Shown: piece by piece, positions 1 through 64,000 of the stretch
Layout: each line of letters begins with the position of its first letter
How positions within the stretch are numbered: the first letter of the stretch is position 1
Origin: an uncultured Caryophanales bacterium
GTDB taxonomy: Bacteria; Bacillota_I; Bacilli_A; RFN20; CAG-449
DNA length: 64,000 bases
Direction: 5' to 3'
Assembly (NCBI GenBank): GCA_945873815.1
Contig: CAMCEE010000001.1
Location: 139,897 to 203,896 of the forward strand
Notes under the pieces: generated by a model
What the model saw: the letters and a program-made list of their open reading frames with translations, nothing else
The model's database searches: none
Told to the model about the DNA's origin: nothing
Translations under genes and position numbers: made by a program

Positions 1-200
1 CACTAGATATTAATAGATTAGAGGTTCTATTTTATTCATTAAGTAAGATGATAGAGATTCTTGGTTTACAATTCGATTATCCATTAGTTAATGATGAAGA
101 TCGTTTGAATTATGAATTATACATGAAAGCGCGTAATGATAAAGATTTTGAAAAAGCTGATATGTATAGAAAAGAATTAATCGAAAGAAATTTGTTGTAA
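1..200 (+). CDS. cysS: Cysteinyl-tRNA synthetase, C-terminal end (partial)
   Basis: This is the 3' end of a reading frame entering the window, open from base 3 to the TAA at 198-200. The last residues read YMKARNDKDFEKADMYRKEL and then end IERNLL. This is the typical charged helical tail of bacterial CysRS, where an R-x-x-K-D-x-x-x-A-D segment precedes the end. CysRS charges tRNA-Cys in the cytoplasm. The gene order cysS-rlmB-sigH-rpmG-secE-nusG downstream matches Bacillus and supports the call. The final 12 codons and stop lie in a 59-bp segment that is repeated at 804-862. The catalytic domain lies outside the window, so the call rests on the tail and the context. Confidence 0.82.
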   Translation, partial: LDINRLEVLFYSLSKMIEILGLQFDYPLVNDEDRLNYELYMKARNDKDFEKADMYRKELIERNLL

Positions 201-221
201 TACTTTACAAAATAAAGGCGA
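163..221 (+). repeat. 59-bp direct repeat, copy 1 (cysS 3' end)
   Basis: This segment covers the last cysS codons, the stop and about 21 bases beyond it. It is repeated at 804-862 with one mismatch (G versus A, inside TTGTTGTAA versus TTGTTATAA). The two copies bracket 582 bases that hold a decayed ATPase gene. A duplicated gene 3' end is what integration into a gene end leaves behind, as with attL and attR. No integrase is visible here. Confidence 0.9.
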
Positions 222-235
222 GATTATAGTTTGAT

Positions 236-284
236 TTCAGGAAATAATCCTAAAATGAGATGTTAAATTCAAAAACGGGTATAC
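236..284 (+). repeat. Degenerate direct repeat m1
   Basis: This stretch, with core AGGAAATAATCCTAAAATG followed by AAAAACGGGTATA, resembles 761-808, with core AGGAAATATACCTAAAATG followed by AAAACTTGTATAG. By eye about three quarters of positions agree, with small gaps. It lies just inside repeat copy 1, and m2 lies just inside repeat copy 2. In m2 the arms TTTAGG and CCTAAA form a perfect small inverted repeat around seven bases. The role is unknown. Confidence 0.5.
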
Positions 285-449
285 ATAATATTTTTTATTA
301 TGAATACTCTTTTTATTTTTTTAAAAAATATTATTTAGAATTTGATGACGTCAATGGATATAAACTGTAAAAATGCTTTGATAATTGGCCGTGAAACTGA
401 AAAAATATGGTTACGAGGCTATTTATAAGATGGTTGGAGGTCCGTTAAT

Positions 450-705
450 ATGATTGAAAGAAAGAATGAAATTGAAATTCTAAATAAATTGTATGATAGT
501 AAGAAGTCTCAATTTGTTGCAGTATATGGTAGGAAAAGAATAGGTAAAACATATTTGATAAATGAAGTTTTTAATGAGAGAATAACATTCAAACATGCTG
601 GACTATCATCAGTTGAATCTAACGGAAAGAAAAGCTTTTTTAAAAAAACAACTAATGCATTTTTATAATTCTTTACTATTATCAGGAATGAAAAAAGTAA
701 AATAA
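450..705 (+). pseudogene. Decayed AAA-type ATPase (ATPase_2/DUF234-like) N-terminus, frameshifted and truncated
   Basis: An ATG at 450 follows a good GGAGG site and opens 72 codons with a P-loop, GRKRIGKTYL, near residues 27-36. The start MIERKNEIEILNKLY and the phrase FVAVYGRKRIGKT are typical of the archaeal-type ATPase_2 family, whose members are usually several hundred residues long. After the A7 run at 642-648 the homologous reading continues in another frame (QLMHFYNSLLLSGMKK) to a TAA at 703-705. The gene therefore carries a homopolymer frameshift and then loses the rest of the protein. It lies between the two copies of the cysS-end repeat. It is probably not functional. Confidence 0.7.
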
Positions 706-803
706 TGTAGAGAAATATAATCCGCCTATTGAAAGTATAACAAATAATGATAAAACCTGACTTTAGGAAATATACCTAAAATGGTATGTAAAATCCTAAA
801 ACT

Positions 804-862
804 TGTATAGAAAAGAATTAATCGAAAGAAATTTGTTATAATACTTTACAAAATAAAGGCGA
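804..862 (+). repeat. 59-bp direct repeat, copy 2 (duplicated cysS tail)
   Basis: This second copy of the 163-221 segment still reads as the last cysS codons plus a TAA stop, but it is preceded by unrelated DNA. It lies about 85 bases upstream of rlmB. The near identity of the copies (58 of 59) suggests a recent event, or that the repeat is maintained. Confidence 0.9.
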
Positions 863-948
863 TATTTTATATTTAAAATATACAAAATACCGCACTTTTT
901 AGTAGAAAACTAATATTTAAGACCAAATCGAGATAGGAGCGAGATAAA

Positions 949-1677
949 ATGAGAAATTACATTTTTGGAAAGAATACTATAGCCAATGCTTTAGCACATA
1001 ATGAGTCAATATGTGAAGTATATTTAACACCTTCTTTTAAAGATGAACGCATTTCTTCTTTATTGAGAAAGTCGAAAGTTAAATCATATGTTAAATCAAT
1101 ACGTGAAGTAGAGGAGATGGTAGGAAAAGTTAATCATCAAGGAGTTGTTGCACTCATTGAAGAATATAAATATGTTCCTATAGAAGATATGATTAAGAAA
1201 GTCGAAGGGAAGAAGGATGCATTATTTGTTATGCTCGATGGAATTGAAGATCCACATAATTTAGGAGCCATATTAAGAAGTGTTGATGCTTTTGGTGCGG
1301 ATGGAGTGATAATTGGAGCCAATCGTGCAGCTAAACTAAACGCTACAGTGGCGAAGGTTTCAACTGGTGCGATTGAATATGTTGATGTAGCGATGGTTAC
1401 TAATCTAACTCAAACGATAAATAAATTGAAAGAGGAAGGGTTTTGGGTTGTCTCAAGCGATGGTAGCGCAACAAAGGATTACCGTGAGATTGACTATAAT
1501 ATGAGAACCTTATTAGTTATTGGTTCTGAGGGCTTTGGCATATCGAAATTAGTTTTGAAGAATTCTGATTTTATTACTAAGATTCCAATGGTAGGGCATG
1601 TTAATTCACTTAATGCATCCGTTGCTTGTGCTTTATATCTTGCAACGATATATGCATATCGTAATCCGCTTAAATAA
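949..1677 (+). CDS. rlmB: 23S rRNA (guanosine-2'-O-)-methyltransferase RlmB/TrmH family
   Basis: This is a SpoU/TrmH-family (SPOUT) methyltransferase expected to 2'-O-methylate a guanosine in 23S rRNA. The N-terminal substrate-binding part opens NYIFGKNTIANAL. The three family motifs follow: LDGIEDPHNLGAILRS near residues 97-112, VIGSEGFGIS near 190-199, and IPMVGHVNSLNASVA near 210-224. The length of 242 residues is normal for the family. The ATG has a GGAG site (AGGAGCGAG). It lies two bases upstream of the sigma factor gene, and the order matches Bacillus yacO-sigH, although no mrnC homologue lies between cysS and this gene. Confidence 0.93.
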   Translation: MRNYIFGKNTIANALAHNESICEVYLTPSFKDERISSLLRKSKVKSYVKSIREVEEMVGKVNHQGVVALIEEYKYVPIEDMIKKVEGKKDALFVMLDGIEDPHNLGAILRSVDAFGADGVIIGANRAAKLNATVAKVSTGAIEYVDVAMVTNLTQTINKLKEEGFWVVSSDGSATKDYREIDYNMRTLLVIGSEGFGISKLVLKNSDFITKIPMVGHVNSLNASVACALYLATIYAYRNPLK

Positions 1678-1679
1678 GT

Positions 1680-2249
1680 ATGGGAATAACGGACGAAGAA
1701 TTAATTTATAATATATATTTAGGAAATGGAGAGGCTATGAGGCTTCTCTATTTTCGTTTTGAGAAAAAATTAAGAAAAATTCTATTAAATTATGAGTATC
1801 CACTCAAAAAGAATGGATTCCAAAAAGATGATTATGGAGCGCTTATCTGGGAAAGCGTAGGGAAAGCCTTAAGAAAGTATAATCTCAAGCAAGGATCGTT
1901 CTATTCATATTGTTCTATTGTTTTAAAGATGGATATTATTGATATCTTAAGAAAGAAAACTTTTGAGCAATACAATACTAAAATTGATCATTTGCAATAC
2001 GATGATGTCGATTTTGATATATGTGAATCTTTTGAAGATAGTGGGGCACCTGTTGAAATGAAATACGATATAAATGATATGATTGAAATGATTAAAGGAA
2101 TAGGAGATGAATCTTATTTGATAATGGATTTATTATTTAAAGGATATTCCTACAAAGAGATATCATCTATCTTAAATATCAGTGAAAAGAAGATCAGCAA
2201 TATGGTTTATTATATTAGAAAGAAAATTAAAATTTTATATGAAAAATAA
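1680..2249 (+). CDS. sigH: Sigma-70 family factor, SigH-like
   Basis: This is a 189-residue alternative sigma factor. Region 2 occupies roughly residues 1-90 and includes a recognisable core-binding and -10-reading stretch, RKYNLKQGSFYSYCSIVLK. Region 4 forms the end, with a helix-turn-helix around GYSYKEISSILNISEKKISN. Region 3 is missing, as in SigH and ComX types. It starts two bases after rlmB and sits upstream of rpmG-secE-nusG, exactly where Bacillus keeps sigH (Spo0H). In Bacillus SigH starts competence and sporulation entry. Which regulon exists here is unknown, but a GerQ-like gene occurs at 35.3-35.7 kb. The SigH assignment rests mainly on position. Confidence 0.8.
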   Translation: MGITDEELIYNIYLGNGEAMRLLYFRFEKKLRKILLNYEYPLKKNGFQKDDYGALIWESVGKALRKYNLKQGSFYSYCSIVLKMDIIDILRKKTFEQYNTKIDHLQYDDVDFDICESFEDSGAPVEMKYDINDMIEMIKGIGDESYLIMDLLFKGYSYKEISSILNISEKKISNMVYYIRKKIKILYEK

Positions 2250-2390
2250 CATAAATGGATAATAAAAATATTTAATTCATCATACTAACCAAGATGATAT
2301 TTATAGATATGAATCTATGTTTTTGATGATTATTTTTTATATGAAAATCAAAGAATATCGGATTTAATTTGTCGTTTTAATTTTTTTATC

Positions 2391-2419
2391 TTGATACCAA
2401 AAAAATTGTGTGGTATCAT
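2391..2419 (+). promoter_or_regulatory. Sigma-A-type promoter for rpmG-secE-nusG
   Basis: TTGATA (2391-2396) and TATCAT (2414-2419) are separated by 17 bases, about 38 bases upstream of the rpmG start. An inverted repeat, GATACCA and TGGTATC (2393-2399 and 2411-2417), spans the spacer and overlaps both hexamers. It could be an operator or chance. Confidence 0.55.
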
Positions 2420-2456
2420 TCTAATGCAAACTTAGAAAATTAGGATGGTGATTTAG

Positions 2457-2606
2457 ATGAGAGAAAAGGTAATTTTAATATGCTCAAAATGCTTGTCTAG
2501 AAACTATACAACTACTAAAAAGAAGGATGCAGTTTCTACAAGATTAGAAATAAAAAAATATTGTCCAAAATGCAATGCTTCGACATTACATAAGGAATCC
2601 AAATAG
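2457..2606 (+). CDS. rpmG: 50S ribosomal protein L33
   Basis: This short gene encodes 49 residues starting [12 protein letters not shown] and ending [10 protein letters not shown]. It is bL33 of the large subunit. Two CxxC pairs (CSKC near residues 9-12 and CPKC near 36-39) mark the zinc-binding (C+) version. It begins at the ATG at 2457 with a GGATGG-type site upstream, and it lies directly before secE, as in Bacillus. The length is normal for bL33. Confidence 0.92.
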
Positions 2607-2615
2607 GAGGAGAAT

Positions 2616-2864
2616 ATGAGCAAAATTTCAAGATATTTTCGCGGAGTTGCTGAACAAGCAAAAATGGTTAGATGGCCAAAGAGAAAAGAATTGTTACGCG
2701 CTGTTGGAATCGTATTAATCGTTGTTTCCGTTGCTGCTATCGCATTAACATTAAGCGATGGTATTGTTGGTGGATTATTAAAAGCTTTAGATAATCAATT
2801 TGCAAGTAGTAGTAGTTCGGAGAGTACTGCTGGCTTAGTTGATGCGTTTACTACATTGTTATAG
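2616..2864 (+). CDS. secE: Preprotein translocase subunit SecE
   Basis: This 82-residue single-span protein clamps the SecY channel. The amphipathic cytoplasmic helix ends in the family motif VRWPKRKEL (about residues 18-26). A transmembrane segment follows (about 29-48, VGIVLIVVSVAAIAL). After the membrane span there is a serine-rich tail (SSSSSES) that is longer than usual for minimal Gram-positive SecE. It is spaced 13 bases from nusG with an AGGAGG site in between, consistent with cotranscription. Confidence 0.93.
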   Translation: MSKISRYFRGVAEQAKMVRWPKRKELLRAVGIVLIVVSVAAIALTLSDGIVGGLLKALDNQFASSSSSESTAGLVDAFTTLL

Positions 2865-2877
2865 GAGGTAAGAGGCA

Positions 2878-3441
2878 ATGGAAGAAAAAGAAAATTATGG
2901 TGAAAAACAATGGTATGTTGTTAACACTTACTCAGGACATGAAAACAAGGTTAAAGATAACTTATTAAAACGTATTGAGACTCAAGATTTAACAGATTAT
3001 ATTTTTAGAGTTATTGTCGCAGAACAAGAAGTTCCTGTTTTAAATAAAGAAGGTCTCCCTTCAGGAAAAGTTAAGATGAAGAACTTATTCCCTGGTTATA
3101 TTTTTGTTGAAATGATTATGACTGATGAAGCATGGTATATTGTTAGAAATACTCCAGGAGTCACTGGTTTCGTTGGCTCATCAGGTGGACGTGCTAAACC
3201 TTTCCCTGTAACTAGAGAACAAATTGAACCAGTCTTAAAGAGAATGGGCGAAGTTGATGAAGATATGTTCTCAAATTATGCTCCTGGTGATTTAGTAAGA
3301 ATTCTTTCTGGTTCATTTGAAGGAACAGAAGGAAATGTTGAATCAGTTGATAAAGAAGCAGGTGAAGTTACAGTTTCTATCGTCTTCTTTGGTAGACCTC
3401 AAAATATTGCATTCAAATATTCTGAAGTTGAAAAAGTTTAA
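2878..3441 (+). CDS. nusG: Transcription termination/antitermination factor NusG
   Basis: This is NusG, which binds RNA polymerase and affects pausing and termination. The NGN domain opens WYVVNTYSGHENKVK and contains NLFPGYIFVEM near residues 75-85 and NTPGVTGFVG near 96-105. The C-terminal KOW domain contains GDLVRILSGSFEG near 139-151. The 187-residue length is normal. The stop overlaps the stop of the converging yihY gene by four bases, and the terminator serving nusG lies inside that gene. Confidence 0.95.
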   Translation: MEEKENYGEKQWYVVNTYSGHENKVKDNLLKRIETQDLTDYIFRVIVAEQEVPVLNKEGLPSGKVKMKNLFPGYIFVEMIMTDEAWYIVRNTPGVTGFVGSSGGRAKPFPVTREQIEPVLKRMGEVDEDMFSNYAPGDLVRILSGSFEGTEGNVESVDKEAGEVTVSIVFFGRPQNIAFKYSEVEKV

Positions 3442-4277
3442 TGTTTTCTATTAGTGGTATGTAATTCGTACCACTTTTTGTTTGCTTCCACACCTAATAA
3501 TAGGGCATATGAAATAAAATAAACGATGAGAATGAATAAAAATAAATTCGATAATGGGCCGAAATATGATAACGTTTTTGATATTTTTGTAAGATAAAAA
3601 CTATATGCTGTTGTACCAATAGTGATTAGAGATGAAGATATAAATGAACCTAGAATTATCGGCCTTTTATTATGATTTGATAGTTGTGAGATACTATAGA
3701 TGAAAGAGATGAAAACATTTAAAAAAATGAAGGTGATTAATGATAAGAATACCTCTAATAGAATGATGTTAAATGAATTAAAAAATTTCGTTATGGCTAA
3801 TAAAAAAAGAATGAAAAATGCAACTAATATTTCTAGAATTAAGCTTAATATGACAAAGATTATTCGTCGTTTTAATGAGAAATTTAATGGAAGAGAAATA
3901 TCACTTATTCGAATGTATGCATATGAGAAAAAGTATAAACCTTTACTCGAGAGATATGCGATAGTTGAAAGCGTGATTATAAATGGAATTTTTTCGCTTA
4001 ATGGGGGATTCGAAAAGAATAATTTGAAACTATCGTAGAGCTCTTTACTGAGTAGTGAATCTAATGATAATCTATCGAAAAAATAGAAGATATCATAATT
4101 AAAAAAGCTCAATATCATGGCGATTATTGTAAGAACTGGGATAATTGAAAGAAGTAAAAAGAAAGATAGGGAAGATGGAGAGAATTTAACATTTCCTTCT
4201 AGCGTAAAGAATTCTTTTAAATGTGAAACAACGTTTTTTAGCGTTTTATTTGACTTTAGTTTAGTAATTTTCTTCAT
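3438..4277 (-). CDS. YihY/BrkB family inner membrane protein
   Basis: This 279-residue polytopic membrane protein is of the YihY/BrkB family, formerly called ribonuclease BN, whose activity is not established. About six hydrophobic spans are visible. Family-typical features include the opening EFFTLEGNVKFSPSSLSFFLLLSIIP segment in parts, SSKGLYFFSYAY near residue 110, and TIGTTAYSFYL and YFGPLSNLFLFILIVYF near the C-terminus. It runs opposite to its neighbours and splits nusG from rplK, which are usually contiguous. It converges on nusG with a four-base overlap and diverges from rplK. It may have been inserted into the conserved block. Confidence 0.8.
   Translation of the reverse strand: MKKITKLKSNKTLKNVVSHLKEFFTLEGNVKFSPSSLSFFLLLSIIPVLTIIAMILSFFNYDIFYFFDRLSLDSLLSKELYDSFKLFFSNPPLSEKIPFIITLSTIAYLSSKGLYFFSYAYIRISDISLPLNFSLKRRIIFVILSLILEILVAFFILFLLAITKFFNSFNIILLEVFLSLITFIFLNVFISFIYSISQLSNHNKRPIILGSFISSSLITIGTTAYSFYLTKISKTLSYFGPLSNLFLFILIVYFISYALLLGVEANKKWYELHTTNRKH
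3453..3479 (+). terminator. Intrinsic terminator for nusG
   Basis: Arms AGTGGTA (3453-3459) and TACCACT (3469-3475) are followed by TTTTT. The hairpin lies inside the 3' coding end of the convergent yihY-like gene. Confidence 0.8.
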
Positions 4278-4334
4278 TTCTGTGGTGCCTTATATCATAG
4301 ATATAAATAAAAAATTATTTTTTTTAAAAAAATG

Positions 4335-4366
4335 TTGAGATTTTGACGTTATTAGTATATACTAAT
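4335..4366 (+). promoter_or_regulatory. Promoter for rplK with a perfect palindrome over the -10
   Basis: TTGAGA (4335-4340) and TATACT (4358-4363) are 17 bases apart. The 16-bp perfect palindrome ATTAGTATATACTAAT (4351-4366) covers the -10. A palindromic -10 could serve both directions, or bind a repressor between the divergent yihY and rplK genes. Confidence 0.55.
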
Positions 4367-4371
4367 TCAGC

Positions 4372-4470
4372 ATGGCTTATTCATGGAGTAAGAAAAGGCC
4401 ATTCGAATTACGTCGTGGAAGGATATATTCTATCCGTCAACCACGCACGGACAAAAAAACTATAGGAGGT
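4372..4470 (+). promoter_or_regulatory. Structured leader of the rplKA mRNA
   Basis: The roughly 105-base leader contains GTGG-AAGGATA and TATCC-CCAC arms (about 4414-4444) and short flanking repeats. Leaders here usually bind L1 and repress rplKA translation. The match to an L1 target is an inference from position and structure, not a recognised motif. Confidence 0.4.
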
Positions 4471-4477
4471 ATGTCAC

Positions 4478-4891
4478 GTGAGTAAGAAAATCGCAAAAGT
4501 TGTAAAACTTGAAATCCCTGGTGGACAAGCAAAACCAGGACCAAAACTTGCATCAGCAGGTATCATGATGCCAAAATTCTGTACAGACTTCAATGCTAAA
4601 ACAGCAGATAGACAAGGCGTTACAGTTCCAGTCATCATCACAGCTTATGAAGACAAATCATTCGATTATGTCATCAAAACAACACCAGTTGCAGAATTAT
4701 TATTCAAAGAAGCAGGTGTTAAGAAAGGTTCAAGCAATGCAAAAACAACAATTGTTGGCACAATTACAGATGCACAATTGACAAAGATTGCTGAATACAA
4801 AATGCCAGATTTAAATTGCTACGACGTCGAAGCAGCAAAAAAGATTGTTGCTGGTACAGCTCGCAACTTAGGCATTGCAATTAAAGACTAG
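4478..4891 (+). CDS. rplK: 50S ribosomal protein L11
   Basis: This is uL11 (137 residues) at the GTPase-associated centre. The N-terminal domain has VVKLEIPGGQAKPGPKLASAG, here broken as VKLEIPGGQ and KPGPKLASAG. The C-terminal rRNA-binding domain ends RNLGIAIKD. The start is GTG at 4478, with a strong AGGAGG site nine bases upstream. L11 is followed 43 bases later by rplA. Confidence 0.96.
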   Translation: MSKKIAKVVKLEIPGGQAKPGPKLASAGIMMPKFCTDFNAKTADRQGVTVPVIITAYEDKSFDYVIKTTPVAELLFKEAGVKKGSSNAKTTIVGTITDAQLTKIAEYKMPDLNCYDVEAAKKIVAGTARNLGIAIKD

Positions 4892-4934
4892 TTAGTGGAA
4901 GGGAAATCCCGTTAGGACCACAAGGAGGAAAATT

Positions 4935-5618
4935 ATGAAGAAAGGTAAAAAGTATCAAGCAGTAGCAGCTAAAGTTGATTCAACAAAGCTCTACACAGTC
5001 GAAGAAGCTTGTGCACTAGTTAAAGAAACATCAACTGTTAAATTTGATGCAACTGTTGACGTTTCATTCCGCTTAAACATTGATCCAAAACACGCTGATC
5101 AACAATTAAGAGGTACAGTCGTTCTCCCACACGGAAACGGTAAAACAAAGAAAATCTTAGCTATCACTCATAAACATGACGAAGCAAAAGCAGCAGGTGC
5201 TGACTACGTCGGTGATAAGGATATGCTTGAAAAGATTCAAAAAGAAAACTGGTTCGATTTTGATGTCATCGTCGCTACTCCAGACATGATGGGCGAATTA
5301 GGTAAAATGGGTCGTATCTTAGGACCTAAAGGCTTAATGCCAAACCCTAAAACTGGAACAGTTACAATGAATATCGGACAAGCTATCAATGAAATTAAAG
5401 CTGGTAAGGTTGAATACCGTACAGACAAAGATGGTAACATCCATGTATCAATCGCTCGTGTTTCATTCGATACAGACAAGATTGTTGATAACTTAAAAAC
5501 AGTCATTGACACAATGTTAAGAGTTAAACCAGCATCTGTCAAAGGCCAATATGTAAAGAATTGTGTTATCCATACGACAATGGGTCCATCAATCAAAGTT
5601 ACATTCAACGGTCGTTAA
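4935..5618 (+). CDS. rplA: 50S ribosomal protein L1
   Basis: This is uL1 (227 residues) of the L1 stalk and the probable translational repressor of the rplKA mRNA. Clear family signatures are [13 protein letters not shown] near residues 55-67, [17 protein letters not shown] near 127-143, and [14 protein letters not shown] near 188-201. It has an AGGAGG site and lies in an operon with rplK. Confidence 0.96.
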
Positions 5619-5635
5619 TTAATTTTAAAGCTCCA

Positions 5636-5765
5636 ATATACCATAGACAGCAACGGTCAAGGGACTTAATAATGTTGCCGAGGTAACTATTTCACATAAA
5701 TTTTAAGTAAAACGTGATAGGAAAACTCTGTATATTGTTGCCTATACAAAACTAACAAACAACAA
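5636..5765 (+). promoter_or_regulatory. L10 (rplJL) ribosomal protein leader
   Basis: The leader contains ACCATAGACAGCAACGG and, after a loop, AATGTTGCCGAGGTAAC. This matches the conserved L10 leader pattern of Gram-positive rplJL mRNAs: AGACAGCA paired with TGTTGCCGAGGT around an internal kink-turn-like loop. The L10-(L12) complex binds this structure to repress its own synthesis. The strand CAGCAAC pairs with GTTGCCG. Confidence 0.85.
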
Positions 5766-5783
5766 GAAAAGGAGGTGCCAAAA

Positions 5784-6269
5784 ATGAATCAAAATGTTTT
5801 AGAACAAAAGAAAGCTGTAGTCGAAGAATTAACAAATATTCTTAAAAATTCAGGTTCAGTCATCGTTGCTGAATACCGTGGATTAACAGTTGCAGAAATC
5901 TCTGCAGTTAAAAGAGAATTATTACAAAATAATGCTAAATTATGCGTTTATAAAAACACATTAGTCGACAGAGCAGCAGATGCTACTGGTTATACAGATT
6001 TAAAACAATTCTTGGAAGGACCAAATGCATTAATTAGCTCAGAAGATTCAGTCAGTGGCGCAAAAATCGTAGCTAATTTCGCTAAGAAATACGAAAACCT
6101 CGTAATCAAAGGCGCATTAGTTGACGGTAAAGTCATCGGTAAGGATGAAGTAATTGCTTTATCAAAGTTACCAAACAAGGAAGGCATGATCTCAATGTTA
6201 CTTTCTGTATTACAAGCTCCAGTCAGAGGATTTGCATGTGCTCTCAAGGCTGTTGCTGACAAACAATAA
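5784..6269 (+). CDS. rplJ: 50S ribosomal protein L10
   Basis: This is uL10, the base of the L12 stalk. The ATG at 5784 was chosen because GGAGG (5771-5775) lies eight bases upstream, while the GTG at 5775 falls inside that site. Family motifs include SVIVAEYRGLTVAE near residues 27-40 and LLQNNAKLCVYKNTL near 50-64. The C-terminal helix (VLQAPVRGFACALKAVA) binds L12 dimers. It is 161 residues long and in an operon with rplL. Confidence 0.95.
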   Translation: MNQNVLEQKKAVVEELTNILKNSGSVIVAEYRGLTVAEISAVKRELLQNNAKLCVYKNTLVDRAADATGYTDLKQFLEGPNALISSEDSVSGAKIVANFAKKYENLVIKGALVDGKVIGKDEVIALSKLPNKEGMISMLLSVLQAPVRGFACALKAVADKQ

Positions 6270-6297
6270 CCATTAATCACATAGGAGGAAACTTAAA

Positions 6298-6672
6298 ATG
6301 GCAAAATTAACAAATGAAGAAATTATCGCTTCAATTAAAGAAATGACAGTATTAGAATTAAACGATTTAGTAAAAGCAATCGAAAATGAATTCGGTGTTA
6401 CAGCAGCAGCTCCAGTTGCAGTTGCAGCAGCTCCAGCTGAAGAAGAAGCAGCAAAAGGACCATCAGAAGTTAGCTTAATCTTAAAGAGCTTCGGTGCTTC
6501 AAAAGTTGCAGTTATCAAAGCTGTTCAAACAATCACAGGCTTAGGCTTAATCGATGCTAAGAAATTAGTTGATGCTTGCCCAGCAACAATTAAGGAACAC
6601 ATTTCACCAGTCGAAGCTGAAGAACACAAGAAAGCATTAGTTGCAGCTGGTGCAGAAGTTGAAGTTAAGTAA
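6298..6672 (+). CDS. rplL: 50S ribosomal protein L7/L12
   Basis: This is bL12, the flexible stalk protein that recruits translation GTPases. The N-terminal dimerisation part is followed by an alanine-rich hinge ([17 protein letters not shown], about residues 36-52). The C-terminal factor-binding domain contains [20 protein letters not shown]. The 124-residue length is normal. The hinge is slightly alanine-expanded. Confidence 0.96.
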
Positions 6673-6700
6673 TTAATTTTTTCTTCAAAATAATTTTATA

Positions 6701-6729
6701 ACCTACCCTATATTTATAGGGTGGGTTTT
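6701..6729 (+). terminator. Attenuator/terminator between rplL and ybxB
   Basis: A twelve-base-pair hairpin (ACCTACCCTATA with TATAGGGTGGGT, one G-T pair) is followed by TTTTG. Partial termination here would give more L12 than polymerase subunits. Confidence 0.6.
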
Positions 6730-6753
6730 GTCGATTTTATGGGGGTGAACAAA

Positions 6754-7368
6754 ATGGACCATTATTTTACAAATAATCCGGATTTAAAGTCGGTTCCTAA
6801 GATGGTGGACGTTTCGTTTAATTCTCATAATTTCAAATTTAAAACCGACATAGGTGTGTTTTGTAAAGATTATCTTGACGAAGGGACAAGAGCTCTTCTT
6901 AAGGTATTGATTACTAAGGATCATACCGGTCGTAATCTTGATGTGGGGTGTGGATACGGTCCTCTTGGAGGAATATTAGCTTTCTTTAACCCCCTATCAG
7001 ATTTTGTACTTATAGATGTTAATGCACGTGCGTGCGCGCTCGCTCGCGAGAATATAAGAATCAATAACATTCAAAATGCGACAGTAATCGAAAGTGATAT
7101 TTACGAGAATGTTGATGGAATGTTTGATAATGTATATATTAACCCTCCGATTAGAGCAGGTAAGAAGATTATCTATAAAATGTTCGCCGATGCAAAAAAC
7201 ATAATAAAACAAAATGGTTCATTATACATTGTGATGAGGAAAAGTCATGGGTCGGAGTCGGCTCAAAAGTATATCGCAAGCATATTTGGAAATTGCGAAT
7301 TGTTGAAAAGAGATAAAGGCTATTATATCTATCAAGCAATAAATAATGAATCAAATAACAAATTATAG
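6754..7368 (+). CDS. ybxB: Class I SAM methyltransferase, RsmC-like (YbxB)
   Basis: This is an RsmC-type methyltransferase of about 204 residues. The SAM-binding motif LDVGCGYGPLGG lies near residues 63-74, and the catalytic NPPIRAG motif near 129-135, typical of N2-guanine or related RNA/DNA methylases. Bacillus keeps ybxB in this spot, between rplL and rpoB. The GTG at 6721 lies inside the terminator stem. The ATG at 6754 has GGGGGTG upstream and was preferred. An unusually GC-rich patch (about 7025-7050, GCGTGCGCGCTCGCTCGCG) stands out in this AT-rich gene. Confidence 0.88.
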   Translation: MDHYFTNNPDLKSVPKMVDVSFNSHNFKFKTDIGVFCKDYLDEGTRALLKVLITKDHTGRNLDVGCGYGPLGGILAFFNPLSDFVLIDVNARACALARENIRINNIQNATVIESDIYENVDGMFDNVYINPPIRAGKKIIYKMFADAKNIIKQNGSLYIVMRKSHGSESAQKYIASIFGNCELLKRDKGYYIYQAINNESNNKL

Positions 7369-7385
7369 AAGGGAGATTTGCATAA

Positions 7386-10300
7386 ATGAGCAAAGAAATT
7401 AAAACTGAAACAAAATACCTTCACAATGGAAGAATTGATTTCTCCAAAATCTCAGGTTCATTACCATTACCTGATTTAGTTGAAATTCAAACAAAATCTT
7501 TCAAATGGCTTTTAGAAGAAGGAATCGATGAAGTATTTAAAGATGTTTATCCTATTGCAGACCGTAACGATAAGTTAGTCATTGAATATGTAAGCTGTCA
7601 TTTAGATGCTCCAAAATATGATTATTTCGAATGTAAAACAAGAGATTTAACATATTGTGCACCTTTAAAAGTCACATTGAGATTAATTGTCAAATCCACA
7701 GGTGAGATTATTCAAAGAGATGTATTTATGGGTGATTTCCCATTAATGACAGATTCAGGTACTTTCATCATCAATGGTGCTGAAAGAGCAATCGTTTCTC
7801 AATTAGTCCGTTCACCAGGCGCTTACATGAAGAAAGAAAGAGATAAATCTGGTAAATATCTTTATGGCGGTGATTTGATTCCAACTAGAGGAACTTGGTT
7901 ACAATTTGAATCAGATTCAAAAGAATTATTATCTGTTCGTATCGATAGAACAAGAAAAATGCCTGTTACAATTTTGTTAAGAGCATTGGGTATCTTAGAA
8001 TACGATCAAATGATTGAATTATTTGGTAATGCAGACCCATTAATCAAAACAATTGAAAATGAAGAAAAAATTCATGAAAATGATACAAAATTTGAAAAGA
8101 CATCTAGAAGAGCATTAAATGATATTTATGCTAAATTAAGACCAGGCGAACCAGCTCCTGCTGATTCAGCTGCTTCATTCTTTAAATCTAAATTCTTCGA
8201 TCATAAACACTATGATTTAGGAAAAGCTGGTAGATTTAAATATGGTAAGAAACTAGGTGTTTATAACCGTTTAGTCGGTCGTATCCTTGCTGAAGATTTA
8301 ATTTCATCTGAAGGTGAAGTGGTCTATACAAAGGGTACAGAAATGACTAAAACTATCGTCGATAGCTTAGCAGAAGAAGGTTTCTTCGAAAAAGGTGCTC
8401 ATACATATGAGTTACCACATAATGATTTGATGGATGATCACAGCATCGTTAATATCGTTAAAGTTTATGCCGACGAAAAATGTGAAAAGAAAGTAAATAT
8501 CATCGGTACTGATATGAATCTTGAAGTTCCATACGTAACTACTTCAGATATGTATGCTTGCTTCTCGTACTTCATGAATATTATCGAAGGATTCGGTGAT
8601 ACAGATGATATTGACCATTTAGGAAACAGAAGAATTCGCTGCGTAGGTGAATTAATTCAAAATCAATTCCGTATTGGTTTATCCAGAATGGAAAGAACAG
8701 TTAAGGAAAAGATGTCATTAGCAACTGAAGGTTCAGTTACACCTCAAAGTTTAACTAATACTCGTCCATTAACTGCAGCGATTAAAGAATTCTTTGCATC
8801 TTCTCAATTATCACAATTTATGGATCAAACTAATCCACTTGCTGAATTAGCTAATAAGAGAAGATTATCTGCTTTAGGCCCTGGTGGTATTACTCGTGAT
8901 AGAGCTTCTATGGAAGTTCGTGACGTTCATACATCACACTATGGTCGTATATGTCCTATTGAAACACCTGAAGGTCAAAACATTGGTTTAATTAATAACC
9001 TTGCATGCTACGCAAAGATTAACCAATATGGATTTATTGAAACTCCATATAGAAAAGTAGACAAAGTCAATCACGTTGTTCTTGAAGAGGCTGAATATCT
9101 ATCAGCAGATAAAGAAAAGAATCATTATATTGCACAAGCAACACATAGAATTATCAATGGTCAATTCTTAGATGATTTAGTCGTTGCTCGTTACAATGGT
9201 GAAAACGTTATTGTTCCAAAGGAAAAAATCGACTATGTCGACGTTTCTCCAAAACAAATTCTATCTATCGCTTCCGCATGTATTCCATTCTTAGAGAACG
9301 ATGATAACCACCGTGCTTTGATGGGTGCAAACATGCAACGTCAAGCTCTTCCATTATTACGTCCACATTCTCCATATGTTGGAACTGGCTTAGAGTACAA
9401 TATTGCACATGACTCAGGTGCTGCAGTTATTGCTCATGCATCAGGTGTTGTCGTATCTATGGATAGTAAACATATTACAGTTAAGAGTGATGAAACTGGC
9501 GAAGAAATGAAATATGTATTACAAAAATTTGTCCGTTCAAATGGTGGAACTTGTATTAACCAAACTCCAATTGTTCATGTTGGAGATCATGTAAATGAAG
9601 GTGATATTATCGCTGATGGTCCAGCTATGGATCACGGTGACTTAGCATTAGGTCAAAACGTTACTATCGCATTCATGACATGGAATGGTTACAACTACGA
9701 AGATGCTGTCATTATGTCAGAAAGACTCGTAAAGGATGATGTTTATACTTCAATTCATATTGAAGAATATACACTCGAATGCCGTACAACAAAACTTGGT
9801 GATGAAGAGATTACTCGTGATATTCCAAACGTATCAGAAGAAGCAAAAGCTTATCTTGATGAATTCGGTATTATCATCCCAGGTGCTGAAGTTAAAGAAG
9901 ATGATATTCTTGTTGGTAAAACAACTCCAAAAGGTCTTGTCGAACCTTCACCTGAAGAAAAATTATTAATGGCTATCTTTGCAGATAAATCAAAAGATGG
10001 TAAAGATACATCATTAAGAGTACCTCATGGTGGTGCTGGTATCGTTATCGACGTTAAGAGATTTAAACGTGATGAAGGTGCTGAATTACCTGCAGGTGTA
10101 ATTGAAACAGTTAAAGTATATATCGCTCAAAAGAGAAAGATTTCTGAGGGTGATAAGATGTCAGGTAGACATGGTAACAAAGGTGTTATTTCAAGAATCC
10201 TTCCTGTAGAAGATATGCCTTATCTTCCAGATGGTACACCAGTTGATATCATGTTAAACCCATTAGGTGTTCCTTCTCGTATGAACATCGGTCAAATCCT

Positions 10301-10958
10301 TGAAATTCACTTAGGTATGGCTTGTAAGAAATTAGGCATCCATATTGCTACACAAGTATTCGATGGTATTTCAAATGAAGAAATCTATGAATTAATGGAA
10401 AAAGCAGGAATGTCTAAAGATGGTAAGACAGTTCTATATGATGGTAGAACTGGTGAAAGATTCGATGAAAGAATCTCAGTTGGTGTCATGTACATGATTA
10501 AACTCGTTCACATGGTTGATGATAAATTACATGCTCGTTCAACTGGTCCATACTCACTTGTTACACAACAACCTCTTGGTGGTAAAGCACAAAATGGTGG
10601 TCAAAGATTCGGTGAAATGGAAGTTTGGGCACTTGAAGCATATGGTGCAGCTCATATCTTACAAGAAATTATTACAATCAAATCAGATGATATGGTTGGT
10701 AGAGCAAAAACATATGAAGCAATTATTAAGGGTGAACCAATTCCAAAGCCTGGTATGCCAGAAGCATTCAGAGTTCTTGTTAAGGAATTACAATCACTTG
10801 CAATTGATGTAAAGATTTTCAACCAAGAAAACAAAGAAATCGATATTTCTTCAATGAGTATTGAAAACGAAAAAGAAACAAGAAAAATCTCAAAAGAAGT
10901 AAGAGATGTCACATCTGATGTTCGTGTTGCAGATAGCAATGGCGAATATGCAGAATAA
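7386..10958 (+). CDS. rpoB: DNA-directed RNA polymerase subunit beta
   Basis: This is the RNA polymerase beta subunit, 1190 residues, complete. It includes the rifampicin region ([17 protein letters not shown], about residues 471-488), [16 protein letters not shown] near 522-537, and the C-terminal [20 protein letters not shown] segment. The residue equivalent to E. coli His526 is Asn490 (codon AAT at 8853-8855), within LANKRR. Asparagine there is the state reported for naturally rifampicin-resistant Spiroplasma citri. Start: ATG with GGGAGA upstream. rpoC follows after 17 bases. Confidence 0.98.
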
Positions 10959-10975
10959 AGGAGGTAAATGAGAAT

Positions 10976-13900
10976 ATGTTTGATGTAAATAAAATTGCGG
11001 CTATTCAAGTTGGCCTCGCTTCACCAGAACAAATTAGAAAATGGTCACATGGTGAAGTTAAAAAACCAGAAACAATTAACTATCGTTCACAAAAACCTGA
11101 AATGGATGGATTATTCTGTGAAAGAATCTTTGGTCCAGCTAAGGATTATGAATGTCATTGTGGTAAATATAAGAAGATTAGATTCTCCGGCGTAGTATGT
11201 GAAAAATGTCACGTCGAAGTTACTACAAAAGCAGTACGTAGAGAGAGAATGGGTCATATTGAACTCTGTTCTCCTTGTGCTCATATTTGGTACTTAAAAG
11301 GAATTCCATCAAGAATGAGTTTGATTCTTGATATTCCTCCAAAGCAATTGGAAGAAGTTATCTACTTCGTTTCACATATTTGCTTAAATAAAGGTACTTC
11401 TACAGTTTTAAAGAATTGCGAAGTTCTTGATGAAAAGACAGCTCGTGTTGAATTTAGAAATGCGATTATTGAAATTCAAGAAAAGATGATCGAAGATACA
11501 GAATCATATGATTATCAAAAAGCAAATGAAATCATTAAGAGATTAAATGATTCAAATGTTCCACTTGATTTCACTTCAACTTCCTATTTCATTAACAAAT
11601 ATACAGGTGCTGAATTCGGTTCAGGTGCTGAAGCAATTAAAAGATTATTATCAGAAGTTGATTTAGAGGCTTTATATGTTTCTATTCAAAAAGAAATCAA
11701 AGATTCAACAGGTCAAAAGAAAGCAAAAGCATATAAGAGACTTGAATGTGTCGAAGCATTTAGAAATTCAAAGAATCGTCCAGAATGGATGATCCTTGAT
11801 GCGTTACCAGTTATCCCACCTGATTTAAGACCTATGCTTCAATTAGATGGTGGTAGATTCGCTTCTTCAGATTTAATTGATTTATATAGACGTGTTATTA
11901 CACGTAACTCACGTTTAAAACGTGAAATCGATATGAAAGCACCAGACGTCATTTTAATGAATGAAAAACGTATGCTTCAAGAAGCAGTTGATGCTTTAAT
12001 CGATAATGGTAGACGTACAAAACCAGTCACTGGACCTGGTGGAAGAGCATTAAAATCATTATCCTCTTCATTAAAAGGTAAACAAGGTCGTTTTAGACAA
12101 AACTTATTAGGAAAACGTGTTGACTTCTCAGGTCGTTCTGTTATTGCAGTCGGTCCAACATTAAAGATGTATCAATGTGGTATTCCAAGAGAAATGGCTG
12201 TTCAATTATTTAAACCATTTATTGCTTGCGTTATGATGCAAAGAGGTATTGCTACTTCTCATAAACAAGCAAATAAGATGATTGATCACTATGATGAGAG
12301 AGTCTTAGATATCGTTGAAGAAGTTGTACCAAATCACCCAGTATTATTGAACCGTGCTCCTACATTACATAGACTTGGTATTCAAGCATTCAAACCAGTC
12401 CTTGTTAATGGTAGAGCAATCCGTTTACATCCATTAGTATGTGCAGGTTTCAACGCTGACTTCGATGGTGACCAAATGGCTGTTCACGTACCTCTTTCAA
12501 AAGAAGCACAATATGAAGCTCTTAACTTGATGTTAGCAAGCCGTAACATTCTTGGTCCTAAGGATGGTAAACCAATTTGTGTTCCTTCCCAAGATATGAT
12601 TTTAGGTAACTATTACTTAACAATCGAAAAGAATAAGAGCGATTTCTTAAAACACGCTGAAGAATGTCGTGCAAATAACGATATTTCAGAAGCTGAATTA
12701 TATGAATTATATGCAGATTCTGAAGGTAAAGTATTTAAGAGTATCGACGAAGTAATGCTTGCTTATCAAACAAAGCAAATTCACTTACATAACCGTATTG
12801 CATTACGTGGTAATACAATGGGTAAAACTGGCTTCACTGATGAAATGAATAAATCATATTTCATCACAACTCCAGGTAAGATTATCTTCAATAGCATCTT
12901 CCCTAAAGATTTCCCATTTATTAATGAAATAACTTCAAAGAATAAAGCAAATCTTTCTAAGGACTTAGAAAAATTCTTTGTCCCAATGGGAACAAATATC
13001 AAAGAAGAAATTGAAAATCAACCATTGCGTACTCCTTATACTAAAAAGGAGATTGGTGCAATTGTTGATGAAATCTTCAAACGTTATCATTCCGATGTTA
13101 CTTCCGAAGTTCTTGATAGCTTGAAGAACCAAGGTTTCTACTATTCAACTATAGCTGGTGTTACAGTATCTATCTTCGATATTGACGTAATTCCTGGAAA
13201 ACAAGAATTCATCGATAATGGTGATAAGCAAGTTGAAGAGATTCAAGAATTATACAACTACGGTTTCTTATCAAATGATGAAAGACATAAACAAGTTGTT
13301 GATGTTTGGTCAAAAGTTAAAGATCAAATCGAAGCACAATTAAAGAAAATCATTGATGAAGATAAGACAAATCCAATCTTCATGATGAGTAAATCTGGTG
13401 CTCGTGGTAATACATCTAACTTCGTTCAATTATGTGGACTTCGTGGTTTGATGGCAAAACCTTCTGGTGAAACTATCGAATTACCAATTAAATCATGTTT
13501 CCGTGAAGGACTTTCTGTTTCAGAATTCTTCATTGCTACTCACGGTGCTCGTAAGGGTGGTGCTGATACTGCATTAAAGACTGCTGACTCAGGTTACTTA
13601 ACAAGAAGACTAGTTGATGTTTCTCATGATGTCATCGTTAGAGAAGAAGACTGTGGTACAGACCATGGTTCATTAATTACTGAAATCTATGATACAAAAC
13701 AAGGTAAAGCAATTGAAGAACTCAATGAAAGACTTGTTGGTAGATATACAGTAAGAGAAGTTGTTAACCCAAATAATGGCGAAGTCATTGTTGGTGCTAA
13801 TGAATTAATCTCTGATAAGGCTGCAAAAGAAATCGTTGCTGCTGGAATCAAAGAAGTTGAAATCAGAACATTATTTGGTTGTCAAACTAAAGATGGTGTA

Positions 13901-14872
13901 TGTAAACATTGTTATGGTCTTTGCTTAGCAACAGGTAAAGAAATTGAAATTGGTGATGCAGTTGGTGTTATGGCTGCTCAATCAATCGGCGAACCTGGTA
14001 CACAATTAACGATGCGTACATTCCATACTGGTGGTGTCGCTGGTGGTGATATTACTCAAGGTTTACCTAGAGTTGCTGAACTTTTCGAAGCTCGTGCTCC
14101 AAAGGGCGAAGCTCTCATTTCTGAAATCGCAGGTACAGTCACATCGATTAAACAAGAAGGTGGACGTTACACAGTCGTTGTTAAAAATGATGTTGAAGAA
14201 AAATCATATGAAACTAACTATGGTGCTCACTTAAGAGTTAGTGAAGGTGAATCAATCGTCAATGGTCAAAAGATCACTGAAGGTGCAAAGAACCCTAAGA
14301 CACTCTTGAAAGTATCAAATGTTATTGAAGTTCAAAGATACATTATTAAAGAAGTTCAAAAAGTTTATAAAGGAAATGGTATCGACGTTTCTGATAAACA
14401 TATTGAAGTTATTATTAGACAAATGCTCCGTAAGATTAGAGTTGCTGATGCTGGTGATACAAACTTAATCCCAGGTACAAATGTTGATATTGTCACTTTC
14501 ACAGAAAAGAATAATGAAGCATTAGTAAATGGAAAACGTCCAGCATATGGTGCACCAATTATCTTAGGTATTACAAAAGCTGCTCTTGATACAGAATCAT
14601 TCTTATCATCTGCTTCATTCCAAGAAACAACAAGAGTATTAACTGATGCAGCAATTAAAGGTAAGATTGACTACTTACATGGCTTAAAAGAAAATGTTAT
14701 GGTTGGTAAGTTAATCCCAGCTGGTACAGGCCTCATTGAAGAGGAAGAAGAAATTGATGAGATCGAAAAACTTGCAAATGAAGAAGTAGTTGATGAAACA
14801 CCAGTTGAAGCACAAATTGATGAAGAGTCAAAGAAAAATAATATATATGACCTTGTCTCTTTCAATGAATAA
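10976..14872 (+). CDS. rpoC: DNA-directed RNA polymerase subunit beta'
   Basis: This is the beta' subunit, 1298 residues. The N-terminal zinc ribbon shows CHCGKYK and CEKC. The catalytic Mg motif [15 protein letters not shown] is present, as are the bridge-helix and trigger-loop regions ([38 protein letters not shown]) and a second zinc cluster, CGTDHG with [13 protein letters not shown]. The C-terminus carries an acidic tail rich in EE/EID. A strong terminator follows, so the unit ends here and rpsL-rpsG-fusA do not follow, unlike in many Bacilli. Confidence 0.98.
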
Positions 14873-14886
14873 TAATTAATTAAATT

Positions 14887-14922
14887 AACCATTAGATGAA
14901 TATTCGTCTAGTGGTTTTTTTT
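14887..14922 (+). terminator. Intrinsic terminator after rpoC
   Basis: Arms of up to fourteen bases (AACCATTAGATGAA with TTCGTCTAGTGGTT) are followed by a run of T. It closes the rplJ-rpoC transcription unit. Confidence 0.9.
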
Positions 14923-15015
14923 AGATATGAGGAAATATTTAAGATATGTTGTTTTTCATTAAAAAAACTTATATTTCGACATATATATTCATATTTAGAT
15001 TTATAGAAAAAAAAG

Positions 15016-15029
15016 CGAAAACGCTTTCA
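15016..15029 (+). promoter_or_regulatory. Possible CcpA cre site upstream of adhE
   Basis: CGAAAACGCTTTCA differs from the cre pattern TGAAANCGNTTTCA at the first base only. It lies 22 bases upstream of the -35 hexamer. No ccpA gene is in the window, so function is inferred. Confidence 0.45.
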
Positions 15030-15051
15030 AAAATAAATCGGTAAAATTTTA

Positions 15052-15080
15052 TTGACATGAATTATGTATCGTATTATATT
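15052..15080 (+). promoter_or_regulatory. Sigma-A promoter for adhE
   Basis: TTGACA (15052-15057) and TATATT (15075-15080) have exact 17-base spacing. The adhE ATG lies 37 bases downstream of the -10. Confidence 0.8.
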
Positions 15081-15117
15081 ATAATCGATAAATAAATATC
15101 GAATAGGAGTGAAATTC

Positions 15118-17736
15118 ATGTCAGAAGAATTAAAAGAAATTAATGAAGTCGACGAATTAGTTGAAAAAGCACAAGTAGCTTTAGAAGAATTCCTAAAGCT
15201 CGATCAAGATCAAGTTGATTATATTGTTGCGAAATGTTCAGTAGCAGGATTAGATCATCACGGTTCTCTTGCTAAATTAGCAGTTGATGAAACCGGTAGA
15301 GGTATCTTTGAAGATAAGGCTACTAAGAATCTATTCGCATGTGAATATGTTGTTAATAACATGCGCCATTTAAAGACAGTTGGTATTATCAGTGAAGATC
15401 CAGTAACAGGTATTACTGAGATTGCTGATCCTGTTGGTGTTATTTGTGGTATTACACCAGTTACAAACCCAACAAGTACTGTAATATTTAAATCATTAAT
15501 CAGTTTAAAAACAAGAAATCCAATCATTTTCTCATTCCATCCTAGTGCATTCCAATGCTCAAAAAAGGCTGCAGAAATTATTAGAGATGCAGCTGTTGCA
15601 GCTGGTGCACCTAAGAATTGTATTCAATGGATTGAACATGGTTCAATGCAAGCTACTTCTGATTTAATGAACCACCCAGGTGTTGCAACAATTCTTGCAA
15701 CAGGTGGTAATGCAATGGTTAAAGCAGCTTATAGCTGTGGTAAACCTGCAATGGGTGTTGGTGCTGGTAACGTTCCTGCATACATTAATAAATCTGCAAA
15801 TGTTGAGCAAGCAGTTAATGATATCGTTATTTCAAAATCATTCGATAATGGTATGATTTGTGCTTCTGAACAATCAGTTATTATCGATAAAGAAATTTAT
15901 GCTGAAGCAGTTGAATTATTTAAGAGATTCAAAGTTTATTTCGCATCAAAGAAAGAAAAAGATTTATTAGACAAATATATGTTTGGAGTATCTGCTTCTG
16001 AAAACAATCTTGAAGAAGCTAGATTGAATCCAGAAATCGTTGGTAAATCACCTGCATTCATCGCTCGCCAAGCTGGGTTTGAAGTACCTGAAGATACAGT
16101 TATTATTGCAGTAGAATGTAAAGTAGTTGGACCTAAAGAACCAATGTCTCGTGAGAAATTATCACCAGTCTTAGCATTCTATAAATCAAATGATGAAGTT
16201 GATGGATTTAATTTAGCTGCAGCTTGTGTTGAATTCAATGGTTTAGGTCATAGTGCTGCAATTCATTGTAAAGAACAAAAAATGGCAGATGACTTTGGAG
16301 AAAAATGTAAAGCAATGAGAATTATTTGGAATTCTCCTTCTACATTCGGCGGTATCGGTAATGTTTACAACTCATTCTTACCATCATTAACTCTTGGTTG
16401 TGGTTCGTATGGTAAAAACTCAATTGGCGGAAACGTCAGTGCAGTTAACTTATTAAATATTAAGAAAGTAGGTAAAAGAAGAAATACTATGCAATGGTTC
16501 AAAGTTCCAAGTAAGATTTATTTCGAAAGAAATTCAATCCAATATTTACAACAATGTAATAACGTTAATAAAGTCTTTATCGTCACAGATAGCTCAATGG
16601 TTCAATTTGGTTTCTTAAATAAGATTACTGAACAATTGAACTTGAGAAGAAATAATGTTCAAATCCAATTATTCACTGATGTTGAACCAGATCCAGATAT
16701 TGAAACTGTAAGAAGAGGTGCTCAAAGCATGAAGTCCTTCGAACCAGATACAATTATCGCTCTTGGTGGTGGTTCTGTTATGGATGCTGCAAAAGGCATG
16801 TGGTTATTCTATGAGCATCCAGAAGTAAACTTCGATGATTTAAAACAAAAATTCATGGATATTAGAAAGAGAGCATTTAAATATCCTGAATTAGGTAAGA
16901 AAACTAAATTAATCTGTATCCCAACTACATCGGGAACTGGTAGTGAAGTAACTCCATTCGCAGTTATCTCTGATAAGAAGAATTTCAAGAAATATCCATT
17001 AGCAGATTATTCATTAACTCCAACTATTGCTCTTGTTGATCCAGAATTCACAACATTCCTTCCAGCAAGACCAACTGCAATGACTGGTATGGATGTCTTA
17101 ACTCATGCAGTTGAAGCATACGTATCTGTTCTTGCAAACGATTATACTGATGGTTTGGCTTTACAAGCTATTAAATTAGTATTTGAATACTTACCAAGAT
17201 GTGTTAAAAATGGTAAAAATGATTTAGTTGCAAGAGAAAAGATGCACAATGCTGCAACTATCGCTGGTATGGCTTTTGCAAATGCATTCTTAGGTATGGC
17301 ACACTCATTAGCTCATAAGATTGGTGCTGAATTCCATACAGTTCATGGTTATACATGTTCTGTTGTATTACCATATGTAATTAGATATAATGGACAAGTT
17401 CCAACAAAATTATCTGTATGGCCAAAATACAATGAATACTGTGCTGATAAGAAATATCAAGATATTGCAAAATTGTTAGGATTAAAAGCAGATACAGCTG
17501 CAGAAGGAGTTGAATCTTTAGCTGCTGCAGTTGAAGCATTAGCAAAAGAAATCGGTTTAGAAAATAATTTTGAATCTATGGGTATTACTCAAGAAGATTG
17601 GAATTCTAAGATTGATGAAATCGCAGTTCTTGCATACGAAGATCAATGTTCACCAGCTAACCCAAGAGTTCCTCTTGTTGCGGATATGAAAGAAATCTTA
17701 ATTAAAGCATTTAAAGGCGAAAAAGTTAATTATTAA
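15118..17736 (+). CDS. adhE: Bifunctional acetaldehyde-CoA/alcohol dehydrogenase
   Basis: This is AdhE, reducing acetyl-CoA to acetaldehyde and then ethanol while reoxidising NADH. The N-terminal aldehyde dehydrogenase half has ITPVTNPTSTVIFKSL near residues 110-125 and the catalytic cysteine in FDNGMICASEQSVI near 240-253. The C-terminal iron alcohol dehydrogenase half has GGGSVMDAAKGMW near 550-562, TTSGTGSEVTPFAVI, and metal-binding histidines in GMDVLTHAVEAY and GMAHSLAHKIGAEFHTVHG. The ATG at 15118 follows AGGAG; the in-frame GTG at 15109 overlaps that site. The length of 872 residues is normal. It implies mixed-acid or ethanol fermentation. Confidence 0.97.
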   Translation: MSEELKEINEVDELVEKAQVALEEFLKLDQDQVDYIVAKCSVAGLDHHGSLAKLAVDETGRGIFEDKATKNLFACEYVVNNMRHLKTVGIISEDPVTGITEIADPVGVICGITPVTNPTSTVIFKSLISLKTRNPIIFSFHPSAFQCSKKAAEIIRDAAVAAGAPKNCIQWIEHGSMQATSDLMNHPGVATILATGGNAMVKAAYSCGKPAMGVGAGNVPAYINKSANVEQAVNDIVISKSFDNGMICASEQSVIIDKEIYAEAVELFKRFKVYFASKKEKDLLDKYMFGVSASENNLEEARLNPEIVGKSPAFIARQAGFEVPEDTVIIAVECKVVGPKEPMSREKLSPVLAFYKSNDEVDGFNLAAACVEFNGLGHSAAIHCKEQKMADDFGEKCKAMRIIWNSPSTFGGIGNVYNSFLPSLTLGCGSYGKNSIGGNVSAVNLLNIKKVGKRRNTMQWFKVPSKIYFERNSIQYLQQCNNVNKVFIVTDSSMVQFGFLNKITEQLNLRRNNVQIQLFTDVEPDPDIETVRRGAQSMKSFEPDTIIALGGGSVMDAAKGMWLFYEHPEVNFDDLKQKFMDIRKRAFKYPELGKKTKLICIPTTSGTGSEVTPFAVISDKKNFKKYPLADYSLTPTIALVDPEFTTFLPARPTAMTGMDVLTHAVEAYVSVLANDYTDGLALQAIKLVFEYLPRCVKNGKNDLVAREKMHNAATIAGMAFANAFLGMAHSLAHKIGAEFHTVHGYTCSVVLPYVIRYNGQVPTKLSVWPKYNEYCADKKYQDIAKLLGLKADTAAEGVESLAAAVEALAKEIGLENNFESMGITQEDWNSKIDEIAVLAYEDQCSPANPRVPLVADMKEILIKAFKGEKVNY

Positions 17737-17748
17737 TTCGAATATTTA

Positions 17749-17783
17749 GAATACTTTGCATTCGTGCAAGGTATTCTTTTTTT
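17749..17783 (+). terminator. Intrinsic terminator after adhE
   Basis: A 12-bp stem (GAATACTTTGCA with TGCAAGGTATTC, one G-T pair) closes on a TTCG tetraloop and is followed by seven T. Confidence 0.92.
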
Positions 17784-17854
17784 ACTTTTTGTTCTTGCTC
17801 TTAAGCAATATCTTTTCTACAATAATATATAGTGAAAAGAGGGGAAAATAATCT

Positions 17855-18457
17855 ATGGAATACAATAATCAATTAGGATGGATTGAAGTAATATGTGGAC
17901 CAATGTTCGCGGGTAAAAGTGAAGAATTAATTAGGAGAGTAAGAAGAATTCAATATGCCAAAAAGAAGGTTGTTGTATTTAAACCAACTATTGATAATCG
18001 TTATTCAGAAGGAGAAGTTGTATCTCATAATAAAAGATCGGTAAAAAGTATTAATATTCAATCTTCTAGTGAAATAATGAATTATATTACTGATGATGTT
18101 TTTGCAGTAGCTTTTGATGAAGTTCAATTCATGGATGAAGGAATCGTTGCAGTTTGTCAAGAACTTGCAAATAGAGGAATTAGAGTAATTTGCGCTGGTT
18201 TAGATAACGATTTTAGAGGTGAACCATTTTCTTTTATGCCTAGGTTATTATGCATCGCAGAATACGTAACTAAATTAAACGCCATCTGTATGAAATGTGG
18301 TGGAATTGCTACTAGAACTCAAAGGTTAGTCAATAACGAACCTGCTTATTATGAAGATCCAACAATCATTGTAGGAGCAAGCGAAGCATATGAAGCAAGA
18401 TGCCGCCATTGCCACGAAGTAAAACATAGAATTAAATTTGATGTTGAGTATAAGTAA
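17855..18457 (+). CDS. tdk: Thymidine kinase (TK1 type)
   Basis: This enzyme phosphorylates thymidine to dTMP with ATP in the salvage pathway. The P-loop [12 protein letters not shown] lies near residues 15-26, the Walker B-like FDEVQFMD near 88-95, and the substrate lasso region carries a zinc site formed by CMKCGG and CRHC. The 200-residue length is normal for TK1. It is a single-gene unit with its own terminator. Confidence 0.95.
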
Positions 18458-18492
18458 ATGCAATCATTTCGAAGAGATTGCATTTCTTTTTT
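18456..18492 (+). terminator. Terminator for tdk, possibly bidirectional
   Basis: Arms AAATGCAATC and GATTGCATTT (18456-18465 and 18476-18485) are followed by CTTTTTT. On the other strand the hairpin lies downstream of the folT unit and is flanked by a short A/T stretch, so it may end both transcripts. Confidence 0.85.
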
Positions 18493-18661
18493 GCATTATT
18501 TTATGTAGTCTAATAACTCTTGGACGATTATATCTTTGAATTATTACAAAAAATAAATCACATAGTGCTCCAAATATTGATGTAAGGATAAAGACTAAAG
18601 GTACACCATACCATATGATTAAAATACATGGGAGAAAAGATAGAATTATTTTTTTTGTAAT
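18464..18661 (-). other. Open frame continuing past the folT stop in the -1 frame
   Basis: Directly beyond the folT stop, a frame one base back is open for 61 codons from 18649 to a TGA at 18464-18466. It encodes a hydrophobic segment (LSFLPCILIIWYGVPLVFIL and on to FGALCDLFFVII) followed by a basic tail (QRYNRPRVIRLHKIMQKR). It has no ATG before the hydrophobic part. The switch point is an eight-A run in the mRNA (T8 on the + strand at 18649-18656), the kind of site where a -1 slip or an indel joins frames. It may be a frameshift extension of the folT product, the relic of a separate small membrane protein, or chance. Confidence 0.4.
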
Positions 18662-19875
18662 TCATTTTCTTGCATTATGTAATATGAATATTGAGATTTA
18701 TCGATTAATCCAATTTTTGATAGTGGTGGACAAAGGGCCTTTAATAATAAATACAAAACTAATGATTGAGGAACAAGATAGATAAGATTTTTTGGAAGCG
18801 AGAATATAAGTGCATAAGAATAAGTTTGTTCAAATGTATATCCTGAAACGATGCCCCAACATATGGAACCCCAAATGACATTTAGTATTATATTAACGAT
18901 TAATCTTGCGATAAAACATCTTGAATAAGAAATTTTTGTTTTATAGAGTAATAATCCATATACTAAGCCAGATAATGCAGCTTGAATTGTATATCCGATA
19001 AACCATGTATATGCAGTTTGAAATAATAAATATCCAATTGTATCAGATAGTATCCCTAATACAAAACCTGCGAATGGACCATAAATCATCGACGCGATAG
19101 CAAAAACAATATATGTTGCCGATATTCCAAGATTTCCAAATCCTGATGGCAATGATATAAGCTTACATAATAGCATCAAACTAAGCATCATCGCTAGTCC
19201 TGTTATTTTTCTAACATCTTTAAATGTCTTAAAGACATCTTTCCAATATTTTTTATGAAAAGGAGTAAAGAAGATACTATCGTTATCATATGGTATTTCT
19301 TCTAAATCCTTATTCTTTTTAAAGATAGTATAAGAAATAATAATATATATGCTAGTAAGTGAAATTGATGATATAGATGAAATAATATAAATCCATGAAT
19401 TAGATAGAGTAGTCTCTTTTTCAATGATATTACTATTTAAGAATAATATTCTTTTATTATTTTCTTCAGCGTATGTATTAAGCATTGTTTTAAGGAAAGT
19501 TTTTGCTCTAGTTGAGACGCTTGAACTACTTTTTAAGAAGAAATCAGGATAGTATGATACTTTTGTATATAGTGTATATTCTGTGTCATTCTTTAATATT
19601 GATATTCCTTTTTCCTTAACGATCTTATCAATGTTTATCTCATTGTAATATGTATTCTTACCATTGCATTTATCAACGATTTTAATAAGGTATTCTTTTG
19701 TTAACATTTCATTGAAAGAAAGTGAAGAATCATCTTCTATTTTAAAGCTAATACGATATGAACTAGTGTATGTATTAATCAAATTGGTTGTAGTAAATCC
19801 TAATAAAAACGATGAAACTAAAATGATGAGTAAGAGAAATTTACGTTTCAATAAATACTTAATAAACTTTTTCAT
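18646..19875 (-). CDS. folT: Folate ECF transporter S component fused to an N-terminal two-span module
   Basis: The C-terminal part (about residues 221-395 of 409) is a FolT-type ECF substrate-binding subunit. It shows LGISATYIVFAIASMIYGP, AGFVLGILSDTIGYLLF, AALSGLVYGLLLYK and NVIWGS, which follow the FolT family pattern. FolT normally has about 170-180 residues. Here about 215 residues precede it: a membrane span (13-30), an extracytoplasmic region of about 130 residues, a second span (161-185) and a linker. The ATG at 19875 was chosen because GGAGG lies ten bases upstream; the upstream in-frame ATG at 19908 lies in the riboswitch expression platform. A tetrahydrofolate riboswitch precedes the gene. 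The N-terminal module has the topology of chain-length determinant (Wzz-like) proteins, but homology is unproven. No EcfA or EcfT genes are in the window. Confidence 0.85.
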   Translation of the reverse strand: MKKFIKYLLKRKFLLLIILVSSFLLGFTTTNLINTYTSSYRISFKIEDDSSLSFNEMLTKEYLIKIVDKCNGKNTYYNEINIDKIVKEKGISILKNDTEYTLYTKVSYYPDFFLKSSSSVSTRAKTFLKTMLNTYAEENNKRILFLNSNIIEKETTLSNSWIYIISSISSISLTSIYIIISYTIFKKNKDLEEIPYDNDSIFFTPFHKKYWKDVFKTFKDVRKITGLAMMLSLMLLCKLISLPSGFGNLGISATYIVFAIASMIYGPFAGFVLGILSDTIGYLLFQTAYTWFIGYTIQAALSGLVYGLLLYKTKISYSRCFIARLIVNIILNVIWGSICWGIVSGYTFEQTYSYALIFSLPKNLIYLVPQSLVLYLLLKALCPPLSKIGLIDKSQYSYYIMQENELQKK

Positions 19876-19882
19876 TAAAAAA

Positions 19883-19903
19883 GACCTCCATACATTAGAG
19901 GTC
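19883..19903 (-). promoter_or_regulatory. Expression-platform hairpin of the THF riboswitch (terminator and RBS sequester)
   Basis: Arms GACCTC and GAGGTC on the minus strand close the hairpin, followed by six U and then AAUG. The 3' arm contains the GGAGG ribosome-binding site of folT. The sequence GCGGAC just before and overlapping the 5' arm can instead pair with GUCCGC in the 3' strand of the aptamer. Folate binding should therefore free the hairpin and switch expression off. Confidence 0.8.
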
Positions 19904-19919
19904 CGCATGCCTTAACAGT

Positions 19920-20010
19920 AACAGCGGACGCGTTAGAAAACCGCCACTACGTGTTCGTCCTTCTCTTTCTTCCTCAAAGAAGGCACTTAACGCTTTCTAA
20001 CTACTCTGTT
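19920..20010 (-). promoter_or_regulatory. Tetrahydrofolate (THF, class I) riboswitch aptamer
   Basis: On the minus strand the RNA has AGAGUAG, then GCGUUAAGUG, then GACGAAC, then GCGGU, then GUCCG. These are the conserved blocks of the THF riboswitch. The closing helix AACAG:CUGUU and the helix UUAGAAA:UUUCUAA both form while differing in sequence from the published examples. It lies 45 bases upstream of the FolT-fusion start, the usual partner of this class. Confidence 0.9.
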
Positions 20011-20327
20011 GAATGAATTAATTATATATGATTATTTTGGTAATAACTAGAGATAAATATAATTTATAGAAATATTTTGTTGATTAGCAAATAAAATTTT
20101 TATCTTAAATATAAATGAAAAACATTTCAGTTTTCCTACAAATGTTTCGTTGCGATTATTGTGGAGAAGATAATTAATAATGCTTACAACGCTTTAAATA
20201 TTGGTGGCAATTACCTATAAGATTAACGATTTTTATTCATTTTTATTTAAATACATAGAAAATCGATTTGATTAATTTGAAAAATAGTGTATTATTATAT
20301 AGACCCTTTAAGGAGGAGGTTAGTTTA
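20011..20327. other. Intergenic region between folT (minus) and secG (plus)
   Basis: This AT-rich divergent region holds the start of the folT transcript, with a TATAAT-like box on the minus strand near 20024-20030, and the secG promoter at its right end. I see no tRNA, small RNA motif or additional gene in it. Confidence 0.6.
20268..20295 (+). promoter_or_regulatory. Promoter for secG-rnr-smpB
   Basis: TTGATT (20268-20273) and TATTAT (20290-20295) are separated by 16 bases. The secG ATG is 33 bases beyond the -10. Confidence 0.6.
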
Positions 20328-20549
20328 ATGGAGATTGTATTAATTATCGTTTCAGCATTTATGGTATTGTTGACATTATTACAAGGTGGTAAATCAAATG
20401 GTGCTTCGGGTGCAATTACTGGTGGTAGTAAGATGAACATCTTCGCAAAAACTAAAGAAAGAGGATCTGAAAAAGTTATTTCAATTCTTACACTTGTGAC
20501 AGGTATCATTTTCTTCCTATTTACTTTGTTAACAAAGTATTTTGGTTAA
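20328..20549 (+). CDS. secG: Preprotein translocase subunit SecG
   Basis: This 73-residue SecG has two membrane spans (about residues 1-18 and 50-70) around the conserved glycine-rich loop GGKSNGASGAITGGS. The ATG at 20328 has AGGAGGAGG-type spacing from a strong site at 20311-20319. It is followed by an internal terminator and then rnr and smpB, the common Gram-positive order secG-rnr-smpB. Confidence 0.93.
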   Translation: MEIVLIIVSAFMVLLTLLQGGKSNGASGAITGGSKMNIFAKTKERGSEKVISILTLVTGIIFFLFTLLTKYFG

Positions 20550-20557
20550 AATAACTA

Positions 20558-20588
20558 AGGGGTTTATGGATAAGCCCCTTTTAATTTT
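20558..20588 (+). terminator. Attenuator between secG and rnr
   Basis: AAGGGGTTTAT pairs with ATAAGCCCCTT around GG and is followed by TTTAATTTT. It probably allows partial read-through into rnr. Confidence 0.7.
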
Positions 20589-20602
20589 GGAAGGAGAGAA
20601 AA

Positions 20603-22738
20603 ATGGAAATAAAAGAGAATATTTTGAAATTATTAAAAAAACATTCGCTTTCGGAAAAATTATTATTTGAATTCTTTTCAGATTCGAATGAGGTAAAAAA
20701 CGCAATTGAGGAATTAAAGGAAGAGGGTTTAATTGTTCAAGTTAGAAAAGAATATCATACAGCTGAATCATTGAATTTAAAAAAAGGAAGGATTGTTGCA
20801 ATTAAGAATGATTATTCTTTCGCTTCAATTGAAGGAAGCGATAAAGATGCTTTTATATATAATGAGAACTTAAATGGAGCGTTTTTGGGTGATGAAGTCT
20901 ATATAAGAGGTGGATTAACCAAATATTATGATTATGAAGAAGTTGTTTTTTCTATTATTAAAAGAGCAAGAACGAAAGTCGTTGGACAAATAAAACAATA
21001 TCATAACGAGTGGATTCTTGATGTGAAAGATATTGCTCCAAAAGAGATGACTTTTGTGATTAATCCTACTTCAATTAATCTTATTAAAGGTTCTATTGCT
21101 ATTGCTTCGATTGAAAAACAAAATAGAAATGTCACTTATGTAGATATCATTAAGATTCTTGGTGATAAAAAAGAACCGGGAATTGATGTTGAACAAATAA
21201 TATATAAGCATAATGCAGATATTGAATTTCCTGATAAAGTTAGAGAAGAAGTTAGTCTTATACCTAAGGAACTAACTGAAGAAGATTGTATTGGATATGA
21301 AGATTTTAGAGATCGAGTAATCGTTACTATTGACGGCTCAGATGCGAAAGATTTTGATGATGCAGTTGAAGTGAAAAAGGTGGATGATGGGTTTGAAATA
21401 GGTGTTCATATTGCCGATGTAAGCCATTATGTAAAAGCAGGTAGTTCTTTAGATGATGAAGCGCAAAATAGAGGTACTTCAATATATGTTGCAGATAGAG
21501 TAGTTCCAATGCTTCCTTTTGAATTATCAAATGGAATTTGTTCTTTGAATCCTCACGTAGATAGATTAGTCCAATCTTGTCTTTTTAAAATGGATTTTAG
21601 TGGAAATATTATTTCTTCAAGAATTACTCATGGAGTGATGAATTCTAAAGCTCGCTTGACATATTCTTTTGTTAATAAAATTTTAAAAGGTGAGGAAGTT
21701 GAAAGTACTTATTCTAAGGAAGTTCTTGATATGATTCCTCTATTAGAGGAAGCTGCAGTTATATTAAGAAATAAAAGGACAGTAAAGGGTGCATTGGATC
21801 TTGAAACTACGGAGATTAAGTTTGTTATCGATGAGAATGGGCAACCAATTGATGTGATAAAAAGAATTCAAGGAAGAGGGGAAAAACTTATTGAGGATTT
21901 GATGATTACTGCAAACGAGATTGTTTCAGAAACAATTGAAAAGATGAATTTACCTTTCATCTATCGTATTCATGAACAACCTCAATCTAAGAAGATGGAA
22001 ACATTTATGGGATTATCTAATCATTTAGGATATAAAACAAATTTTTCTTCTCTTACTGTTACTTCTAAGGAATTATCGTCTCACATGAAAAAAATCGATG
22101 ATGAGAAGATTAAATCTACCTTATCAATGATGTTATTAAGATGTCTAGCTAAGGCAAGATATTTAAATGAAAATAAAAAGCATTACGGATTAGCAAGTGA
22201 TTCGTATACGCACTTTACTTCACCAATTAGAAGATATCCGGATTTATTAGTACATCGTCTAATTGATAAATATTTAATCGATAAGAATTATGATAACCTA
22301 GATATACTTGAAAAAGAGATAGCGTTTATTGCGGAGAATTCTTCTTTCAAAGAAAGAAGAGCAATGACTATTGAAAGGGAAGTTCAAGATTTAGAAGCAT
22401 GTAAATTTATGTCGAATAAGCTTGGGAATCGATATAAAGGTTTCATAAATGGAATGACTAAAAATGGAATGTTTGTAGAATTGGATATCGGAATAGATGG
22501 GTTTATTGATTTTGAATATATAGATAATGATCTTTACATATTCGATGAAAGAGATATGACAGTGATTGGGAAATGGTCAAAAAGAGTATTTTCTCTTGGT
22601 GATAAGGTTGAAGTGGAAGTTGTTAGCGTAGATGTTAATACTCGTCATATTTCTCTTCAATTAGTTCAAGATGGTAATAGAAGTTTTGAAAAAAGAACCA
22701 AAAGGAAGAAAAAGAAAAAGAATACATATTGGTACTAA
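20603..22738 (+). CDS. rnr: Ribonuclease R (3'-5' exoribonuclease)
   Basis: RNase R degrades structured RNA and, with SmpB/tmRNA, non-stop mRNAs. Domains in order: an N-terminal winged-helix-like segment, cold-shock-type OB folds, the RNB catalytic domain with TIDGSDAKDFDDAV near residues 239-252 (metal-binding aspartates) and IGVHIADVSHYV, then a C-terminal S1 domain ending in a lysine/arginine-rich tail (KRTKRKKKKK). The length of 711 residues is normal. It lies upstream of smpB. Confidence 0.96.
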   Translation: MEIKENILKLLKKHSLSEKLLFEFFSDSNEVKNAIEELKEEGLIVQVRKEYHTAESLNLKKGRIVAIKNDYSFASIEGSDKDAFIYNENLNGAFLGDEVYIRGGLTKYYDYEEVVFSIIKRARTKVVGQIKQYHNEWILDVKDIAPKEMTFVINPTSINLIKGSIAIASIEKQNRNVTYVDIIKILGDKKEPGIDVEQIIYKHNADIEFPDKVREEVSLIPKELTEEDCIGYEDFRDRVIVTIDGSDAKDFDDAVEVKKVDDGFEIGVHIADVSHYVKAGSSLDDEAQNRGTSIYVADRVVPMLPFELSNGICSLNPHVDRLVQSCLFKMDFSGNIISSRITHGVMNSKARLTYSFVNKILKGEEVESTYSKEVLDMIPLLEEAAVILRNKRTVKGALDLETTEIKFVIDENGQPIDVIKRIQGRGEKLIEDLMITANEIVSETIEKMNLPFIYRIHEQPQSKKMETFMGLSNHLGYKTNFSSLTVTSKELSSHMKKIDDEKIKSTLSMMLLRCLAKARYLNENKKHYGLASDSYTHFTSPIRRYPDLLVHRLIDKYLIDKNYDNLDILEKEIAFIAENSSFKERRAMTIEREVQDLEACKFMSNKLGNRYKGFINGMTKNGMFVELDIGIDGFIDFEYIDNDLYIFDERDMTVIGKWSKRVFSLGDKVEVEVVSVDVNTRHISLQLVQDGNRSFEKRTKRKKKKKNTYWY

Positions 22739-22812
22739 TAAAAGTTTTTGAATTTTATAAAGAATTTGCTAAAATATAAAAGCAATGTATATATTGTTAG
22801 AGGAGAAAAGGA

Positions 22813-23262
22813 ATGGAAAATGTTAAGGTTATTACAACAAATCGTAAAGCTCATTTTGAGTACTTTTTGTCTGACAATTTAGAAGTTGGAATTGAATTGA
22901 AAGGAACGGAGATTAAATCTTTGAAATTCCATGGATGTTCATTAAATGATTCTTACGTAGTTATTAAAAATGGGGAAGCATATATTTTAGGGATGAATAT
23001 TGCTCCTTTCTATAAAGGCAATATCTTTAATCATGAGCCATTAAGAACAAGGAAACTTCTTATGCATAAAAGAGAGATTCTTAAATATGGACAAAAGGTT
23101 AAAGAAAAAGGTTTTACTATTGTTTGTACGAAAGTTTATTTAAAAAATGGTAAAGCAAAATTAGAAATTGCTCTAGCAAAAGGTAAAGATTTATACGATA
23201 AGCGTGAAACGATTAAAAAAAGAGATCAAGAAAGGGCAAGAAGAGATGGAAGAGAATATTAA
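22813..23262 (+). CDS. smpB: SsrA-binding protein SmpB
   Basis: SmpB binds tmRNA and is needed for trans-translation. It shows VGIELKGTEIKSL near residues 26-38, LNDSYVVIKNGEAYILGM near 44-61, and the basic C-terminal tail KKRDQERARRDGREY that enters the mRNA channel. The length of 149 residues is normal. The ssrA RNA itself is not in this window. The next gene starts inside its 3' end. Confidence 0.96.
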   Translation: MENVKVITTNRKAHFEYFLSDNLEVGIELKGTEIKSLKFHGCSLNDSYVVIKNGEAYILGMNIAPFYKGNIFNHEPLRTRKLLMHKREILKYGQKVKEKGFTIVCTKVYLKNGKAKLEIALAKGKDLYDKRETIKKRDQERARRDGREY

Positions 23263-23851
23263 TGTTTTAGAAGACTATCTTTTTAGCGGTCTTAGCTTTT
23301 CTACTTTTAAATTCGATGATGCTTCTCTTTTGGCATGTAAATGTTATTTGATGAGATTTGAATTCTTTAAAAAGAAATACTATAGAGCTTTACATCAATT
23401 ATTTAGTGGAACTAGTATTGATGGTTTAGATTTTAGAAAAGAAAAGTATTATATTGCGCAAATTGTTAAAGCATTGAAAAATTCTAGTATATTGATTTCA
23501 GAAAATCCAAAAGAGATAAAAATATATAAAAAAATAAGGAAAAATGCTAATTCCATTACTTCTAAAGATTTATCTATCGATGATTTGCCTATAGAAACAA
23601 AAAATAAAAAAGCTTGTCTAATAGTTGAAAAAGATGAGGATAGAATGAAATATCAAGATATTATCAATGAATTTAGAAATATTCATTTTATTGTTCTTGA
23701 TAAGATTGAAGATGAAAGTTTTATTTATGATCAAATTAAAGTGAAAATTCTTCAAGACGAAAGCGATATCTATTTTGTTGGAAAAAGTTTTTATGCTAAT
23801 TATATCGCTAATTCTATCTATGATGTCAATTTGATTGCGATTCATCTATAG
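23246..23851 (+). CDS. Hypothetical protein overlapping the smpB end
   Basis: I do not recognise this 201-residue protein. The start was placed at the ATG at 23246, which lies 17 bases inside smpB and is preceded by AAAGGGCAAGAAG. That arrangement indicates translational coupling to smpB. The product looks soluble and basic, with an N-terminal helical part (about residues 1-80) rich in aromatic and lysine residues. A later alpha/beta-like part includes KACLIVEKDEDRMKYQ and alternating hydrophobic strands (IHFIVLDKI, IYFVGKSF, VNLIAIHL). There are no membrane spans and no catalytic motif that I can name. Confidence 0.6.
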   Translation: MEENINVLEDYLFSGLSFSTFKFDDASLLACKCYLMRFEFFKKKYYRALHQLFSGTSIDGLDFRKEKYYIAQIVKALKNSSILISENPKEIKIYKKIRKNANSITSKDLSIDDLPIETKNKKACLIVEKDEDRMKYQDIINEFRNIHFIVLDKIEDESFIYDQIKVKILQDESDIYFVGKSFYANYIANSIYDVNLIAIHL

Positions 23852-23894
23852 ATTAGAACAAGATGATTTCTATATGTGAAGATAAAGCGAAAAC

Positions 23895-23916
23895 GGGTTA
23901 AAAACCCTTATTTTTT
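23895..23916 (+). terminator. Weak intrinsic terminator after the smpB unit
   Basis: GGGTT and AACCC pair around three A and are followed by TTATTTTTT. The stem is short, but the T tract is good. Confidence 0.6.
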
Positions 23917-24055
23917 GCATATTTTTTTTATTATTCTTGACTTTCTATGCTATTTATTATTAATTAATACATAGGTAGAAAAATATTCATTTTTTTATTA
24001 TATAAAAAATTCAAAATATGTATGTATATTTAGATATTTAGGAGGAGAAAAAAAT

Positions 24056-26278
24056 ATGAAAAAGAATACAAAGATTAGTCTTGTTTCATTGATTGCAGTT
24101 TTATCTCTCTGTGGATGTGGAGGTACGTCATCAGGAACTACTTCTTCAGCAGGAGGTAATACTACAAGTGGAACAACATCTGAGAATGGTGGAAGTGGTG
24201 TTAATAGTGGAGCAACATCAGGGAATGGTGGAAGTTCTTCAGAAGTAGGAATAAATATTCTTCCTGCAGTTGACATCGATATCAGCGATGAAAATGATGC
24301 AGAAGACAATGTTTATGATGGAGTTTTTGGAGAATATATTAAATTATATGAAAAAGCTCAAGAACTTTCTGATTGCTCAGAAAGATACGTTGCATTTGCT
24401 AAAGCAGAAGCAGCTTTATTAGATTCTGCAGCATTTGTTCCAACTACTACTGATGGTGGATCTTATGCGATCACTCACGCAGCATTTAGAAGTTTACCAT
24501 ATTCTCAAAGTGGTTATGATAGTTCAAAACTCAAGACTGCAGTTATTAGTAAAAAATTAGTTACTAGAGCAGAAAGAGATGAGATGGAAGTTTTATGGAA
24601 TGAAGCAAAAGAAAAAGATACAAAATATGATCCAGCTGCTTATTTAATTAGCAAAGGACATGAATTAGATACAACTTATAAAGCAACATTCTCTTCAATT
24701 CCTGCAACTCTTGATATTCACGATACATCTTTAGCTTCAGATACAGATTATCTCGTTCAAGGAATAGATGGATTAGTCGAATACGATAATTTAGGTAATA
24801 TTAAGCCTGCAATTGCTGAATCTTGGGAGGTTGATAATACAAAAACAGTTTATACATTTCATTTGAGAAACGATGCAAAATGGTATAGATCAGATGGAAC
24901 AGTATATGGGGAAGTTACTGCACAAGATTTCGTTGATGGATTCCGTCATATGTTAGATACTAAATCGGGTTTAGGCGATTTAATTAAAGGCGTTGTTAAA
25001 GGCGCTAAGAGATATGGAAGCGGAAAAGAATTAAACTTCAATAAAGTTGGTATGAAAGCAACTGATGCTCATACATTAGTTATTACTCTTGAAAAAGAAG
25101 TTCCTTATTTCTTATCTATGTTAACATATTCACCATTTGCACCATTAAATGGCACATTCTTCTTAAACCAAGGAGGTGCATTCGGTGTTTCTGAATTTAA
25201 AACGGCAAAAGGTAATACTGCTACTTATAAATATGGTATTAAAGGTAAACCTGAATCAATTCTTTATAATGGTGCATTCCATTGTACAAGAATGGATGAT
25301 ACTAGCTCTATAATTTATGAGGCAAATAATGGATATTATAATTCTTCTGCAGTAAAAATTAAAAGAATCGAATACGTTTATAATGATGGTTCAAATATCA
25401 CTCAACTTTATAGAGATGTTGTAGATAATAAATATGTTGGTATCGCATTAAATGACGATTTATTACAATTAGCAAAAGACGATGGAAGATTTAAGAATAA
25501 TGCTTACGTTTCAAAGACAGGTTCTACAACTTATTTCTTAGGCTATAACTTATATAGAACATGCTTTGATGCTGCTGGAACTGATCTTGATTCAAAAAAA
25601 TCAAGTGATGAAAAGAATAAGACTCAATTAGCAATGTTAAATAAAAACTTTAGAAAGGCATTATCATTCGCTTTTGATAAGAGAACATGGAATGCTTTCT
25701 CTTCAGGTAATGATTTAGCAGACGCTTCTTTAAGAAATATGTACACATCTCCTACATTCGTTTCTTTAGAAAAAGATGTCACTGTTGATGGTACAACGTT
25801 CAAGTCTGGCACAACATATGGTGAATTAGTACAACATTACATCGATACAAATTATCAAGGTACAATTAAATGTGCAGATGCTCAAGATGGTACATATAAT
25901 CCAAGTTTTGCAAAAGCATATATGGCTCAAGCGGTTAATGATTTAACAAAAGATAATCCTAATTTCTTTAGTACACCAGTTAAGATTGAAATCATCAATT
26001 ATAGTGCACAAGAATCATCAATTAACCAAGCAAATGCTTATAAGAGACAAATTGAAGAAATCTTAGGTTCTGATAAAGTTCGTATTGAAATTCTAAACAC
26101 TCAAACACTATCGGATTTTTATTCAGCTTCATATTATGCAAACTTTGGTAACGAAGTATGCTACGACTTATATTGGGGTTCAGGATGGGGCCCAGATTTC
26201 GCAGATCCATCATCATATTTAAGTACATTCTTATATGATGGCGAAGGCTATATGACAAAGGTTGTTGGACTATATTAA
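24056..26278 (+). CDS. oppA: Oligopeptide ABC transporter substrate-binding lipoprotein, apparently circularly permuted
   Basis: This 740-residue OppA/AmiA-type (SBP_bac_5) protein captures peptides outside the membrane. It has a lipoprotein signal (LSLCGC, Cys21 as likely lipidated residue), then a Ser/Gly/Thr-rich tether (22-62). Residues about 89-190 (SERYVAFAKAEAALLDS, VPTTTDGGSYAITHA, SLPYSQSGY, RAERDEMEVLWNEAKEK) match the segment that normally forms the extreme C-terminus of Streptococcus AmiA/AliA proteins. The usual N-terminal opening (ELDTTYKATFSSIPATLDI) only begins near residue 203. The protein then runs in normal order through PAIAESW, VTAQDFVDGFRHML, ILYNGAF and WGPDFADPSSYLSTFL. 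It stops at GYMTKVVGLY, just where the moved segment should follow, and a terminator comes next. In this fold the two ends lie close together, so a permutation is feasible. The operon continues into oppBCDF. Confidence 0.93.
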   Translation: MKKNTKISLVSLIAVLSLCGCGGTSSGTTSSAGGNTTSGTTSENGGSGVNSGATSGNGGSSSEVGINILPAVDIDISDENDAEDNVYDGVFGEYIKLYEKAQELSDCSERYVAFAKAEAALLDSAAFVPTTTDGGSYAITHAAFRSLPYSQSGYDSSKLKTAVISKKLVTRAERDEMEVLWNEAKEKDTKYDPAAYLISKGHELDTTYKATFSSIPATLDIHDTSLASDTDYLVQGIDGLVEYDNLGNIKPAIAESWEVDNTKTVYTFHLRNDAKWYRSDGTVYGEVTAQDFVDGFRHMLDTKSGLGDLIKGVVKGAKRYGSGKELNFNKVGMKATDAHTLVITLEKEVPYFLSMLTYSPFAPLNGTFFLNQGGAFGVSEFKTAKGNTATYKYGIKGKPESILYNGAFHCTRMDDTSSIIYEANNGYYNSSAVKIKRIEYVYNDGSNITQLYRDVVDNKYVGIALNDDLLQLAKDDGRFKNNAYVSKTGSTTYFLGYNLYRTCFDAAGTDLDSKKSSDEKNKTQLAMLNKNFRKALSFAFDKRTWNAFSSGNDLADASLRNMYTSPTFVSLEKDVTVDGTTFKSGTTYGELVQHYIDTNYQGTIKCADAQDGTYNPSFAKAYMAQAVNDLTKDNPNFFSTPVKIEIINYSAQESSINQANAYKRQIEEILGSDKVRIEILNTQTLSDFYSASYYANFGNEVCYDLYWGSGWGPDFADPSSYLSTFLYDGEGYMTKVVGLY

Positions 26279-26306
26279 TTTATATATAAATTAGTTTAAT
26301 GCTTTT

Positions 26307-26342
26307 AATGGGGAATTCTTTCGAGTTATTCCCCATTTTTTA
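26307..26342 (+). terminator. Terminator/attenuator between oppA and oppB
   Basis: AATGGGGAAT pairs with ATTCCCCATT and is followed by TTTT. Such a hairpin after a binding-protein gene usually yields excess oppA mRNA over the membrane subunits. It also shows that the oppA frame really ends upstream. Confidence 0.88.
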
Positions 26343-26398
26343 TTGCTTATATCAGGGGTTTAGTTTAAAATACCTATGATAAGGAGTCGTGTAGATAT

Positions 26399-28363
26399 AT
26401 GGGAAAGTATTTATTAAAAAGAATCGTATATTCCATTTTTTCTATAATCTGCGTCATGATCGTAATGATCTTCTTGCTTTTCACATTAAAAGATAAGGAA
26501 GTTATCTTTCAAGGTGATCCACTTTTATCAAAGAAACAAGGAAATGACAAAGAGTATTATAAGAATTCTAAATGGGAGAAATACGGATACATTGACCTTG
26601 TAGAATTTGAAACATATATTAACGAGAATTATAGTAAAACTCTTGATTATGAGGAATATGAAAAGGCGATGTATTTACCAAATGATGAAAAGGATGATAT
26701 AAAGAATCCTAAGATTCAAGAATTCATCGATTATTATGAAGCAAGAGGTTATACAATCACTAGATTATATTCTCAATATTCTGGTAGAGGTGATAATAAA
26801 GAAGTTAAACCTGGTTATGATCCTTACTTGTTTGCAACTAAAAATCATAGTACTTTCCATCGCTTAGGTTCATTCTTTAGTAATATGTTTACTTTTGAAA
26901 CAGTAAATGATGTTGATAATTTTGTTAAAGAGAATGAATTAGAAATTACAAAAGGGTATTATGTTATTAATAGCGTTAACGAATGGGATGATTTCTATAA
27001 ATATTGGGGAGCAAAAAACTTTAAATTAAATCTCAATAGTGATTTATCAGATGATGATGTTAAAAAATATATCGTTAATATTGGTGTTTTCGAAGAAGAT
27101 TTAGTAGAAGCATACGAATGGAACGTCATGTATTATGATGGTGAAGGTACATTTACAAAATTGTTTGAAAATAACCTTACTATTGATGAGACAGGAGAAT
27201 ATTATTTTATTCTTAATGTTGAAAAAGATGCTAATGGCATTTTTAATAAATTCTCTGGTGAAACATTGCTCAGTGGCTCTAATCCAGTTAGTAAAAAGGA
27301 AAAAGGCTCATTAATTGAGGTTGAAAATAAAGGAATTCAAATCATTTGGGATGAATATAGTAATATGCCTGCTTTAGTAGGAAATGGTACTACACATCGT
27401 TATTTAATCTATTTTGACGATAAATTCCCATTCATTCATCAAAATATTGTTCACTTTAGTTTAGGTTATTCTAATGATGACAATGAAGTATTAAGTAAAT
27501 TATTTGATCAAACTGGTGAGATTCTATTAAAAGAACAAGAATATCCAGCAAATCTTGGAACAGGAATTACGGAACCTACTTCTTTAGATTTCCATACTGC
27601 TACATATTCGTATTCTTCTGTTCTATCTAGTGAAGAAATAAGTAAATTTGGTTCGAGGTATACTGTATGTGAAGTTCATAAGAAAGATGTTTCAAGAGTA
27701 GCTTATTCTTTCTTTATTGGTATTATGGCAACTCTTCTTGCATACTTTATCGGTATACCTTTAGGTATCTTGATGGCTCGTAAAAAAGATAAATTAACAG
27801 ATAAGATCGGCATGGGATATATTATCTTTATCATTGCAGTCCCTTCACTTGCTTATATTTATATGATCACTGCGATTGGTTCACAATTATTTGGTCTACC
27901 AAACAATTTTGCTGATTCGACAGTTAGTGCAAGATGGTTATTATATGTATTACCTGTTGTTTCTCTTGCAATGCCTGGAATTGCTGGTGAAATGAAATGG
28001 GTAAGAAGATATATGATTGACCAAGAGAATTCAGATTATGTTAAATTTGCTCGTTCTCAAGGTTTAAGTGAGAAAGAGATCTTCTCAAAACATATTTGTA
28101 AGAATGCAATTATTCCAATTGTACATGGCATCCCTGGTTCGATTATTGGATGTTTAAGCGGTGCATTTATTACTGAAAAAGTTTATTCGATTCCAGGTAC
28201 TGGTGGATTGCTAGTAAACGCTATTACAAATACGGATAATGGGTTGATTTTAGGATTAACATTCCTCTTCTCAACATTATCGATTATTTCATTAATTCTA
28301 GGTGATATTCTTTTAACTGTAGTTGATCCTCGAATTTCATTCTCATCGGGAGGTCGTAACTAA
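26399..28363 (+). CDS. oppB: Oligopeptide ABC transporter permease OppB/AmiC with a large extracytoplasmic insertion
   Basis: This is a permease subunit of the peptide importer. It has a first span at residues 8-30, then a soluble region of about 390 residues. The canonical BPD_transp_1 domain begins near residue 430 (YSFFIGIMATLLAYFIGIPL). The EAA-type coupling loop lies at YVKFARSQGLSEKEI near 545-559. Standard OppB has 300-odd residues. Streptococcal AmiC has about 500 with a similar external insert, recognisable here in HRYLIYFDDKFPFIHQNIV. At 654 residues this protein has more than 150 extra residues in the same loop. Its stop overlaps the oppC start (TAATG). Confidence 0.93.
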   Translation: MGKYLLKRIVYSIFSIICVMIVMIFLLFTLKDKEVIFQGDPLLSKKQGNDKEYYKNSKWEKYGYIDLVEFETYINENYSKTLDYEEYEKAMYLPNDEKDDIKNPKIQEFIDYYEARGYTITRLYSQYSGRGDNKEVKPGYDPYLFATKNHSTFHRLGSFFSNMFTFETVNDVDNFVKENELEITKGYYVINSVNEWDDFYKYWGAKNFKLNLNSDLSDDDVKKYIVNIGVFEEDLVEAYEWNVMYYDGEGTFTKLFENNLTIDETGEYYFILNVEKDANGIFNKFSGETLLSGSNPVSKKEKGSLIEVENKGIQIIWDEYSNMPALVGNGTTHRYLIYFDDKFPFIHQNIVHFSLGYSNDDNEVLSKLFDQTGEILLKEQEYPANLGTGITEPTSLDFHTATYSYSSVLSSEEISKFGSRYTVCEVHKKDVSRVAYSFFIGIMATLLAYFIGIPLGILMARKKDKLTDKIGMGYIIFIIAVPSLAYIYMITAIGSQLFGLPNNFADSTVSARWLLYVLPVVSLAMPGIAGEMKWVRRYMIDQENSDYVKFARSQGLSEKEIFSKHICKNAIIPIVHGIPGSIIGCLSGAFITEKVYSIPGTGGLLVNAITNTDNGLILGLTFLFSTLSIISLILGDILLTVVDPRISFSSGGRN

Positions 28364-29343
28364 TGGAAAAAGAACCTATTATCATGAACGACGGATTAGA
28401 TGGTTTATTTGAATTCGTTGATACTGATTCGTTTGAATCAGAAAAGATTACTGCTCCTCGTTATTCTTATTGGAAATCGGTAGGTAGAGTATTCTTTAGA
28501 AAAAAATCAAACTGGGTATTTTTAGGAATATTAGTTTTGATCTTATTTATGTCATTCGTTTGGCCTTTATTTCAACCATTCTCGTTGAATGATCCTGCGA
28601 ATGAGAATTTATTGCATCCGGAAACGTTCAATAATTCTCCAGCTGAATATTTCATGTCTCATCCATTTGAATTTAAATACATATTGGGTACTGCTTCAAA
28701 TGGTGATTCATTATGGAATAAATTATGGACCGCTTCAAGAACATCTCTTTCCTTGGCGTTTATTTGTACAATAATAAATATGGCTATTGGTATTGTTCTT
28801 GGTGCGATTTGGGGCTTGTCAAAGAAATTTGATCTCATTATGACTCAAATTTATAGCATTATAGGAAGTATTCCTAGCGTGTTATTATTCTCTGTATTAT
28901 CGTATGTTATTGGTGTTGGATTCTGGAGCTTTGTTCTTGCTTTGACAGTCACTGGATGGTTAGGTATCGCATTCTTTATCCGTACGCAAGTTATTATTAT
29001 TAGAGATCGTGAATACAATCTAGCATCAAAAACATTAGGTACGAATATCTTTACTATCGCATTTAGGAATATTCTACCATTTATGATTTCAGTTATCGTT
29101 ACATTAATTGCTACTGAATTACCATCATATGTTTCATATGAAGTATTCTTATCTTATATTGGAATCGGATTATCTGCAAACGATGTTTCAATCGGACAAA
29201 TGATTAACGCTGCATCTACTAGTTGGATGATTAGACCATGGCAATTCTGGCCACCAGTTATTGTTTCTGCAGTCGTATCAATCGTTTTATATGTTGTTGG
29301 TCAAAACGTCGGTGACGCTTCTGATCCAAGAACACATATGTAA
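28363..29343 (+). CDS. oppC: Oligopeptide ABC transporter permease OppC/AmiD
   Basis: This is the second permease subunit, 326 residues. A short cytoplasmic N-terminus leads into a first span (WVFLGILVLILFMSFVWPLF). An external loop containing HPFEFKYILGTASNGDSLWNKL, here split at the GTASNGDSLW motif typical of OppC, precedes the five-span core. The EAA loop is NLASKTLGTNIFTIAFRNILP. It starts on the last base of oppB and precedes oppD by 15 bases with GGGAGG between. The length is normal, unlike its partner OppB. Confidence 0.95.
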   Translation: MEKEPIIMNDGLDGLFEFVDTDSFESEKITAPRYSYWKSVGRVFFRKKSNWVFLGILVLILFMSFVWPLFQPFSLNDPANENLLHPETFNNSPAEYFMSHPFEFKYILGTASNGDSLWNKLWTASRTSLSLAFICTIINMAIGIVLGAIWGLSKKFDLIMTQIYSIIGSIPSVLLFSVLSYVIGVGFWSFVLALTVTGWLGIAFFIRTQVIIIRDREYNLASKTLGTNIFTIAFRNILPFMISVIVTLIATELPSYVSYEVFLSYIGIGLSANDVSIGQMINAASTSWMIRPWQFWPPVIVSAVVSIVLYVVGQNVGDASDPRTHM

Positions 29344-29358
29344 GGGAGGTATAGAGTT

Positions 29359-31134
29359 ATGGAAAATAGCAAAAAAGCTTTATTATCTCTAAAAAATGTA
29401 GAAGTAAAATTTAAAGTTAGAGGAAGACAATTAACGGCAATTAGAGGAGTATCTATGGATATTTATGATGGAGAAACTCTTGCAATAGTTGGTGAATCTG
29501 GCTCAGGTAAATCGGTTTTAACAAAAACATTCTCAGGAATGTTAGATTCAAATGGTTTTATTTCTTCAGGATCAATTATTTTAAATGATGAAGAGATTTC
29601 TAATACCATTCTTCCTATGAATAAAGCTACTAATAAATTATTGGATATTGTTAGAAAAAAGCTTGATGTATATTCTAAATATGAAAATGCTAGGAAGTAT
29701 TATTTAGATTTGAAATCGATAGATGATGAATTCAATAAAAAATGTACAATTGACGAAAGTGAAAATGAAGAATTCGAAAAAGAAATTAAAGCATTGAACA
29801 ATGCATATGTCGATACGCAAAATGATTTGCAAGTTCTTGATCGTAAAGTAGATAAAGAAGAAATCGAAAAATTGAAAATTAAACTAATCGAACTTAAAAA
29901 AGAAATTGATTTAAAGACAATTGCACATCGTAATTTAGTTGATATGCGTAGAAGAAATGTACTTGCAGATAAAGAGTATATGGATTCAATTAGGAAAAGA
30001 AAGGCTGATTTGAATTCTTTAATCGAAAAAGAAATATCAAAACCAGTTAAAAAAGAATATTTAGAAAGAAATGAAAAACTTGCAAAAGAGATTCTTCTTT
30101 CATCAAGTAGATATACATTTAAAGATTTATTCCTATTAAGTTTTAAATTATTAAGATGTTTTAAAAAAGCGATGATGAGCGGAGCTGATTTATTAAATGA
30201 GGATGAAATCACTTCAGTATTTGATAAAGTTAATTTCCGTGTGCAATATGAAGAAACTTTAGAAGATGGCGCATTGAAAGGACATGCGATTATTGATTTA
30301 GCTAAGATTAAAAATCCGATGGATTGGCAAAGAATTAGAGGTACGAGAATCTCTACTGTCTTCCAAGATCCTATGACTTCTTTAAACCCTATTATTACTA
30401 TTGGAAATCAAATTTCTAATGTTATTATGAAACATCAACATGTTTCAAAAGCGGAAGCAAAAGAAAAGGCTCTTGAAATGATGAGAGCAGTAGGAATTAC
30501 AAATCCAGAAGATAGATATGATGATTATCCTTTCCAATATTCTGGTGGTATGAGACAAAGAATTGTTATTGCAATTGCATTATCATGTGCACCAAAAATT
30601 TTGATTTGTGATGAACCTACAACTGCATTAGATGTTACGATTCAAGCACAAATTCTTAAATTAATTAAAAAATTGCAAAATGAATACAAGTTTACAACAA
30701 TTTATATTACACATGATTTTGGAGTAGTTGCAAATGTTGCAGAAAGAGTTGCAGTCTTGTATGCTGGACAAGTTATCGAATATGGTCAAGTAGAAGAAAT
30801 ATTCTATGATCCACGTCATCCATATACCTGGGCACTTCTTTCTTCACTTCCTCAATTATCGGTTATTGGAGAAGAATTATATTCGATTAAGGGTACTCCA
30901 CCTTCTTTATATAATAAGATTAAAGGTGATGCATTTGCGCCTAGAAATCCTTATTGTATGAAAGTTGATTTAGTGGCAGAACCACCATATTTCAAGATTA
31001 GCGATACACATTATGCTAAAACTTGGTTATGTGATCCACGTGCACCAAAGGTTGAAAAACCAAAGAATATACGTAATCTACATGAGCAACTAGAAAAGAG
31101 TATGTATAATTCTAAAAATATGAATTTAAAGTAG
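29359..31134 (+). CDS. oppD: Oligopeptide ABC transporter ATPase OppD/AmiE with a predicted coiled-coil insertion
   Basis: This ATPase subunit has the Walker A motif GESGSGKS (residues 45-52), Q-loop VFQDPMTSLNP (near 333-343), signature YSGGMRQR (near 394-401) and Walker B LICDEPTTALD. The C-terminal oligopeptide-type domain has a cysteine cluster region (YCMKVDLV, WLCDPRAP). OppD proteins are usually about 350 residues. Here 591 residues are present because roughly 230 residues (about 83-312) are inserted between the first beta region after Walker A and the Q-loop. The insert is charged and heptad-like (EENEEFEKEIKAL, EEIEKLKIKLIELKKEI, LERNEKLAKEI) and is predicted to form long coiled coils. 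The reading frame and motifs are intact on both sides. Confidence 0.93.
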   Translation: MENSKKALLSLKNVEVKFKVRGRQLTAIRGVSMDIYDGETLAIVGESGSGKSVLTKTFSGMLDSNGFISSGSIILNDEEISNTILPMNKATNKLLDIVRKKLDVYSKYENARKYYLDLKSIDDEFNKKCTIDESENEEFEKEIKALNNAYVDTQNDLQVLDRKVDKEEIEKLKIKLIELKKEIDLKTIAHRNLVDMRRRNVLADKEYMDSIRKRKADLNSLIEKEISKPVKKEYLERNEKLAKEILLSSSRYTFKDLFLLSFKLLRCFKKAMMSGADLLNEDEITSVFDKVNFRVQYEETLEDGALKGHAIIDLAKIKNPMDWQRIRGTRISTVFQDPMTSLNPIITIGNQISNVIMKHQHVSKAEAKEKALEMMRAVGITNPEDRYDDYPFQYSGGMRQRIVIAIALSCAPKILICDEPTTALDVTIQAQILKLIKKLQNEYKFTTIYITHDFGVVANVAERVAVLYAGQVIEYGQVEEIFYDPRHPYTWALLSSLPQLSVIGEELYSIKGTPPSLYNKIKGDAFAPRNPYCMKVDLVAEPPYFKISDTHYAKTWLCDPRAPKVEKPKNIRNLHEQLEKSMYNSKNMNLK

Positions 31135-31143
31135 GAGGCAAAT

Positions 31144-32091
31144 ATGACAGATAATAATGAAAAAGATGTAATTATTTCTCTTAGAAATGTCGATATTTCC
31201 TTCGGACGTGGTAAGAAAGCATTTAAGGCAGTTTCTAATGCTTCATTTGATATATATCGAGGTGAGACATTTTCTTTAGTTGGTGAATCGGGTTCAGGTA
31301 AAACAACTATCGGAAGAGCAATTATTAGAATCAATCAATGTTCAGCTGGTGAAATATTATTTAATGGACAAAGAATATCTGGTAAACTTTCTCATTCGCT
31401 TGAAAGAGAAGTTATACGTAAGATTCAAATGGTTTTCCAAGATCCTGCTGCATCATTAAATGAAAGAGCAACTATTGAATATATTATTTCAGAAGGTCTA
31501 TACAACTTCCATTTGTACGAAAATGAAAAAGATCGTATTGAAAAGATCGAAAAGATTATTCAAGAGGTAGGTCTTCTCCCTGAACATTTAACAAGATATC
31601 CACATGAATTTTCAGGTGGACAAAGACAACGTATCGGACTTGCTCGTGCAATTGTTATGGAACCGGAATTCATTATCGCGGATGAACCTATATCTGCGCT
31701 TGATGTTTCAATTCGTGCACAAGTTTTAAATCTTCTAAAGAAATTCCAAAAAGAAAAAGGATTAACATATTTATTTATCGCACACGATTTATCAATCGTA
31801 AGATTTATTTCAGATCGTATTGCGGTTATTCATAAAGGAGATATAGTGGAGATTGCTCCTTCGGAAGAATTATTCAATCATCCACTTCATCCATATACAA
31901 AATCGTTAATGTCGGCAATTCCAGTTCCAGATCCACTTATTGAGAAGAATAAGGAATTATTTATTTACGATCAATCAATGCATGATTACTCGATTAATAA
32001 ACCTCAATTAGTAGATATTGGAAATGGTCACTTTGTGTTTGGAAATGAAGAAGAAATCGAAAAATATAAAATCGAAAGAGGAGAAAAATAA
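31144..32091 (+). CDS. oppF: Oligopeptide ABC transporter ATPase OppF/AmiF
   Basis: This is the second ATPase, 315 residues, of normal size. Walker A is GESGSGKTT near residues 44-52, Q-loop [16 protein letters not shown], signature [14 protein letters not shown], Walker [13 protein letters not shown], and the H-loop histidine is in FIAHDLSIV. The C-terminal [16 protein letters not shown] is the usual OppF tail. It starts nine bases after oppD, with AGGAGG overlapping the oppD end, and closes the opp operon before a terminator. Confidence 0.96.
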
Positions 32092-32093
32092 TT

Positions 32094-32119
32094 AAGTGCA
32101 TTTGATTATGCACTTTTTT
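32094..32119 (+). terminator. Intrinsic terminator after oppF
   Basis: AAGTGCAT and ATGCACTT flank a six-base loop and are followed by TTTT. It lies three bases after the oppF stop, just before the next gene. Confidence 0.85.
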
Positions 32120-32126
32120 AAGATTT

Positions 32127-33416
32127 ATGAGAAATAAAAGATTTGAAAAAAAGAAAATAGATATTAGTAATAAGAATATTAAACTTCGGATAAGTATTTT
32201 TATTCTTGCTTTAATTGTTGCTTTAGGGTCTTTTATTTTTGGAATCAATGCATGCGTCAATTCATCTTCTCCAAATAAAGGGTGGAATTTATATAACCTT
32301 AAAGATTATTATGATTCAAGATATGAAGGTTATAATGAAAATGTGTATTTGAATTATTTCATAAACGATGGGAACAAAAGTGAAAATAAAAGGATTATTG
32401 ATTTATTGTGTTTATCTGCAAAAGAAGTTTATTCAATGATCGATTCTAATAAAAAACACTCATATGAAGTTAATGGGATTGGATATATTAATTCACATAT
32501 AGGGGAAAATATCGAAATATGTGAAGAATTATACAAGATATTATCTGATGCTAAGGAAAAAACATATGAAGAGAATTCTTCTTATTCAATGTTCTCTGGT
32601 TTGATTCAAGATTATTGGAAATATCTTATTCCTAATGTTTCAAATTCTTCTTATAGAGAACCTGGATATATAAAAGATTACGTCGATTTTTCAAAGGATT
32701 TATCAAATTTTAATTTAGATTTAAAAAAGGAAGAAGATAAATATTTTGCTAAATTTACCATTTCAGATGAATTAAAAGACTTTATTAATGAAAGCAATCT
32801 ATATGATGTTTCAATTCTTGATTTAAATACTCTTTTTTACAGTTATTATTTGGATGGAATTTATTCTCGTTTTAAGGATAATGGGTTAAATAAAGGGTAT
32901 TTATATACTCATACTGGAGAGATTATCTTTATGAATGATTCATTCCTCGAATCAAATGGAATAAGATTATATGATTCTTTATCGTATGATCAACCATTTG
33001 TATGTGGACTTCTTGAGATGAATAATGCTTCATATGTCTCATCAATTAGATCGTTCCCAGTTTTTAGTGAATATGAAAAAGAATATTTCTTCACACAAAT
33101 TCCTTCTAGTAATAATTCTAGAAGTATGTTTTATGATTATAGAACTGGATATAGTCAAAATGTGATTAAGTCTTCCACTTTAGTTGATGAAGATATGTCT
33201 TCATCTTTAGTCGATCTTACATTTAAGAATCTAAATGTTGTTAACAGTACAGATTATAATGCTTATAAGGGTCTTCCATCATCTATATGTGGATGTTTGA
33301 TATTATCTTCAGAAACAAATAAAATGTATTTACGAAATGCAAAAGATTATTTTAAAAAGGTTTATAATAATAAGGGAGAGTTGATCGATTACGAACTGAT
33401 AATGATTTTAGATTAA
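32127..33416 (+). CDS. Diverged ApbE-like (FAD:protein FMN transferase-like) membrane-anchored protein
   Basis: This is a 429-residue exported or membrane-anchored protein: basic N-terminus, hydrophobic span at about residues 20-40, then INAC, which could be a lipobox. Several stretches recall ApbE flavin transferases. An NIEICEELYKILSDAKEKT helix followed by SSYSMFSGLIQDYWKYL resembles the ApbE A-x-x-x-S-x-x-T-x-G-x-F-D region. DYRTGYSQNVIKSSTLV near 332-348 resembles the ApbE D-P-x-T-G-Y-P-x-x-x-x-x-x-S-V-T-V strand. The D-A-L-S-T motif appears reduced to VDLTF. Catalytic competence is doubtful. It starts seven bases after the oppF terminator and appears to stand alone. Confidence 0.5.
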   Translation: MRNKRFEKKKIDISNKNIKLRISIFILALIVALGSFIFGINACVNSSSPNKGWNLYNLKDYYDSRYEGYNENVYLNYFINDGNKSENKRIIDLLCLSAKEVYSMIDSNKKHSYEVNGIGYINSHIGENIEICEELYKILSDAKEKTYEENSSYSMFSGLIQDYWKYLIPNVSNSSYREPGYIKDYVDFSKDLSNFNLDLKKEEDKYFAKFTISDELKDFINESNLYDVSILDLNTLFYSYYLDGIYSRFKDNGLNKGYLYTHTGEIIFMNDSFLESNGIRLYDSLSYDQPFVCGLLEMNNASYVSSIRSFPVFSEYEKEYFFTQIPSSNNSRSMFYDYRTGYSQNVIKSSTLVDEDMSSSLVDLTFKNLNVVNSTDYNAYKGLPSSICGCLILSSETNKMYLRNAKDYFKKVYNNKGELIDYELIMILD

Positions 33417-33481
33417 TTATTAGTATTATATATAGAGTCATTGTAGAACCATGAAATGATTGACTTATATTACAATGTTTA

Positions 33482-33510
33482 TTGAAATGTATTTTATGAT
33501 TCTTTATAAT
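33482..33510 (+). promoter_or_regulatory. Promoter for the acidic-tailed membrane protein gene
   Basis: TTGAAA (33482-33487), 17 bases, then TATAAT (33505-33510). The predicted start of transcription is only about a dozen bases upstream of the ATG at 33530, just leaving room for GGGAG. Confidence 0.7.
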
Positions 33511-33529
33511 TTGGAGTAAGGGAGCGAAT

Positions 33530-35305
33530 ATGAAAAGAAAAATATTACTTATCATTCTATTATCATTGGAATTTATAATGTATTTTTTGTTCACTTTATG
33601 TAAGGTCAATGTTGGACTTCAAAGTGTGCCTCCTTTTAATATTATTTATATTATTGCATTATGGTTTCTTGATGTTACTAATTCAATGATGAATGGATTG
33701 CACTTAAATAGTTTATTTAATGCAATGCTTGGTAACGAACTTCCAAATTTTAACATTTTCTTATCGATAGTATTCTTTAATATCATTTTTATTATTCTTT
33801 ACATCGTTATCGCTGATGTCGTTACTCTTATCACGAATAATGTTAGAGATAAAAAGGTTAGGAAAATCGTTGCAAAATACGAATTATCTTCAAACGAATA
33901 TGATAAGTTTAATTACAAGCATTATATGTCTCGTTTTCCGCTAAAAAGGCCTTTATCTTTGATTATTCCTTTGTCTTTTTCTTTGCTATTTATCTTTACT
34001 AGATTTGATGCGACGATTTGCAATGAACTAAATAGTGTTAATAAAGGTGGTTTGTCTGTTTCAAAAAATGTTATAGAACCATTATTTAATGAATTATTGA
34101 AGCCTATTGATTTTCATGCATGGTTAATCGATGTTTATAAGGGATATATTGGAGGCATCGATACTGTTTTTCGTGGCTTTACTTGGATTGAATATGTATT
34201 TATCGTTATTGGTGTAATAGCATTATTATTTATTTGGTACGGATTCTTTACATTAATTCATTTGATTATTAGAAAGCCTTGCGCTAAATATAAGGCTAAT
34301 AAGGATAGAATTAATTATGTTCGTAAGATGGAATATATTGAATATAAACTAAAGAATAAATACAAAGATGAAACATCAATTAAATCTGATGAATTTATGC
34401 ATATTGTTGAAAAAGAACAAAGAGAAGCTGCAAGAGAAATTGCAAGGTTTAAGAAAAATCCAGAGGATGAACAAAAAGAAGCTAGAGATAGTGAATTGAA
34501 GAAGAAAGCATATTATGAAGAAATTGGCCAAGGAGTTACAGATTTAGGTGTATCTAATGAGAATCCAATAGATTTTGATACTCCTATTGTTGAAAGACAA
34601 GTAAAATACATTTCTGATGAAGAAGTAGATATTATCCTTGATGAAGAACCGGTTATTGAGATAGTTGAGGATGATAAAGAAGAAAGAAATATTGAATTTG
34701 GAAGAGAGAGTGTTTTCTTTGAAAGATATCAACCTGATGATTTTGAAATTAAAACAGTAGAGGAGTATTCAGGTTTATCATTTAGAAATGAAGTTCCTCC
34801 TAACGAAGAAAAAGAAGTAGAACCAATTATAACTGAAAATGATAATTTAGTTGAAAATGAAGATAAAGAAGAAAAAGTAACGATTAATGAAGAAGAGACT
34901 CCTATAGAGATAAAAGAAGATATTCCTTCTAAGGAAGAACATATAGAGGAAGTAATAAAGGAAGATGTTTCTTCTAATGTAGAAAATGTAGAAGAGGAAA
35001 TAAAAGAAGAGGTTACTCCTATTGAAGAAAGTGATTCTTCTAATACTCTAATAGAAGAAACAAACGATGTTTTGGAAATTAAGGAAGATGAAACTCTTTC
35101 TCTAGATAAAAATGAGGAAAAGGAAGAAGAAACGATAATAGAAGCAAATAATGAAGATATCGTTTCTGATACTAATGAAGAAAAACCGGTTAAGGTCGAT
35201 CCTTTTGCAAAATGGAGAGGAAGAAGAAATGCTCCAGGATATGGCGCAAAAAGAGTTCCATCATTTAAGGAATTAAAAGAAAAATTAAAAGAAGATTTAA
35301 AGTAA
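33530..35305 (+). CDS. Uncharacterised membrane protein with long acidic tail
   Basis: I do not recognise this 591-residue protein. The first 250 residues carry about five membrane spans (near 3-24, 36-53, 77-101, 143-160 and 222-249). A basic, helical juxtamembrane region follows (about 255-330). A long, very acidic, low-complexity region runs from about 355 to 555, with recurring IKED/EEVIKED/EEIKEEVTP units. The last 35 residues switch to a basic, conserved-looking block (PFAKWRGRRNAPGYGAKR, then VPSFKELKEKLKEDLK). The layout, membrane anchor plus disordered acidic arm plus basic end-motif, suggests a tethered interaction arm, for example to a cytoplasmic partner. No function can be assigned. 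Confidence 0.75.
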   Translation: MKRKILLIILLSLEFIMYFLFTLCKVNVGLQSVPPFNIIYIIALWFLDVTNSMMNGLHLNSLFNAMLGNELPNFNIFLSIVFFNIIFIILYIVIADVVTLITNNVRDKKVRKIVAKYELSSNEYDKFNYKHYMSRFPLKRPLSLIIPLSFSLLFIFTRFDATICNELNSVNKGGLSVSKNVIEPLFNELLKPIDFHAWLIDVYKGYIGGIDTVFRGFTWIEYVFIVIGVIALLFIWYGFFTLIHLIIRKPCAKYKANKDRINYVRKMEYIEYKLKNKYKDETSIKSDEFMHIVEKEQREAAREIARFKKNPEDEQKEARDSELKKKAYYEEIGQGVTDLGVSNENPIDFDTPIVERQVKYISDEEVDIILDEEPVIEIVEDDKEERNIEFGRESVFFERYQPDDFEIKTVEEYSGLSFRNEVPPNEEKEVEPIITENDNLVENEDKEEKVTINEEETPIEIKEDIPSKEEHIEEVIKEDVSSNVENVEEEIKEEVTPIEESDSSNTLIEETNDVLEIKEDETLSLDKNEEKEEETIIEANNEDIVSDTNEEKPVKVDPFAKWRGRRNAPGYGAKRVPSFKELKEKLKEDLK

Positions 35306-35341
35306 AACGCATCTATTTGATGCGCCTAACTTAATCTTCTT

Positions 35342-35740
35342 TTATTTTATATCGTCAAACTCAATGAAGTGGATATAAACAGATAGAATCATTATATGCT
35401 TTTTGAGCTTTTTTTCGTTAAGAACAATATAGTCTTCACCCGTTTCTATTAGAGTTCCTTCAAATACTCTATCGTGCCAGTCTGCAGCATCTGTGAATGA
35501 GCAATAAACCGCAACATGAACTCCTTTATATTTACCTAAAATTTTAGTGAAGTATGCCTGATCGTCTTGACTATTAGAATCCTCTTCTCGGCTCATTTGA
35601 GGCCTAGGTGGTATAGAATTAGGGTCCATATAGTTTTGAACGTGATTTGGACCCATATTTGGATAAGGCGGTTTCATCCCATTATCCATATTGTTAGGAT
35701 ATGGAACTCCATAATAATTTGGTGGCTGAACATTTTCCAT
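35342..35740 (-). CDS. GerQ-like (spore coat protein family) protein
   Basis: This is a 132-residue protein with a Pro/Asn/Tyr/Met-rich N-terminus (PPNYYGVPYPNN, PPYPNMGPN; about residues 1-50). A C-terminal domain resembles Bacillus GerQ (YwdL): AYFTKILGKYKGVHVAVY, WHDRVFEGTLIETGEDYIVL and LSVYIHFIEFDD line up with the GerQ order of L-x-x-N-x-G-K, F-x-G-x-x-E-x-x-G-x-D-x-I-I and I-Y-L-x-Y-V-x-F-D-E. In Bacillus GerQ is a coat protein cross-linked by transglutaminase and needed for the cortex-lytic enzyme CwlJ. Here it is a monocistronic gene, divergent from thiN. Whether this organism sporulates is unknown. The GerQ call is from motif order by eye. Confidence 0.7.
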   Translation of the reverse strand: MENVQPPNYYGVPYPNNMDNGMKPPYPNMGPNHVQNYMDPNSIPPRPQMSREEDSNSQDDQAYFTKILGKYKGVHVAVYCSFTDAADWHDRVFEGTLIETGEDYIVLNEKKLKKHIMILSVYIHFIEFDDIK

Positions 35741-35881
35741 TAGCGTATTCTCCTTTATTTATATTTATGTAGGATGAATGTAAATAATGAATACATATGA
35801 AAAAGATGACTTGTATCATATATCGGATTGTTTTGAAGGATTGTTTTTTGATAAACTATTATTGTTAAATAGGAGAGTGGA

Positions 35882-36487
35882 ATGAATAATTGTTATATTG
35901 TTGGAGCATGTAAGGATAGTCAAAAAGAATTTACCTATGATGAAAGTGATTTTATCATTGGTGTTGATGGAGGAACATCATTCTTAAAAGAAAAAAATTA
36001 TCGTATAGATTTAGTTCTTGGAGATTTTGATTCATTAGGATATGTACCTAATTATGAAAATATCATTGTTTTGAACAAGGAAAAAGATGATACAGATATG
36101 CATGTAGCTCTTAAAGAAGGAATGAAGAGAAATTATAAATCCTTTGTTATTTTTGGATGCCTTGAAGGTCGATTAGATCACTCTATTGCAACAATACAAA
36201 ACGCTTATAGATATGCTAAAGAAGGAATCGACATTAAGATTTATGCCAATAATCAAGTTCTTACATTTTTATTAAATAGTAAATTGGAATTAGAAGGAGA
36301 AGGATATATATCAATCTTTGCTTTAGAGGAAGCTAAAGGAGTTACTCTAGAAAACCTTAAATATGAATTAAAAAATTATACATTGACTCCATTTTTTCCT
36401 ATCGGTGTATCAAATGAGTTTATAAACAAAAAAGCAACCATCGAAGTTAAGGATGGCTGCTTAGTAATTATTTATCAGATTAATTAG
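35882..36487 (+). CDS. thiN: Thiamine pyrophosphokinase
   Basis: This enzyme makes thiamine pyrophosphate directly from thiamine and ATP. The N-terminal domain has FIIGVDGGTSFL and the catalytic LVLGDFDSLG (near residues 41-50), followed by KEKDDTDMHVAL and IFGCLEGRLDHSIATI. All are family signatures. The length is 201 residues. It converges with thiT, overlapping by four bases, so uptake (thiT) and activation (thiN) of thiamine lie together. Its own 5' region shows no riboswitch. Confidence 0.95.
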   Translation: MNNCYIVGACKDSQKEFTYDESDFIIGVDGGTSFLKEKNYRIDLVLGDFDSLGYVPNYENIIVLNKEKDDTDMHVALKEGMKRNYKSFVIFGCLEGRLDHSIATIQNAYRYAKEGIDIKIYANNQVLTFLLNSKLELEGEGYISIFALEEAKGVTLENLKYELKNYTLTPFFPIGVSNEFINKKATIEVKDGCLVIIYQIN

Positions 36488-37041
36488 ATACGGAATGATA
36501 CAGGAAATCTTGCATCGAGCATTTTGAATGGTTCATATAATAATGAGAATAAAACCATACATAGTAAGCAAGAAGGACCTACGTAAGCGATATTATAGAT
36601 GAAAGATCCCTCAAATGGAGTTTCCCATAATACCATACCAGAAATAACATGGAATGCTAGTCTTAATGTGCATGCTGCAAGAATTGAAAGGCAGATGTAG
36701 ACATATGGCATAACTTTGGATTCTGACTTGAAAATAAGTTTATAGAATAGACTTACGATGCATAATGAACCATATGCAAATAAATAATCTAGTGGGAAAC
36801 AAGCCCAACCATATCCGTCATATGCGCATGCTACTACTCCGTATATGACTCCTGAAGCAATGAATCCTTTTAATATACCATGACGGTAGCAAATGAAAAA
36901 TAATGGAATCATTGCAAAACCAATTGATCCTCCGTTTTGTCCAATTTTTATTTCGCAAAATAGGCCAAGGACGATTGCAATTGCTGTTAGCATTGCGATT
37001 TCACAGAGATCGCGAACTGAAAACAAATTGTGTTTTTTCAT
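36484..37041 (-). CDS. thiT: Thiamine ECF transporter S component
   Basis: This is a 185-residue, six-span S component for thiamine that would use a shared EcfAAT module encoded elsewhere. The ThiT-typical segment GQNGGSIGFAMIPLFFICYRHG lies near residues 33-54 (here quoted in part as NGGSIGFAMIPLFF). Aromatic/acid residues of the binding site follow in YDGYGWACFPLDYLFAY. The start ATG at 37041 is preceded by GGAAAGGA, which lies in the riboswitch expression platform. The TPP riboswitch upstream confirms the substrate. Confidence 0.93.
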   Translation of the reverse strand: MKKHNLFSVRDLCEIAMLTAIAIVLGLFCEIKIGQNGGSIGFAMIPLFFICYRHGILKGFIASGVIYGVVACAYDGYGWACFPLDYLFAYGSLCIVSLFYKLIFKSESKVMPYVYICLSILAACTLRLAFHVISGMVLWETPFEGSFIYNIAYVGPSCLLCMVLFSLLYEPFKMLDARFPVSFRI

Positions 37042-37048
37042 AAAAAAA

Positions 37049-37077
37049 TCCTTTCCGCCTAGATACGCTAAAAAGGA
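37049..37077 (-). promoter_or_regulatory. Expression-platform hairpin of the TPP riboswitch
   Basis: On the minus strand UCCUUU pairs with AAAGGA, and seven U then lead to the AUG. The 3' arm is the ribosome-binding site, so the hairpin could block translation and may also act as a weak terminator. The 17-base loop contains UAGCGUA and UCUAGG, which repeat short pieces of the aptamer. Confidence 0.65.
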
Positions 37078-37091
37078 AAAAAATCATATAA

Positions 37092-37175
37092 TCCTTACGC
37101 TAGCATTACCTAGATCAAGTTTGGTCGATTCTAGTATCAAGAATCCTCTCAGCCCATTTCTTGAGCTCCCAAGAA
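37092..37175 (-). promoter_or_regulatory. TPP riboswitch aptamer (THI element)
   Basis: On the minus strand the RNA contains GGGCUGAGAGGA, then AAACUUGAUCUAGGUAAUGC, then UAGCGUAAGGA. These match the THI-box landmarks CUGAGA and the ACCUGAUC-x-GGUAAUGCCAGCGUAGGGA block. The closing helix is UCUU with AAGGA. It lies 51 bases upstream of thiT. Confidence 0.95.
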
Positions 37176-37224
37176 TTATTATAATCATTTTAAGAAATAA
37201 TGCTATAAAAAAATGATATTTTAT

Positions 37225-37251
37225 AAAAAAAGAGCTGTTCTTCAACAGCTC
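37225..37251 (-). terminator. Intrinsic terminator after potD
   Basis: On the minus strand GAGCTGTT and AACAGCTC flank a four-base loop and are followed by seven T. It ends the potABCD unit. Confidence 0.95.
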
Positions 37252-37265
37252 AGATTATATTAGAA

Positions 37266-38636
37266 TTATACTTTAAAATCTCCCCACATTGCGTGTAATT
37301 TTTCGTTTCCTTCTTCACCGAAATCTTTCATGATTGCACATCTTGTAATGACATCAAGAGAAGGATATTGTGCATCAAATTGTCTACCTCTTTCTTCTGT
37401 TGGAATTAAGATTTTAGCTTCAACTCCATCATCTAATGTTCCTTCGAAGAAATATGATAAGTCGACTTCATCGCAGTCTTCTATAGTATAATCATTTGTT
37501 CCATCTTCATTAGCATATGCATCAAGAGAATACCATTCGTTACATAAATCCCAAATAGCTTGACCAGCGATAGGTGATGTGTAACCAGTATAATCCATAT
37601 TTAATGCTGCAACTTCTGGAAGGGCTAAGTAATCTAGGAATGCTTTTGATGCTTCAACATTTGCGCCTTTTGGCATACACCAACCATCGAACCATACGTT
37701 TGAACCTTCTTCTGGAACTGAATATGCTAAGTATTTTTCATCGTTTTCTGCTTCATCCATTGAGAATACAGAGTCTCCTGACCAAGCAAGGTTGACATGG
37801 ATGCTACCAAGAACCATATCATTTTTACCTTCATCGACTTCGAGAATGACATTATCTTTTAATTCTTTTAATGCTTCTTCTGCTTTTCTTAATGTTTCGT
37901 CATCGTGTCTATTGAAGATTTCTGATAATGAATTGTTATATGCTTCTGCAGTAATTGTTCCTACTTTGTATTGATTCTTTAAAGAATCTAGTTCTTCTTT
38001 ATAAACGTGCATTACTGCAGTGAAATATGTATCACGAACTGAATCTTTAATTGTGATTTTCTTTTTTAATTCTGTTCCTGGATTCCATTGGAATTCCCAA
38101 GTAGATACTTGTTCTTTTGAAACAACTTCTGGATTGTATGTATAACCCATTGTTCCCCAGAAATAAGGAACACCATAATTTGATAACTTATTCTTATCAA
38201 ATAATGTTTTAATGTATGGAGAAGTATATGTGTTTACATTATCTAAACCAGTTGTATATTTTTTATTTGTTTCATCATAACCGAATGGTTCTAATAATTC
38301 TTCACGTTGCATTCTTTGAATCATATAATCGGAAGGGCAGCATAAGTCTGCTTTGACGGTTTTACGTTTAATTTTTGTATACATTTCTTCACATGTAGAG
38401 AATGTTTTATAGTTTACTTTAATTGTTTTTCCTGTATCTTCAAGATACTTTTTTTCGAAAGATTCAATTATAGAATCATCTACTTTTGCTCCATTATCAT
38501 CTGTTCCATTATAGATATAGTCTTCCCAGTTATAAACGGTGATTTCTACATCAGCGGAAGTATTTCCTCCACATGCTGTGAGAGCACCTATTGATAAAAT
38601 TGATGTGAATGCTAGTAATAATTGTTTCTTTTTCAT
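37266..38636 (-). CDS. potD: Spermidine/putrescine ABC transporter substrate-binding lipoprotein
   Basis: This is a PotD/PotF-type lipoprotein of 456 residues. The signal ends in the lipobox LTACGG. The mature part starts ITVYNWEDYI, the hallmark opening of polyamine-binding proteins. Other family features are DLCCPSDYMIQRM, YGVPYFWGTMGYTYNPE and WFDGWCMPKGA. A stretch around residues 200-255 (EELDSLKNQYKVGTITAEAY) and the tail are longer than in E. coli PotD (about 350 residues), as in other Firmicutes/Mollicutes versions. It is the last gene of the minus-strand pot operon. Confidence 0.93.
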   Translation of the reverse strand: MKKKQLLLAFTSILSIGALTACGGNTSADVEITVYNWEDYIYNGTDDNGAKVDDSIIESFEKKYLEDTGKTIKVNYKTFSTCEEMYTKIKRKTVKADLCCPSDYMIQRMQREELLEPFGYDETNKKYTTGLDNVNTYTSPYIKTLFDKNKLSNYGVPYFWGTMGYTYNPEVVSKEQVSTWEFQWNPGTELKKKITIKDSVRDTYFTAVMHVYKEELDSLKNQYKVGTITAEAYNNSLSEIFNRHDDETLRKAEEALKELKDNVILEVDEGKNDMVLGSIHVNLAWSGDSVFSMDEAENDEKYLAYSVPEEGSNVWFDGWCMPKGANVEASKAFLDYLALPEVAALNMDYTGYTSPIAGQAIWDLCNEWYSLDAYANEDGTNDYTIEDCDEVDLSYFFEGTLDDGVEAKILIPTEERGRQFDAQYPSLDVITRCAIMKDFGEEGNEKLHAMWGDFKV

Positions 38637-38653
38637 TTGTAATTCTCCTTTTC

Positions 38654-39535
38654 TTATGCTTTTTTGCCTTTTCTAATATTAAATATAGAATAAGCTATCA
38701 TTAATACTACAATTAATCCAAATATAATTGCAGTAAATGACCTTAATTGAATTGGAAGAGTTGCCTTTGACAATAATCCGTTAACGTAAGTGGATATTGT
38801 ATGGAAATCTTCTCCAGTTGAAGGCTTGGTGAATGATGTAATGACGTAATCATCTAGTGATAATGTCATTGAAATCATAAATCCTGATAAGATACCTGGA
38901 ACGATATCAGGAATCATAACCTTAAATAATGCTCCAGCTCTAGTAGCTCCTAAATCCATGGCTGCTTCATATAAAGATGGATCCATTTGCTCTAGTTTTG
39001 GTTGTACGTTGATAACAACGAAAGGTAGAGTTAATACCATATGTCCGATGATTAATGAGAAAATCGATGTTCGTAAGCCTAAGAAGGCAAATAGAATAAC
39101 AAGTGATAATGCCATAACGATTTCTGCATTAACGATTGGAATTTGAGTTGCAAGATTGAATGCTGCTTTGATTTTTTTAGATAAGAAATGCATTCCTATT
39201 GCTCCACAAGTACCAAGAAGAGTTGATAGAAGTGAAGATACAAGGGCAATCCATAATGTATTCCAAGCTGCAGTCCAAATCTTGATTGAATCAGGGTATT
39301 TTGTTGAGAATAAACGGATGTAAGATGCAATAGAGAATCCGTTCCATTGACCGATGATCTTCGATTCAGTAAATGAGAAGAGAATGAGATACATTATTGG
39401 GAGATACATGATTAATAACATGATCCAAACAAATGTTAATCCTGTAATTTTTTTGCTTTTTGCTAATCGTTCTTTTCTTTTTAAGAGGCTATTAACTTTT
39501 TCTTCTGTTAATGTGTTTTTTTCATTTGATTTCAT
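38654..39535 (-). CDS. potC: Spermidine/putrescine ABC transporter permease PotC
   Basis: This is an inner-membrane permease of the polyamine importer, about 293 residues and six spans. The EAA loop reads LYEAAMDLGATRAGALFKVMIPD. It ends in a short basic tail (NIRKGKKA). The start at 39535 was chosen because AAAGGGG lies at the right distance. The longer frame beginning at 39574 would overlap potB by 38 bases. It sits between potB and potD. Confidence 0.94.
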   Translation of the reverse strand: MKSNEKNTLTEEKVNSLLKRKERLAKSKKITGLTFVWIMLLIMYLPIMYLILFSFTESKIIGQWNGFSIASYIRLFSTKYPDSIKIWTAAWNTLWIALVSSLLSTLLGTCGAIGMHFLSKKIKAAFNLATQIPIVNAEIVMALSLVILFAFLGLRTSIFSLIIGHMVLTLPFVVINVQPKLEQMDPSLYEAAMDLGATRAGALFKVMIPDIVPGILSGFMISMTLSLDDYVITSFTKPSTGEDFHTISTYVNGLLSKATLPIQLRSFTAIIFGLIVVLMIAYSIFNIRKGKKA

Positions 39536-39536
39536 A

Positions 39537-40355
39537 TTAACGAGCCCCTTTCTTTTCAGAGAATATATTTTCAATAATTACTGATGCTCCAATAAGGATT
39601 AGCATAATAATTGCATAGACTGAACCAACGTTTAATTGATCTAACATAAATTTTGATTCGATTTGCTTACCGATAAGTTGGATTGTTCTATTTGATAATG
39701 CATCGGTAATAACATAACTTGACATAGTTGGCATAAAAGTCATAGTTGAAGCAGAAACAATGCCAGGGATAGTCATAGGAACAATTGTTTTAAAGAAAAC
39801 ATGGACTGGATTTGCTCCTAAATCAGCTGCAGCTTCTATTTGACTTTTATCGAGTTTCAACATCGTATTGTATAAAGGTAATATTGTAAATGGTAAGTAA
39901 TTGTAAACCATACCAATAATTGAACATATCCATGGATACATTTTTGAATCTAAACCGATGAATTCAAGTATTTGCTTAGTTGCGATTGTTCTAATGACAA
40001 AGTTAATCCACATCGGTAATAGAAATAAGTATACTAATACTTTGTTTTTATTGAATTTTGAATTTGCAAGAATATAAGCGATAGGATAAGCAATAATGAT
40101 ACAGATTACTGTAGTTAATGCTGCCACTCCTAGTGAAGTACCGATGACTTTAAGAGTAGAAGATGCTTGACCATTAACGAATAAACTTTTAAAGTTATCT
40201 AACGTGAAATTTCCTTCCTTATTTGTGAATGCATAGAAGAAAATAAGTAAGATAGGGAAGATGATGAATAATACGAGGAATACGCCGTAAGGAATAGAAA
40301 ATATCTTACGAGGCTCCTTGACGTGATTGCTACGTCTACTTGCAATGCTTGTCAT
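39537..40355 (-). CDS. potB: Spermidine/putrescine ABC transporter permease PotB
   Basis: This permease subunit, about 272 residues, has spans beginning IPYGVFLVLFIIFPILLIFFYAF and the EAA loop QIEAAADLGANPVHVFFKTIVP, here quoted as EAAADLGANPVHVFFKTI. The ATG at 40355 has AAAGGTGG upstream, directly after the potA stop. The alternative start at 40382 lies inside potA. It is translationally coupled within the pot operon. Confidence 0.94.
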   Translation of the reverse strand: MTSIASRRSNHVKEPRKIFSIPYGVFLVLFIIFPILLIFFYAFTNKEGNFTLDNFKSLFVNGQASSTLKVIGTSLGVAALTTVICIIIAYPIAYILANSKFNKNKVLVYLFLLPMWINFVIRTIATKQILEFIGLDSKMYPWICSIIGMVYNYLPFTILPLYNTMLKLDKSQIEAAADLGANPVHVFFKTIVPMTIPGIVSASTMTFMPTMSSYVITDALSNRTIQLIGKQIESKFMLDQLNVGSVYAIIMLILIGASVIIENIFSEKKGAR

Positions 40356-40356
40356 A

Positions 40357-41913
40357 TTATCTACCACCTTTGAGTTTGACATCTAATTCGCCTTCTTTAA
40401 TTATTAAAGCGACTCTATCACCGATGTTCCATAAATCTGGGCTATTGACGATGAATTCTTCTTCCTCTTCTTCATCCCATACAGTTATCTCATAGTGGTC
40501 ACCTAGATAAATCATATTGATGATTTCACCATGGATATCTGATGATTCAAGGTTATCGGATAATTCAATATCGTCAAATCCAATTTCTACAGTTACTTGT
40601 ACGTTTTCAACATCCTTTTCTTCGCCTTTCTCATTTACTAGTATGCCTTCTTCATTGAATTTGCATCCAGGGAAGAGTTTTAATACATCATATTTATGGT
40701 GAACTCCAGCAAAACTTATATTGTAGTGCTTTGTGATGTGACCATCATAATAATTTGATGTGAAAGGTTTTTTCATGATTTGAATGTTTTCAGGTTCAAC
40801 GTCAATTCCTACTTCTTTTCCTTCTTCATAGTCTTTTGTTGATTGAGCGATTAATTCGTTTTTGCCAACATTCATTATATATTCATAGTGCATTCCTTTG
40901 AAAATCTTTGATTTGATTGTTGCTTTAACAATGCCTTTTTCAATAGAAGTGATGATGACATCTTCAGGACGAATAACGACATCAACTTTCTCGCTTGGAG
41001 AAAATTTTCCTTCATCTGCAGGATCTGCATTGAATGCTGCGCCAAGAAATTTGATTTTATTGTCTTTTAATACAGTTCCTGTATAAATTGAACTTTCTCC
41101 GATGAAGTCTGCAACGAAAGCATTATTAGGCTCGTCATAGATTGCTTTAGGTGATCCAACTTGTTGAATTTCACCATCACTCATAACGACAATTGTGTCT
41201 GACATTGTTAATGCTTCTTCTTGATCGTGAGTAACATAGATGAAGGTGATACCTATCTTTTTATGCATTTCTTTTAATTCAAGTTGCATTTCTTTTCTCA
41301 TCTTAAGATCGAGTGCTCCTAAAGGCTCATCAAGTAAGAGGATTTGTGGCTCGTTAACAATTGCACGAGCGATTGCAATTCTTTGTTGTTGGCCTCCTGA
41401 TAATGTGGAAACAGCTCTTTTTTCAAAACCTTCTAGATCAACTAATTTCAAAGCATGTCTAACTTTTAAATCAATTTCTTCTTTTGTTAGTTTTCTCATT
41501 TTATATGTTGGATTACCATTATCATCAAGAACATTCTTTCCTTCTTTATCTAATATAGGTTTTGTTGTATCAGGTAAACGTCTATAATGAAGCCCAAATG
41601 CGATATTCTTATAAATATTTAAATGTGTGAATAATGCATATCTTTGGAAAACTGTATTGATAGGTCTTTTATATGGAGGTAAAAGAGAAATATCTTCTCC
41701 ATTTAATAAGATTTGACCACTTGTAGGCATTTCGAATCCTGCGATCATTCTTAATGTAGTAGTTTTACCACATCCTGAAGGTCCAAGAAATGTAACGAAT
41801 TCCCCTTTTTTAATCTTTAAGTTAAAATTTTCAACTGCATACACATCGGAATCATCAAATTTTTTACTGACATTATTTAATTCAATAATGTATTCGTTAT
41901 TTACTTCATTCAT
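40357..41913 (-). CDS. potA: Polyamine ABC transporter ATPase PotA with extended C-terminus
   Basis: This ATPase energises polyamine uptake. Walker A GPSGCGKTTT lies near residues 39-48, Q-loop NTVFQRYALF, signature LSGGQQQRIAIARA and Walker B ILLLDEPLGALD. The usual PotA is about 360-380 residues; this one is 518. Two additions explain the length: about 35 residues between the Q-loop and the signature (KPILDKEGKNVLDDNGNP), and an enlarged regulatory end that appears to contain two TOBE-like beta units (DVVIRPEDVII and on; then IHGEIINMIYLGDHYEITVW) separated by about 90 residues. It is the first transporter gene after the XRE-cupin regulator. Confidence 0.94.
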   Translation of the reverse strand: MNEVNNEYIIELNNVSKKFDDSDVYAVENFNLKIKKGEFVTFLGPSGCGKTTTLRMIAGFEMPTSGQILLNGEDISLLPPYKRPINTVFQRYALFTHLNIYKNIAFGLHYRRLPDTTKPILDKEGKNVLDDNGNPTYKMRKLTKEEIDLKVRHALKLVDLEGFEKRAVSTLSGGQQQRIAIARAIVNEPQILLLDEPLGALDLKMRKEMQLELKEMHKKIGITFIYVTHDQEEALTMSDTIVVMSDGEIQQVGSPKAIYDEPNNAFVADFIGESSIYTGTVLKDNKIKFLGAAFNADPADEGKFSPSEKVDVVIRPEDVIITSIEKGIVKATIKSKIFKGMHYEYIMNVGKNELIAQSTKDYEEGKEVGIDVEPENIQIMKKPFTSNYYDGHITKHYNISFAGVHHKYDVLKLFPGCKFNEEGILVNEKGEEKDVENVQVTVEIGFDDIELSDNLESSDIHGEIINMIYLGDHYEITVWDEEEEEEFIVNSPDLWNIGDRVALIIKEGELDVKLKGGR

Positions 41914-41943
41914 AATATGTTTTCTCCTTTATCCTTATAATAT

Positions 41944-42483
41944 TTAGAAGTTTGGTGGACTAGATATCCAAATTATTTTTGCTGGTGTTGTATTGTTGTT
42001 TTCAAGATAATGTGGTTTAGATGATTCATAATAGAAAGTTTCACCTTTTTTGCATTTAAATCTTTTATTATCAATACAAACAATGACGCTTCCTTCAAGA
42101 ACATATCCGAATTCTTCTCCTTCATGTGGATAATCAATAGGGGTAGATTCCTTTGGATTTAGAACTAATAAAATAGGTTCTACTTCGTTTTTTTGTGCAT
42201 TGGTAACTAACCATGTAATTGATCCGTAATCGTAATCACTTTCAATATAATCGTTTTTCGTGAATACAATCTTTTCAGTGATAGTATCTTTGGAAAAGAA
42301 TTCATTTAGGTTTGTTCCTAGTACATCTAATATATCAACTAATGTTGAAATTGAAGGAGAAGTAAGATCGTTCTCTAATTGAGAGATATATCCTTTTGTT
42401 AGATCACATCTAATTGCTAGTTCTTCTTGCGTAAGATTTTTTAATAGACGCAATTCTTTGATTTTCTTGCCTATTTTAAGCAT
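41944..42483 (-). CDS. XRE-family regulator with C-terminal cupin domain (PuuR-like)
   Basis: This 179-residue regulator has an N-terminal HTH_3 domain (residues about 7-60: LRLLKNLTQEELAIRCDLTK, then GYISQLENDLTSPSISTL). A cupin_2 domain follows (PIDYPHEGEEFGYVLEGSV, then KCKKGETFYYESSKPHYLEN). This is the architecture of PuuR and other small-ligand sensors. It is transcribed ahead of potABCD, 30 bases from potA, so polyamine-responsive control of that operon is the natural inference. A perfect inverted repeat lies between its promoter and its start codon and is the likely operator. Confidence 0.9.
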   Translation of the reverse strand: MLKIGKKIKELRLLKNLTQEELAIRCDLTKGYISQLENDLTSPSISTLVDILDVLGTNLNEFFSKDTITEKIVFTKNDYIESDYDYGSITWLVTNAQKNEVEPILLVLNPKESTPIDYPHEGEEFGYVLEGSVIVCIDNKRFKCKKGETFYYESSKPHYLENNNTTPAKIIWISSPPNF

Positions 42484-42524
42484 ATGACCCTCCTTCTAAA
42501 AAAAAGTTTCGAGATTTTAACTAA

Positions 42525-42547
42525 AAAGTTTACATTCACTAAACTTT
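42525..42547 (-). promoter_or_regulatory. Inverted-repeat operator upstream of the XRE-cupin/pot operon
   Basis: AAAGTTTA (42525-42532) and TAAACTTT (42540-42547) form a perfect inverted repeat with a seven-base centre. A further AAAGTTT half-site lies near 42503-42509. The repeat lies about ten bases downstream of the predicted -10, covering the start of transcription, a typical repressor position. Confidence 0.7.
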
Positions 42548-42556
42548 AACATAGAA

Positions 42557-42585
42557 AATATAATTACTTTTATTTGAAAAATCAA
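42557..42585 (-). promoter_or_regulatory. Promoter for the XRE-cupin/potABCD operon
   Basis: On the minus strand TTGATT (42585-42580) and TATATT (42562-42557) are separated by 17 bases. Confidence 0.65.
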
Positions 42586-42918
42586 TATATTTTTTTTTAA
42601 TTTTTATAAAAATATTTTTCCTCTTTTCAATTACTATAGAAAAATGCCTAAACCTAGGACTTTTATAAATATAATTTCAATTAAAAAAATCATGTTTTTC
42701 TCTTTGAATTATGAAGGCGAAAAATTCTTTGAAATGGATTGGTAATTCAATGATAATTTTTTTTATACAAATTTTGATTTTTTTTATAGAAAAAATACAT
42801 TTTTTATGTATAATTAATTATTTTAATATGAATAATATGTTTTATCTCTACATAATAAAAATATATATTATTTTTGAACTAATATTGATATAATGATTTT
42901 GTTTAGGAGGAAATTAAT

Positions 42919-43965
42919 ATGTCTGAAGAAAAGGATGTTGTAGATAATTTAGTAGAAGAAAAAACTGAAGAAGCTTCAAGAGAAAATGAAACACCTACTC
43001 AAGAAGAGAAACCTTTTGATGGTTTTTATGATGCAATTGAAGTTGGTGAAAGAGAAGAAGTACAAGAAAAAATTAATGATGCAAGAAAGGTCTTTAAAGA
43101 GATTCATAAAAATGTTATGTCGAGAAATAAGATTATTGGAATCGTCTTTTTGGTAATTATGCTTGGAATGGCTGTACTTGCTTATATATTCCCTGGAATT
43201 GTAATGTATATGTTCTTTGGAGTAATTGCTTTCTTTATTATTGTTCTTCTTTTATCGAAGAGTTTACGTGGAAAGATGGATGTTGCAGTTGGTGATTATT
43301 TGTTTGCATATGGAATAAACTCAGATTCATTCGTTTATAAACATAATGATATTAAAGATGTGAAAATGGGTTTTAGAAATAAACCTGATGAAGACGTTAT
43401 TAGAAGTTTAGCTTTTAAAGAAAAGGTTTTCCATATTGGAAGCCGTGATGTCATTAAAGGTACAATGGCAGGAATTAATTTTGAGACAGCAGATGTATCT
43501 ATTAAAACCGGTGAACCAAAAGATAGAAAAACACATAAGACTGTATTTGTTGGTAAAGTCATCACTTTATCTACTGAGATTAAGGATGAAGGTAGAGTTC
43601 TTCTTTATAGAAAGGGATGCGGAGATGCTGAACCGGATAATCTTAGTGATGTTAATGAAGTTAATGTTTCTTCATTAAGTGAAGAGTGGAAAGTTTATTC
43701 TTCAAATGATAATTATGAAAAGATTTTTACTGAAAAAGTCATTGATGCTTTAAACTCATTATCTGTTGATGAATTATTAAATGATATTATCGTTTCTTTC
43801 CAAAAAGAAAGAATAATGGTTGCTTTATCTTATGCAGATAGCTTAATGGTTATTCCTTTAGAGAATGATTTCAACATCGATGGAGTCGATCATTATAAAA
43901 AGGATGTTGAAAAAGTTGTTGAGCTAGTAAAAGCAATAAAATCTAATAAATATATTATAAAATAA
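42919..43965 (+). CDS. DUF3137-like membrane protein
   Basis: This is a 348-residue protein with an acidic N-terminal region, two adjacent membrane spans (about residues 74-92 and 95-113) and a cytoplasmic C-terminal domain. The domain shows SRDVIKGTMAGINFETADV, here in line with the DUF3137 pattern of G-x-x-x-G-V-x-F-x-x-S/A-D, followed by VFVGKVITLST and ALSYADSLMVIPLE. The molecular role of the family is unknown. The promoter has an extended -10 (TGATATAAT, 42886-42894), and a terminator follows, so it is a single-gene unit. Confidence 0.65.
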   Translation: MSEEKDVVDNLVEEKTEEASRENETPTQEEKPFDGFYDAIEVGEREEVQEKINDARKVFKEIHKNVMSRNKIIGIVFLVIMLGMAVLAYIFPGIVMYMFFGVIAFFIIVLLLSKSLRGKMDVAVGDYLFAYGINSDSFVYKHNDIKDVKMGFRNKPDEDVIRSLAFKEKVFHIGSRDVIKGTMAGINFETADVSIKTGEPKDRKTHKTVFVGKVITLSTEIKDEGRVLLYRKGCGDAEPDNLSDVNEVNVSSLSEEWKVYSSNDNYEKIFTEKVIDALNSLSVDELLNDIIVSFQKERIMVALSYADSLMVIPLENDFNIDGVDHYKKDVEKVVELVKAIKSNKYIIK

Positions 43966-44279
43966 TGTAAGTGTGAAAGATGCTTGAGATATAGCATCTT
44001 TTTTTTACAATATACAATTGCATTAAGTGAAGTTGAGAAATAAATATTACTAAATGCAATTTAGATAATGTAGATATTTACTGCTTATTAATGGAGAGAA
44101 AAAAGAAAGAGAAGAAGATAGAATCATTAATAAAATGTTCAATGGAGTGGTTTTCGATTACTCAATAAAAACCATATATCATAGAAAATATATCCTACAT
44201 TTAAATATTTTCATTAGAATATTACTTATCATAGGTAAATGATGATATAATACATATGAACTTTCAAGGAGTTAGTATT
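43966..44279 (+). other. Intergenic region upstream of ntdP
   Basis: Besides the terminator at its left end and an extended -10 promoter (TGATATAAT at 44243-44251) at its right end, I see only AT-rich DNA with no gene or structured motif. Confidence 0.6.
43977..44008 (+). terminator. Intrinsic terminator after the DUF3137-like gene
   Basis: AAGATGCT and AGCATCTT flank an eight-base loop and are followed by eight T. Confidence 0.92.
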
Positions 44280-44855
44280 ATGTTAGACGAGAACAGTATT
44301 GGTAAATGGATACATGTTCAAAGCTATAAACATGATGGTACATTGCATAGAACATGGGATAGCGCCATGGTTGTAGATTTCAATGAAGATTATATCGTAA
44401 TAGCTTCGACATGTAATAAAGTTATAGAATCAGATGGGAGAAGATGGTTTACACGTGAACCTGCTATTTCTGTTTTCTTTTTTAAGGAATGGTATAACTT
44501 TATTGCTATGTTTAAAGAGAAGGATATCATGTATTATTGCAATATTGCTTCTCCTTCATTAATTGATCGTAATTGTATTAAATATATCGATTATGATTTG
44601 GATTTAAAGTTATTTCCTGATAAAAGTATTCTTCAATTAGATTCTAAAGAATATGAATATCATAAGAAGAAATATGCTTATTCTGATGATCTTGATTTTG
44701 TTATTAGAGCAGCTAATGAAGATGTAAAAAAGCAAATGAGCAAACCTAATTGCTTTCCATTTGATGATGCTAAAATGAGAGAGTATTATCAAAAATTCTT
44801 AGAAATCAAAGAGGAACAAGAACATAGATTAATAAAAAATAAAGAAGAAATATAG
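44280..44855 (+). CDS. ntdP: DUF402/YgaC family nucleoside tri-/diphosphate phosphatase-like protein
   Basis: This 191-residue protein of the YgaC/Ntdp (UPF0374, DUF402) family has a Staphylococcus member that hydrolyses nucleoside tri- and diphosphates. It follows the family order closely: IHVQSYKHDGTLHRTWD near residues 11-27, VIESDGRRWFTREPAISVFF near 47-66, MYYCNIASPSLID near 81-93, and KYIDYDLDLKLFPD, the acidic metal-binding stretch. The ATG at 44280 has AAGGAG eight bases upstream; the ATG at 44256 is too close to the -10. Enzymatic function is inferred from the family. Confidence 0.88.
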   Translation: MLDENSIGKWIHVQSYKHDGTLHRTWDSAMVVDFNEDYIVIASTCNKVIESDGRRWFTREPAISVFFFKEWYNFIAMFKEKDIMYYCNIASPSLIDRNCIKYIDYDLDLKLFPDKSILQLDSKEYEYHKKKYAYSDDLDFVIRAANEDVKKQMSKPNCFPFDDAKMREYYQKFLEIKEEQEHRLIKNKEEI

Positions 44856-44874
44856 GTTCTTTAGAATCTAATGG

Positions 44875-44905
44875 GGCGACTAGCGTTAATCTAGTCGTCT
44901 TTTTC
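44875..44905 (+). terminator. Intrinsic terminator after ntdP, and intron target
   Basis: CGACTAG and CTAGTCG pair, extended by flanking G-T/G-C pairs, and TTTTT follows. A group IIC intron remnant begins four bases after it. Confidence 0.9.
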
Positions 44906-44908
44906 TTT

Positions 44909-45112
44909 GTGTGACGGGCGTGACATATATTTAAAGGGTGAAAGTCCTAAGTAGGAACGTCGTTATAACTACATAGCGAAACTAAGTCTAGTACCATGAG
45001 GTATGTGATGAAAGAAGAGAATAGCAAATAGACTGGGTAACGAAAAGAAACTTGATATAAGGCGATTAACTAGTGGTGAAATAATTAGACATCGTTAGAA
45101 ACCAACATTTTT
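44909..45112 (+). mobile_element. Group II intron (class C) 5' remnant, domain I
   Basis: The sequence starts GTGTGACGGGCGTGAC, matching the group II 5' consensus GUGYG. It continues with AAAGGGTGAAAGTCC, then ATAGCGAAACTAAGTC, then GAAAGAAGAGAATAGC, GGTAACG, and GATATAAGGCGATTAACTAG. In order these track domain I of the Oceanobacillus iheyensis group IIC intron, which begins GUGUGCCCGGC and has AUAGGGUGAGAGUCC and AUAUGAGGCUAGG. Class C introns insert just after intrinsic terminators, exactly the position seen here. The reverse transcriptase gene and domains V-VI are absent, so it is a 3'-truncated relic. Confidence 0.8.
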
Positions 45113-45249
45113 CCGACAATTCTATTATGATATTTACTCAAATCCAAAAACATGGAGTTTAAACAAACTTTTAGGAATAGAATCCAAAAACTATAGAATA
45201 ATAAATTTGATAAGTGTATAATGTACTTGTGTAGAGAGGGAAAATGTAT
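45113..45249 (+). other. Spacer between the intron remnant and the ATPase gene
   Basis: AT-rich, with no gene. A TATAAT box at 45217-45222 about 30 bases before the ATPase start is a plausible -10, but I see no matching -35. Confidence 0.45.
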
Positions 45250-46449
45250 ATGAATATTATTAGAGAGGAATATTTAAATAGATTAATAGCCTTAAGAGAT
45301 AAACATATTATAAAAATAGTTACTGGGATTAGAAGGTGTGGAAAATCGACATTGTTTGAGATTTTTCAAGATTATCTAATTAATAATGGGGTTTCTAACG
45401 ATCAAATTATTAGTATTAATTTTGAAGATTATGATTATGAAGAGTTAACTGACCCTCACAAACTATATGAATATATCAAAGATAAAATAACTGGTAATAA
45501 AAAAATGTATGTCTTCCTTGACGAAATACAAAATGTTAATGACTTTCATAAAGTAGTAGATAGTTTATTTATCAAAAAAAATATAGATTTATATTTAACG
45601 GGTTCTAATGCTTATATGCTTTCTAGTGAAATTGCCACTTTAATTTCAGGAAGATATGTGGAAATTAAAATGTTACCTTTATCATTTAAAGAGTATGTTC
45701 AAAGTACTGGAGATACCAATAATTTGAATAAAAAGTATAGAGACTATATTGAATTTAGTTCGTTCCCTTATGTTTTAGAACTTAAAAAACAATATAAAGA
45801 GATTAATGTTTATTTAGAGGGTTTGTTGAATACAATAATTCTAAAAGATATAGTTCAAAGAAATAAAATAGCAGATGTATTAATGTTGAAGAGTGTCTTA
45901 AGATTTTTGTTTGATAATATAGGAAATCAATTATCAAGCAAAAAAATAGCGGATACATTAACATCTAATGGAAGAAAAATAGATTCAAAAACGGTAGAAA
46001 AGTATATTAATTCTTTAATGGAGAGTTATGTTATCTATCAGGCAAATAGATATAATATAAAAGGAAAAGAGTATCTTAAAACATTAGAAAAATATTATGT
46101 TGTTGATATAGGTTTAAGATATGCATTGTTAGGACAAAAATCAACTGATGTAGGGCATATTCTAGAAAATATAGTTTACTTAGAATTAATAAGAAGAGGA
46201 TTTGAAGTCTATGTAGGAAAAGTCAACGAATTGGAAGTGGATTTCGTTGCTATTGATGGTAAAAGGACAATTTATTATCAAGTATCTGCGACAGTCAGAG
46301 ATGAAAATACATTAAAAAGAGAGCTTGCCTCTTTAGAAAAAATATCAGATCACTATCAAAAAATTATATTAACCTTGGATGAGGATCCAGAGGCGGATTA
46401 TAATGGTATAAGAAGAATCAATGTTTTAGAGTGGTTGATTGATAAATAA
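45250..46449 (+). CDS. AAA_14/DUF4143 ATPase
   Basis: This is an AAA-type ATPase of about 399 residues. Walker A is TGIRRCGKSTL near residues 25-35, and Walker B is MYVFLDEIQN near 87-96, followed by LTGSNAYMLSSEIATLISGRY as sensor region (quoted in part). A winged-helix-like middle (SKKIADTLTSNGRKIDSKTV) precedes a C-terminal DUF4143 part with LEVDFVAIDG and YYQVSATV, which resembles a degraded PD-(D/E)XK nuclease core. Such genes are common in accessory regions and their role is unresolved. The ATG at 45250 has better spacing from GAGAGGG than the one at 45244. It stands between an intron relic and an Rhs fragment. Confidence 0.88.
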   Translation: MNIIREEYLNRLIALRDKHIIKIVTGIRRCGKSTLFEIFQDYLINNGVSNDQIISINFEDYDYEELTDPHKLYEYIKDKITGNKKMYVFLDEIQNVNDFHKVVDSLFIKKNIDLYLTGSNAYMLSSEIATLISGRYVEIKMLPLSFKEYVQSTGDTNNLNKKYRDYIEFSSFPYVLELKKQYKEINVYLEGLLNTIILKDIVQRNKIADVLMLKSVLRFLFDNIGNQLSSKKIADTLTSNGRKIDSKTVEKYINSLMESYVIYQANRYNIKGKEYLKTLEKYYVVDIGLRYALLGQKSTDVGHILENIVYLELIRRGFEVYVGKVNELEVDFVAIDGKRTIYYQVSATVRDENTLKRELASLEKISDHYQKIILTLDEDPEADYNGIRRINVLEWLIDK

Positions 46450-46485
46450 GACATCATAGAGTATGACGTCAGAACTTAGCTTTTT

Positions 46486-47010
46486 TTGGTATCCTCACGT
46501 TACTATTCGCCTGAATTATGTAGATGGATTTTGCCAGATTCAATCGAATATTTAGAACCAAAAAATATTAATGGGTTGAATTCATACTGTTATTGCAACA
46601 ATAATCCGATTATGTACGTCGATCCTAGTGGACACTTTGATATTACTGCAACAATGATATGGGCTGTAATTGGTGCAGCTATAGGGTTTGGAGCTGCTTA
46701 TATTCCTGATGTTATTGAAAATGTTAAAGCCGACGGATTTCAATGGAGTGATTTAAATACTTTTGAAGGCAATTGGCAACATTATATCGGAGCGACTTTG
46801 GGTGGAGCTGAAGCAGGTGCTAATGCAATCAGTGGTATGCTAACATTTACAGGAGCAATGGTTGGTGGAATTATGGGGGTTAAAGTTCTAGGAGCTGAAT
46901 TTTCATTCAAAAACTTTGCGTTATATCATCTTGGTGCAGCATACTTTGGAATTTATTCAATAAAGATTATTCTTGCTTATATTAAGAAAAAACTTAAGGA
47001 GAGATATTAA
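46486..47010 (+). pseudogene. Orphan Rhs tip: RHS core end plus C-terminal (toxin-like) domain, lacking the N-terminus
   Basis: The frame is open directly from a TAG at 46477-46479 and has no ATG start. Its first residues are the end of an RHS repeat-associated core: SSRYYSPELCRWILPDS, then NGLNSYCYCNNNPIMYVDPSGH. After the core junction a glycine/alanine-rich hydrophobic domain of about 125 residues follows (IWAVIGAAIGFGAAYIPDVI; GATLGGAEAGANAISGML). In complete Rhs proteins this variable end is the toxin. The large N-terminal shell is missing, so this is either a silent recombination cassette or a decayed gene. The next gene starts on its last base. Confidence 0.75.
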
Positions 47011-47489
47011 TGTATTATCTTGAACAAAAACAATTTAAACCAGCAATGATTTTATTTGGAATACCATTTATTCCATGTATTATTGGATTAATTATTGCTA
47101 ATCTATTGCTATTTAAACTCGAATTACTGATTATGTTATCTATAATTATTGGAGTCTATTTGATAATAGTTATTATTTTATGGAAACTTTCCAAAAGAAA
47201 AAACCATTATCTTTTACTTAAGGACAATGAGATAGAGTTAGAATTTGTTGATTCTATTAAAGGTAAAATAAAATTAGAAGTTCAATTTGATGAAATAGTT
47301 AGATTTGAATATTATAGAATAAATTCAATTAAAGGTTGGGTAATGTTGTTTTCATATATTTTTCCTAAATGTGTATATTTAACATATAATTCAAATGGAG
47401 AAGAACAAAAAAAGTTTATTGGATATTTAGATATTGGAGATATAAAAGAAGTATCAAAAAAAACAAATAGTGAATTAAAGATTTATTAA
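47010..47489 (+). CDS. Small membrane protein, candidate immunity partner of the Rhs tip
   Basis: I do not recognise the family. It is 159 residues with two N-terminal membrane spans (about residues 13-35 and 37-58) and a soluble C-terminal part of beta-rich character (HYLLLKDNEIELEFVDS; KGKIKLEVQFDEIVRFEYY), similar in layout to bacterial PH-domain membrane proteins. Its ATG shares a base with the Rhs stop (TAATG), and a ribosome-binding site (AAGGAGAG) lies in the Rhs frame. Genes right after Rhs toxin ends usually encode immunity proteins, and a membrane location would fit a membrane-active toxin. That role is inference. Confidence 0.6.
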   Translation: MYYLEQKQFKPAMILFGIPFIPCIIGLIIANLLLFKLELLIMLSIIIGVYLIIVIILWKLSKRKNHYLLLKDNEIELEFVDSIKGKIKLEVQFDEIVRFEYYRINSIKGWVMLFSYIFPKCVYLTYNSNGEEQKKFIGYLDIGDIKEVSKKTNSELKIY

Positions 47490-47573
47490 TATATTTTAAT
47501 TAACACAAACTTGCAGGAGTGTGATTATCTGGCTCTGTGGAATCTTATGGGGGTTATGTGGACGACAAAAATT

Positions 47574-47611
47574 AAAAGATGTGGAATTTTTTTGGGATTC
47601 TAGCATCTTTT
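47574..47611 (+). terminator. Hairpin terminator after the Rhs-partner gene
   Basis: AAAAGATG pairs with CATCTTTT, and inside them GAAT pairs with ATTC. The 3' arm ends in TTTT followed by CTT. It lies about 85 bases after the stop. Confidence 0.6.
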
Positions 47612-47829
47612 CTTATGAGGATGAATCAATCTTATGTGATTATTATAATCATAGTTGAGCGTTTTTTAAAAAAATGCTTGATAATATATGCTTTTGGAAT
47701 CAATGCTGAAACATAATATCTAGAAGATATGATTAGCAAAAAAAGATTGTCGTAGTAAATATGGATTAGAGATTTCTCCTATATGTGGAAAATAAAGAAA
47801 TGATATATTATGTCTTTTACTGAATTAGA

Positions 47830-47857
47830 TTGAAAAATACTATAATAAAATTATAAA
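47830..47857 (+). promoter_or_regulatory. Promoter for the tsaE operon
   Basis: TTGAAA (47830-47835) and TATAAA (47852-47857) are 16 bases apart. Confidence 0.45.
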
Positions 47858-47922
47858 ATGTGTGTTGCTGAATGAAAATTGGTGATACGATTATTGTGTA
47901 TGACAATTAGTGAGGTTAGTAA

Positions 47923-48387
47923 ATGGAAGTTAGATATGTTTCAAATTCACTTGAGGATACAAAAAAACTCGCATTAATGATAGGAAAAAATCTATTTAGA
48001 GGAAGTGTGATTTCTTTAAATGGTGATTTAGGAGCAGGAAAAACTACTTTCACTCAGTCTTTAGCACTTTCTTTAGGAATTGAGGATAAGGTTTCTAGCC
48101 CTACTTTTAATATTTTAAAATGCTATTTTGATGGTAGTATGCCATTTTATCATATCGATGCTTACCGTCTCGAAGATGGAACTAATGCCAACATTGGCTT
48201 AGAAGAAGTTATTGAGGGTGATGGAGTTTGTGTAATTGAATGGGGACAATTTATCAAAGAAATGGTTTTTGAACCATTAGATATTCAAATTAAAATTCTT
48301 GATAATAATAGTCGTGAATTCGTGATAACTAGCAATTTTTCAAAATACGATGTTATTATGGAAGACTTAAAGGAGATATGTAGGTAA
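47923..48387 (+). CDS. tsaE: tRNA t6A biosynthesis ATPase TsaE
   Basis: TsaE is the small P-loop ATPase that drives turnover of the TsaBD complex in t6A37 synthesis. Walker A GDLGAGKTTFTQ lies near residues 35-46, the switch region SSPTFNILKCY near 61-71, and YHIDAYRLED near 79-88. EWGQFIKEM follows. The length of 154 residues is normal. It starts a four-gene unit with tsaB, rimI and tsaD. Confidence 0.95.
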   Translation: MEVRYVSNSLEDTKKLALMIGKNLFRGSVISLNGDLGAGKTTFTQSLALSLGIEDKVSSPTFNILKCYFDGSMPFYHIDAYRLEDGTNANIGLEEVIEGDGVCVIEWGQFIKEMVFEPLDIQIKILDNNSREFVITSNFSKYDVIMEDLKEICR

Positions 48388-48388
48388 T

Positions 48389-48973
48389 ATGAAGGTCTTA
48401 ATATTAGATAGTTCAAATACAGATTTATCAGTAGGAGTAAGTATTGATAATAAAATCATTTATAAAATGTCTTATGAAGCATGGCAAAGACAATCTGAAT
48501 TTATGATTCCTGAGATTGAAAAAGCAGTAAAAGAAACAGGAATTGAATTGAAGGATTTTGATGAGATTTTATGTGGAAAAGGACCTGGTTCATATACTGG
48601 GATTAGAATTGCATTAACTATTGCAAAAACTATTTCTGTTATGAGTGGAGCAAAACTAAAATTGATTTCATCATTAAGAATGTTTGGAAATAGAGAAAAA
48701 AAGTTTATTGCGTTAATCAATGCTAGAAGTGCTCGTAGCTATATTGGAGTATACGACCATGATCAAATTATTTTAGAAGATACGATTTTAAGTAATGAAG
48801 AAGTAAAGAAATATATTTTTGAACACCCTGATTATGAAGTATATGGCGATTTAAATTATCTTAATTTAAAAGGTAAAGAACCAATGATAATTGAAGGAAT
48901 GCTTTCGTTTTCTAGTTTAATAAAAGAAGAAGAGAATCCAATGTCTTCAAAACCAGTTTATTTAAAGGATTAG
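48389..48973 (+). CDS. tsaB: tRNA t6A biosynthesis protein TsaB
   Basis: TsaB is the inactive paralogue of TsaD that dimerises with it. It has an ASKHA-type start LILDSSNTDLSVGV and the segment EILCGKGPGSYTGIRIALTI near residues 60-79. The length of 194 residues is slightly short for the family. It begins two bases after tsaE and is followed two bases later by rimI, as expected for a compact operon. Confidence 0.94.
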   Translation: MKVLILDSSNTDLSVGVSIDNKIIYKMSYEAWQRQSEFMIPEIEKAVKETGIELKDFDEILCGKGPGSYTGIRIALTIAKTISVMSGAKLKLISSLRMFGNREKKFIALINARSARSYIGVYDHDQIILEDTILSNEEVKKYIFEHPDYEVYGDLNYLNLKGKEPMIIEGMLSFSSLIKEEENPMSSKPVYLKD

Positions 48974-48975
48974 CT

Positions 48976-49413
48976 ATGATTATTCGACAAGCAAATATAG
49001 ATGATATTTTGAATATTGTAAATCTTGAAAAAGAAAATTTCATCTCTCCATGGACGGAAGAACAATATAGATACGAAATAAAAGAGAATGAGTTTTCTAA
49101 AACATTAGTAGTGTATGATGGTGATACCTTAGTTGGATATTTGAACTATTGGTTAATATTCGATAGAGGGGAGATTAACAAGATTTGCATAAATGATAAA
49201 TATAGAAGAAAAGGATATGCTAAAGAACTATTAGATATCGCATTTAAAGATTTTGAAGAAAAGGAATGTTTATCAGTTAGTCTAGAAGTTAGAGTATCCA
49301 ATATAGGCGCACAAAAATTGTATGAAAGTTATGGATTTCAAGTGGTAGTAATAAAAGAAGCATATTACTCGGATGGAGAAGATGCAAAATATATGATTAG
49401 AGGTGTATTTTAA
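48976..49413 (+). CDS. rimI: Ribosomal protein S18-alanine N-acetyltransferase RimI-like (GNAT)
   Basis: This 145-residue GNAT acetyltransferase has the acetyl-CoA pyrophosphate-binding motif YRRKGYAKELL near residues 75-85. The later SLEVRVSNIGAQKLYESYGF block is the RimI-typical end (quoted as VRVSNIGAQKLYESYGF). It lies between tsaB and tsaD, the classic Firmicutes arrangement, and its stop overlaps the tsaD start. Confidence 0.92.
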   Translation: MIIRQANIDDILNIVNLEKENFISPWTEEQYRYEIKENEFSKTLVVYDGDTLVGYLNYWLIFDRGEINKICINDKYRRKGYAKELLDIAFKDFEEKECLSVSLEVRVSNIGAQKLYESYGFQVVVIKEAYYSDGEDAKYMIRGVF

Positions 49414-50432
49414 TGGCAGATAAAATTATTTTAGGAATAGAATCAAGTTGTGATGAAACTGCAATATCAATATTAAAAAACGATACTGAACTTTTAGCAA
49501 ATGTTGTTTCTACTCAGATTGCAGTACATAAAAAATATGGTGGAGTTATGCCAGAAATCGCTTCTAGACTTCATGTTGAAAATATTGGTGTAGTTTTGAA
49601 AGAAGCGCTTGATACTGCAGGAATAACAATGGAAGAAGTTTCTGCGATTGCAGTTACTTCTGGACCTGGATTAATAGGTGCTTTACACGTTGGATTACAA
49701 TGTGCGAAAACTTTAGCATTAATGTATCATAAGCCACTTATTCCAGTCCATCATTTATCGGGTCACATATATGCAAATGAATACGTTAAACCATTAGTTT
49801 TTCCTTGTTTATGCATTGTTGTTTCAGGTGGTAATACAGAATTAGTAGTTATGGATAAGCATCTCTCATTTAATGTCATTGGTGAAACTAGAGATGATGC
49901 AATCGGTGAAGCTTTCGATAAAGTTGCTAGAGTTGTTGGCTTATCTTATCCTGGAGGAGTTTCTATTGATAGATTATCGAAAGAAGGTAAACATACTTAT
50001 AATTTACCTCGTCCATTAAATGATCATACATATGATTATTCATATTCTGGAATTAAAACTGCAGTAATTAATTTAGTAAATAAATTAAAGCAAAAAGGGG
50101 AGGAAGTTAATGTACCAGATCTAGCTAGATCTTTCCAAGATACTGCGATTGATTTACTTCTAGATAAAGCTTTACCTGCAGTGGATGAATATAATATTAA
50201 GCAAGTGGTTCTTGCAGGAGGAGTTTCAGCTAATTCTTATCTAAGAGAACAAGTAGTAAAAAGATTGGAAAATAAGCCTGTTGATGTAGTTATTCCTCCG
50301 ATTTGGTGTACGACCGATAATGCAGCGATGATTGCAAAGGTTGGTTCGTATTTGTATGATGAAAAGGTTTTTGCTCCATTATCTCTTAGCGCAAATCCTT
50401 GTTGGAAAATTGAAGATTATAGAAAATTCTAA
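49413..50432 (+). CDS. tsaD: tRNA N6-adenosine threonylcarbamoyltransferase TsaD
   Basis: TsaD transfers threonylcarbamoyl to A37 of ANN-decoding tRNAs. Motifs: LGIESSCDETAISIL near residues 7-21, the metal-binding HHLSGHIYAN near 114-123 (H-x-x-x-H), SGGNTELV near 138-145, and LAGGVSANSYLRE near 267-279. The length of 339 residues is normal. A Mn2+-type riboswitch unit follows about 25 bases later. Confidence 0.97.
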   Translation: MADKIILGIESSCDETAISILKNDTELLANVVSTQIAVHKKYGGVMPEIASRLHVENIGVVLKEALDTAGITMEEVSAIAVTSGPGLIGALHVGLQCAKTLALMYHKPLIPVHHLSGHIYANEYVKPLVFPCLCIVVSGGNTELVVMDKHLSFNVIGETRDDAIGEAFDKVARVVGLSYPGGVSIDRLSKEGKHTYNLPRPLNDHTYDYSYSGIKTAVINLVNKLKQKGEEVNVPDLARSFQDTAIDLLLDKALPAVDEYNIKQVVLAGGVSANSYLREQVVKRLENKPVDVVIPPIWCTTDNAAMIAKVGSYLYDEKVFAPLSLSANPCWKIEDYRKF

Positions 50433-50456
50433 TCGATACATTTTTATCGAATATTA

Positions 50457-50485
50457 TTGACATTTCAATAACTTAGTGCTATATT
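50457..50485 (+). promoter_or_regulatory. Promoter of the Mn2+ riboswitch/SPFH transcript
   Basis: TTGACA (50457-50462) and TATATT (50480-50485) have 17-base spacing. Transcription would begin a few bases before the riboswitch. Confidence 0.8.
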
Positions 50486-50492
50486 ATATTTG

Positions 50493-50580
50493 TAATGAGG
50501 AGTAGCATACTCGGCTAAATATCGTCAGCACATTTATTTAAATCGGTATTAGCAATCCAAAAGATTTTGCAAGATCATTA
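50493..50580 (+). promoter_or_regulatory. yybP-ykoY (Mn2+-sensing) riboswitch aptamer
   Basis: The RNA contains GAGGAGUAGC, then AUCGUCAGCACA, then AUCGG, then UUUUGCAAGAUCA. These correspond in order to GGGGAGUAGC, UCGUCA, CGG and AGCAAGACC of the characterised Lactococcus lactis element. The outer helix P1 can form between UAAUGA (50493-50498) and UCAUUA (50575-50580). The 3' strand of P1 is also part of the terminator that follows. Confidence 0.85.
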
Positions 50581-50612
50581 ACGTATTTGTTGATGGTCTT
50601 TTATTTTTGGTC
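50571..50612 (+). terminator. Regulated terminator of the Mn2+ riboswitch
   Basis: AAGATCATTAAC pairs with GTTGATGGTCTT over twelve positions including G-T pairs, followed by TTATTTTT. Because UCAUUA is shared with aptamer helix P1, metal binding should prevent the terminator and turn the downstream gene on, the logic known for this class. Confidence 0.88.
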
Positions 50613-50643
50613 ATCAATGGTAATTAATAAGGAGGAAAGATAT

Positions 50644-51669
50644 ATGAGTGTATTAATTACATCAATAGTACTATTTGTCGTCAGCGCACTAGTACTTACA
50701 ATTATTGCTGTTATATTAGATAAGAAAGGAATGACATGCGTAAAAGGTGGTAAGACATATTATGAAAAGAGTAGGAAAGGATATAAATTCATTCCTTTTT
50801 CACTTCTTTCATTTGTAATTATCTTATTTGCTTCATTTACTACAATCCCAGCAAATAGCGTTGGCATTATCTATGATGAGGTCCAAGGCGGTGTACAAGA
50901 AAGAACATATAACGAAGGATTTCACACAAAAAGTGTATTTGAGCATATAACTACTATTTCGACTGCAAACCGTTCTGCATTAGTTAGAACAACAGGCCAA
51001 ACAAATGATGGACAATATGCAACATTCGAATTATCAATAATCTATAAGATAAAAAAAGAAGATGCGGGTAAATTCTATAAAGTTGCAAACGATAGTGATA
51101 TTCCTCAAGATGCACTAGATACAATTATCAAATCCTCTCTTCAAAGTTCAACAATTAAATTCAATATTTTTGAACTATTATCAACAGAACTAGAGAATGC
51201 TAGAATTGATTTCAAAAATGACTTAGAAAAAGCATTATATGAGAACTATAGCATTACTTTAGTAGATGTTGCATTTGATGATTTAGATGGTGGCGAAGAA
51301 GTTGAAGCAATTTTACAAAAAAGTGCAAAGGCACAACAAGAAATCGATATTGCAAAACTTGAAGCGGAAGCAAATCTTATTACTGCAAATAACGAATCTG
51401 AAGTAAAAAAGATTCTTGCAGATGCATCTGCTTATGCAATTACTCAAGAAGGTGAAGCACAAGGTATGGCTGCGAATGCATATGTCAACAACATCGTTAA
51501 AATGATTGATGGATTATATGAAAATATGCAAGGAACATTAACTTATGAACAATGTTCTTCAATGGTTCTTTCAATCGTATTCTATGATTCATGGAATGGT
51601 GAACTTCCAGAAGTTCTTACGAGTGATTCATTATCTAGTATGATTGGCTCGTTAATTAAAACAGCATAA
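50644..51669 (+). CDS. SPFH/Band 7 (prohibitin-like) membrane protein
   Basis: This is a 341-residue SPFH-domain protein. Two N-terminal membrane spans (about residues 3-25 and 54-75) flank a short lysine-rich loop. The SPFH domain begins IPANSVGIIYDEVQGG near 78-93. A charged coiled-coil region follows (KSAKAQQEIDIAKLEAEANL, then ESEVKKILADASAYAITQEGEAQG), the flotillin/prohibitin pattern of alanine- and glutamate-rich helices. The ATG at 50644 has AAGGAGG upstream; the ATG at 50587 lies inside the riboswitch terminator. SPFH proteins scaffold membrane protease or microdomain complexes. Control by a Mn2+ riboswitch suggests a role in metal or membrane stress, which is inference. Confidence 0.9.
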   Translation: MSVLITSIVLFVVSALVLTIIAVILDKKGMTCVKGGKTYYEKSRKGYKFIPFSLLSFVIILFASFTTIPANSVGIIYDEVQGGVQERTYNEGFHTKSVFEHITTISTANRSALVRTTGQTNDGQYATFELSIIYKIKKEDAGKFYKVANDSDIPQDALDTIIKSSLQSSTIKFNIFELLSTELENARIDFKNDLEKALYENYSITLVDVAFDDLDGGEEVEAILQKSAKAQQEIDIAKLEAEANLITANNESEVKKILADASAYAITQEGEAQGMAANAYVNNIVKMIDGLYENMQGTLTYEQCSSMVLSIVFYDSWNGELPEVLTSDSLSSMIGSLIKTA

Positions 51670-51676
51670 TGATGAG

Positions 51677-51706
51677 GCAAGAGCTTTAGTGCTCTTGCTT
51701 TATTTT
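51677..51706 (+). terminator. Intrinsic terminator after the SPFH gene
   Basis: GCAAGAGC and GCTCTTGC flank a six-base loop and are followed by TTTATTTT. Confidence 0.9.
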
Positions 51707-51815
51707 GCTCTTCGAAATATAGTAGTGATGTTCTTCTAATAGTTTATGTGATAGAAAACTTCTTTAAATGTGTCTTTAAATGTTGTATTATCTTTATATG
51801 CGTAGGGATATTTTT

Positions 51816-52325
51816 ATGGAAGAAAATGTAGAAAGAAAAGAAGAATCATTCTTTGTAAAACATAGAAAATTGATATTTGAGATTATTAGATTTCTTTTAG
51901 TAGGCGGATTCGCTACTTTAGTAGATTGGGCAATTTCATTTTTTGTTACGAGTATCACTCCAAGCGTGATGGTTGGAAGTCTAGATATTACTCATACTGT
52001 TTTATCAACTGCTTGCGGTTTTTCTATTGGGTTACTCGTTAATTATTTTCTTAGTGTTATCTTTGTTTTTAAAGATAAGAAAGATGAGAAATCAGGCAAA
52101 TCATTTAAGGATTTCCTAGTATTTTCTTTGATTGGTGTATTAGTTTTATTGTTTCAATTCTTATTAATATATTTAGTGAATGATTTACTATTTGTAAAAG
52201 GAATGGAATGGACTGTAATACTTGTAGGAAATCTAACATGGGGATATATTATCGCAAAAGTTCTAGCAACTGCGATAGGATTAGTATTGAATTATATCTT
52301 TAGAAAAATATTTGTATTTAGATAG
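51816..52325 (+). CDS. GtrA-like membrane protein
   Basis: This 169-residue GtrA family protein has four spans and was first known as a flippase-like component for undecaprenyl-phosphate-linked sugars. Typical features are [19 protein letters not shown] near residues 21-39 and the C-terminal [12 protein letters not shown]. The ATG at 51816 was chosen because of the TAGGGAT site upstream; an in-frame ATG at 51780 has no site. It is followed 14 bases later by a FAD enzyme and then a GT-C transferase, forming a three-gene surface-glycosylation cassette. Confidence 0.85.
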
Positions 52326-52339
52326 AGAGGTGCTTACAA

Positions 52340-53923
52340 ATGAAAAAAGTTGTTATTATTGGCGCAGGACCTGCAGGATTAACTGCAGCATATGAGCTAT
52401 TAAAAAATAATCCTTCAATGGACGTTACTATTTTAGAAGCAAGTAATGTTATTGGAGGCATTTCTCAAACGCATCGTTTTAATGGTAATAGAATGGATTT
52501 AGGTGGACACCGTTTCTTTTCGAAAGATGAAAGAGTTACTAATTTGTGGAGTGAGATTATGCCTTTACAAAGCAAACCTTCAAAGGATGATATTGAAACA
52601 GGTACAATTAAACCTCTTGCTGAAGTAGGACCGGATCCTGAAAATGATGATAGAACAATGCTTCTTAGAAATCGTGTATCACGTATCTTTTTCTTACGTA
52701 AGTTTTTCGATTATCCAATCACGTTAAAAGCAGAAACTTTTAAAAATATGGGATTTAAGAATACGATGAAGGCTGGATTTGGATATCTTGGATGCTGCCT
52801 CCATAAGAGAAAAGAAAATTCATTAGAGGATTTCTACATCAATCGTTTTGGTAAACCTTTATATCAAATGTTTTTCGAAGACTATACGACAAAATTATGG
52901 GGAATTTCACCTAACAAAATTTCTCCAGATTGGGGCGCACAAAGAGTTAAGGGCTTAAGTTTATGGAAAGCTGTTTGGTCGGTTCTAACTAAACCTTTTA
53001 AAAAGAATTCAAAGAAAGTTGAAACATCACTAATTGAACAATTCTGGTATCCAAAATTTGGACCTGGTCAACTTTATGAAGCAATGGCAGATGATATCAC
53101 TAAAATGGGTGGTAAAATCATCATGAATGCTGAGGTAAATAAGATTTGTAGAAAAGATAATAAGGTTGAATATATTGAGGCAAATGTCGAAGGAGTTCAA
53201 ACTAGATTTGATGCAGATGACTTTATTTCTTCTATGCCAATTAAGGATTTATATTATGCTTTTGGTGAAGAGAATTGCACAAAAGAAGTTTTTGATATTG
53301 CGACTAATTTGATTTATCGAGATTTTATTACTGTGGGATTACTTGTTAATAAATTGAATTTAGTTAATAAAACAAAAATTAAAACTGTTGGTAATATCGT
53401 TCCTGATGATTGGATTTATATTCAAGAAAGAGATGTTAAGGTTGGAAGATTGCAAATCTTTAATAACTGGTCGCCATATATGGTTAAAGATAATAAGAAT
53501 ACTGTCTTTATGGGGCTTGAATATTTCGTTACAGAAGGTGATGAGATGTGGAATATGAGCGATAAAGATTTTATTGAGTTTGCGATTTCTGAAATGGTAA
53601 AAATCGATATCGTCGATAAGGATGCTGTTCTTGATGCTTGCCGTTTAAAAGTCAAGAAAGCATATCCTGCTTATTTTGGAGTATATAAGGATTTTGATAA
53701 AGTTAAAGAAGATTTGATTTCTTTTGATAATTTATATTGTGTTGGAAGAAATGGACAACATCATTACAATAATATGGATCACTCGATGGTTACTGCAATG
53801 ATGGCAGCTTCAATTGTTTTAGAGGAAGGTAAGTATAATAAAGCTGATATTTGGGAAGTTAATACTGAAAAGGAATATCATGAAACAAAAGAAGGAAATG
53901 AAAATGGTAAAGAAAGTAATTAA
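52340..53923 (+). CDS. FAD-dependent oxidoreductase, amine oxidase/UDP-galactopyranose mutase-like
   Basis: This 527-residue flavoenzyme has an N-terminal Rossmann motif [18 protein letters not shown] (residues about 3-20), the second FAD contact [15 protein letters not shown], and [14 protein letters not shown] near 53-66. The C-terminal FAD end reads [20 protein letters not shown]. These are shared with bacterial protoporphyrinogen-oxidase-like and UDP-galactopyranose mutase-like proteins that often sit beside GtrA and glycosyltransferases. The substrate is therefore probably a sugar nucleotide or lipid-linked sugar, not haem. It overlaps the next gene by 20 bases. Confidence 0.8.
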
Positions 53924-55457
53924 TTATTTTAAGAACCATATGATTTTAACAAAAAGCATCGCTTTTGCCTTGCTTTTTATATTTATTTGGGTTTTATATG
54001 ATATTTTTGTTCCACTTTCTAAAGTAGGTACAGATGCATTTCAAACTATTCGTACTTTGATGATTATTTCACCCGTTATTTGTTTTGGTATCGGATGTTA
54101 TTTAAAGGGGAAAAATAAATTATCAATTGAAGCGTTTGCTCTCCTAATTATGATTGCAGGTTTTTCCATGCGTATTGGATATGCGTTCTATACGGGAGCT
54201 AATTGTCGTCAACATGATGTAGAGATGTATAATGGAAAAAATCTAGCAACATATGAAAATGGTGGACAAGGACACTTCGCTTATACTTTGTATATTTATG
54301 AACATGGTACACTACCTCCTGAAATAAAATGGCAATTCTATCATCCACCTCTATGGCATAGTCTCTCTGCTGGATTTATGAGAATATATGGTTTCTTTAA
54401 AGGAGAAACGGATATTGCGACTCTATATAATTCTTGCATGATTCTATCTAGTTATATTGGATGTTTAACTCTATATGCATGTAAGAAGTTGGTATTTGAA
54501 ATTATTCCTTCAAATAAGGGAAAAGGAATAACTTTATTACTTCTTGCATTTCATAGTCAATTTTTCATTATGGCAGGTTGGATGAATAATGAACAATTAG
54601 CGTTGATGTTTACTATTTTTAGTTTATATTTTGCAATTAGATATCATAAAACTAATTCTTGGGTAAATATTGTTTTATGCGCCATCTCAATTGGATGTGG
54701 AATGATGTCAAAAATTAGCGCAGCAACTATTGCTTTACCAATAGGAATTATCTTTGTTTATGATCTAGTAAGAAATATTAAAGATAAGAAAACAGTTACT
54801 ACATTACTTCAATTTGGTGTTTTCTTACTAATTTGTGCACCATTAGGTTTATGGTTTCAAATCAAGAATATCGTTCAATTTGGATTTGATTCGATTAAAG
54901 TTCCTTCTATTAGTACTAGTTCTTCTTTAAGTGTTATTAATTATTCGATATGGCAAAGATTTGGTTTATTTAATCCGTCAAATATCAAAGAAGGAATGTT
55001 CTGCATCTTAAGACCAAATGAAAATGGATATATGGACTATAATGTATGGCTTTATACATTAAAATGTTCTGTTTTTGGTGAATACAGCTATTGGGGTGGA
55101 ATGTTTTTTGCTGGTAGTTTGTTAGTGGCAAACTCTCTTCTAATCTTATTATGCATTTATACAGCTTTTGATGTTGTTATTCGCGAATGGAAAAAAGATA
55201 CTAGAAATCTAAACATTTTGATGATAGTTATTATTTTGGAAAGCTTAATAGCTTATATTTATTTCCAAATCACTAATCCAGTTACTTGTACGCAAGATTT
55301 TAGATATATGACGTTTATTTTAATTCCTTCAATGTATTTTGTTGGAAAATCATTTTCTGAAAAAAGTGGAAATAAGATGTATAAGAATATTGTCATCTAT
55401 GCAACAGTTATCCTATTTGTTTCTTTCTCATTCTTAACTTTCGTATCTGTGCGATAA
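53904..55457 (+). CDS. GT-C family membrane glycosyltransferase (GT39/ArnT-like)
   Basis: This polytopic protein of about 517 residues has at least ten hydrophobic spans. The first outer loop after span 3 has the GT-C acidic motif region ([16 protein letters not shown]). [19 protein letters not shown] follows, the H-P-P-x-x-H stretch typical of dolichyl/undecaprenyl-phosphate sugar-using transferases of the PMT/ArnT type. It probably transfers a sugar from an undecaprenyl-phosphate carrier to a surface polymer or protein. The ATG at 53904 has AAGGA seven bases upstream and lies within the preceding gene end, indicating coupling. Acceptor and donor are unknown. Confidence 0.8.
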
Positions 55458-55500
55458 ATACATATTTATCTATTATTGTAACTATTTGGAGCTTGTTAAT

Positions 55501-56253
55501 ATGAAAAAAAGATGGGTTTTATTAGTTTTATATATTCTTATGTTATGCGTCTCTTGCAATAACAATATTAGTGATATATCGACTCAGGAAGTTGGGGAAG
55601 TATATATCAATTTTAACGATAAGAGAGTTGAAAATGGAAGTATCATAAATGTTGAGACAGGAGTAATATATGGACTAGAAGTTCGATTTAAAGGCAATTG
55701 TTCAAATATTAGATTGGAATATGATAAAGATTATTTTGAAACGAGAGATAACATGAGTTTTTCTAGTCCTAATTCGGGATCTAATAATCGATTTTTTGTA
55801 AAAGAAAAAGAAGGGGCAACATCTCTTAAAATATTTGTAAATGATACTTTACAAAATGAATATCATTTCATTGTATCTGATAATTCTATCAATTATACAT
55901 TAATTGATTCATCGAAGAACAAATATGTTTCAACTGATCAAATTGTTAAACTTACATCATTAGATGAATATAAAGAATATATAGACAGAGTTGATTATCG
56001 TGAAAAATGTACTTTCAGCGAGAATTATTTCAAGGAAAACAATATATATTTTGTATATACGATCAATGAAAAAGATTGTGAATATAGAGGAATGACAAAA
56101 GTTTTCAATGATGAAAGGTATACTTATTTTAATATATGCAGTCAGATGGGAACGATGGATGAAGTTAATGTGGATTATTATCTAGAAGTTTATAGCCTAA
56201 AAAAGGAAGATGTTAGAGAGGAAAGTCTTTTCTTTGGTTCATATTATTATTAA
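55501..56253 (+). CDS. Hypothetical lipoprotein
   Basis: I do not recognise this 250-residue secreted protein. The signal peptide KKRWVLLVLYILMLCVSC ends at a probable lipid-attachment cysteine followed by NNN. The mature part is beta-rich and acidic, begins with an extended stretch (EVGEVYINFNDKRVENGS) and has no repeats. The ATG at 55501 follows TTGGAGC; an upstream in-frame codon at 55486 lacks a site. It lies 43 bases after the GT-C gene and may belong to that unit. A large hairpin follows. Confidence 0.6.
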   Translation: MKKRWVLLVLYILMLCVSCNNNISDISTQEVGEVYINFNDKRVENGSIINVETGVIYGLEVRFKGNCSNIRLEYDKDYFETRDNMSFSSPNSGSNNRFFVKEKEGATSLKIFVNDTLQNEYHFIVSDNSINYTLIDSSKNKYVSTDQIVKLTSLDEYKEYIDRVDYREKCTFSENYFKENNIYFVYTINEKDCEYRGMTKVFNDERYTYFNICSQMGTMDEVNVDYYLEVYSLKKEDVREESLFFGSYYY

Positions 56254-56343
56254 TTATTTTTGAATAATATATCTCAATATATATAATAAATATCTACTAG
56301 TTATGATGGTTTCATTTAAAAAAGATATGTAAATATTTATATT

Positions 56344-56392
56344 AATGCGATATAATCATTACGATACGAAACGTATGATATATCGCATTTTT
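56344..56392 (+). terminator. Large hairpin before tgt
   Basis: AATGCGATATA pairs with TATATCGCATT, and inside it ATACG pairs with CGTAT around AAA. TTTTT overlaps the 3' end. It lies about 90 bases after the lipoprotein stop and 20 bases before tgt, so it may end the former unit or attenuate tgt. Confidence 0.65.
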
Positions 56393-56410
56393 GTTGAAAG
56401 AAGAGGATGA

Positions 56411-57544
<1,134 letters not shown>

Positions 57545-57545
57545 T

Positions 57546-58607
57546 ATGGAAGAAATAGATATATTGGATATTAGTAATTACGATTATGAATTACCGGAAG
57601 AACTAATAGCTCAATCTCCTTCACCTTTAAGAGATCATTCTCGATTAATGGTGATTAATAAGGATGATAAAACAATTGAACATCATACTTTTTACGAGAT
57701 AATCGACTTTTTGAAACCGGGCGATGTTATTGTTAGAAATAATTCTAAAGTCATTCCTGCTCGTCTTTTTGGTGTTAAAGAAGGGACGGGAGCTCACGTG
57801 GAAGTTCTCTTACTAAAAGATAAAGGAAATGATGTTTGGGAATGTTTATGCGGAAATGCTAAAGCGATTAAATTAGGAACGATTATTTCTTTTGGAAATG
57901 GAGAGTTAAAAGCAGAATGTGTTGAAATTAAAGATGAAGGTATTAGAGAAATGAAACTCCTATATAAAGGAATTTTATTTGAAATACTTGATGTTTTAGG
58001 TAAGATGCCTTTACCACCATATATTAAAAAACAATGTGAAGATAATTCTCGATATCAAACAGTTTATGCGAAAGTTGAAGGAAGTGCGGCAGCTCCTACT
58101 GCAGGATTTCATTTCACGGAGGAACTATTTGAAAAAATAAGAAAAAAAGGAATAATTGTTACCGATGTTACATTGCATGTTGGTCTAGGTACATTTAGAC
58201 CAGTTAAAGTATCAAATTTAAAAGATCATCATATGCATTCTGAGATGTATGAAATGAGCGCGGAAACGGCGAATATTCTTAATAAAGCAAAAGAGGAAGG
58301 AAGACGAATTATCGCCCTTGGAACTACTTCAACTAGAACACTTGAATCAGTTTGGCAAAAATATGGTTCATTTAAAGAGTGCAAAGGTGAAACTTCCATT
58401 TTCATTTATCCTGGATATAAATTTGGTGCGATAGATGCTCAAATCACTAATTTTCATTTACCAAAATCAACACTAATTATGCTTGTTTCTGCTTTTGCAG
58501 GAAGGGAATTTATTTTGAGCGCATATAAAGAAGCTGTGAAGGAAAGATATCGCTTCTTTAGTTTTGGAGATTCTATGTTCATTTATGGAAACGATAAGAA
58601 AGATTAA
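57546..58607 (+). CDS. queA: S-adenosylmethionine:tRNA ribosyltransferase-isomerase
   Basis: QueA converts preQ1-tRNA to epoxyqueuosine-tRNA. Motifs: YELPEELIAQSPSPLRDHSRLM near residues 12-33 (quoted as LIAQSPSPLRDHSRLM), GDVIVRNNSKVIPARLFG, MPLPPYIKK, AAPTAGFHFT, and HVGLGTFRPV. Length about 353. The ATG at 57546 comes right after the tgt stop; a longer in-frame start inside tgt is not supported. The queH frame begins within its 3' end. Confidence 0.96.
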   Translation: MEEIDILDISNYDYELPEELIAQSPSPLRDHSRLMVINKDDKTIEHHTFYEIIDFLKPGDVIVRNNSKVIPARLFGVKEGTGAHVEVLLLKDKGNDVWECLCGNAKAIKLGTIISFGNGELKAECVEIKDEGIREMKLLYKGILFEILDVLGKMPLPPYIKKQCEDNSRYQTVYAKVEGSAAAPTAGFHFTEELFEKIRKKGIIVTDVTLHVGLGTFRPVKVSNLKDHHMHSEMYEMSAETANILNKAKEEGRRIIALGTTSTRTLESVWQKYGSFKECKGETSIFIYPGYKFGAIDAQITNFHLPKSTLIMLVSAFAGREFILSAYKEAVKERYRFFSFGDSMFIYGNDKKD

Positions 58608-59244
58608 TTATTATAAAGAATCTCTTATTGAATTAGAGAAAATTAAAAATAGTGGGATTAAACCTTCTATTGCTCTTCATGCTTGTTGTGGACCTTGTTC
58701 TGCATATCCAATAGAATTTTTGGTGGGTTATTTCTCAAAAGTAACCATTCTATTTGATAACTCAAATATTTATCCTTTTGAGGAATATTCAAGAAGAAAA
58801 GACGAACTTATTAGATATGTCAACATTTTTAATGATGAACACAATACAAATGTGGAAGTCGTTGTTTTTGATTATGATAATGAATCATATAATGAGATGC
58901 TTGACGAATATGGTGATATGGATGAAGGGTTATCTCGTTGTTTCAAATGCTATCGTACACGCATGGAAAACTGCTATAAGTATGCAGAGGAAAATGGGTA
59001 TGATTATTTTTGTACTGTAATGACAATTTCTCGTCAAAAGAGTTCACAAGTAATGAATAAAATTGGTATCGATTTATCAAAAAAATATAAAACTAAGTAT
59101 TTCTTATCTGATTTTAAAAAGAATAAGGGTATCGATAGAGCTAGAGAAATAAGGATTGAATACAATATGTATAATCAACAATACTGTGGATGCATTTATT
59201 CATATAATAGATATCTTAAAAGAAAAGAGAAAGAGAATTTATGA
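58585..59244 (+). CDS. queH: Epoxyqueuosine reductase QueH
   Basis: QueH reduces epoxyqueuosine to queuosine, replacing QueG. The Fe-S/metal cysteines are in LHACCGPCSAYP near residues 31-42 and in SRCFKCYRTRM and QQYCGCIYS. Other features are NIYPFEEYSRR and TVMTISRQKSSQ. About 219 residues. The ATG at 58585 lies inside queA, with GGAG 15 bases upstream; this is long, so the start is uncertain. It completes a tgt-queA-queH salvage pathway, while de novo preQ0 genes are absent from the window. Confidence 0.93.
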   Translation: METIRKINYYKESLIELEKIKNSGIKPSIALHACCGPCSAYPIEFLVGYFSKVTILFDNSNIYPFEEYSRRKDELIRYVNIFNDEHNTNVEVVVFDYDNESYNEMLDEYGDMDEGLSRCFKCYRTRMENCYKYAEENGYDYFCTVMTISRQKSSQVMNKIGIDLSKKYKTKYFLSDFKKNKGIDRAREIRIEYNMYNQQYCGCIYSYNRYLKRKEKENL

Positions 59245-59666
59245 TATATAGTGGAAAGATTCATTTGACTAATATGTTCATGATTTATGATGAAAATGGA
59301 AATATTCTAGTGCAAGAACGAATAAAGAATGATTGGCCTGGGATTAATTTTCCTGGTGGACATGTGGAGATAGATGAAAGTCTAGAAGAATCGTGTATTA
59401 GAGAGATGAAAGAAGAAACGGGTTTAGATGTTTTTGATTTAGAAGGTTGTGGGTTCTTTGAATGGAACAACATAGATACTAAAGAAAGACACATTGCAGT
59501 TTTATATAGAACAAATAAATACGAGGGAAACATAATAAACTCAAAAGAAGGTAAAGTATTTTGGATCAATTATAAAGATATTAATGAATATTGTTTATCT
59601 CAAGATTTTGAGAAGATAATGTTTGAATGTATGAAGGGACTTAATATTTGTAATATTAAGAAATAA
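59241..59666 (+). CDS. NUDIX hydrolase (MutT-like)
   Basis: This 141-residue NUDIX hydrolase carries a complete Nudix box: GGHVEIDESLEESC followed by IREMKEETGL, fitting G-x5-E-x7-R-E-U-x-E-E-x-G-U at about residues 38-60. Substrates are unpredictable; 8-oxo-dGTP-like or nucleotide-sugar pyrophosphates are typical. It overlaps queH by four bases (ATGA), so it is probably translated with the queuosine genes. A hairpin terminator follows. Confidence 0.9.
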   Translation: MIYSGKIHLTNMFMIYDENGNILVQERIKNDWPGINFPGGHVEIDESLEESCIREMKEETGLDVFDLEGCGFFEWNNIDTKERHIAVLYRTNKYEGNIINSKEGKVFWINYKDINEYCLSQDFEKIMFECMKGLNICNIKK

Positions 59667-59673
59667 TAAAATA

Positions 59674-59720
59674 CCCATTTTTGAAACACGAATATCCGTT
59701 GTCAAAAAAATGGTTTTTTT
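59674..59720 (+). terminator. Terminator after the NUDIX gene
   Basis: CCATTTTTGA pairs imperfectly with TCAAAAAAATGG across a loop of about 20 bases, and GGTTTTTTT forms the tail. It separates this unit from the S10 operon. Confidence 0.65.
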
Positions 59721-59793
59721 ATGGCTAGAAAATTTTGCATTATATAAATATATATAATTATTTTAAAAATACAAAAAAATATTAAAAAAATTG

Positions 59794-59822
59794 TTGACAA
59801 TGATTTTTATGTTTAGTAGAAT
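59794..59822 (+). promoter_or_regulatory. Strong promoter of the S10 operon
   Basis: TTGACA (59794-59799), 17 bases, then TAGAAT (59817-59822). The upstream DNA has A and T tracts that would act as an UP-type element. Confidence 0.85.
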
Positions 59823-59828
59823 GTTGAA

Positions 59829-59960
59829 GTCAAGTCTGCAAAAGATACTACGCATTGAAGTGGGAGATTGCTGAACGCCGACAGCCGTTGTCTAGCCGCG
59901 ACGAAACTTCGTAATTCAGGTAACTCACATGGAGCGTTGTCTAACATGATTTAGACCAAG
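59829..59960 (+). promoter_or_regulatory. Structured leader of the S10 operon mRNA
   Basis: About 145 bases of leader lie between promoter and rpsJ. It is richer in GC than the surroundings, with candidate pairings CGACGAAACTTCG (stem CGA/TCG), GACAGCCGTTGTC (stem GACA/TGTC) and TCTAACATGATTTAGA (stem TCTAA/TTTAGA). S10 leaders are usually bound by L4 to repress the operon, and r-leader families are known from related bacteria. I cannot assign a family by eye. Confidence 0.55.
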
Positions 59961-59975
59961 AAGGAGATTAGAAAA

Positions 59976-60284
59976 ATGGCAAAAGCAAAAACAATTAGAG
60001 TTCGCTTACAAGCTTACGATCACAAGATCTTAGACTTATCAGTCCAAAAAATCGTAGCAGCAGCGAAAGCTACAGGCGCTGGAGTTGTAGGACCAATTCC
60101 TCTTCCAACAGAGAAACAAGTTTATACAATTCTTAGAGCAGTTCACAATTTCAAAGATGCACGTGAACAATTCGAAATTAGAACACACAAGAGAATTATT
60201 GACATTGTGGGTCCTACAAAACAAACAATTGATGCATTAACACACATGGATCTTCCAAGTGGCGTTGACATCGTAATCAAGTAA
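59976..60284 (+). CDS. rpsJ: 30S ribosomal protein S10
   Basis: This is uS10, 102 residues. It shows [20 protein letters not shown] near residues 7-26 and the conserved GPIPLPT loop near 38-44. [15 protein letters not shown] follows. It has a GGAG site (AAGGAGAT) and is the first gene of the S10-spc ribosomal operon. Confidence 0.97.
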
Positions 60285-60304
60285 GAAGGAGGCAGGAAAC
60301 CAAT

Positions 60305-61003
60305 ATGAAATCAATCGTAGGTAGAAAAATGGGTATGACCCAAGTATTCGCTCAAGATGGCACAATGTATCCTGTCACTGTTGTCGAAGTCTTACCAAAC
60401 GTTGTTACTCAAGTTAAGACAGTCGAAACTGACGATTATGATGCTATCCAAGTTGGATACGAAGACAAGAAGGAAAACCGCTGCAACAAAGCAGAATTAG
60501 GTATTTTCAAAAAAGCAGGTGTTGCTCCTAAATACGAATTAGTCGAATTGAAGGGTGACGAAATGATGAGCTACAAAGTTGGCGATTCAATCAATTGTGG
60601 AATCTTTGCTTCAGGTGATGTTGTTGATGTCACAGGCGTAAGCAAGGGTAGAGGATTCTCAGGCGCAATCAAACGCTGGGGATACAAAATCGGACCTAAA
60701 GGACATGGTTCAGGTTATCATAGAGGAGCTGGTTCATTTGCTACAAACGGTCGTTACAATCGTGGCGTTATGAAAGGCAAAAAGAGCGCAGGTCATCATG
60801 GTAACACTACAGCAACAATCTTAAACTTAACAATCGTTGCAGTAGATACAGTTAACAATGCTATCTTAGTTAAGGGTGCTATCCCAGGACCAAGAAAGTC
60901 TATTGTTACAATTAGAAGTGCAGTTAAAACACAAAAAAGTAAGCCAGCTGTAAAACCATTAGTAAATTACACACCAGTGGTCGATGGCGGAGAGGAGAAA
61001 TAG
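60305..61003 (+). CDS. rplC: 50S ribosomal protein L3
   Basis: This is uL3, 232 residues. It opens [12 protein letters not shown]. The conserved peptidyl-transferase-proximal region is [15 protein letters not shown] near residues 113-127, then [13 protein letters not shown] and [13 protein letters not shown]-like [13 protein letters not shown]-terminal extension after the usual end ([22 protein letters not shown]) makes it about 20 residues longer than typical. It precedes rplD by three bases. Confidence 0.97.
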
Positions 61004-61006
61004 GCA

Positions 61007-61645
61007 ATGGCAGCAAAGAATGTTTCTTTAAAAGTTATTAACCAAGCAGGCGAAGAAGCAGGTAAGGTTAGCGTCAGCAACGAAGTATTCGGTGTTGAAG
61101 TAAATAGCCAAGTCATGTTCGACGCAGTTCAAGTTTACCAATCAAACATGAGACAAGCTACAGCAAAAGTTCTCACTCGTTCAGAAGTTCGTGGTGGTGG
61201 TAAAAAACCATGGAGACAAAAAGGAACTGGTAGAGCAAGAGCTGGTTCAAATCGTTCACCATTATGGAGACACGGTGGTATCGTATTTGGTCCAACAGGC
61301 ACACAAAACTACAAATTATCTCAAAATAAGAAAGCTCATGCATTAGCAGTTAAATCAGCATTAACATTAAAAGCTCAAAACAAAGACATTATCGTTGTTG
61401 ATGCATTAAACTTCGAAGCACCTTCAACAAAGGCAGCAGTTGATTTCTTAGCTAAAGCAAATGCAAAGGCAAAAACATTAATTGTTATCGCAGATGATAA
61501 TGACAACCTCGTTGCTTCTGCAAGAAACATCCCAGGCGTTATCGTTGTTAAAACAAACAACTTATCAGTCTATGATGTATTGAATACAAACAGCTTAGTC
61601 TTCACAAAAGAAGCAATTAAGGCTGTGGAAGGAGACCTCAAATAA
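61007..61645 (+). CDS. rplD: 50S ribosomal protein L4
   Basis: This is uL4, 212 residues. The extended loop lining the exit tunnel reads RGGGKKPWRQKGTGRARAG near residues 62-80, followed by SPLWRHGGIVFGP. It is the likely autogenous regulator of the operon through the S10 leader. The stop shares a base with the rplW start (TAATG). Confidence 0.97.
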   Translation: MAAKNVSLKVINQAGEEAGKVSVSNEVFGVEVNSQVMFDAVQVYQSNMRQATAKVLTRSEVRGGGKKPWRQKGTGRARAGSNRSPLWRHGGIVFGPTGTQNYKLSQNKKAHALAVKSALTLKAQNKDIIVVDALNFEAPSTKAAVDFLAKANAKAKTLIVIADDNDNLVASARNIPGVIVVKTNNLSVYDVLNTNSLVFTKEAIKAVEGDLK

Positions 61646-61995
61646 TGGCAGCAAAAAAGAAAGTCGCTACTAAAGTAGAAGAAAGAAAATACGCAGCTCC
61701 AGCAATTGAGAGCTTCGATGTAATCATTGCTCCAATCGTTACAGAAAAGACAATGAAACAACAACAAGAAGAAAATATCGTAACATTAAAGGTTGCAAAA
61801 AATGCAAATAGAGCTCAAGTTAAACTTGCAGTTGAACAAATCTTCAATGTTAAGGTAGATAGAGTTAACATTGTTAACGTTCTTCCAAAAGCAAAAAGAG
61901 TTGGCCGTTACGAAGGCAAAGTTAGCGGTTATAAGAAAGCAATCGTTAAAATCAATGCAGCAGACAAAATCAACGTTGCTGGCGATGCTGAATAA
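61645..61995 (+). CDS. rplW: 50S ribosomal protein L23
   Basis: This is uL23, 116 residues, a docking site for trigger factor and SRP at the tunnel exit. An N-terminal extension of about 24 residues (AAKKKVATKVEERKYAAPAI) precedes the usual beginning VIIAPIVTEKTM. VEQIFNVKVDRVNIVNVLPK and KRVGRYEG are family signatures. It is coupled to rplD by a one-base overlap. Confidence 0.95.
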   Translation: MAAKKKVATKVEERKYAAPAIESFDVIIAPIVTEKTMKQQQEENIVTLKVAKNANRAQVKLAVEQIFNVKVDRVNIVNVLPKAKRVGRYEGKVSGYKKAIVKINAADKINVAGDAE

Positions 61996-62031
61996 TTATT
62001 AAATAAGATTATTATAGGAGATTAGAAGAAT

Positions 62032-62874
62032 ATGCCAATTAAAAGTTATAAACCTACGACACCAAGCCGTCGTCATATGACTCAATCAACATTCCAAGAA
62101 ATCACAACATCTACTCCTGAAAAAAGTTTGTTAGTATCCATTAAGAAAACTGGTGGTCGTAACAATACAGGTATGATTACATGCCGTCACATCGGTGGTG
62201 GAAATAAAAGAAAATATAGAATCATCGATTTCAAGAGAAACAAAGATGGCGTTGTTGGAAAAGTTGCAACAATTGAGTACGATCCAAACAGAAATGCAAA
62301 CATTTGCTTAATCAATTACACAGATGGTGAAAAGAGATACATCCTTGCTCCAAAAGGATTAAAAGTTGGAGATTCAGTAGTATCTGGCGATGCATGCGAT
62401 ATCCAAGTCGGTAATGCAATGCAATTAGCAAACATCCCAGAAGGTACATTTGTTCACAACGTTGAATTAACTCCATTAAAGGGTGGACAATTATGCCGTG
62501 CAGCTGGTACATCAGCTCAAGTTCTCGGTCTTGAAGGAAAATACGTTATCTTACGTTTAGCTTCAGGCGAAGTAAGAAAAGTATTAAGTACATGCCGTGC
62601 AACAGTTGGTATAGTCGGTAATGAAGACTGGAACTTAGTTGTATTAGGTAAAGCTGGTAAGAGCAGATGGAATGGCGTAAGACCTACAGTTCGTGGCTCT
62701 GTTATGAACCCTAATGATCACCCACATGGTGGTGGTGAAGGTAAATGTCCAATCGGTCGTGATGCACCAAGAACTCCTTGGGGTAAACGTGCAATGGGCG
62801 TTAAGACAAGAAAATCCAAGAAAGCTTCAAGCAAATTAATTGTAAGAAGAGCTAATGGTGGAAAAGCATTATAG
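62032..62874 (+). CDS. rplB: 50S ribosomal protein L2
   Basis: This is uL2, 280 residues, needed for subunit joining and peptidyl transfer. It begins [36 protein letters not shown] lies near residues 43-63 (quoted as [17 protein letters not shown]). The catalytic-centre segment [17 protein letters not shown] contains the conserved histidine, and [13 protein letters not shown] follows. Confidence 0.98.
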
Positions 62875-62893
62875 TGAAAGGAGAAAGTAGAAA

Positions 62894-63172
62894 ATGGCAC
62901 GTAGTTTAAAGAAAGGCCCATTCGCTGATGCACACTTAATGAAAAAAGTTGAAGCATTAAACGAAGCAGGCAAAAAAGAATTAATTAAAACATGGTCAAG
63001 AAGATCAACAATCTTCCCATCATTCATCGAACACTCTTTCGCTGTATATAACGGTCATGAATTCATTACAGTTTATGTAACAGAAGATATGGTCGGACAT
63101 AAGTTAGGTGAATTCGCTCCAACAAGAACATATAAAGGTCATGCTGGAAACGATGATAAAGGAAAGAAATAG
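62894..63172 (+). CDS. rpsS: 30S ribosomal protein S19
   Basis: This is uS19, 92 residues. The start [19 protein letters not shown] and the core [18 protein letters not shown] are diagnostic, followed by [20 protein letters not shown]. It has an AAGGAG site and lies in the expected place between rplB and rplV. Confidence 0.97.
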
Positions 63173-63185
63173 GAGGTAAGAAAGT

Positions 63186-63518
63186 ATGGAAGCAACAGCA
63201 AAAGTTACTGGAGTACGTATCACTCCTAGAAAAGCTAAGTTAGTAGTAGATGTAGTTAGAGGCAAAGATGTTTCAGTTGCATTAGGTATCTTAGCAAATA
63301 CAAATAAATCAGCAGTAGTTATGGTTGAAAAATTAATTAAATCAGCTGCAGCTAATGCTGTAAACAACTTCAAGATGAATGAATCAAAATTATACATCAA
63401 GACAATTTACGTCACTGAAGGACCAAGACTTAAGAGATATTTACCAAGAGCAAAAGGCTCTGCAGATACACTTCTTAAGAGAACATGCAACGTTAATATC
63501 GTTGTAGCAGAAAGATAG
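63186..63518 (+). CDS. rplV: 50S ribosomal protein L22
   Basis: This is uL22, 110 residues. It shows VRITPRKAKLVVDVVRGKDV near residues 10-29 and the tunnel hairpin end YVTEGPRLKRYLPRAKGSAD near 77-96. It has an AGGAGG site and is followed 15 bases later by rpsC. Confidence 0.97.
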   Translation: MEATAKVTGVRITPRKAKLVVDVVRGKDVSVALGILANTNKSAVVMVEKLIKSAAANAVNNFKMNESKLYIKTIYVTEGPRLKRYLPRAKGSADTLLKRTCNVNIVVAER

Positions 63519-63533
63519 GAGGAAGAAACGGAT

Positions 63534-64000
63534 GGGACAAAAAGTTAATCCAGTCGGCATGAGAATTGGAATTAGCCGTGATTGGAATTCCAAATGGTTC
63601 GCAGAAGGAAAAGACTTCGCAAAAAACCTTAATGAAGACTATAAAATCAGAACTTATCTTTCAAAAGAATTAAAACGTGATTTAGTTTCACACATCGAAA
63701 TCGAAAGATCAAAGAACGTAGCTACAGTTTCTGTTTTCACAGCTCGTCCAGGTCAAGTTCTCGGTGCAGAAGGAGCTAGAATTAAAGAATTAACTAAGGC
63801 ATTAGTTAAATTAGTAAAAAACGACAATGTAAAAATTGTTATCGTTGAAGTTAAGAATCCAGGTGTTGATGCAAATATCGTTGCTCAAGAAATGGCTCAA
63901 GGCTTAGAAGAACGTGCTTCATTCAGAAACGTTCAAAAGAAAGCTATGCAAAGAGTAATGAAATCAGGCGCTATGGGTGTTAAAACTTCTGTATCTGGCC
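63534..64000 (+). CDS. rpsC: 30S ribosomal protein S3 (partial, runs off the window)
   Basis: This is the 5' part of uS3, 155 full codons to the window edge. It opens MGQKVNPVGMRIGISRDWN, with WFAEGKDFAKNLNEDYKIR near residues 22-40. The KH-type domain segment ARPGQVLGAEGARIKELTK carries the G-x-x-G-type loop, and RVMKSGAMGVKTSVSG is the final visible stretch. The ATG at 63534 has AGGAGG upstream. In an S10 operon rplP-rpmC would be expected next. Confidence 0.96.

Follow-up and report, generated by a model that had tools for sequence, protein, structure and literature searches.

The window, i.e., the 64,000-nucleotide stretch of contig CAMCEE010000001.1 analysed here, carries on its reverse strand the folate transport gene folT, preceded by a structured leader that combines a THF-I aptamer with a hairpin predicted to mask the ribosome-binding site of the gene. 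The features of this locus, in window coordinates, are the following.

19920 to 20010, reverse strand: THF-I riboswitch aptamer (RF01831) with P1 AACAG/CUGUU, P2, P3/L3 and P4 (cmscan)
19966 to 19976, reverse strand: apical loop L3 of P3, with U, G, A and A at crystal positions 34, 35, 42 and 44 (ungapped 27-nt comparison; numbering after an excerpt of PMC11477058)
19924 to 19929, reverse strand: GUCCGC, composed of J2/1 and the first base of the P1 3' strand, with L3 (putative pseudoknot) or GCGGAC (antisequestor) as partner (sequence; register in relatives; excerpt of PMC9881143)
19901 to 19906, reverse strand: GCGGAC, the antisequestor arm, part of which also belongs to the 5' arm of the hairpin (sequence, register, folding)
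19882 to 19904, reverse strand: 9-bp hairpin GGACCUCUA/UGGAGGUCU masking the ribosome site, -11.7 kcal/mol (folding and terminator scan)
19885 to 19889, reverse strand: GGAGG ribosome-binding site of folT (sequence)
19877 to 19882, reverse strand: tract of six U behind the hairpin, resembling an intrinsic terminator (sequence, spacer count, terminator scan)
19875 to 19873, reverse strand: AUG of folT (sequence)
18646 to 19875, reverse strand: folT, 409 aa, with an ECF folate S component at the C-terminus, preceded by an additional membrane domain at about residues 1-205 (TIGR04518, profile, predicted structure)

The gene downstream of the aptamer is identified as folT by its C-terminal part, since residues 219-380 match TIGR04518 with 69.8 bits against a cut-off of 60, and the family profile matches the solved FolT chains 4huq_S, 4z7f_A and 5d3m_C. 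The likeness to these S components is confined to residues 219-380; to them the window protein adds about 205 N-terminal residues (19875-19261, reverse strand), in which two predicted membrane helices surround an alpha/beta domain. Long forms (366-464 aa) account for 30 of the 146 THF-controlled ORFs, and long FolT relatives also occur in f1 g1/g2, f3 g10, f4 g35 and f27. A Pfam search with six of these N-terminal domains at E up to 10 gave weak and inconsistent matches and none for the window domain, and the A2 profile found nothing meaningful among PDB sequences (best E 0.038). The AF2 model of the window domain has a pLDDT of 89.9. Foldseek returned no match to it at or below 0.001, the best being Wzc at E 2.2e-3, while in the VIA comparison 9exq_B scored Z 8.6 with an rmsd of 8.2 over 181 aligned residues, the first 16 rows all being Wzc or KpsE and the next an unrelated protein at Z 7.4. 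The modelled domain is thus nearest to the Wzc/KpsE co-polymerases at modest scores. The long FolT, with a possible co-polymerase-like domain, is a separate lead on folate uptake. A 420-aa ORF starting at 19908 was considered as the gene and rejected, as its start lies inside the hairpin and the AUG properly spaced from the Shine-Dalgarno (SD) sequence is at 19875.

The importer seems to be physiologically needed, because neither the pterin-binding family of folP type (PF00809) nor GTP cyclohydrolase I (PF01227) has a match in this 96.5% complete genome, in which DHFR is present. The same searches in 14 control genomes recovered PF00809 in 13 and PF01227 in 11. The organism therefore probably relies on folate import.

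The earlier note had proposed a THF riboswitch, to be checked by an Infernal search, and this search bears the proposal out: 20010-19920 (reverse strand) matches RF01831 with 62.8 bits against a gathering score of 36 (E 7.5e-12), covers the model end to end (1-99 of 99) and is the single THF match in the whole genome (1.80 Mb). The leader resembles the crystallised THF-I aptamer (PDB 4LVV, 3SD1; excerpts of PMC11477058, PMC9881143 and PMC6614920) in the model match, stems P1-P4, the junction sequence, U7 and the complementarity of L3 to J2/1, a pseudoknot described for THF aptamers in the part of PMC9881143 consulted. Here this pairing, read from the sequence, sets GGAAG (19973-19969) against CGUCC (19930-19926) with four of five standard pairs, in a leader that precedes folT. 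The three-way junction looks intact in sequence. The claim that the aptamer landmarks are clear thus holds as far as stems, three-way junction and pseudoknot pairing are concerned, but fails for the ligand pocket in L3, which is altered. Accordingly, the leader is best classed as a THF-I variant with a predicted ligand response. THF matches were found in seven of the eight genomes of the genus, the exception being G006, in 17 of 18 of the family, 43 of 279 of the order, 120 of 395 in a draw from the class and 84 of 392 in an overlapping draw from the phylum. For the comparison of leaders 148 of 157 distinct THF-positives were used, nine weak or truncated ones being left out (G355, G552, G562, G358, G364, G385, G421, G427 and G339).

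Between aptamer and start codon lies the hairpin 19904-19882, whose 5' arm shares four bases with GCGGAC, which encloses GGAGG at 19889-19885 and which ends in U at 19882-19877, an arrangement that the earlier note had described correctly. The hairpin was found independently by a terminator scan, as the one hit in 2 kb against a shuffle mean of 0.5, and has the form of an intrinsic terminator by sequence, i.e., a G+C-bearing hairpin followed by a U-tract. Five U in the spacer between SD and AUG occur in one of the 33 window ORFs with GGAGG or AGGAG, namely folT. This makes it plausible that, as proposed, occupancy here would stop transcription and hide the ribosome site together, but the two effects are separable, as two sister genera have no U-tract. 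That the platform works on translation alone, with the hairpin masking GGAGG and the six U not acting as a functional terminator, is an unlikely reading but one with some weight: the SD hairpin comes without U5 in the sister genera g4 (0/3) and g2 (0/3), U5 is found in just 4 of 14 loci of f27, and in the window the U-tract abuts the AUG, leaving little space between stop site and gene. Against it stand the presence of U5 throughout the window genus (7/7), g3 (4/4), f3 (2/2), g35 (4/4) and f8 (1/1), its absence from the other 32 SD-bearing window ORFs and the recovery of the hairpin-U arrangement by the terminator scan. Because the U-tract is missing from g2 and g4, masking of the SD would be the common part of the mechanism, and termination is likely an add-on of some lineages, the window genus among them, as judged from these leader sequences.

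The alteration of the pocket concerns the site on which regulation is reported to depend. According to the part of PMC11477058 consulted, U7, U35 and U42 join the pterin of the pseudoknot site in a tetrad, and A8, A34 and G44 form a triple; in the excerpt of PMC9881143 the pseudoknot site is the sole site essential to THF regulation. A U-to-C change at the U7 position lowers the response to folinic acid, and loss of response can also accompany a minor change distant from the pocket (both from an excerpt of PMC6614920). The P3/L3 segment from AAGU to CGAA is 27 nt long in most relatives as well as in the window and was therefore compared ungapped, which places A34, U35, U42 and G44 of canonical loci at the published letters and spacing. 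In contrast to the crystallised aptamer, the window has G at 35 and A at 42, so that two of the three pterin-holding uridines are replaced, and U and A instead of A34 and G44, with which P3 can gain a pair; U7 is retained, whereas it too is changed in two of the seven THF loci of the window genus. These uridines belong to the binding site, and membership of the Rfam family RF01831 does not require them. With 35 and 42 changed in the L3 pocket, the pseudoknot site probably binds its ligand less tightly than that of the crystallised aptamer does, or with a different selectivity.

Similar changes recur among relatives. In a sample of 123 usable aptamers out of 164 (41 were set aside because the L3 segment was not 27 nt or J1/2 could not be parsed), U42 is present in 110, 109 of these with U7. 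Of the 13 remaining variants, 12 have A at position 42 and seven also A7, an association between positions 7 and 42 with a Fisher p of 1.8e-7, uncorrected for relatedness. Positions 34 and 44 form a standard pair in 11 of the 13 variants vs eight of the 110 others, 101 of which have A-G. Twelve of the 13 lack U at position 35, where 100 of the others have U, nine C and one A. A7/A42 is found in three families, each of which also has canonical members, and all seven loci of g3 and g4 have U at position 42. The window, because it retains U7, may represent an intermediate.

An improbable explanation of these changes is that ligand control of the aptamer has been lost, leaving the leader as a relic or constitutive element. 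Loss of U42 in all seven THF loci of the genus (A in each), of U35 in six and of U7 in two agrees with decay, as does the genus member without any THF match. Yet the genus has mostly retained the stems, junction, pseudoknot pairing, antisequestor and U-tract, and the variation is not random, given the preference for A at position 42 and the 34-44 pairing of the variants.

The pairing that would connect this aptamer to the hairpin is that of GUCCGC (19929-19924, reverse strand) with GCGGAC (19906-19901), which are fully complementary as claimed, at a spacing of 17 nt, one less than the 18 bases stated. To examine this pairing in relatives, the register was set blind to the complementarity of the hexamers, the upstream one (X) from its place in J2/1-P1 and the downstream one (Y) from the base opposite the SD hairpin. 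Of the 148 loci, seven without usable start or SD, 36 with another or unrecognisable J2/1 and eight with too short an SD hairpin match were removed, leaving 97 testable. All six pairs, G-U allowed, are formed in 75 of the 97, which span 12 clade labels, and with the register slid by -4, -3, -2, -1, 1, 2, 3 and 4 six pairs are formed in 0, 0, 0, 5, 0, 0, 0 and 0 loci, respectively. The hexamers include AUCCGC/GCGGAU, AUCCAC/GUGGAU and GUUCGC/GUGAAC, and at pair 1 G or A is matched by C or U, respectively (Fisher 1.6e-7, 97 loci, relatedness controlled roughly). The observed loci have 75 full matches and 440 Watson-Crick pairs, more than any of 5000 permutations in which Y was swapped among loci (at most 71 and 426, respectively). 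In a set of 37 loci with <80% aptamer identity (one per 80%-identity cluster), the Watson-Crick pairs (166) remain above the permutation maximum (165) and pair 1 stays associated (Fisher 0.009), while the full six-pair count of 27 is only weakly above the swaps (mean 23.0, maximum 28, a count of 27 reached in 50 of 5000), since there are few different hexamers and these are conserved. The 22 loci short of six pairs in the fixed register include several that seem mis-anchored or shifted by one, and others that are real breaks. In two genomes of f19 (G449 and G612), J2/1 UCC is changed to UUC alongside L3 GGA to GAA and the platform GGAC to GAAC, and in a third (G502) the L3 change is present with the platform unscored. 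This triple change, probably a single event, is what would be expected of a J2/1 that alternates between pseudoknot and antisequestor. Six complementary bases are in themselves no rarity in a short leader, and the GGACCUC part is constrained by the SD hairpin, but chance complementarity with no switching role is rejected as very improbable given the 75 loci in register, the 0-5 in slid registers and the compensatory changes. L3 was also considered as the antisequestor of the window leader and dropped, as the conserved helix there uses J2/1.

The folding energies are in line with an exchange between the two helices. In the window genome the antisequestor helix can be extended through UGUU/GGCA with one bulge, and the isolated alternatives are near equal, with -12.1 kcal/mol for this antisequestor stretch and -11.7 kcal/mol for the hairpin. 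Computed without pseudoknot and ligand, the antisequestor fold of a window transcript ending at GCGGAC is 6.5 kcal/mol better than the P1 fold, an advantage that falls to 1.2 kcal/mol once the hairpin is available. Across the 75 six-pair loci, again without pseudoknot and ligand, the antisequestor is favoured in all 75 before the SD arm is included and in 64 after it, with median advantages over P1 of 8.1 and 2.0 kcal/mol, respectively. These energies fit a default-ON switch in which the ligand would tip the decision. Conservation, compensatory changes and folding energies together give good support to the proposed design of antisequestor, masking hairpin and U-tract.

Taken together, we consider it about 80% probable that the leader is a THF-I-class riboswitch that switches folT OFF on aptamer occupancy by exchange of antisequestor and hairpin. 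Comparison and computation show the aptamer fold, the antisequestor, the hairpin, the U-tract and the FolT target, while folding order, ligand dependence and actual termination are inferred as follows. When no ligand is bound, the J2/1-P1 strand GUCCGC(UGUU) would pair with GCGGAC once this is transcribed, disrupting P1 and the L3:J2/1 pseudoknot and blocking the hairpin, so that RNA polymerase reads on and GGAGG is free. Upon ligand binding, L3 would hold J2/1, P1 would be stable and GCGGAC would be freed, allowing the GGACCUC/GAGGUC hairpin to mask GGAGG and, together with the six U, to terminate transcription right before the AUG. The reuse of a ligand-bound pseudoknot strand in an alternative helix is a likeness to the antiterminator/terminator platforms of other riboswitches, such as the fluoride switch (excerpt of PMC13273304). 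The window leader differs from these platforms in that J2/1 pairs in an antiterminator-like helix and that one hairpin, placed directly against the AUG, both masks the SD and carries the U-tract. The whole switch, beyond the aptamer, is now backed by compensatory changes.

Platform and aptamer are of known kind. No description of the recurring pocket change or of this platform was found in the literature searched, the primary THF reports, in which the platform or U42 variants may appear, being outside the scope of that search. Tentatively, the variants could form a sub-class of THF-I whose regulatory pocket has been rebuilt (A for U at position 42, often also at position 7, and an additional 34-44 pair) and that arose separately in three families, i.e., in the window genus, in part of f27, the family to which Anaeroplasma belongs, and in f16, kept the antisequestor platform, and senses another folate form or uses the three-way-junction site alone. 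Linked to this is the idea that, since J2/1 and L3 face each other in the same ligand-held pseudoknot, either may act as the switching strand, J2/1 in the window and L3 in f4/f2. The altered pocket raises the testable question of whether the THF-I pseudoknot site, reported as needed for regulation, can in nature be rebuilt or even done without.

Other THF leaders in the set are arranged differently. In f4 g13/g41/g45 and in f2 (L018-L022, L024-L027, L029, L031, L033-L037, L039 and L074), J2/1 usually reads CAGCCGC, and the anti-SD arm, ACCUCCC or GCCUCCC, is complementary to L3 GGGAGGU, with six to nine pairs in 18 of 19 loci, the 19th (G024) having a 6-base match away from any anti-SD arm; by eye, the C-run of several of these loci also matches the AUGGGG start region. 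L208 has tandem THF aptamers (708-801 and 829-922) before a long folT, the second at 36.2 bits barely above the gathering score. In L015 and L016 (f1 g2) a long folT again follows a THF-like leader, but one that lacks a matching P1, covers model positions 10-87 and, at about 31 bits, stays below the gathering score; the switch seems rearranged there. The ORF downstream of the aptamer in G565 is presumably FolC-like. A SAM riboswitch lies closely downstream of folT in 22 of 60 loci, titled Acholeplasmatales, Anaeroplasma and others (L160-L162, L168-L178, L180, L183, L187, L188, L196, L205, L207 and L208). The window itself contains two further leaders: a TPP riboswitch (61.0 bits; 37182-37075, reverse strand), followed by the ORF of a 185-aa membrane protein (37041-36484, reverse strand), which we take to be a ThiT-like S component, and an L10 leader (5623-5745, forward strand) before a 164-aa ORF that we assume to be rplJ.

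Follow-up and report, generated by a model that had tools for sequence, protein, structure and literature searches.

OppA-type proteins are the textbook substrate-binding proteins (SBPs), and the solved OppA-type structures compared here have one common chain order. In pneumococcal AliD, for which a construct of residues 28-652 was used, lobe 1 is made up of residues 29-63, 191-296 and 583-617 (the last being the end of domain I) together with domain II (64-190), lobe 2 comprises residues 297-582, with helix a19 (622-652) packed against lobe 1 (PMC11192437). In AliB, W500 and D503 hold the N-terminus of the peptide, and the modelled AmiC ectodomain touches lobe 1 and AmiD touches lobe 2 (PMC11192437). 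One natural SBP, the ABC-transporter lipoprotein TpMglB-2 (Tp0684) of Treponema pallidum, a cluster Bc protein, is circularly permuted and still binds its ligand (PMC4990184), and natural permutation by duplication, fusion and truncation has been reviewed for DNA methyltransferases and saposin/swaposin (PMC3320104).

In the window, that is, the whole stretch of 64,000 nucleotides that was analysed, oppA codes for a protein whose chain order, judged by its sequence, is a circular permutation of that in every cluster C binding protein of solved structure. The gene very probably encodes an Ami/Opp-type binding lipoprotein permuted by duplication, fusion and truncation, the permutation having at least two origins and one reversal.

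The gene and its operon

The open reading frame at 24056-26278 (forward strand) encodes a 740-aa lipoprotein preceded by a ribosome-binding site read from the sequence (AGGAGGAG, 24040-24047). Its signal peptide and lipobox (MKKNTKISLVSLIAVLSLCGC, 24056-24118) end in Cys21, the predicted lipidation site, the conservation of which in A2 is at least 90%, and are followed by a low-complexity, Ser/Gly/Thr-rich disordered tether (residues 22-80, 24119-24295; pLDDT below 50 for residues 18-62). Next come the permuted block (residues ~81-190, 24296-24625; pLDDT 91-98), homologous to canonical C-termini, and a new linker (residues 191-205, YDPAAYLISKGHEL..., 24626-24670; helix 193-199 in the model), which joins the old C-terminus to the old N-terminus. 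The block is the counterpart of the extreme C-terminus of canonical OppA/AmiA, namely the end of lobe 2, the final domain I strands and helix a19. The SBP core occupies the remainder (residues 206-740, 24671-26275; PF00496 at 7e-40, AliB 7-497, Foldseek match to 8qlj), and stops at the point where canonical proteins run on into the block. Within it, W711-G-P-D714 (26186-26197) is equivalent by position, in the PDB phmmer alignment, to W500/D503 of AliB. A terminator-like hairpin (26307-26337, forward strand; -13.6 kcal/mol, z -3.1) followed by a T-run lies in the gap between oppA and oppB. The Cys lipobox, the Ser/Gly tether, the quoted motifs, the GYMTKVVGLY ending and the terminator after the stop codon, all of them given in the first-pass annotation, could thus be recovered from the sequence.

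The gene is the first of an oppABCDF operon, all on the forward strand, and is followed by oppB (26399-28363; NF043081), a permease of 654 aa with a large extracytoplasmic insertion, oppC (28363-29343; permease, NF043080, 7e-97), oppD (29359-31134; a long-form ATPase of 591 aa, NF043079, 3e-208) and oppF (31144-32091; ATPase, NF043078). The order SBP-oppBCDF was kept in every locus with enough flank, and W711 and D714 were invariant in all 65 permuted sequences. Binding proteins are usually in excess over their permease, which the hairpin between oppA and oppB would fit. Since the genome has just one other PF00496 protein, far diverged, the window OppA is its only Ami-like SBP; it is most likely, from homology and gene context, the binding protein of the adjoining OppBCDF importer, and would accordingly bind oligopeptides, as its homology and the oppABCDF operon suggest.

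Other features of the operon may be recorded. In the window OppD (29359-31134), the Walker A region is separated from the remainder by a coiled-coil-rich insertion of ~230 aa, which is common to the group 1 operons defined below and resembles the minimal-mycoplasma OppD family NF043079. Downstream of oppF, a 429-aa protein (32127-33416) belongs to no known NCBIfam family, and diverged homologues occupy the equivalent position in many operons of group 1. A coupling of chain order to the size of the OppB ectodomain was considered and rejected, since the canonical relatives of each group are similar in size (525-674 aa in permuted group 1 operons vs 500-517 aa; 385-420 aa in group 2 vs 381-415 aa). 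OppD length ranges from 585 to 753 aa in group 1, with 614 aa for the operon of L140, the apparently reversed protein treated below, but it had to be discarded as a strict marker of permuted operons, since a group 2 operon (L245) also has 634 aa from stop to stop; it can serve only as a supporting one.

Homology of the two segments

In phmmer searches against the PDB, window residues 206-734 matched AliB chain residues 7-497 (247.6 bits) and residues 91-190 matched AliB 515-615 (17.2 bits), the corresponding pairs in AmiA being 207-724 with 15-496 and 89-186 with 522-623, and AliD also aligned in two separate stretches. With a single sequence the block match is weak (i-E 0.004-0.03). A profile built from 28 homologous blocks and searched against the PDB chains matched AliD 508-613 (5.6e-15), AliC 519-617, AliB 515-612 and AmiA 521-624, with values ranging from 6e-15 to 4e-11, and weakly DppE 451-490, always at the C-terminal end of the chain; the sole further match in this search was insignificant (E 0.65). 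Near canonical relatives (L008 and L139), with a core ~40% identical to that of the window, carry the same block at the C-terminus (95 bits against the block profile).

The Pfam family PF00496 covers residues 249-730 of the window protein (137.7 bits vs a curated cut-off of 32.4), and no Pfam family was matched when the N-terminal 201 residues were run through hmmscan, as is to be expected since PF00496 spans just the middle. Annotation pipelines therefore miss the block: because both Pfam and NCBIfam matches span the core only, the N-terminal ~200 residues pass for an orphan region. Both segments are homologous to one canonical protein, with their order swapped, the block at 81-190 preceding the core and no copy being left at the original place. 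Proteins with two blocks or partly duplicated intermediates were absent among ~160 proteins. The pattern seen in residues 89-190 had been assigned in the first-pass annotation to the extreme C-terminus of AmiA/AliA-type proteins, an assignment borne out by the separate matches of block and core to PDB chains, and by the block profile as well. Block homology and conserved order together support a circular permutation of a cluster C binding protein.

A second, unrelated PF00496 lipoprotein, with an ORF of 874 aa, was met during this work (L278/L279, G000:C21:8722-10584, minus strand; homologues L280-L283). Read by eye, a block resembling an SBP C-terminus (YDERTKILGLLESYAVKNNLTGMTMFENGSYVMY..) lies close to its N-terminus and its core is followed by another domain, so that it might represent a further permuted family; this idea gained no support from a PDB search or from comparing profiles with the OppA block.

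Predicted structure and lipid anchor

An AlphaFold (AF2) model computed from the 65 permuted sequences has a mean pLDDT of 90.4 and a pTM of 0.88, nearly all residues lying above 90 except the signal peptide and the tether. The block reaches 91-98 in every ten-residue segment and is modelled as helices 82-102 and 107-123, strands 127-132 and 137-140, and helix 171-187. Foldseek matched the model to AliB, AmiA and AliD (E below 1e-39), best of all to AliB and AmiA (538-539 columns, TMt 0.75; rmsd 2.8 for AliB), and the bilobed fold with the extra domain II is present in the model. As a control, the model of L140, in which the block is C-terminal, gave 635-638 columns, TMt 0.87 and rmsd 2.8. Foldseek is an order-dependent aligner, and the shortfall of ~100 columns relative to L140 would match the out-of-order block of ~100 residues. 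Model confidence, conserved residues and these column counts suggest the place of the block in the fold. A permuted yet complete fold, as first put forward, thus agrees with the domain-wise homology, the conserved order and the Foldseek comparison, and the block belongs in the model to one well-packed protein instead of a separate unrelated domain.

The boundaries of the moved segment can be read from AliD. The construct 28-652 and a chain of 627 residues would give a numbering offset of ~25, by which chain residues 508-613 correspond to residues ~533-638; the moved block therefore appears to start in lobe 2, to cross the last strands of domain I and to end in a19. The first-pass annotation had taken it for the closing segment of lobe I: its move to the N-terminus stands, whereas a purely lobe I origin does not, since by the AliD boundaries it begins in lobe 2. 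Both old termini, on lobe 1, would now be joined by the short linker. With the cut in lobe 2, the exit point of the lipid tether should shift from lobe 1 to lobe 2, and the changed attachment of the anchor, likewise claimed beforehand, finds support in homology, conserved order, the model and Foldseek. Since AmiC and AmiD touch different lobes, this relocation could be relevant for docking.

Distribution of the permuted order

Contigs of species representatives were scanned with the block and core profiles, 80 loci being kept out of many more that matched, and the permuted order was found in all 80 and in many genomes of the order. Full-length frames could be classified as permuted in 102 cases and canonical in 46, some of them redundant between collections. 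Overall, the same order, in single open frames of diverged sequence, occurs in more than 100 independent MAG loci or assemblies. By record title the permuted examples are all MAGs or uncultured, mostly from gut and rumen Bacillota, the taxon names in the titles being taken with caution. The permuted order is not peculiar to the window genome, and the orthologues expected in related genomes do exist.

Some relatives are larger. At L105:5874-10010 a permuted OppA is fused to, or in frame with, leucine-rich-type and SLH-like repeats, and at L119:6599-9628 another has a C-terminal extension of repeats, these domains having been named by eye.

Evidence for two origins and a reversal

Core-only, core+block and block-only trees agree on two groups, and core and block share one evolutionary history, which argues that the block was not grafted from elsewhere. 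Group 1 contains the window protein and most permuted proteins, with canonical outgroups (L008, L139 and others of the same class). The permuted members of group 2 are L012, L013 and L144, of which two belong to the same genus as the window. Beyond a branch with strong support, they are found in the company of the canonical proteins L146, L147, L210 and L237. On the SBP sequences, a tree constrained to unite every permuted protein was worse by 337 lnL units (AU p=2.7e-9). Both groups end at an equivalent residue, GYMTKVxGL[YWF] in one ending and GDMVEQLGF in the other, each directly before the stop, where canonical chains continue. The internal linker of group 2 (DGWISLANAGENP..YTVGG) resembles the stretch between lipobox and domain in the canonical proteins of that group (GYTSLLNENENP..YYTV), and may represent the old N-terminal tether trapped inside, as duplication, fusion and truncation predict. 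Moreover, permuted blocks of group 2 are up to 65% identical to that of canonical L147. It would follow that the permutation arose independently at least twice at the same lobe-2 loop. Within group 2, monophyly of the permuted proteins was rejected on the permease/ATPase tree (p=5e-75), where permuted and canonical operons interleave, whereas a single origin was not rejected on the SBP alone (p=0.36); further order switches and transfer of SBP genes between operons are both possible.

The opposite change is represented by L140 (G164; operon in L240), the block of which is C-terminal. L140 nests inside group 1 in the core+block tree, the block tree and the OppBCDF tree (100 and 98); its placement outside the permuted clade was rejected on the operon (AU p=4e-8) and, on the SBP alone, was borderline and narrowly not rejected (AU p=0.051). 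Its N-terminus starts FITSKERAEMLEQWEAAF..YNPAKYLTDKGYTL, the stretch that follows the block in permuted proteins, and its internal linker (..EAPAAGTYGREADVDVY) resembles the pre-block tether of permuted lipoproteins (..YVRGDDNA.Y). This nesting, combined with relics of both permuted junctions, points to a reversal. The AlphaFold model is confident (pLDDT 90.5, pTM 0.89). The reversal is documented in one MAG, no homologue having been found at the search threshold in 25 other genomes of its genus. In the simplest reading, L140 would stem from a permuted gene that was permuted again, this time with the cut immediately ahead of a19, which gave a third topology.

At the smpB-opp locus (L243 in G002 and L244 in G001 vs window 20603-35305), species of one genus differ in their opp operon, which is of group 1 in some and of the far-diverged group 2 in others, with a homologue of ORF591 downstream in G002 too. 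The whole operon was apparently replaced in place, both versions having permuted binding proteins.

Proposed mechanism and alternative explanations

The break in the chain would lie in a lobe 2 surface loop, immediately after the GWGPD..DPxxYLxxF...GL segment, so that the old C-terminal block, formed by a pair of helices from lobe 2, the strands returning to domain I and helix a19, now precedes the core, with a linker of ~15 residues tying it to the old N-terminus. An in-place duplication and fusion of oppA followed by truncation is the probable origin, and relics of the old termini are present at the junctions, the group 2 linker holding the canonical N-terminal tether and L140 the permuted tether and linker. 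At least two independent events at this loop would have produced the permutation, and a single reversal would have used a different cut. The chain should still fold into the usual bilobed Venus-flytrap, capture peptides through their N-terminal amine at D714 and pass them to OppBCDF. It is likely, furthermore, that the lobe-2 loop is a recurrent and reversible permutation point, with at least three order switches (two forward, one reversal), possibly more in group 2, each shifting the lipid anchor from one lobe to the other without change to operon, fold or binding site.

A mis-joined contig in the window MAG might be suspected in a 39-contig assembly; the recurrence of the order, in diverged sequence, in more than 100 independent assemblies, and the single open frames with ribosome-binding site, signal peptide and operon, leave it a negligible probability, and misassembly is ruled out by the orthologues. 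Grafting, whereby the SBP lost its C-terminus and gained an N-terminal block from a distantly related SBP, has been raised as a possibility for TpMglB-2 (PMC4990184), and block and core do differ in evolutionary rate. It is nevertheless very unlikely, since the same two groups emerge whether the tree is built from the block or from the core, and every permuted block clusters with canonical blocks of its own lineage, as exemplified in group 2 by the resemblance to L147.

The identical cut loop in both groups would also be expected from a single permutation, with the group 2 resemblance due to recombination and not to independent origins. This was deemed very unlikely given its rejection on the SBP sequences and the group 2 linker (DGWISLANxxENP..YTVGG), which matches the canonical N-terminal tether of group 2, unlike the group 1 linker. 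Regarding function, the extra surface domains beside the SBP in L105 and L119 might suggest a surface receptor or scaffold not engaged in peptide transport, the block-first order being tolerated drift, but the gene lies directly upstream of OppBCDF wherever flanks suffice, the binding-site motif is invariant and no other Ami-like SBP exists in the genome, so that such a role seems very unlikely. Permutation by duplication, fusion and truncation in a working binding protein thus remains the preferred explanation.

The finding is broader than the earlier annotation, comprising at least two probable origins, one apparent reversal and a cut in lobe 2. It represents a natural experiment in which a protein chain was re-ordered without apparent loss of the fold. 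A large gut clade, its near canonical relatives, the second origin and the reversal provide matched natural pairs in which the effects of chain order and anchor on folding, capture and docking can be compared.

Comparison with known systems

DNA methyltransferases and saposin/swaposin have folds unrelated to that of the window protein, and for the methyltransferases partial intermediates are documented (PMC3320104), whereas none was found for the present family. TpMglB-2 has a cluster B sugar-binding fold, in which strands of the N-lobe passed from the N-terminal to the C-terminal end, the reverse of the change in the window protein; its permuted part is poorly conserved, and the portion of the paper used here mentions no second origin or reversal (PMC4990184). 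Permuted SBPs are therefore known in cluster B, and the open-access literature searched yielded no account of one in cluster C, in keeping with the new topology first proposed for this cluster.

The minimal-cell OppA of Mycoplasma and Spiroplasma (NF043077, MMSYN1_0169) belongs to the same bacterial class and to a similar operon, and the OppD model of that type, NF043079, spans the window OppD almost end to end. Permutation of the Mycoplasma OppA was considered and rejected: unlike the window protein, these proteins are canonical in order wherever their block could be located, which is consistent with that order being ancestral in the class. Closest of all, pneumococcal AmiA, AliB, AliC and AliD (PDB 8a42, 8qlj, 8qlh and 8qlc) share with the window protein the family, the blocks including a19, the W..D amine-binding motif and the type of operon, and differ from it in block order, with the core preceding the block and an N-terminal lipid tether on lobe 1.

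Follow-up and report, generated by a model that had tools for sequence, protein, structure and literature searches.

Locus and transcription unit

The window analysed here is a stretch of 64,000 nucleotides from the genome of an uncultured Caryophanales bacterium. A leader sits between tsaD (49413-50432), the upstream neighbour, and a gene for an SPFH-domain protein, and the transcription unit is laid out as follows.

50457-50485, + strand: sigma-70-type promoter, TTGACA-17-TATATT with TG before the -10 element (11 of 12 consensus matches)
50493-50580, + strand: candidate yybP-ykoY-type (Mn2+) aptamer, compact, without helix P2 (covariation; 92.5 bits against our covariance model R2, whose training set includes this leader)
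50571-50608, + strand: intrinsic terminator, 50571-50600 plus U tract (13 pairs; overlap layout at 17 of 17 SPFH loci)
50630-50635, + strand: ribosome-binding site AGGAGG (read from the sequence)
50644-51669, + strand: SPFH (Band_7) gene, 341 amino acids, ATG at 50644 after AGGAGG (Pfam, NCBIfam, PDB profile)
51671-51704, + strand: second terminator, which ends the transcription unit (terminator prediction)

The aptamer begins (50493) at the predicted transcript start of the promoter, and the leader folds better than shuffled sequences (z -3.0). Promoter-like sites are not enriched as a kind (8 against a shuffle mean of 9.1). Upstream of 17 SPFH leaders, which include those of related genomes described below, the best promoter sites have 8 to 11 of 12 matches, and the distance from promoter end to aptamer match is 6 to 8 nt in 14 of the 17 (16 nt at L047 and L048, 39 nt at L049). 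Because the gene's own terminator comes next, the SPFH gene is monocistronic. The original prediction had described a near-consensus promoter and, as the only gene before the next terminator, a two-span SPFH protein, and all of these elements are in place.

The product of 50644-51669 matches Pfam Band_7 with an E-value of 8e-22 (78.6 bits against a cut-off of 23.6) and has two hydrophobic segments at its N-terminus. A profile of the protein compared with PDB matched a prohibitin chain (9urz_B, 2.7e-19) and HflK (about 1e-9), while its scores against the NCBIfam HflK equivalog models stayed below the cut-offs (35.7 against 660 and 32.2 against 159.4 bits). Judged by these profiles, the protein is prohibitin/HflK-like. 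Prohibitins and HflK build membrane cages around or beside FtsH.

Elsewhere in the window, three further RNA elements score above their Rfam cut-offs: a THF riboswitch at 19920-20010 (- strand), a TPP riboswitch at 37075-37182 (- strand) and an L10 leader at 5623-5745 (+ strand). By eye, the start of the ORF at 46486-47010 (+ strand) resembles the tail of an Rhs/YD-repeat protein (SSRYYSPELCRWILPDSIEYL..).

Aptamer fold and conserved core

Searched at the DNA level, 58 related genomes yielded more copies of the leader, two of them in the host genome and some before SPFH genes in other genera. Nine leaders were aligned using helices P1.1, P1.2, P3.1, P3.2 and P4 as they occur in the solved riboswitches. 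The elements of the window leader are given below.

50494-50498, + strand: P1.1 5' strand, partner 50575-50579 (helix 1, covariation in nine leaders)
50499-50504, + strand: L1 5' strand GGAGUA, equivalent to G8, G9 and A10 of the solved riboswitches (GGAGTAG in 71 of 71 rows; compared with the available part of PMC6754395)
50505-50507, + strand: P1.2 5' strand GCN, partner 50568-50570 (helix 2, covariation in nine leaders)
50508-50513, + strand: linker UACUCG, complementary to the L1 5' strand (sequence comparison, energy model)
50514-50553, + strand: P3 arm, with P3.1 (50514-50524 paired with 50544-50553), L3 UCAGCAC (50525-50531) and P3.2 (helices 3 and 4)
50554-50566, + strand: P4 hairpin AAUC/GAUU (helix 5, covariation in nine and in 71 leaders)

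All five helices of the yybP-ykoY class that were used for the alignment are present in the window leader. In the nine-leader alignment, 95.5% of cells are paired and both sides have changed in 12 of 25 pairs; the third pair of P1.2 alone occurs as four pair types. Covariation scores 0.466 here, shuffled alignments average 0.168 and none of 500 shuffles gets as high as 0.466; the signal is lost when the pairing partners are slid. A larger alignment of 71 leaders (A3), which was fitted to the structure of R2, has 95.0% of cells paired and a covariation score of 0.711 against 0.195 when shuffled.

The residues that matter in the solved riboswitches are constant in these leaders. There, the docking motif is formed by the L1 residues G8, G9, A10, G93 and A94, and an adenosine in L3 senses the metal, in L. 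lactis within UCA41AUUC and in X. oryzae within ACA48UACU (PMC6754395, available part). GGAGUAG on the 5' side of L1 is present in all 71 rows, and the 3' strand of L1 always ends in AGA, as CAAGA in 53, CGAGA in 16 and CCAGA in 2. The L3 adenosine motif C[GA][UA]CA is likewise found in 71 of 71 rows; in the window it is represented by UCA at 50525-50527, where A50527 corresponds to the Mn-sensing A41/A48 as described in the portion of PMC6754395 that was available.

Helix P2, which would complete a four-way junction, is absent from the window leader. We do not regard this as a bar to class membership, since E. coli alx also lacks P2 (by eye) and the Streptococcus mgtA aptamer is reported to have a three-way junction. 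A first consensus fold (model R1) had a GAGUA/UACUC hairpin in the place of P1.2. It was dropped in favour of P1.2 because a base in its loop covaries with the one that precedes the 3' GC. The hairpin itself, with 4 or 5 pairs, can be drawn at 6 of 8 SPFH type B leaders, 3 of 8 type A leaders, the 1 flotillin leader considered, 4 of 4 leaders of histidine-rich proteins, 2 of 3 leaders with other or undetermined targets and 9 of the remaining 47, and the UACUCG linker is conserved in one leader subgroup only. In that subgroup, the linker may form an anti-aptamer hairpin with the 5' strand of L1, as a built-in competitor.

RF00080 and class membership

The original prediction had assigned the leader to the Mn2+-type (yybP-ykoY) class on visible landmarks, and had named a match to the Rfam model RF00080 as the check and a missing match as counter-evidence. 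Taken literally, the outcome goes against it. RF00080 gave no match at its gathering score across the 64-kb window, none on the leader alone at E up to 10, and over the host genome only an 8-bit chance match located elsewhere; no Rfam family scored above threshold on the leader. The same model missed the control riboswitch of E. coli alx (E up to 5) and gave E. coli mntP a score of 44.9, just short of its cut-off of 45. Both alx and mntP of E. coli are reported as Mn-sensing (PMC9603457, available part). Because RF00080 misses alx, its failure here is not diagnostic for this leader subtype.

The landmarks themselves proved to be real when a new covariance model was used in place of RF00080. 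This model, R3, was built from the 71 R2-matched leaders and includes no E. coli sequence. With E-values that are rough for both of our models, R3 detects the E. coli leaders of mntP (2.1e-7) and alx (7.7e-5), whereas R2 gives no match to alx and reaches only 0.067 on mntP. R2 recovers 4 of 9 loci derived from RF00080 at 5e-5 or better; L057, which later entered A3, is one of them. The matches of R3 to the E. coli leaders, together with the covariation, support the predicted assignment of the leader to the yybP-ykoY (Mn2+) riboswitches, as a compact form. The class is under-annotated: the current RF00080 overlooks many members, and the gene contexts of these members have therefore not been surveyed.

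Genes behind the leaders

Matches to R2 occur in 10 of 18 genomes of the host family, in 44 of 279 from the order and, in a sample of the class, in 38 of 395. After removal of L077, which occupies the same place as L104, 70 of 71 loci were kept for the gene count. Their targets are 41 P-type ATPases, 17 SPFH genes, 4 genes for histidine-rich miniproteins, 2 Na-pump decarboxylase beta subunits, 1 Na/Ca-exchanger-like gene, 1 ArsB/NhaD-like permease, 3 small ORFs or genes without a family (L041, L070 and L123) and 1 without an assignment (L043). This sample is biased toward SPFH, since most of the leaders that went into R2 precede SPFH genes. R3 added 92 loci from a phylum sample (94 less L212, at the same place as L176, and L254, which is cut off): 70 P-type ATPases, 15 Na/Ca-exchanger-like genes, 1 flotillin (Pfam) and 6 others. 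At G002:C25 the contig end hides the target of the leader.

The host genome has four copies of the leader. One is that of the window and one (C1:90652) precedes a flotillin of 497 amino acids, which scores above the Pfam Flot cut-off and at 281 bits against NCBIfam FloT (equivalog cut-off 700). The copy at C3:65859-65938 precedes a P-type cation ATPase (Pfam E1-E2_ATPase), and the copy at C5:5074 a 63-amino-acid ORF without a family (L041:2211-2399, + strand), followed by a gene with a Gly_transporter domain.

Several less common targets were also seen. In four genomes of the related genus g29, a leader of the window's subgroup (AGUGAGGAGUAGCUUACU..) lies upstream of genes for proteins of 54 to 63 amino acids that have a single hydrophobic span and an N-terminus rich in histidine, such as MFFFHHHHHGFFHHCHHWHPFFF... 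(L103:2807-2968, - strand; L088:1281-1442, - strand; L089:1253-1441, - strand; L090:1652-1819, + strand). These histidine-rich miniproteins are apparently a new target of Mn riboswitches. The Na-pump decarboxylase beta genes, an unusual target behind Mn-type leaders, are L119:374-1474 (- strand, TIGR01109) and L126:1610-2716 (+ strand, similar by eye). CNNM/CorC-type transporter genes follow the leader at L213:289-1611 (- strand) and, by similarity to L213, at L226 and L232, and a Na/Pi-cotransporter gene does so at L209:3-1553 (- strand). In genome G007, L070:1-1491 (- strand) encodes a protein of at least 497 amino acids with no Pfam match; its leader has a ribosome-binding site right after P1.1 and no terminator.

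Recurrent pairing with SPFH genes

The original prediction had proposed a search for SPFH genes behind such leaders in related genomes, and 18 of these loci were found, 17 among the 70 R2 loci and 1 among the 92 R3 loci. They come from 17 genomes in three families (f1, f4 and f27) and comprise 8 genes of type A, which are like that of the window, 8 of type B, which is about 20% identical to type A, and 2 FloT-like flotillins. The terminator was examined at 17 of the 18 loci (all except the second flotillin locus, L247), and at 17 of 17 an intrinsic terminator begins in the 3' strand of L1 or P1.1. The overlapping sequences differ among these loci, yet both pairings are kept. In the window, the 5' arm of the terminator (50571-50600) contains the P1.1 3' strand UCAUU and also shares the L1 3' strand. 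The predicted metal-ON layout, with a terminator arm shared with P1, is thus a feature common to the 17 loci.

In the host family, which has 35 Band_7 matches, 30 loci were examined and 9 SPFH loci carry the leader: 3 of 3 of type A, 5 of 6 of type B and 1 of 2 flotillins. The sixth type B gene, in G002, is only 84 nt away from the end of its contig, which leaves too little sequence to judge, and the flotillin of G002 has no leader. No leader precedes any of the 19 other Band_7 loci examined in the host family, and chance is rejected as the source of the pairing. Synteny is also rejected: the neighbouring genes change from genus to genus, and SPFH is often followed by a convergent or unrelated gene.

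How far does the pairing extend? Among type A relatives in named genomes, which are Bacillales-labelled MAGs and Anaeroplasmataceae, 8 of 10 have the leader; the two without it are 28% identical, and one of them begins at a contig edge. A universal link with type B was considered and discarded: of 296 genomes sampled from the class, 5 have type B relatives, and the leader is found only in the two from the host family. The type B relatives of G411, G178 and G429 have no leader. In the full texts searched, we found no report of a yybP-ykoY or manganese riboswitch with an SPFH, flotillin or stomatin gene, though an entry in the gene tables of the two 2015 founding papers or the Streptococcus paper is possible.

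Mechanism, ligand and alternative readings

Computation establishes the homology to proven Mn2+ riboswitches, the conservation of the fold and of the residues that bind the ligand there, the P1.1 strand that overlaps the terminator, and the recurrent SPFH target. Mn2+ is taken as the probable ligand on the strength of these conserved residues and of the cation exporter genes that lie behind sister leaders, and it would switch read-through into the SPFH gene. In L. lactis and X. oryzae, P1.1 is stabilised by Mn2+ and the terminator is thereby prevented, according to the available parts of PMC11087558 and PMC6754395. The strands of the window leader overlap likewise. By the same scheme, nascent RNA would fold the terminator when metal is lacking, leaving the SPFH gene off. 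At excess Mn2+ (or Mn2+/Ca2+), L1 would dock with L3, and P1.1 would sequester the strand that otherwise begins the terminator. The SPFH gene would then be read through, alongside the cell's riboswitch-controlled P-type ATPase. In the nearest-neighbour energy model, the GAGUA/UACUC hairpin plus terminator reaches -24.9 kcal/mol, and the fold obtained when the aptamer helices are imposed only -11.1 kcal/mol. The calculated ligand-free state is thus the terminated one, so that the default would be off and metal should turn the gene on; such a ground state is expected of a ligand-dependent switch and is not proof of one. Overall, we hold it to be very probable that a compact yybP-ykoY (Mn2+) riboswitch controls the single SPFH gene by transcription antitermination.

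An aptamer of the same fold could be tuned to another cation, e.g., Ca2+, in which case the SPFH gene would answer calcium or general divalent-ion stress. The leaders often precede Na/Ca exchangers and P-type ATPases of the Ca type, and the three-way-junction aptamer of Streptococcus mgtA, according to the available part of a review, has a higher affinity for Ca2+ than for Mn2+, although Mn2+ is the stronger activator of transcription. The L1/L3 core of the SPFH leaders is nevertheless that of the ATPase leaders and of proven Mn riboswitches, and we consider a different cation unlikely. Much less probable still is the reading that the leader has decayed or been repurposed, no longer senses anything and serves solely as a constitutive attenuator or terminator. 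The terminated fold favoured by the energy model and the missing RF00080 match would fit such a leader, but the compensatory changes in P1.1, P1.2, P3.1, P3.2 and P4 and the constant core residues imply selection on the aptamer itself, and the overlapping switch has been kept at 17 of 17 SPFH loci. The least probable reading, another kind of leader (a metabolite riboswitch or protein-binding leader) with a chance likeness to yybP-ykoY, agrees with the lack of an Rfam family above threshold but is disfavoured by the detection of E. coli mntP and alx with R3 and by the mntP, Na/Ca-exchanger and P-type ATPase genes behind sister leaders.

If the leader is the Mn2+ riboswitch that we favour, what would the SPFH protein do? 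More speculatively, under Mn stress it might protect the membrane or guide an FtsH-type quality control of transporters. In B. subtilis, high Mn2+ with low Mg2+ triggers degradation of MgtE by YqgP/FtsH, and YqgP works with FtsH in Mn/Zn stress (PMC7231995, available part); the tabulated interaction partners of TerC proteins there include FloT, FloA and FtsH (PMC10246235, available part). These data, together with the prohibitin/HflK likeness, lead us to favour a role in membrane quality control or in the scaffolding of transporters under Mn stress, which we put forward tentatively, at clearly less than even chances.

Implications

To our knowledge, the physiological signals that control bacterial SPFH scaffolds are poorly known. 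A metal-sensing RNA before three SPFH types would give a direct and testable one, excess Mn2+, and such a signal fits the B. subtilis observations on YqgP/FtsH (PMC7231995) and on TerC partners (PMC10246235), as far as these sources were available. The pairing suggests membrane reorganisation or quality control at excess manganese in these little-known gut bacteria. A broader reading, to which we give even chances, is that Mn2+ riboswitches in several families of a single Gram-positive-type class govern a regulon that has a membrane arm, where the exporter is joined by SPFH scaffolds (flotillins and the prohibitin/HflK-like types A and B) and, within one genus, by histidine-rich single-span miniproteins. 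If this is true, membrane scaffolding or proteolysis and small metal-binding membrane peptides would be direct parts of manganese detoxification.

Comparison with known systems

The window protein shares the Band_7 domain with HflK/HflC and prohibitins, which are modulators of the FtsH protease. Unlike HflK/HflC, it is encoded by a single monocistronic gene with no hflK-hflC pair, and it falls far below the HflK equivalog cut-off. The second SPFH protein of the host behind such a leader (C1:90652) is FloT-like, and it differs from FloT in its score below the equivalog cut-off and in the Mn-type riboswitch upstream. The leader departs from the yybP-ykoY class (RF00080) in the absence of P2, in its score below RF00080, in its SPFH target and, in one subgroup, in the UACUC linker complementary to L1. 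It shares with the class, as represented by E. coli mntP/alx, L. lactis, X. oryzae and Streptococcus mgtA, the arrangement of P1.1/L1/P1.2, P3.1/L3/P3.2 and P4, the GGAGUAG and (C)AAGA motifs of L1, and the terminator that competes with P1.1; with L. lactis in particular it shares the UCA of L3 (L. lactis UCA41AUUC, from the available part of the source).
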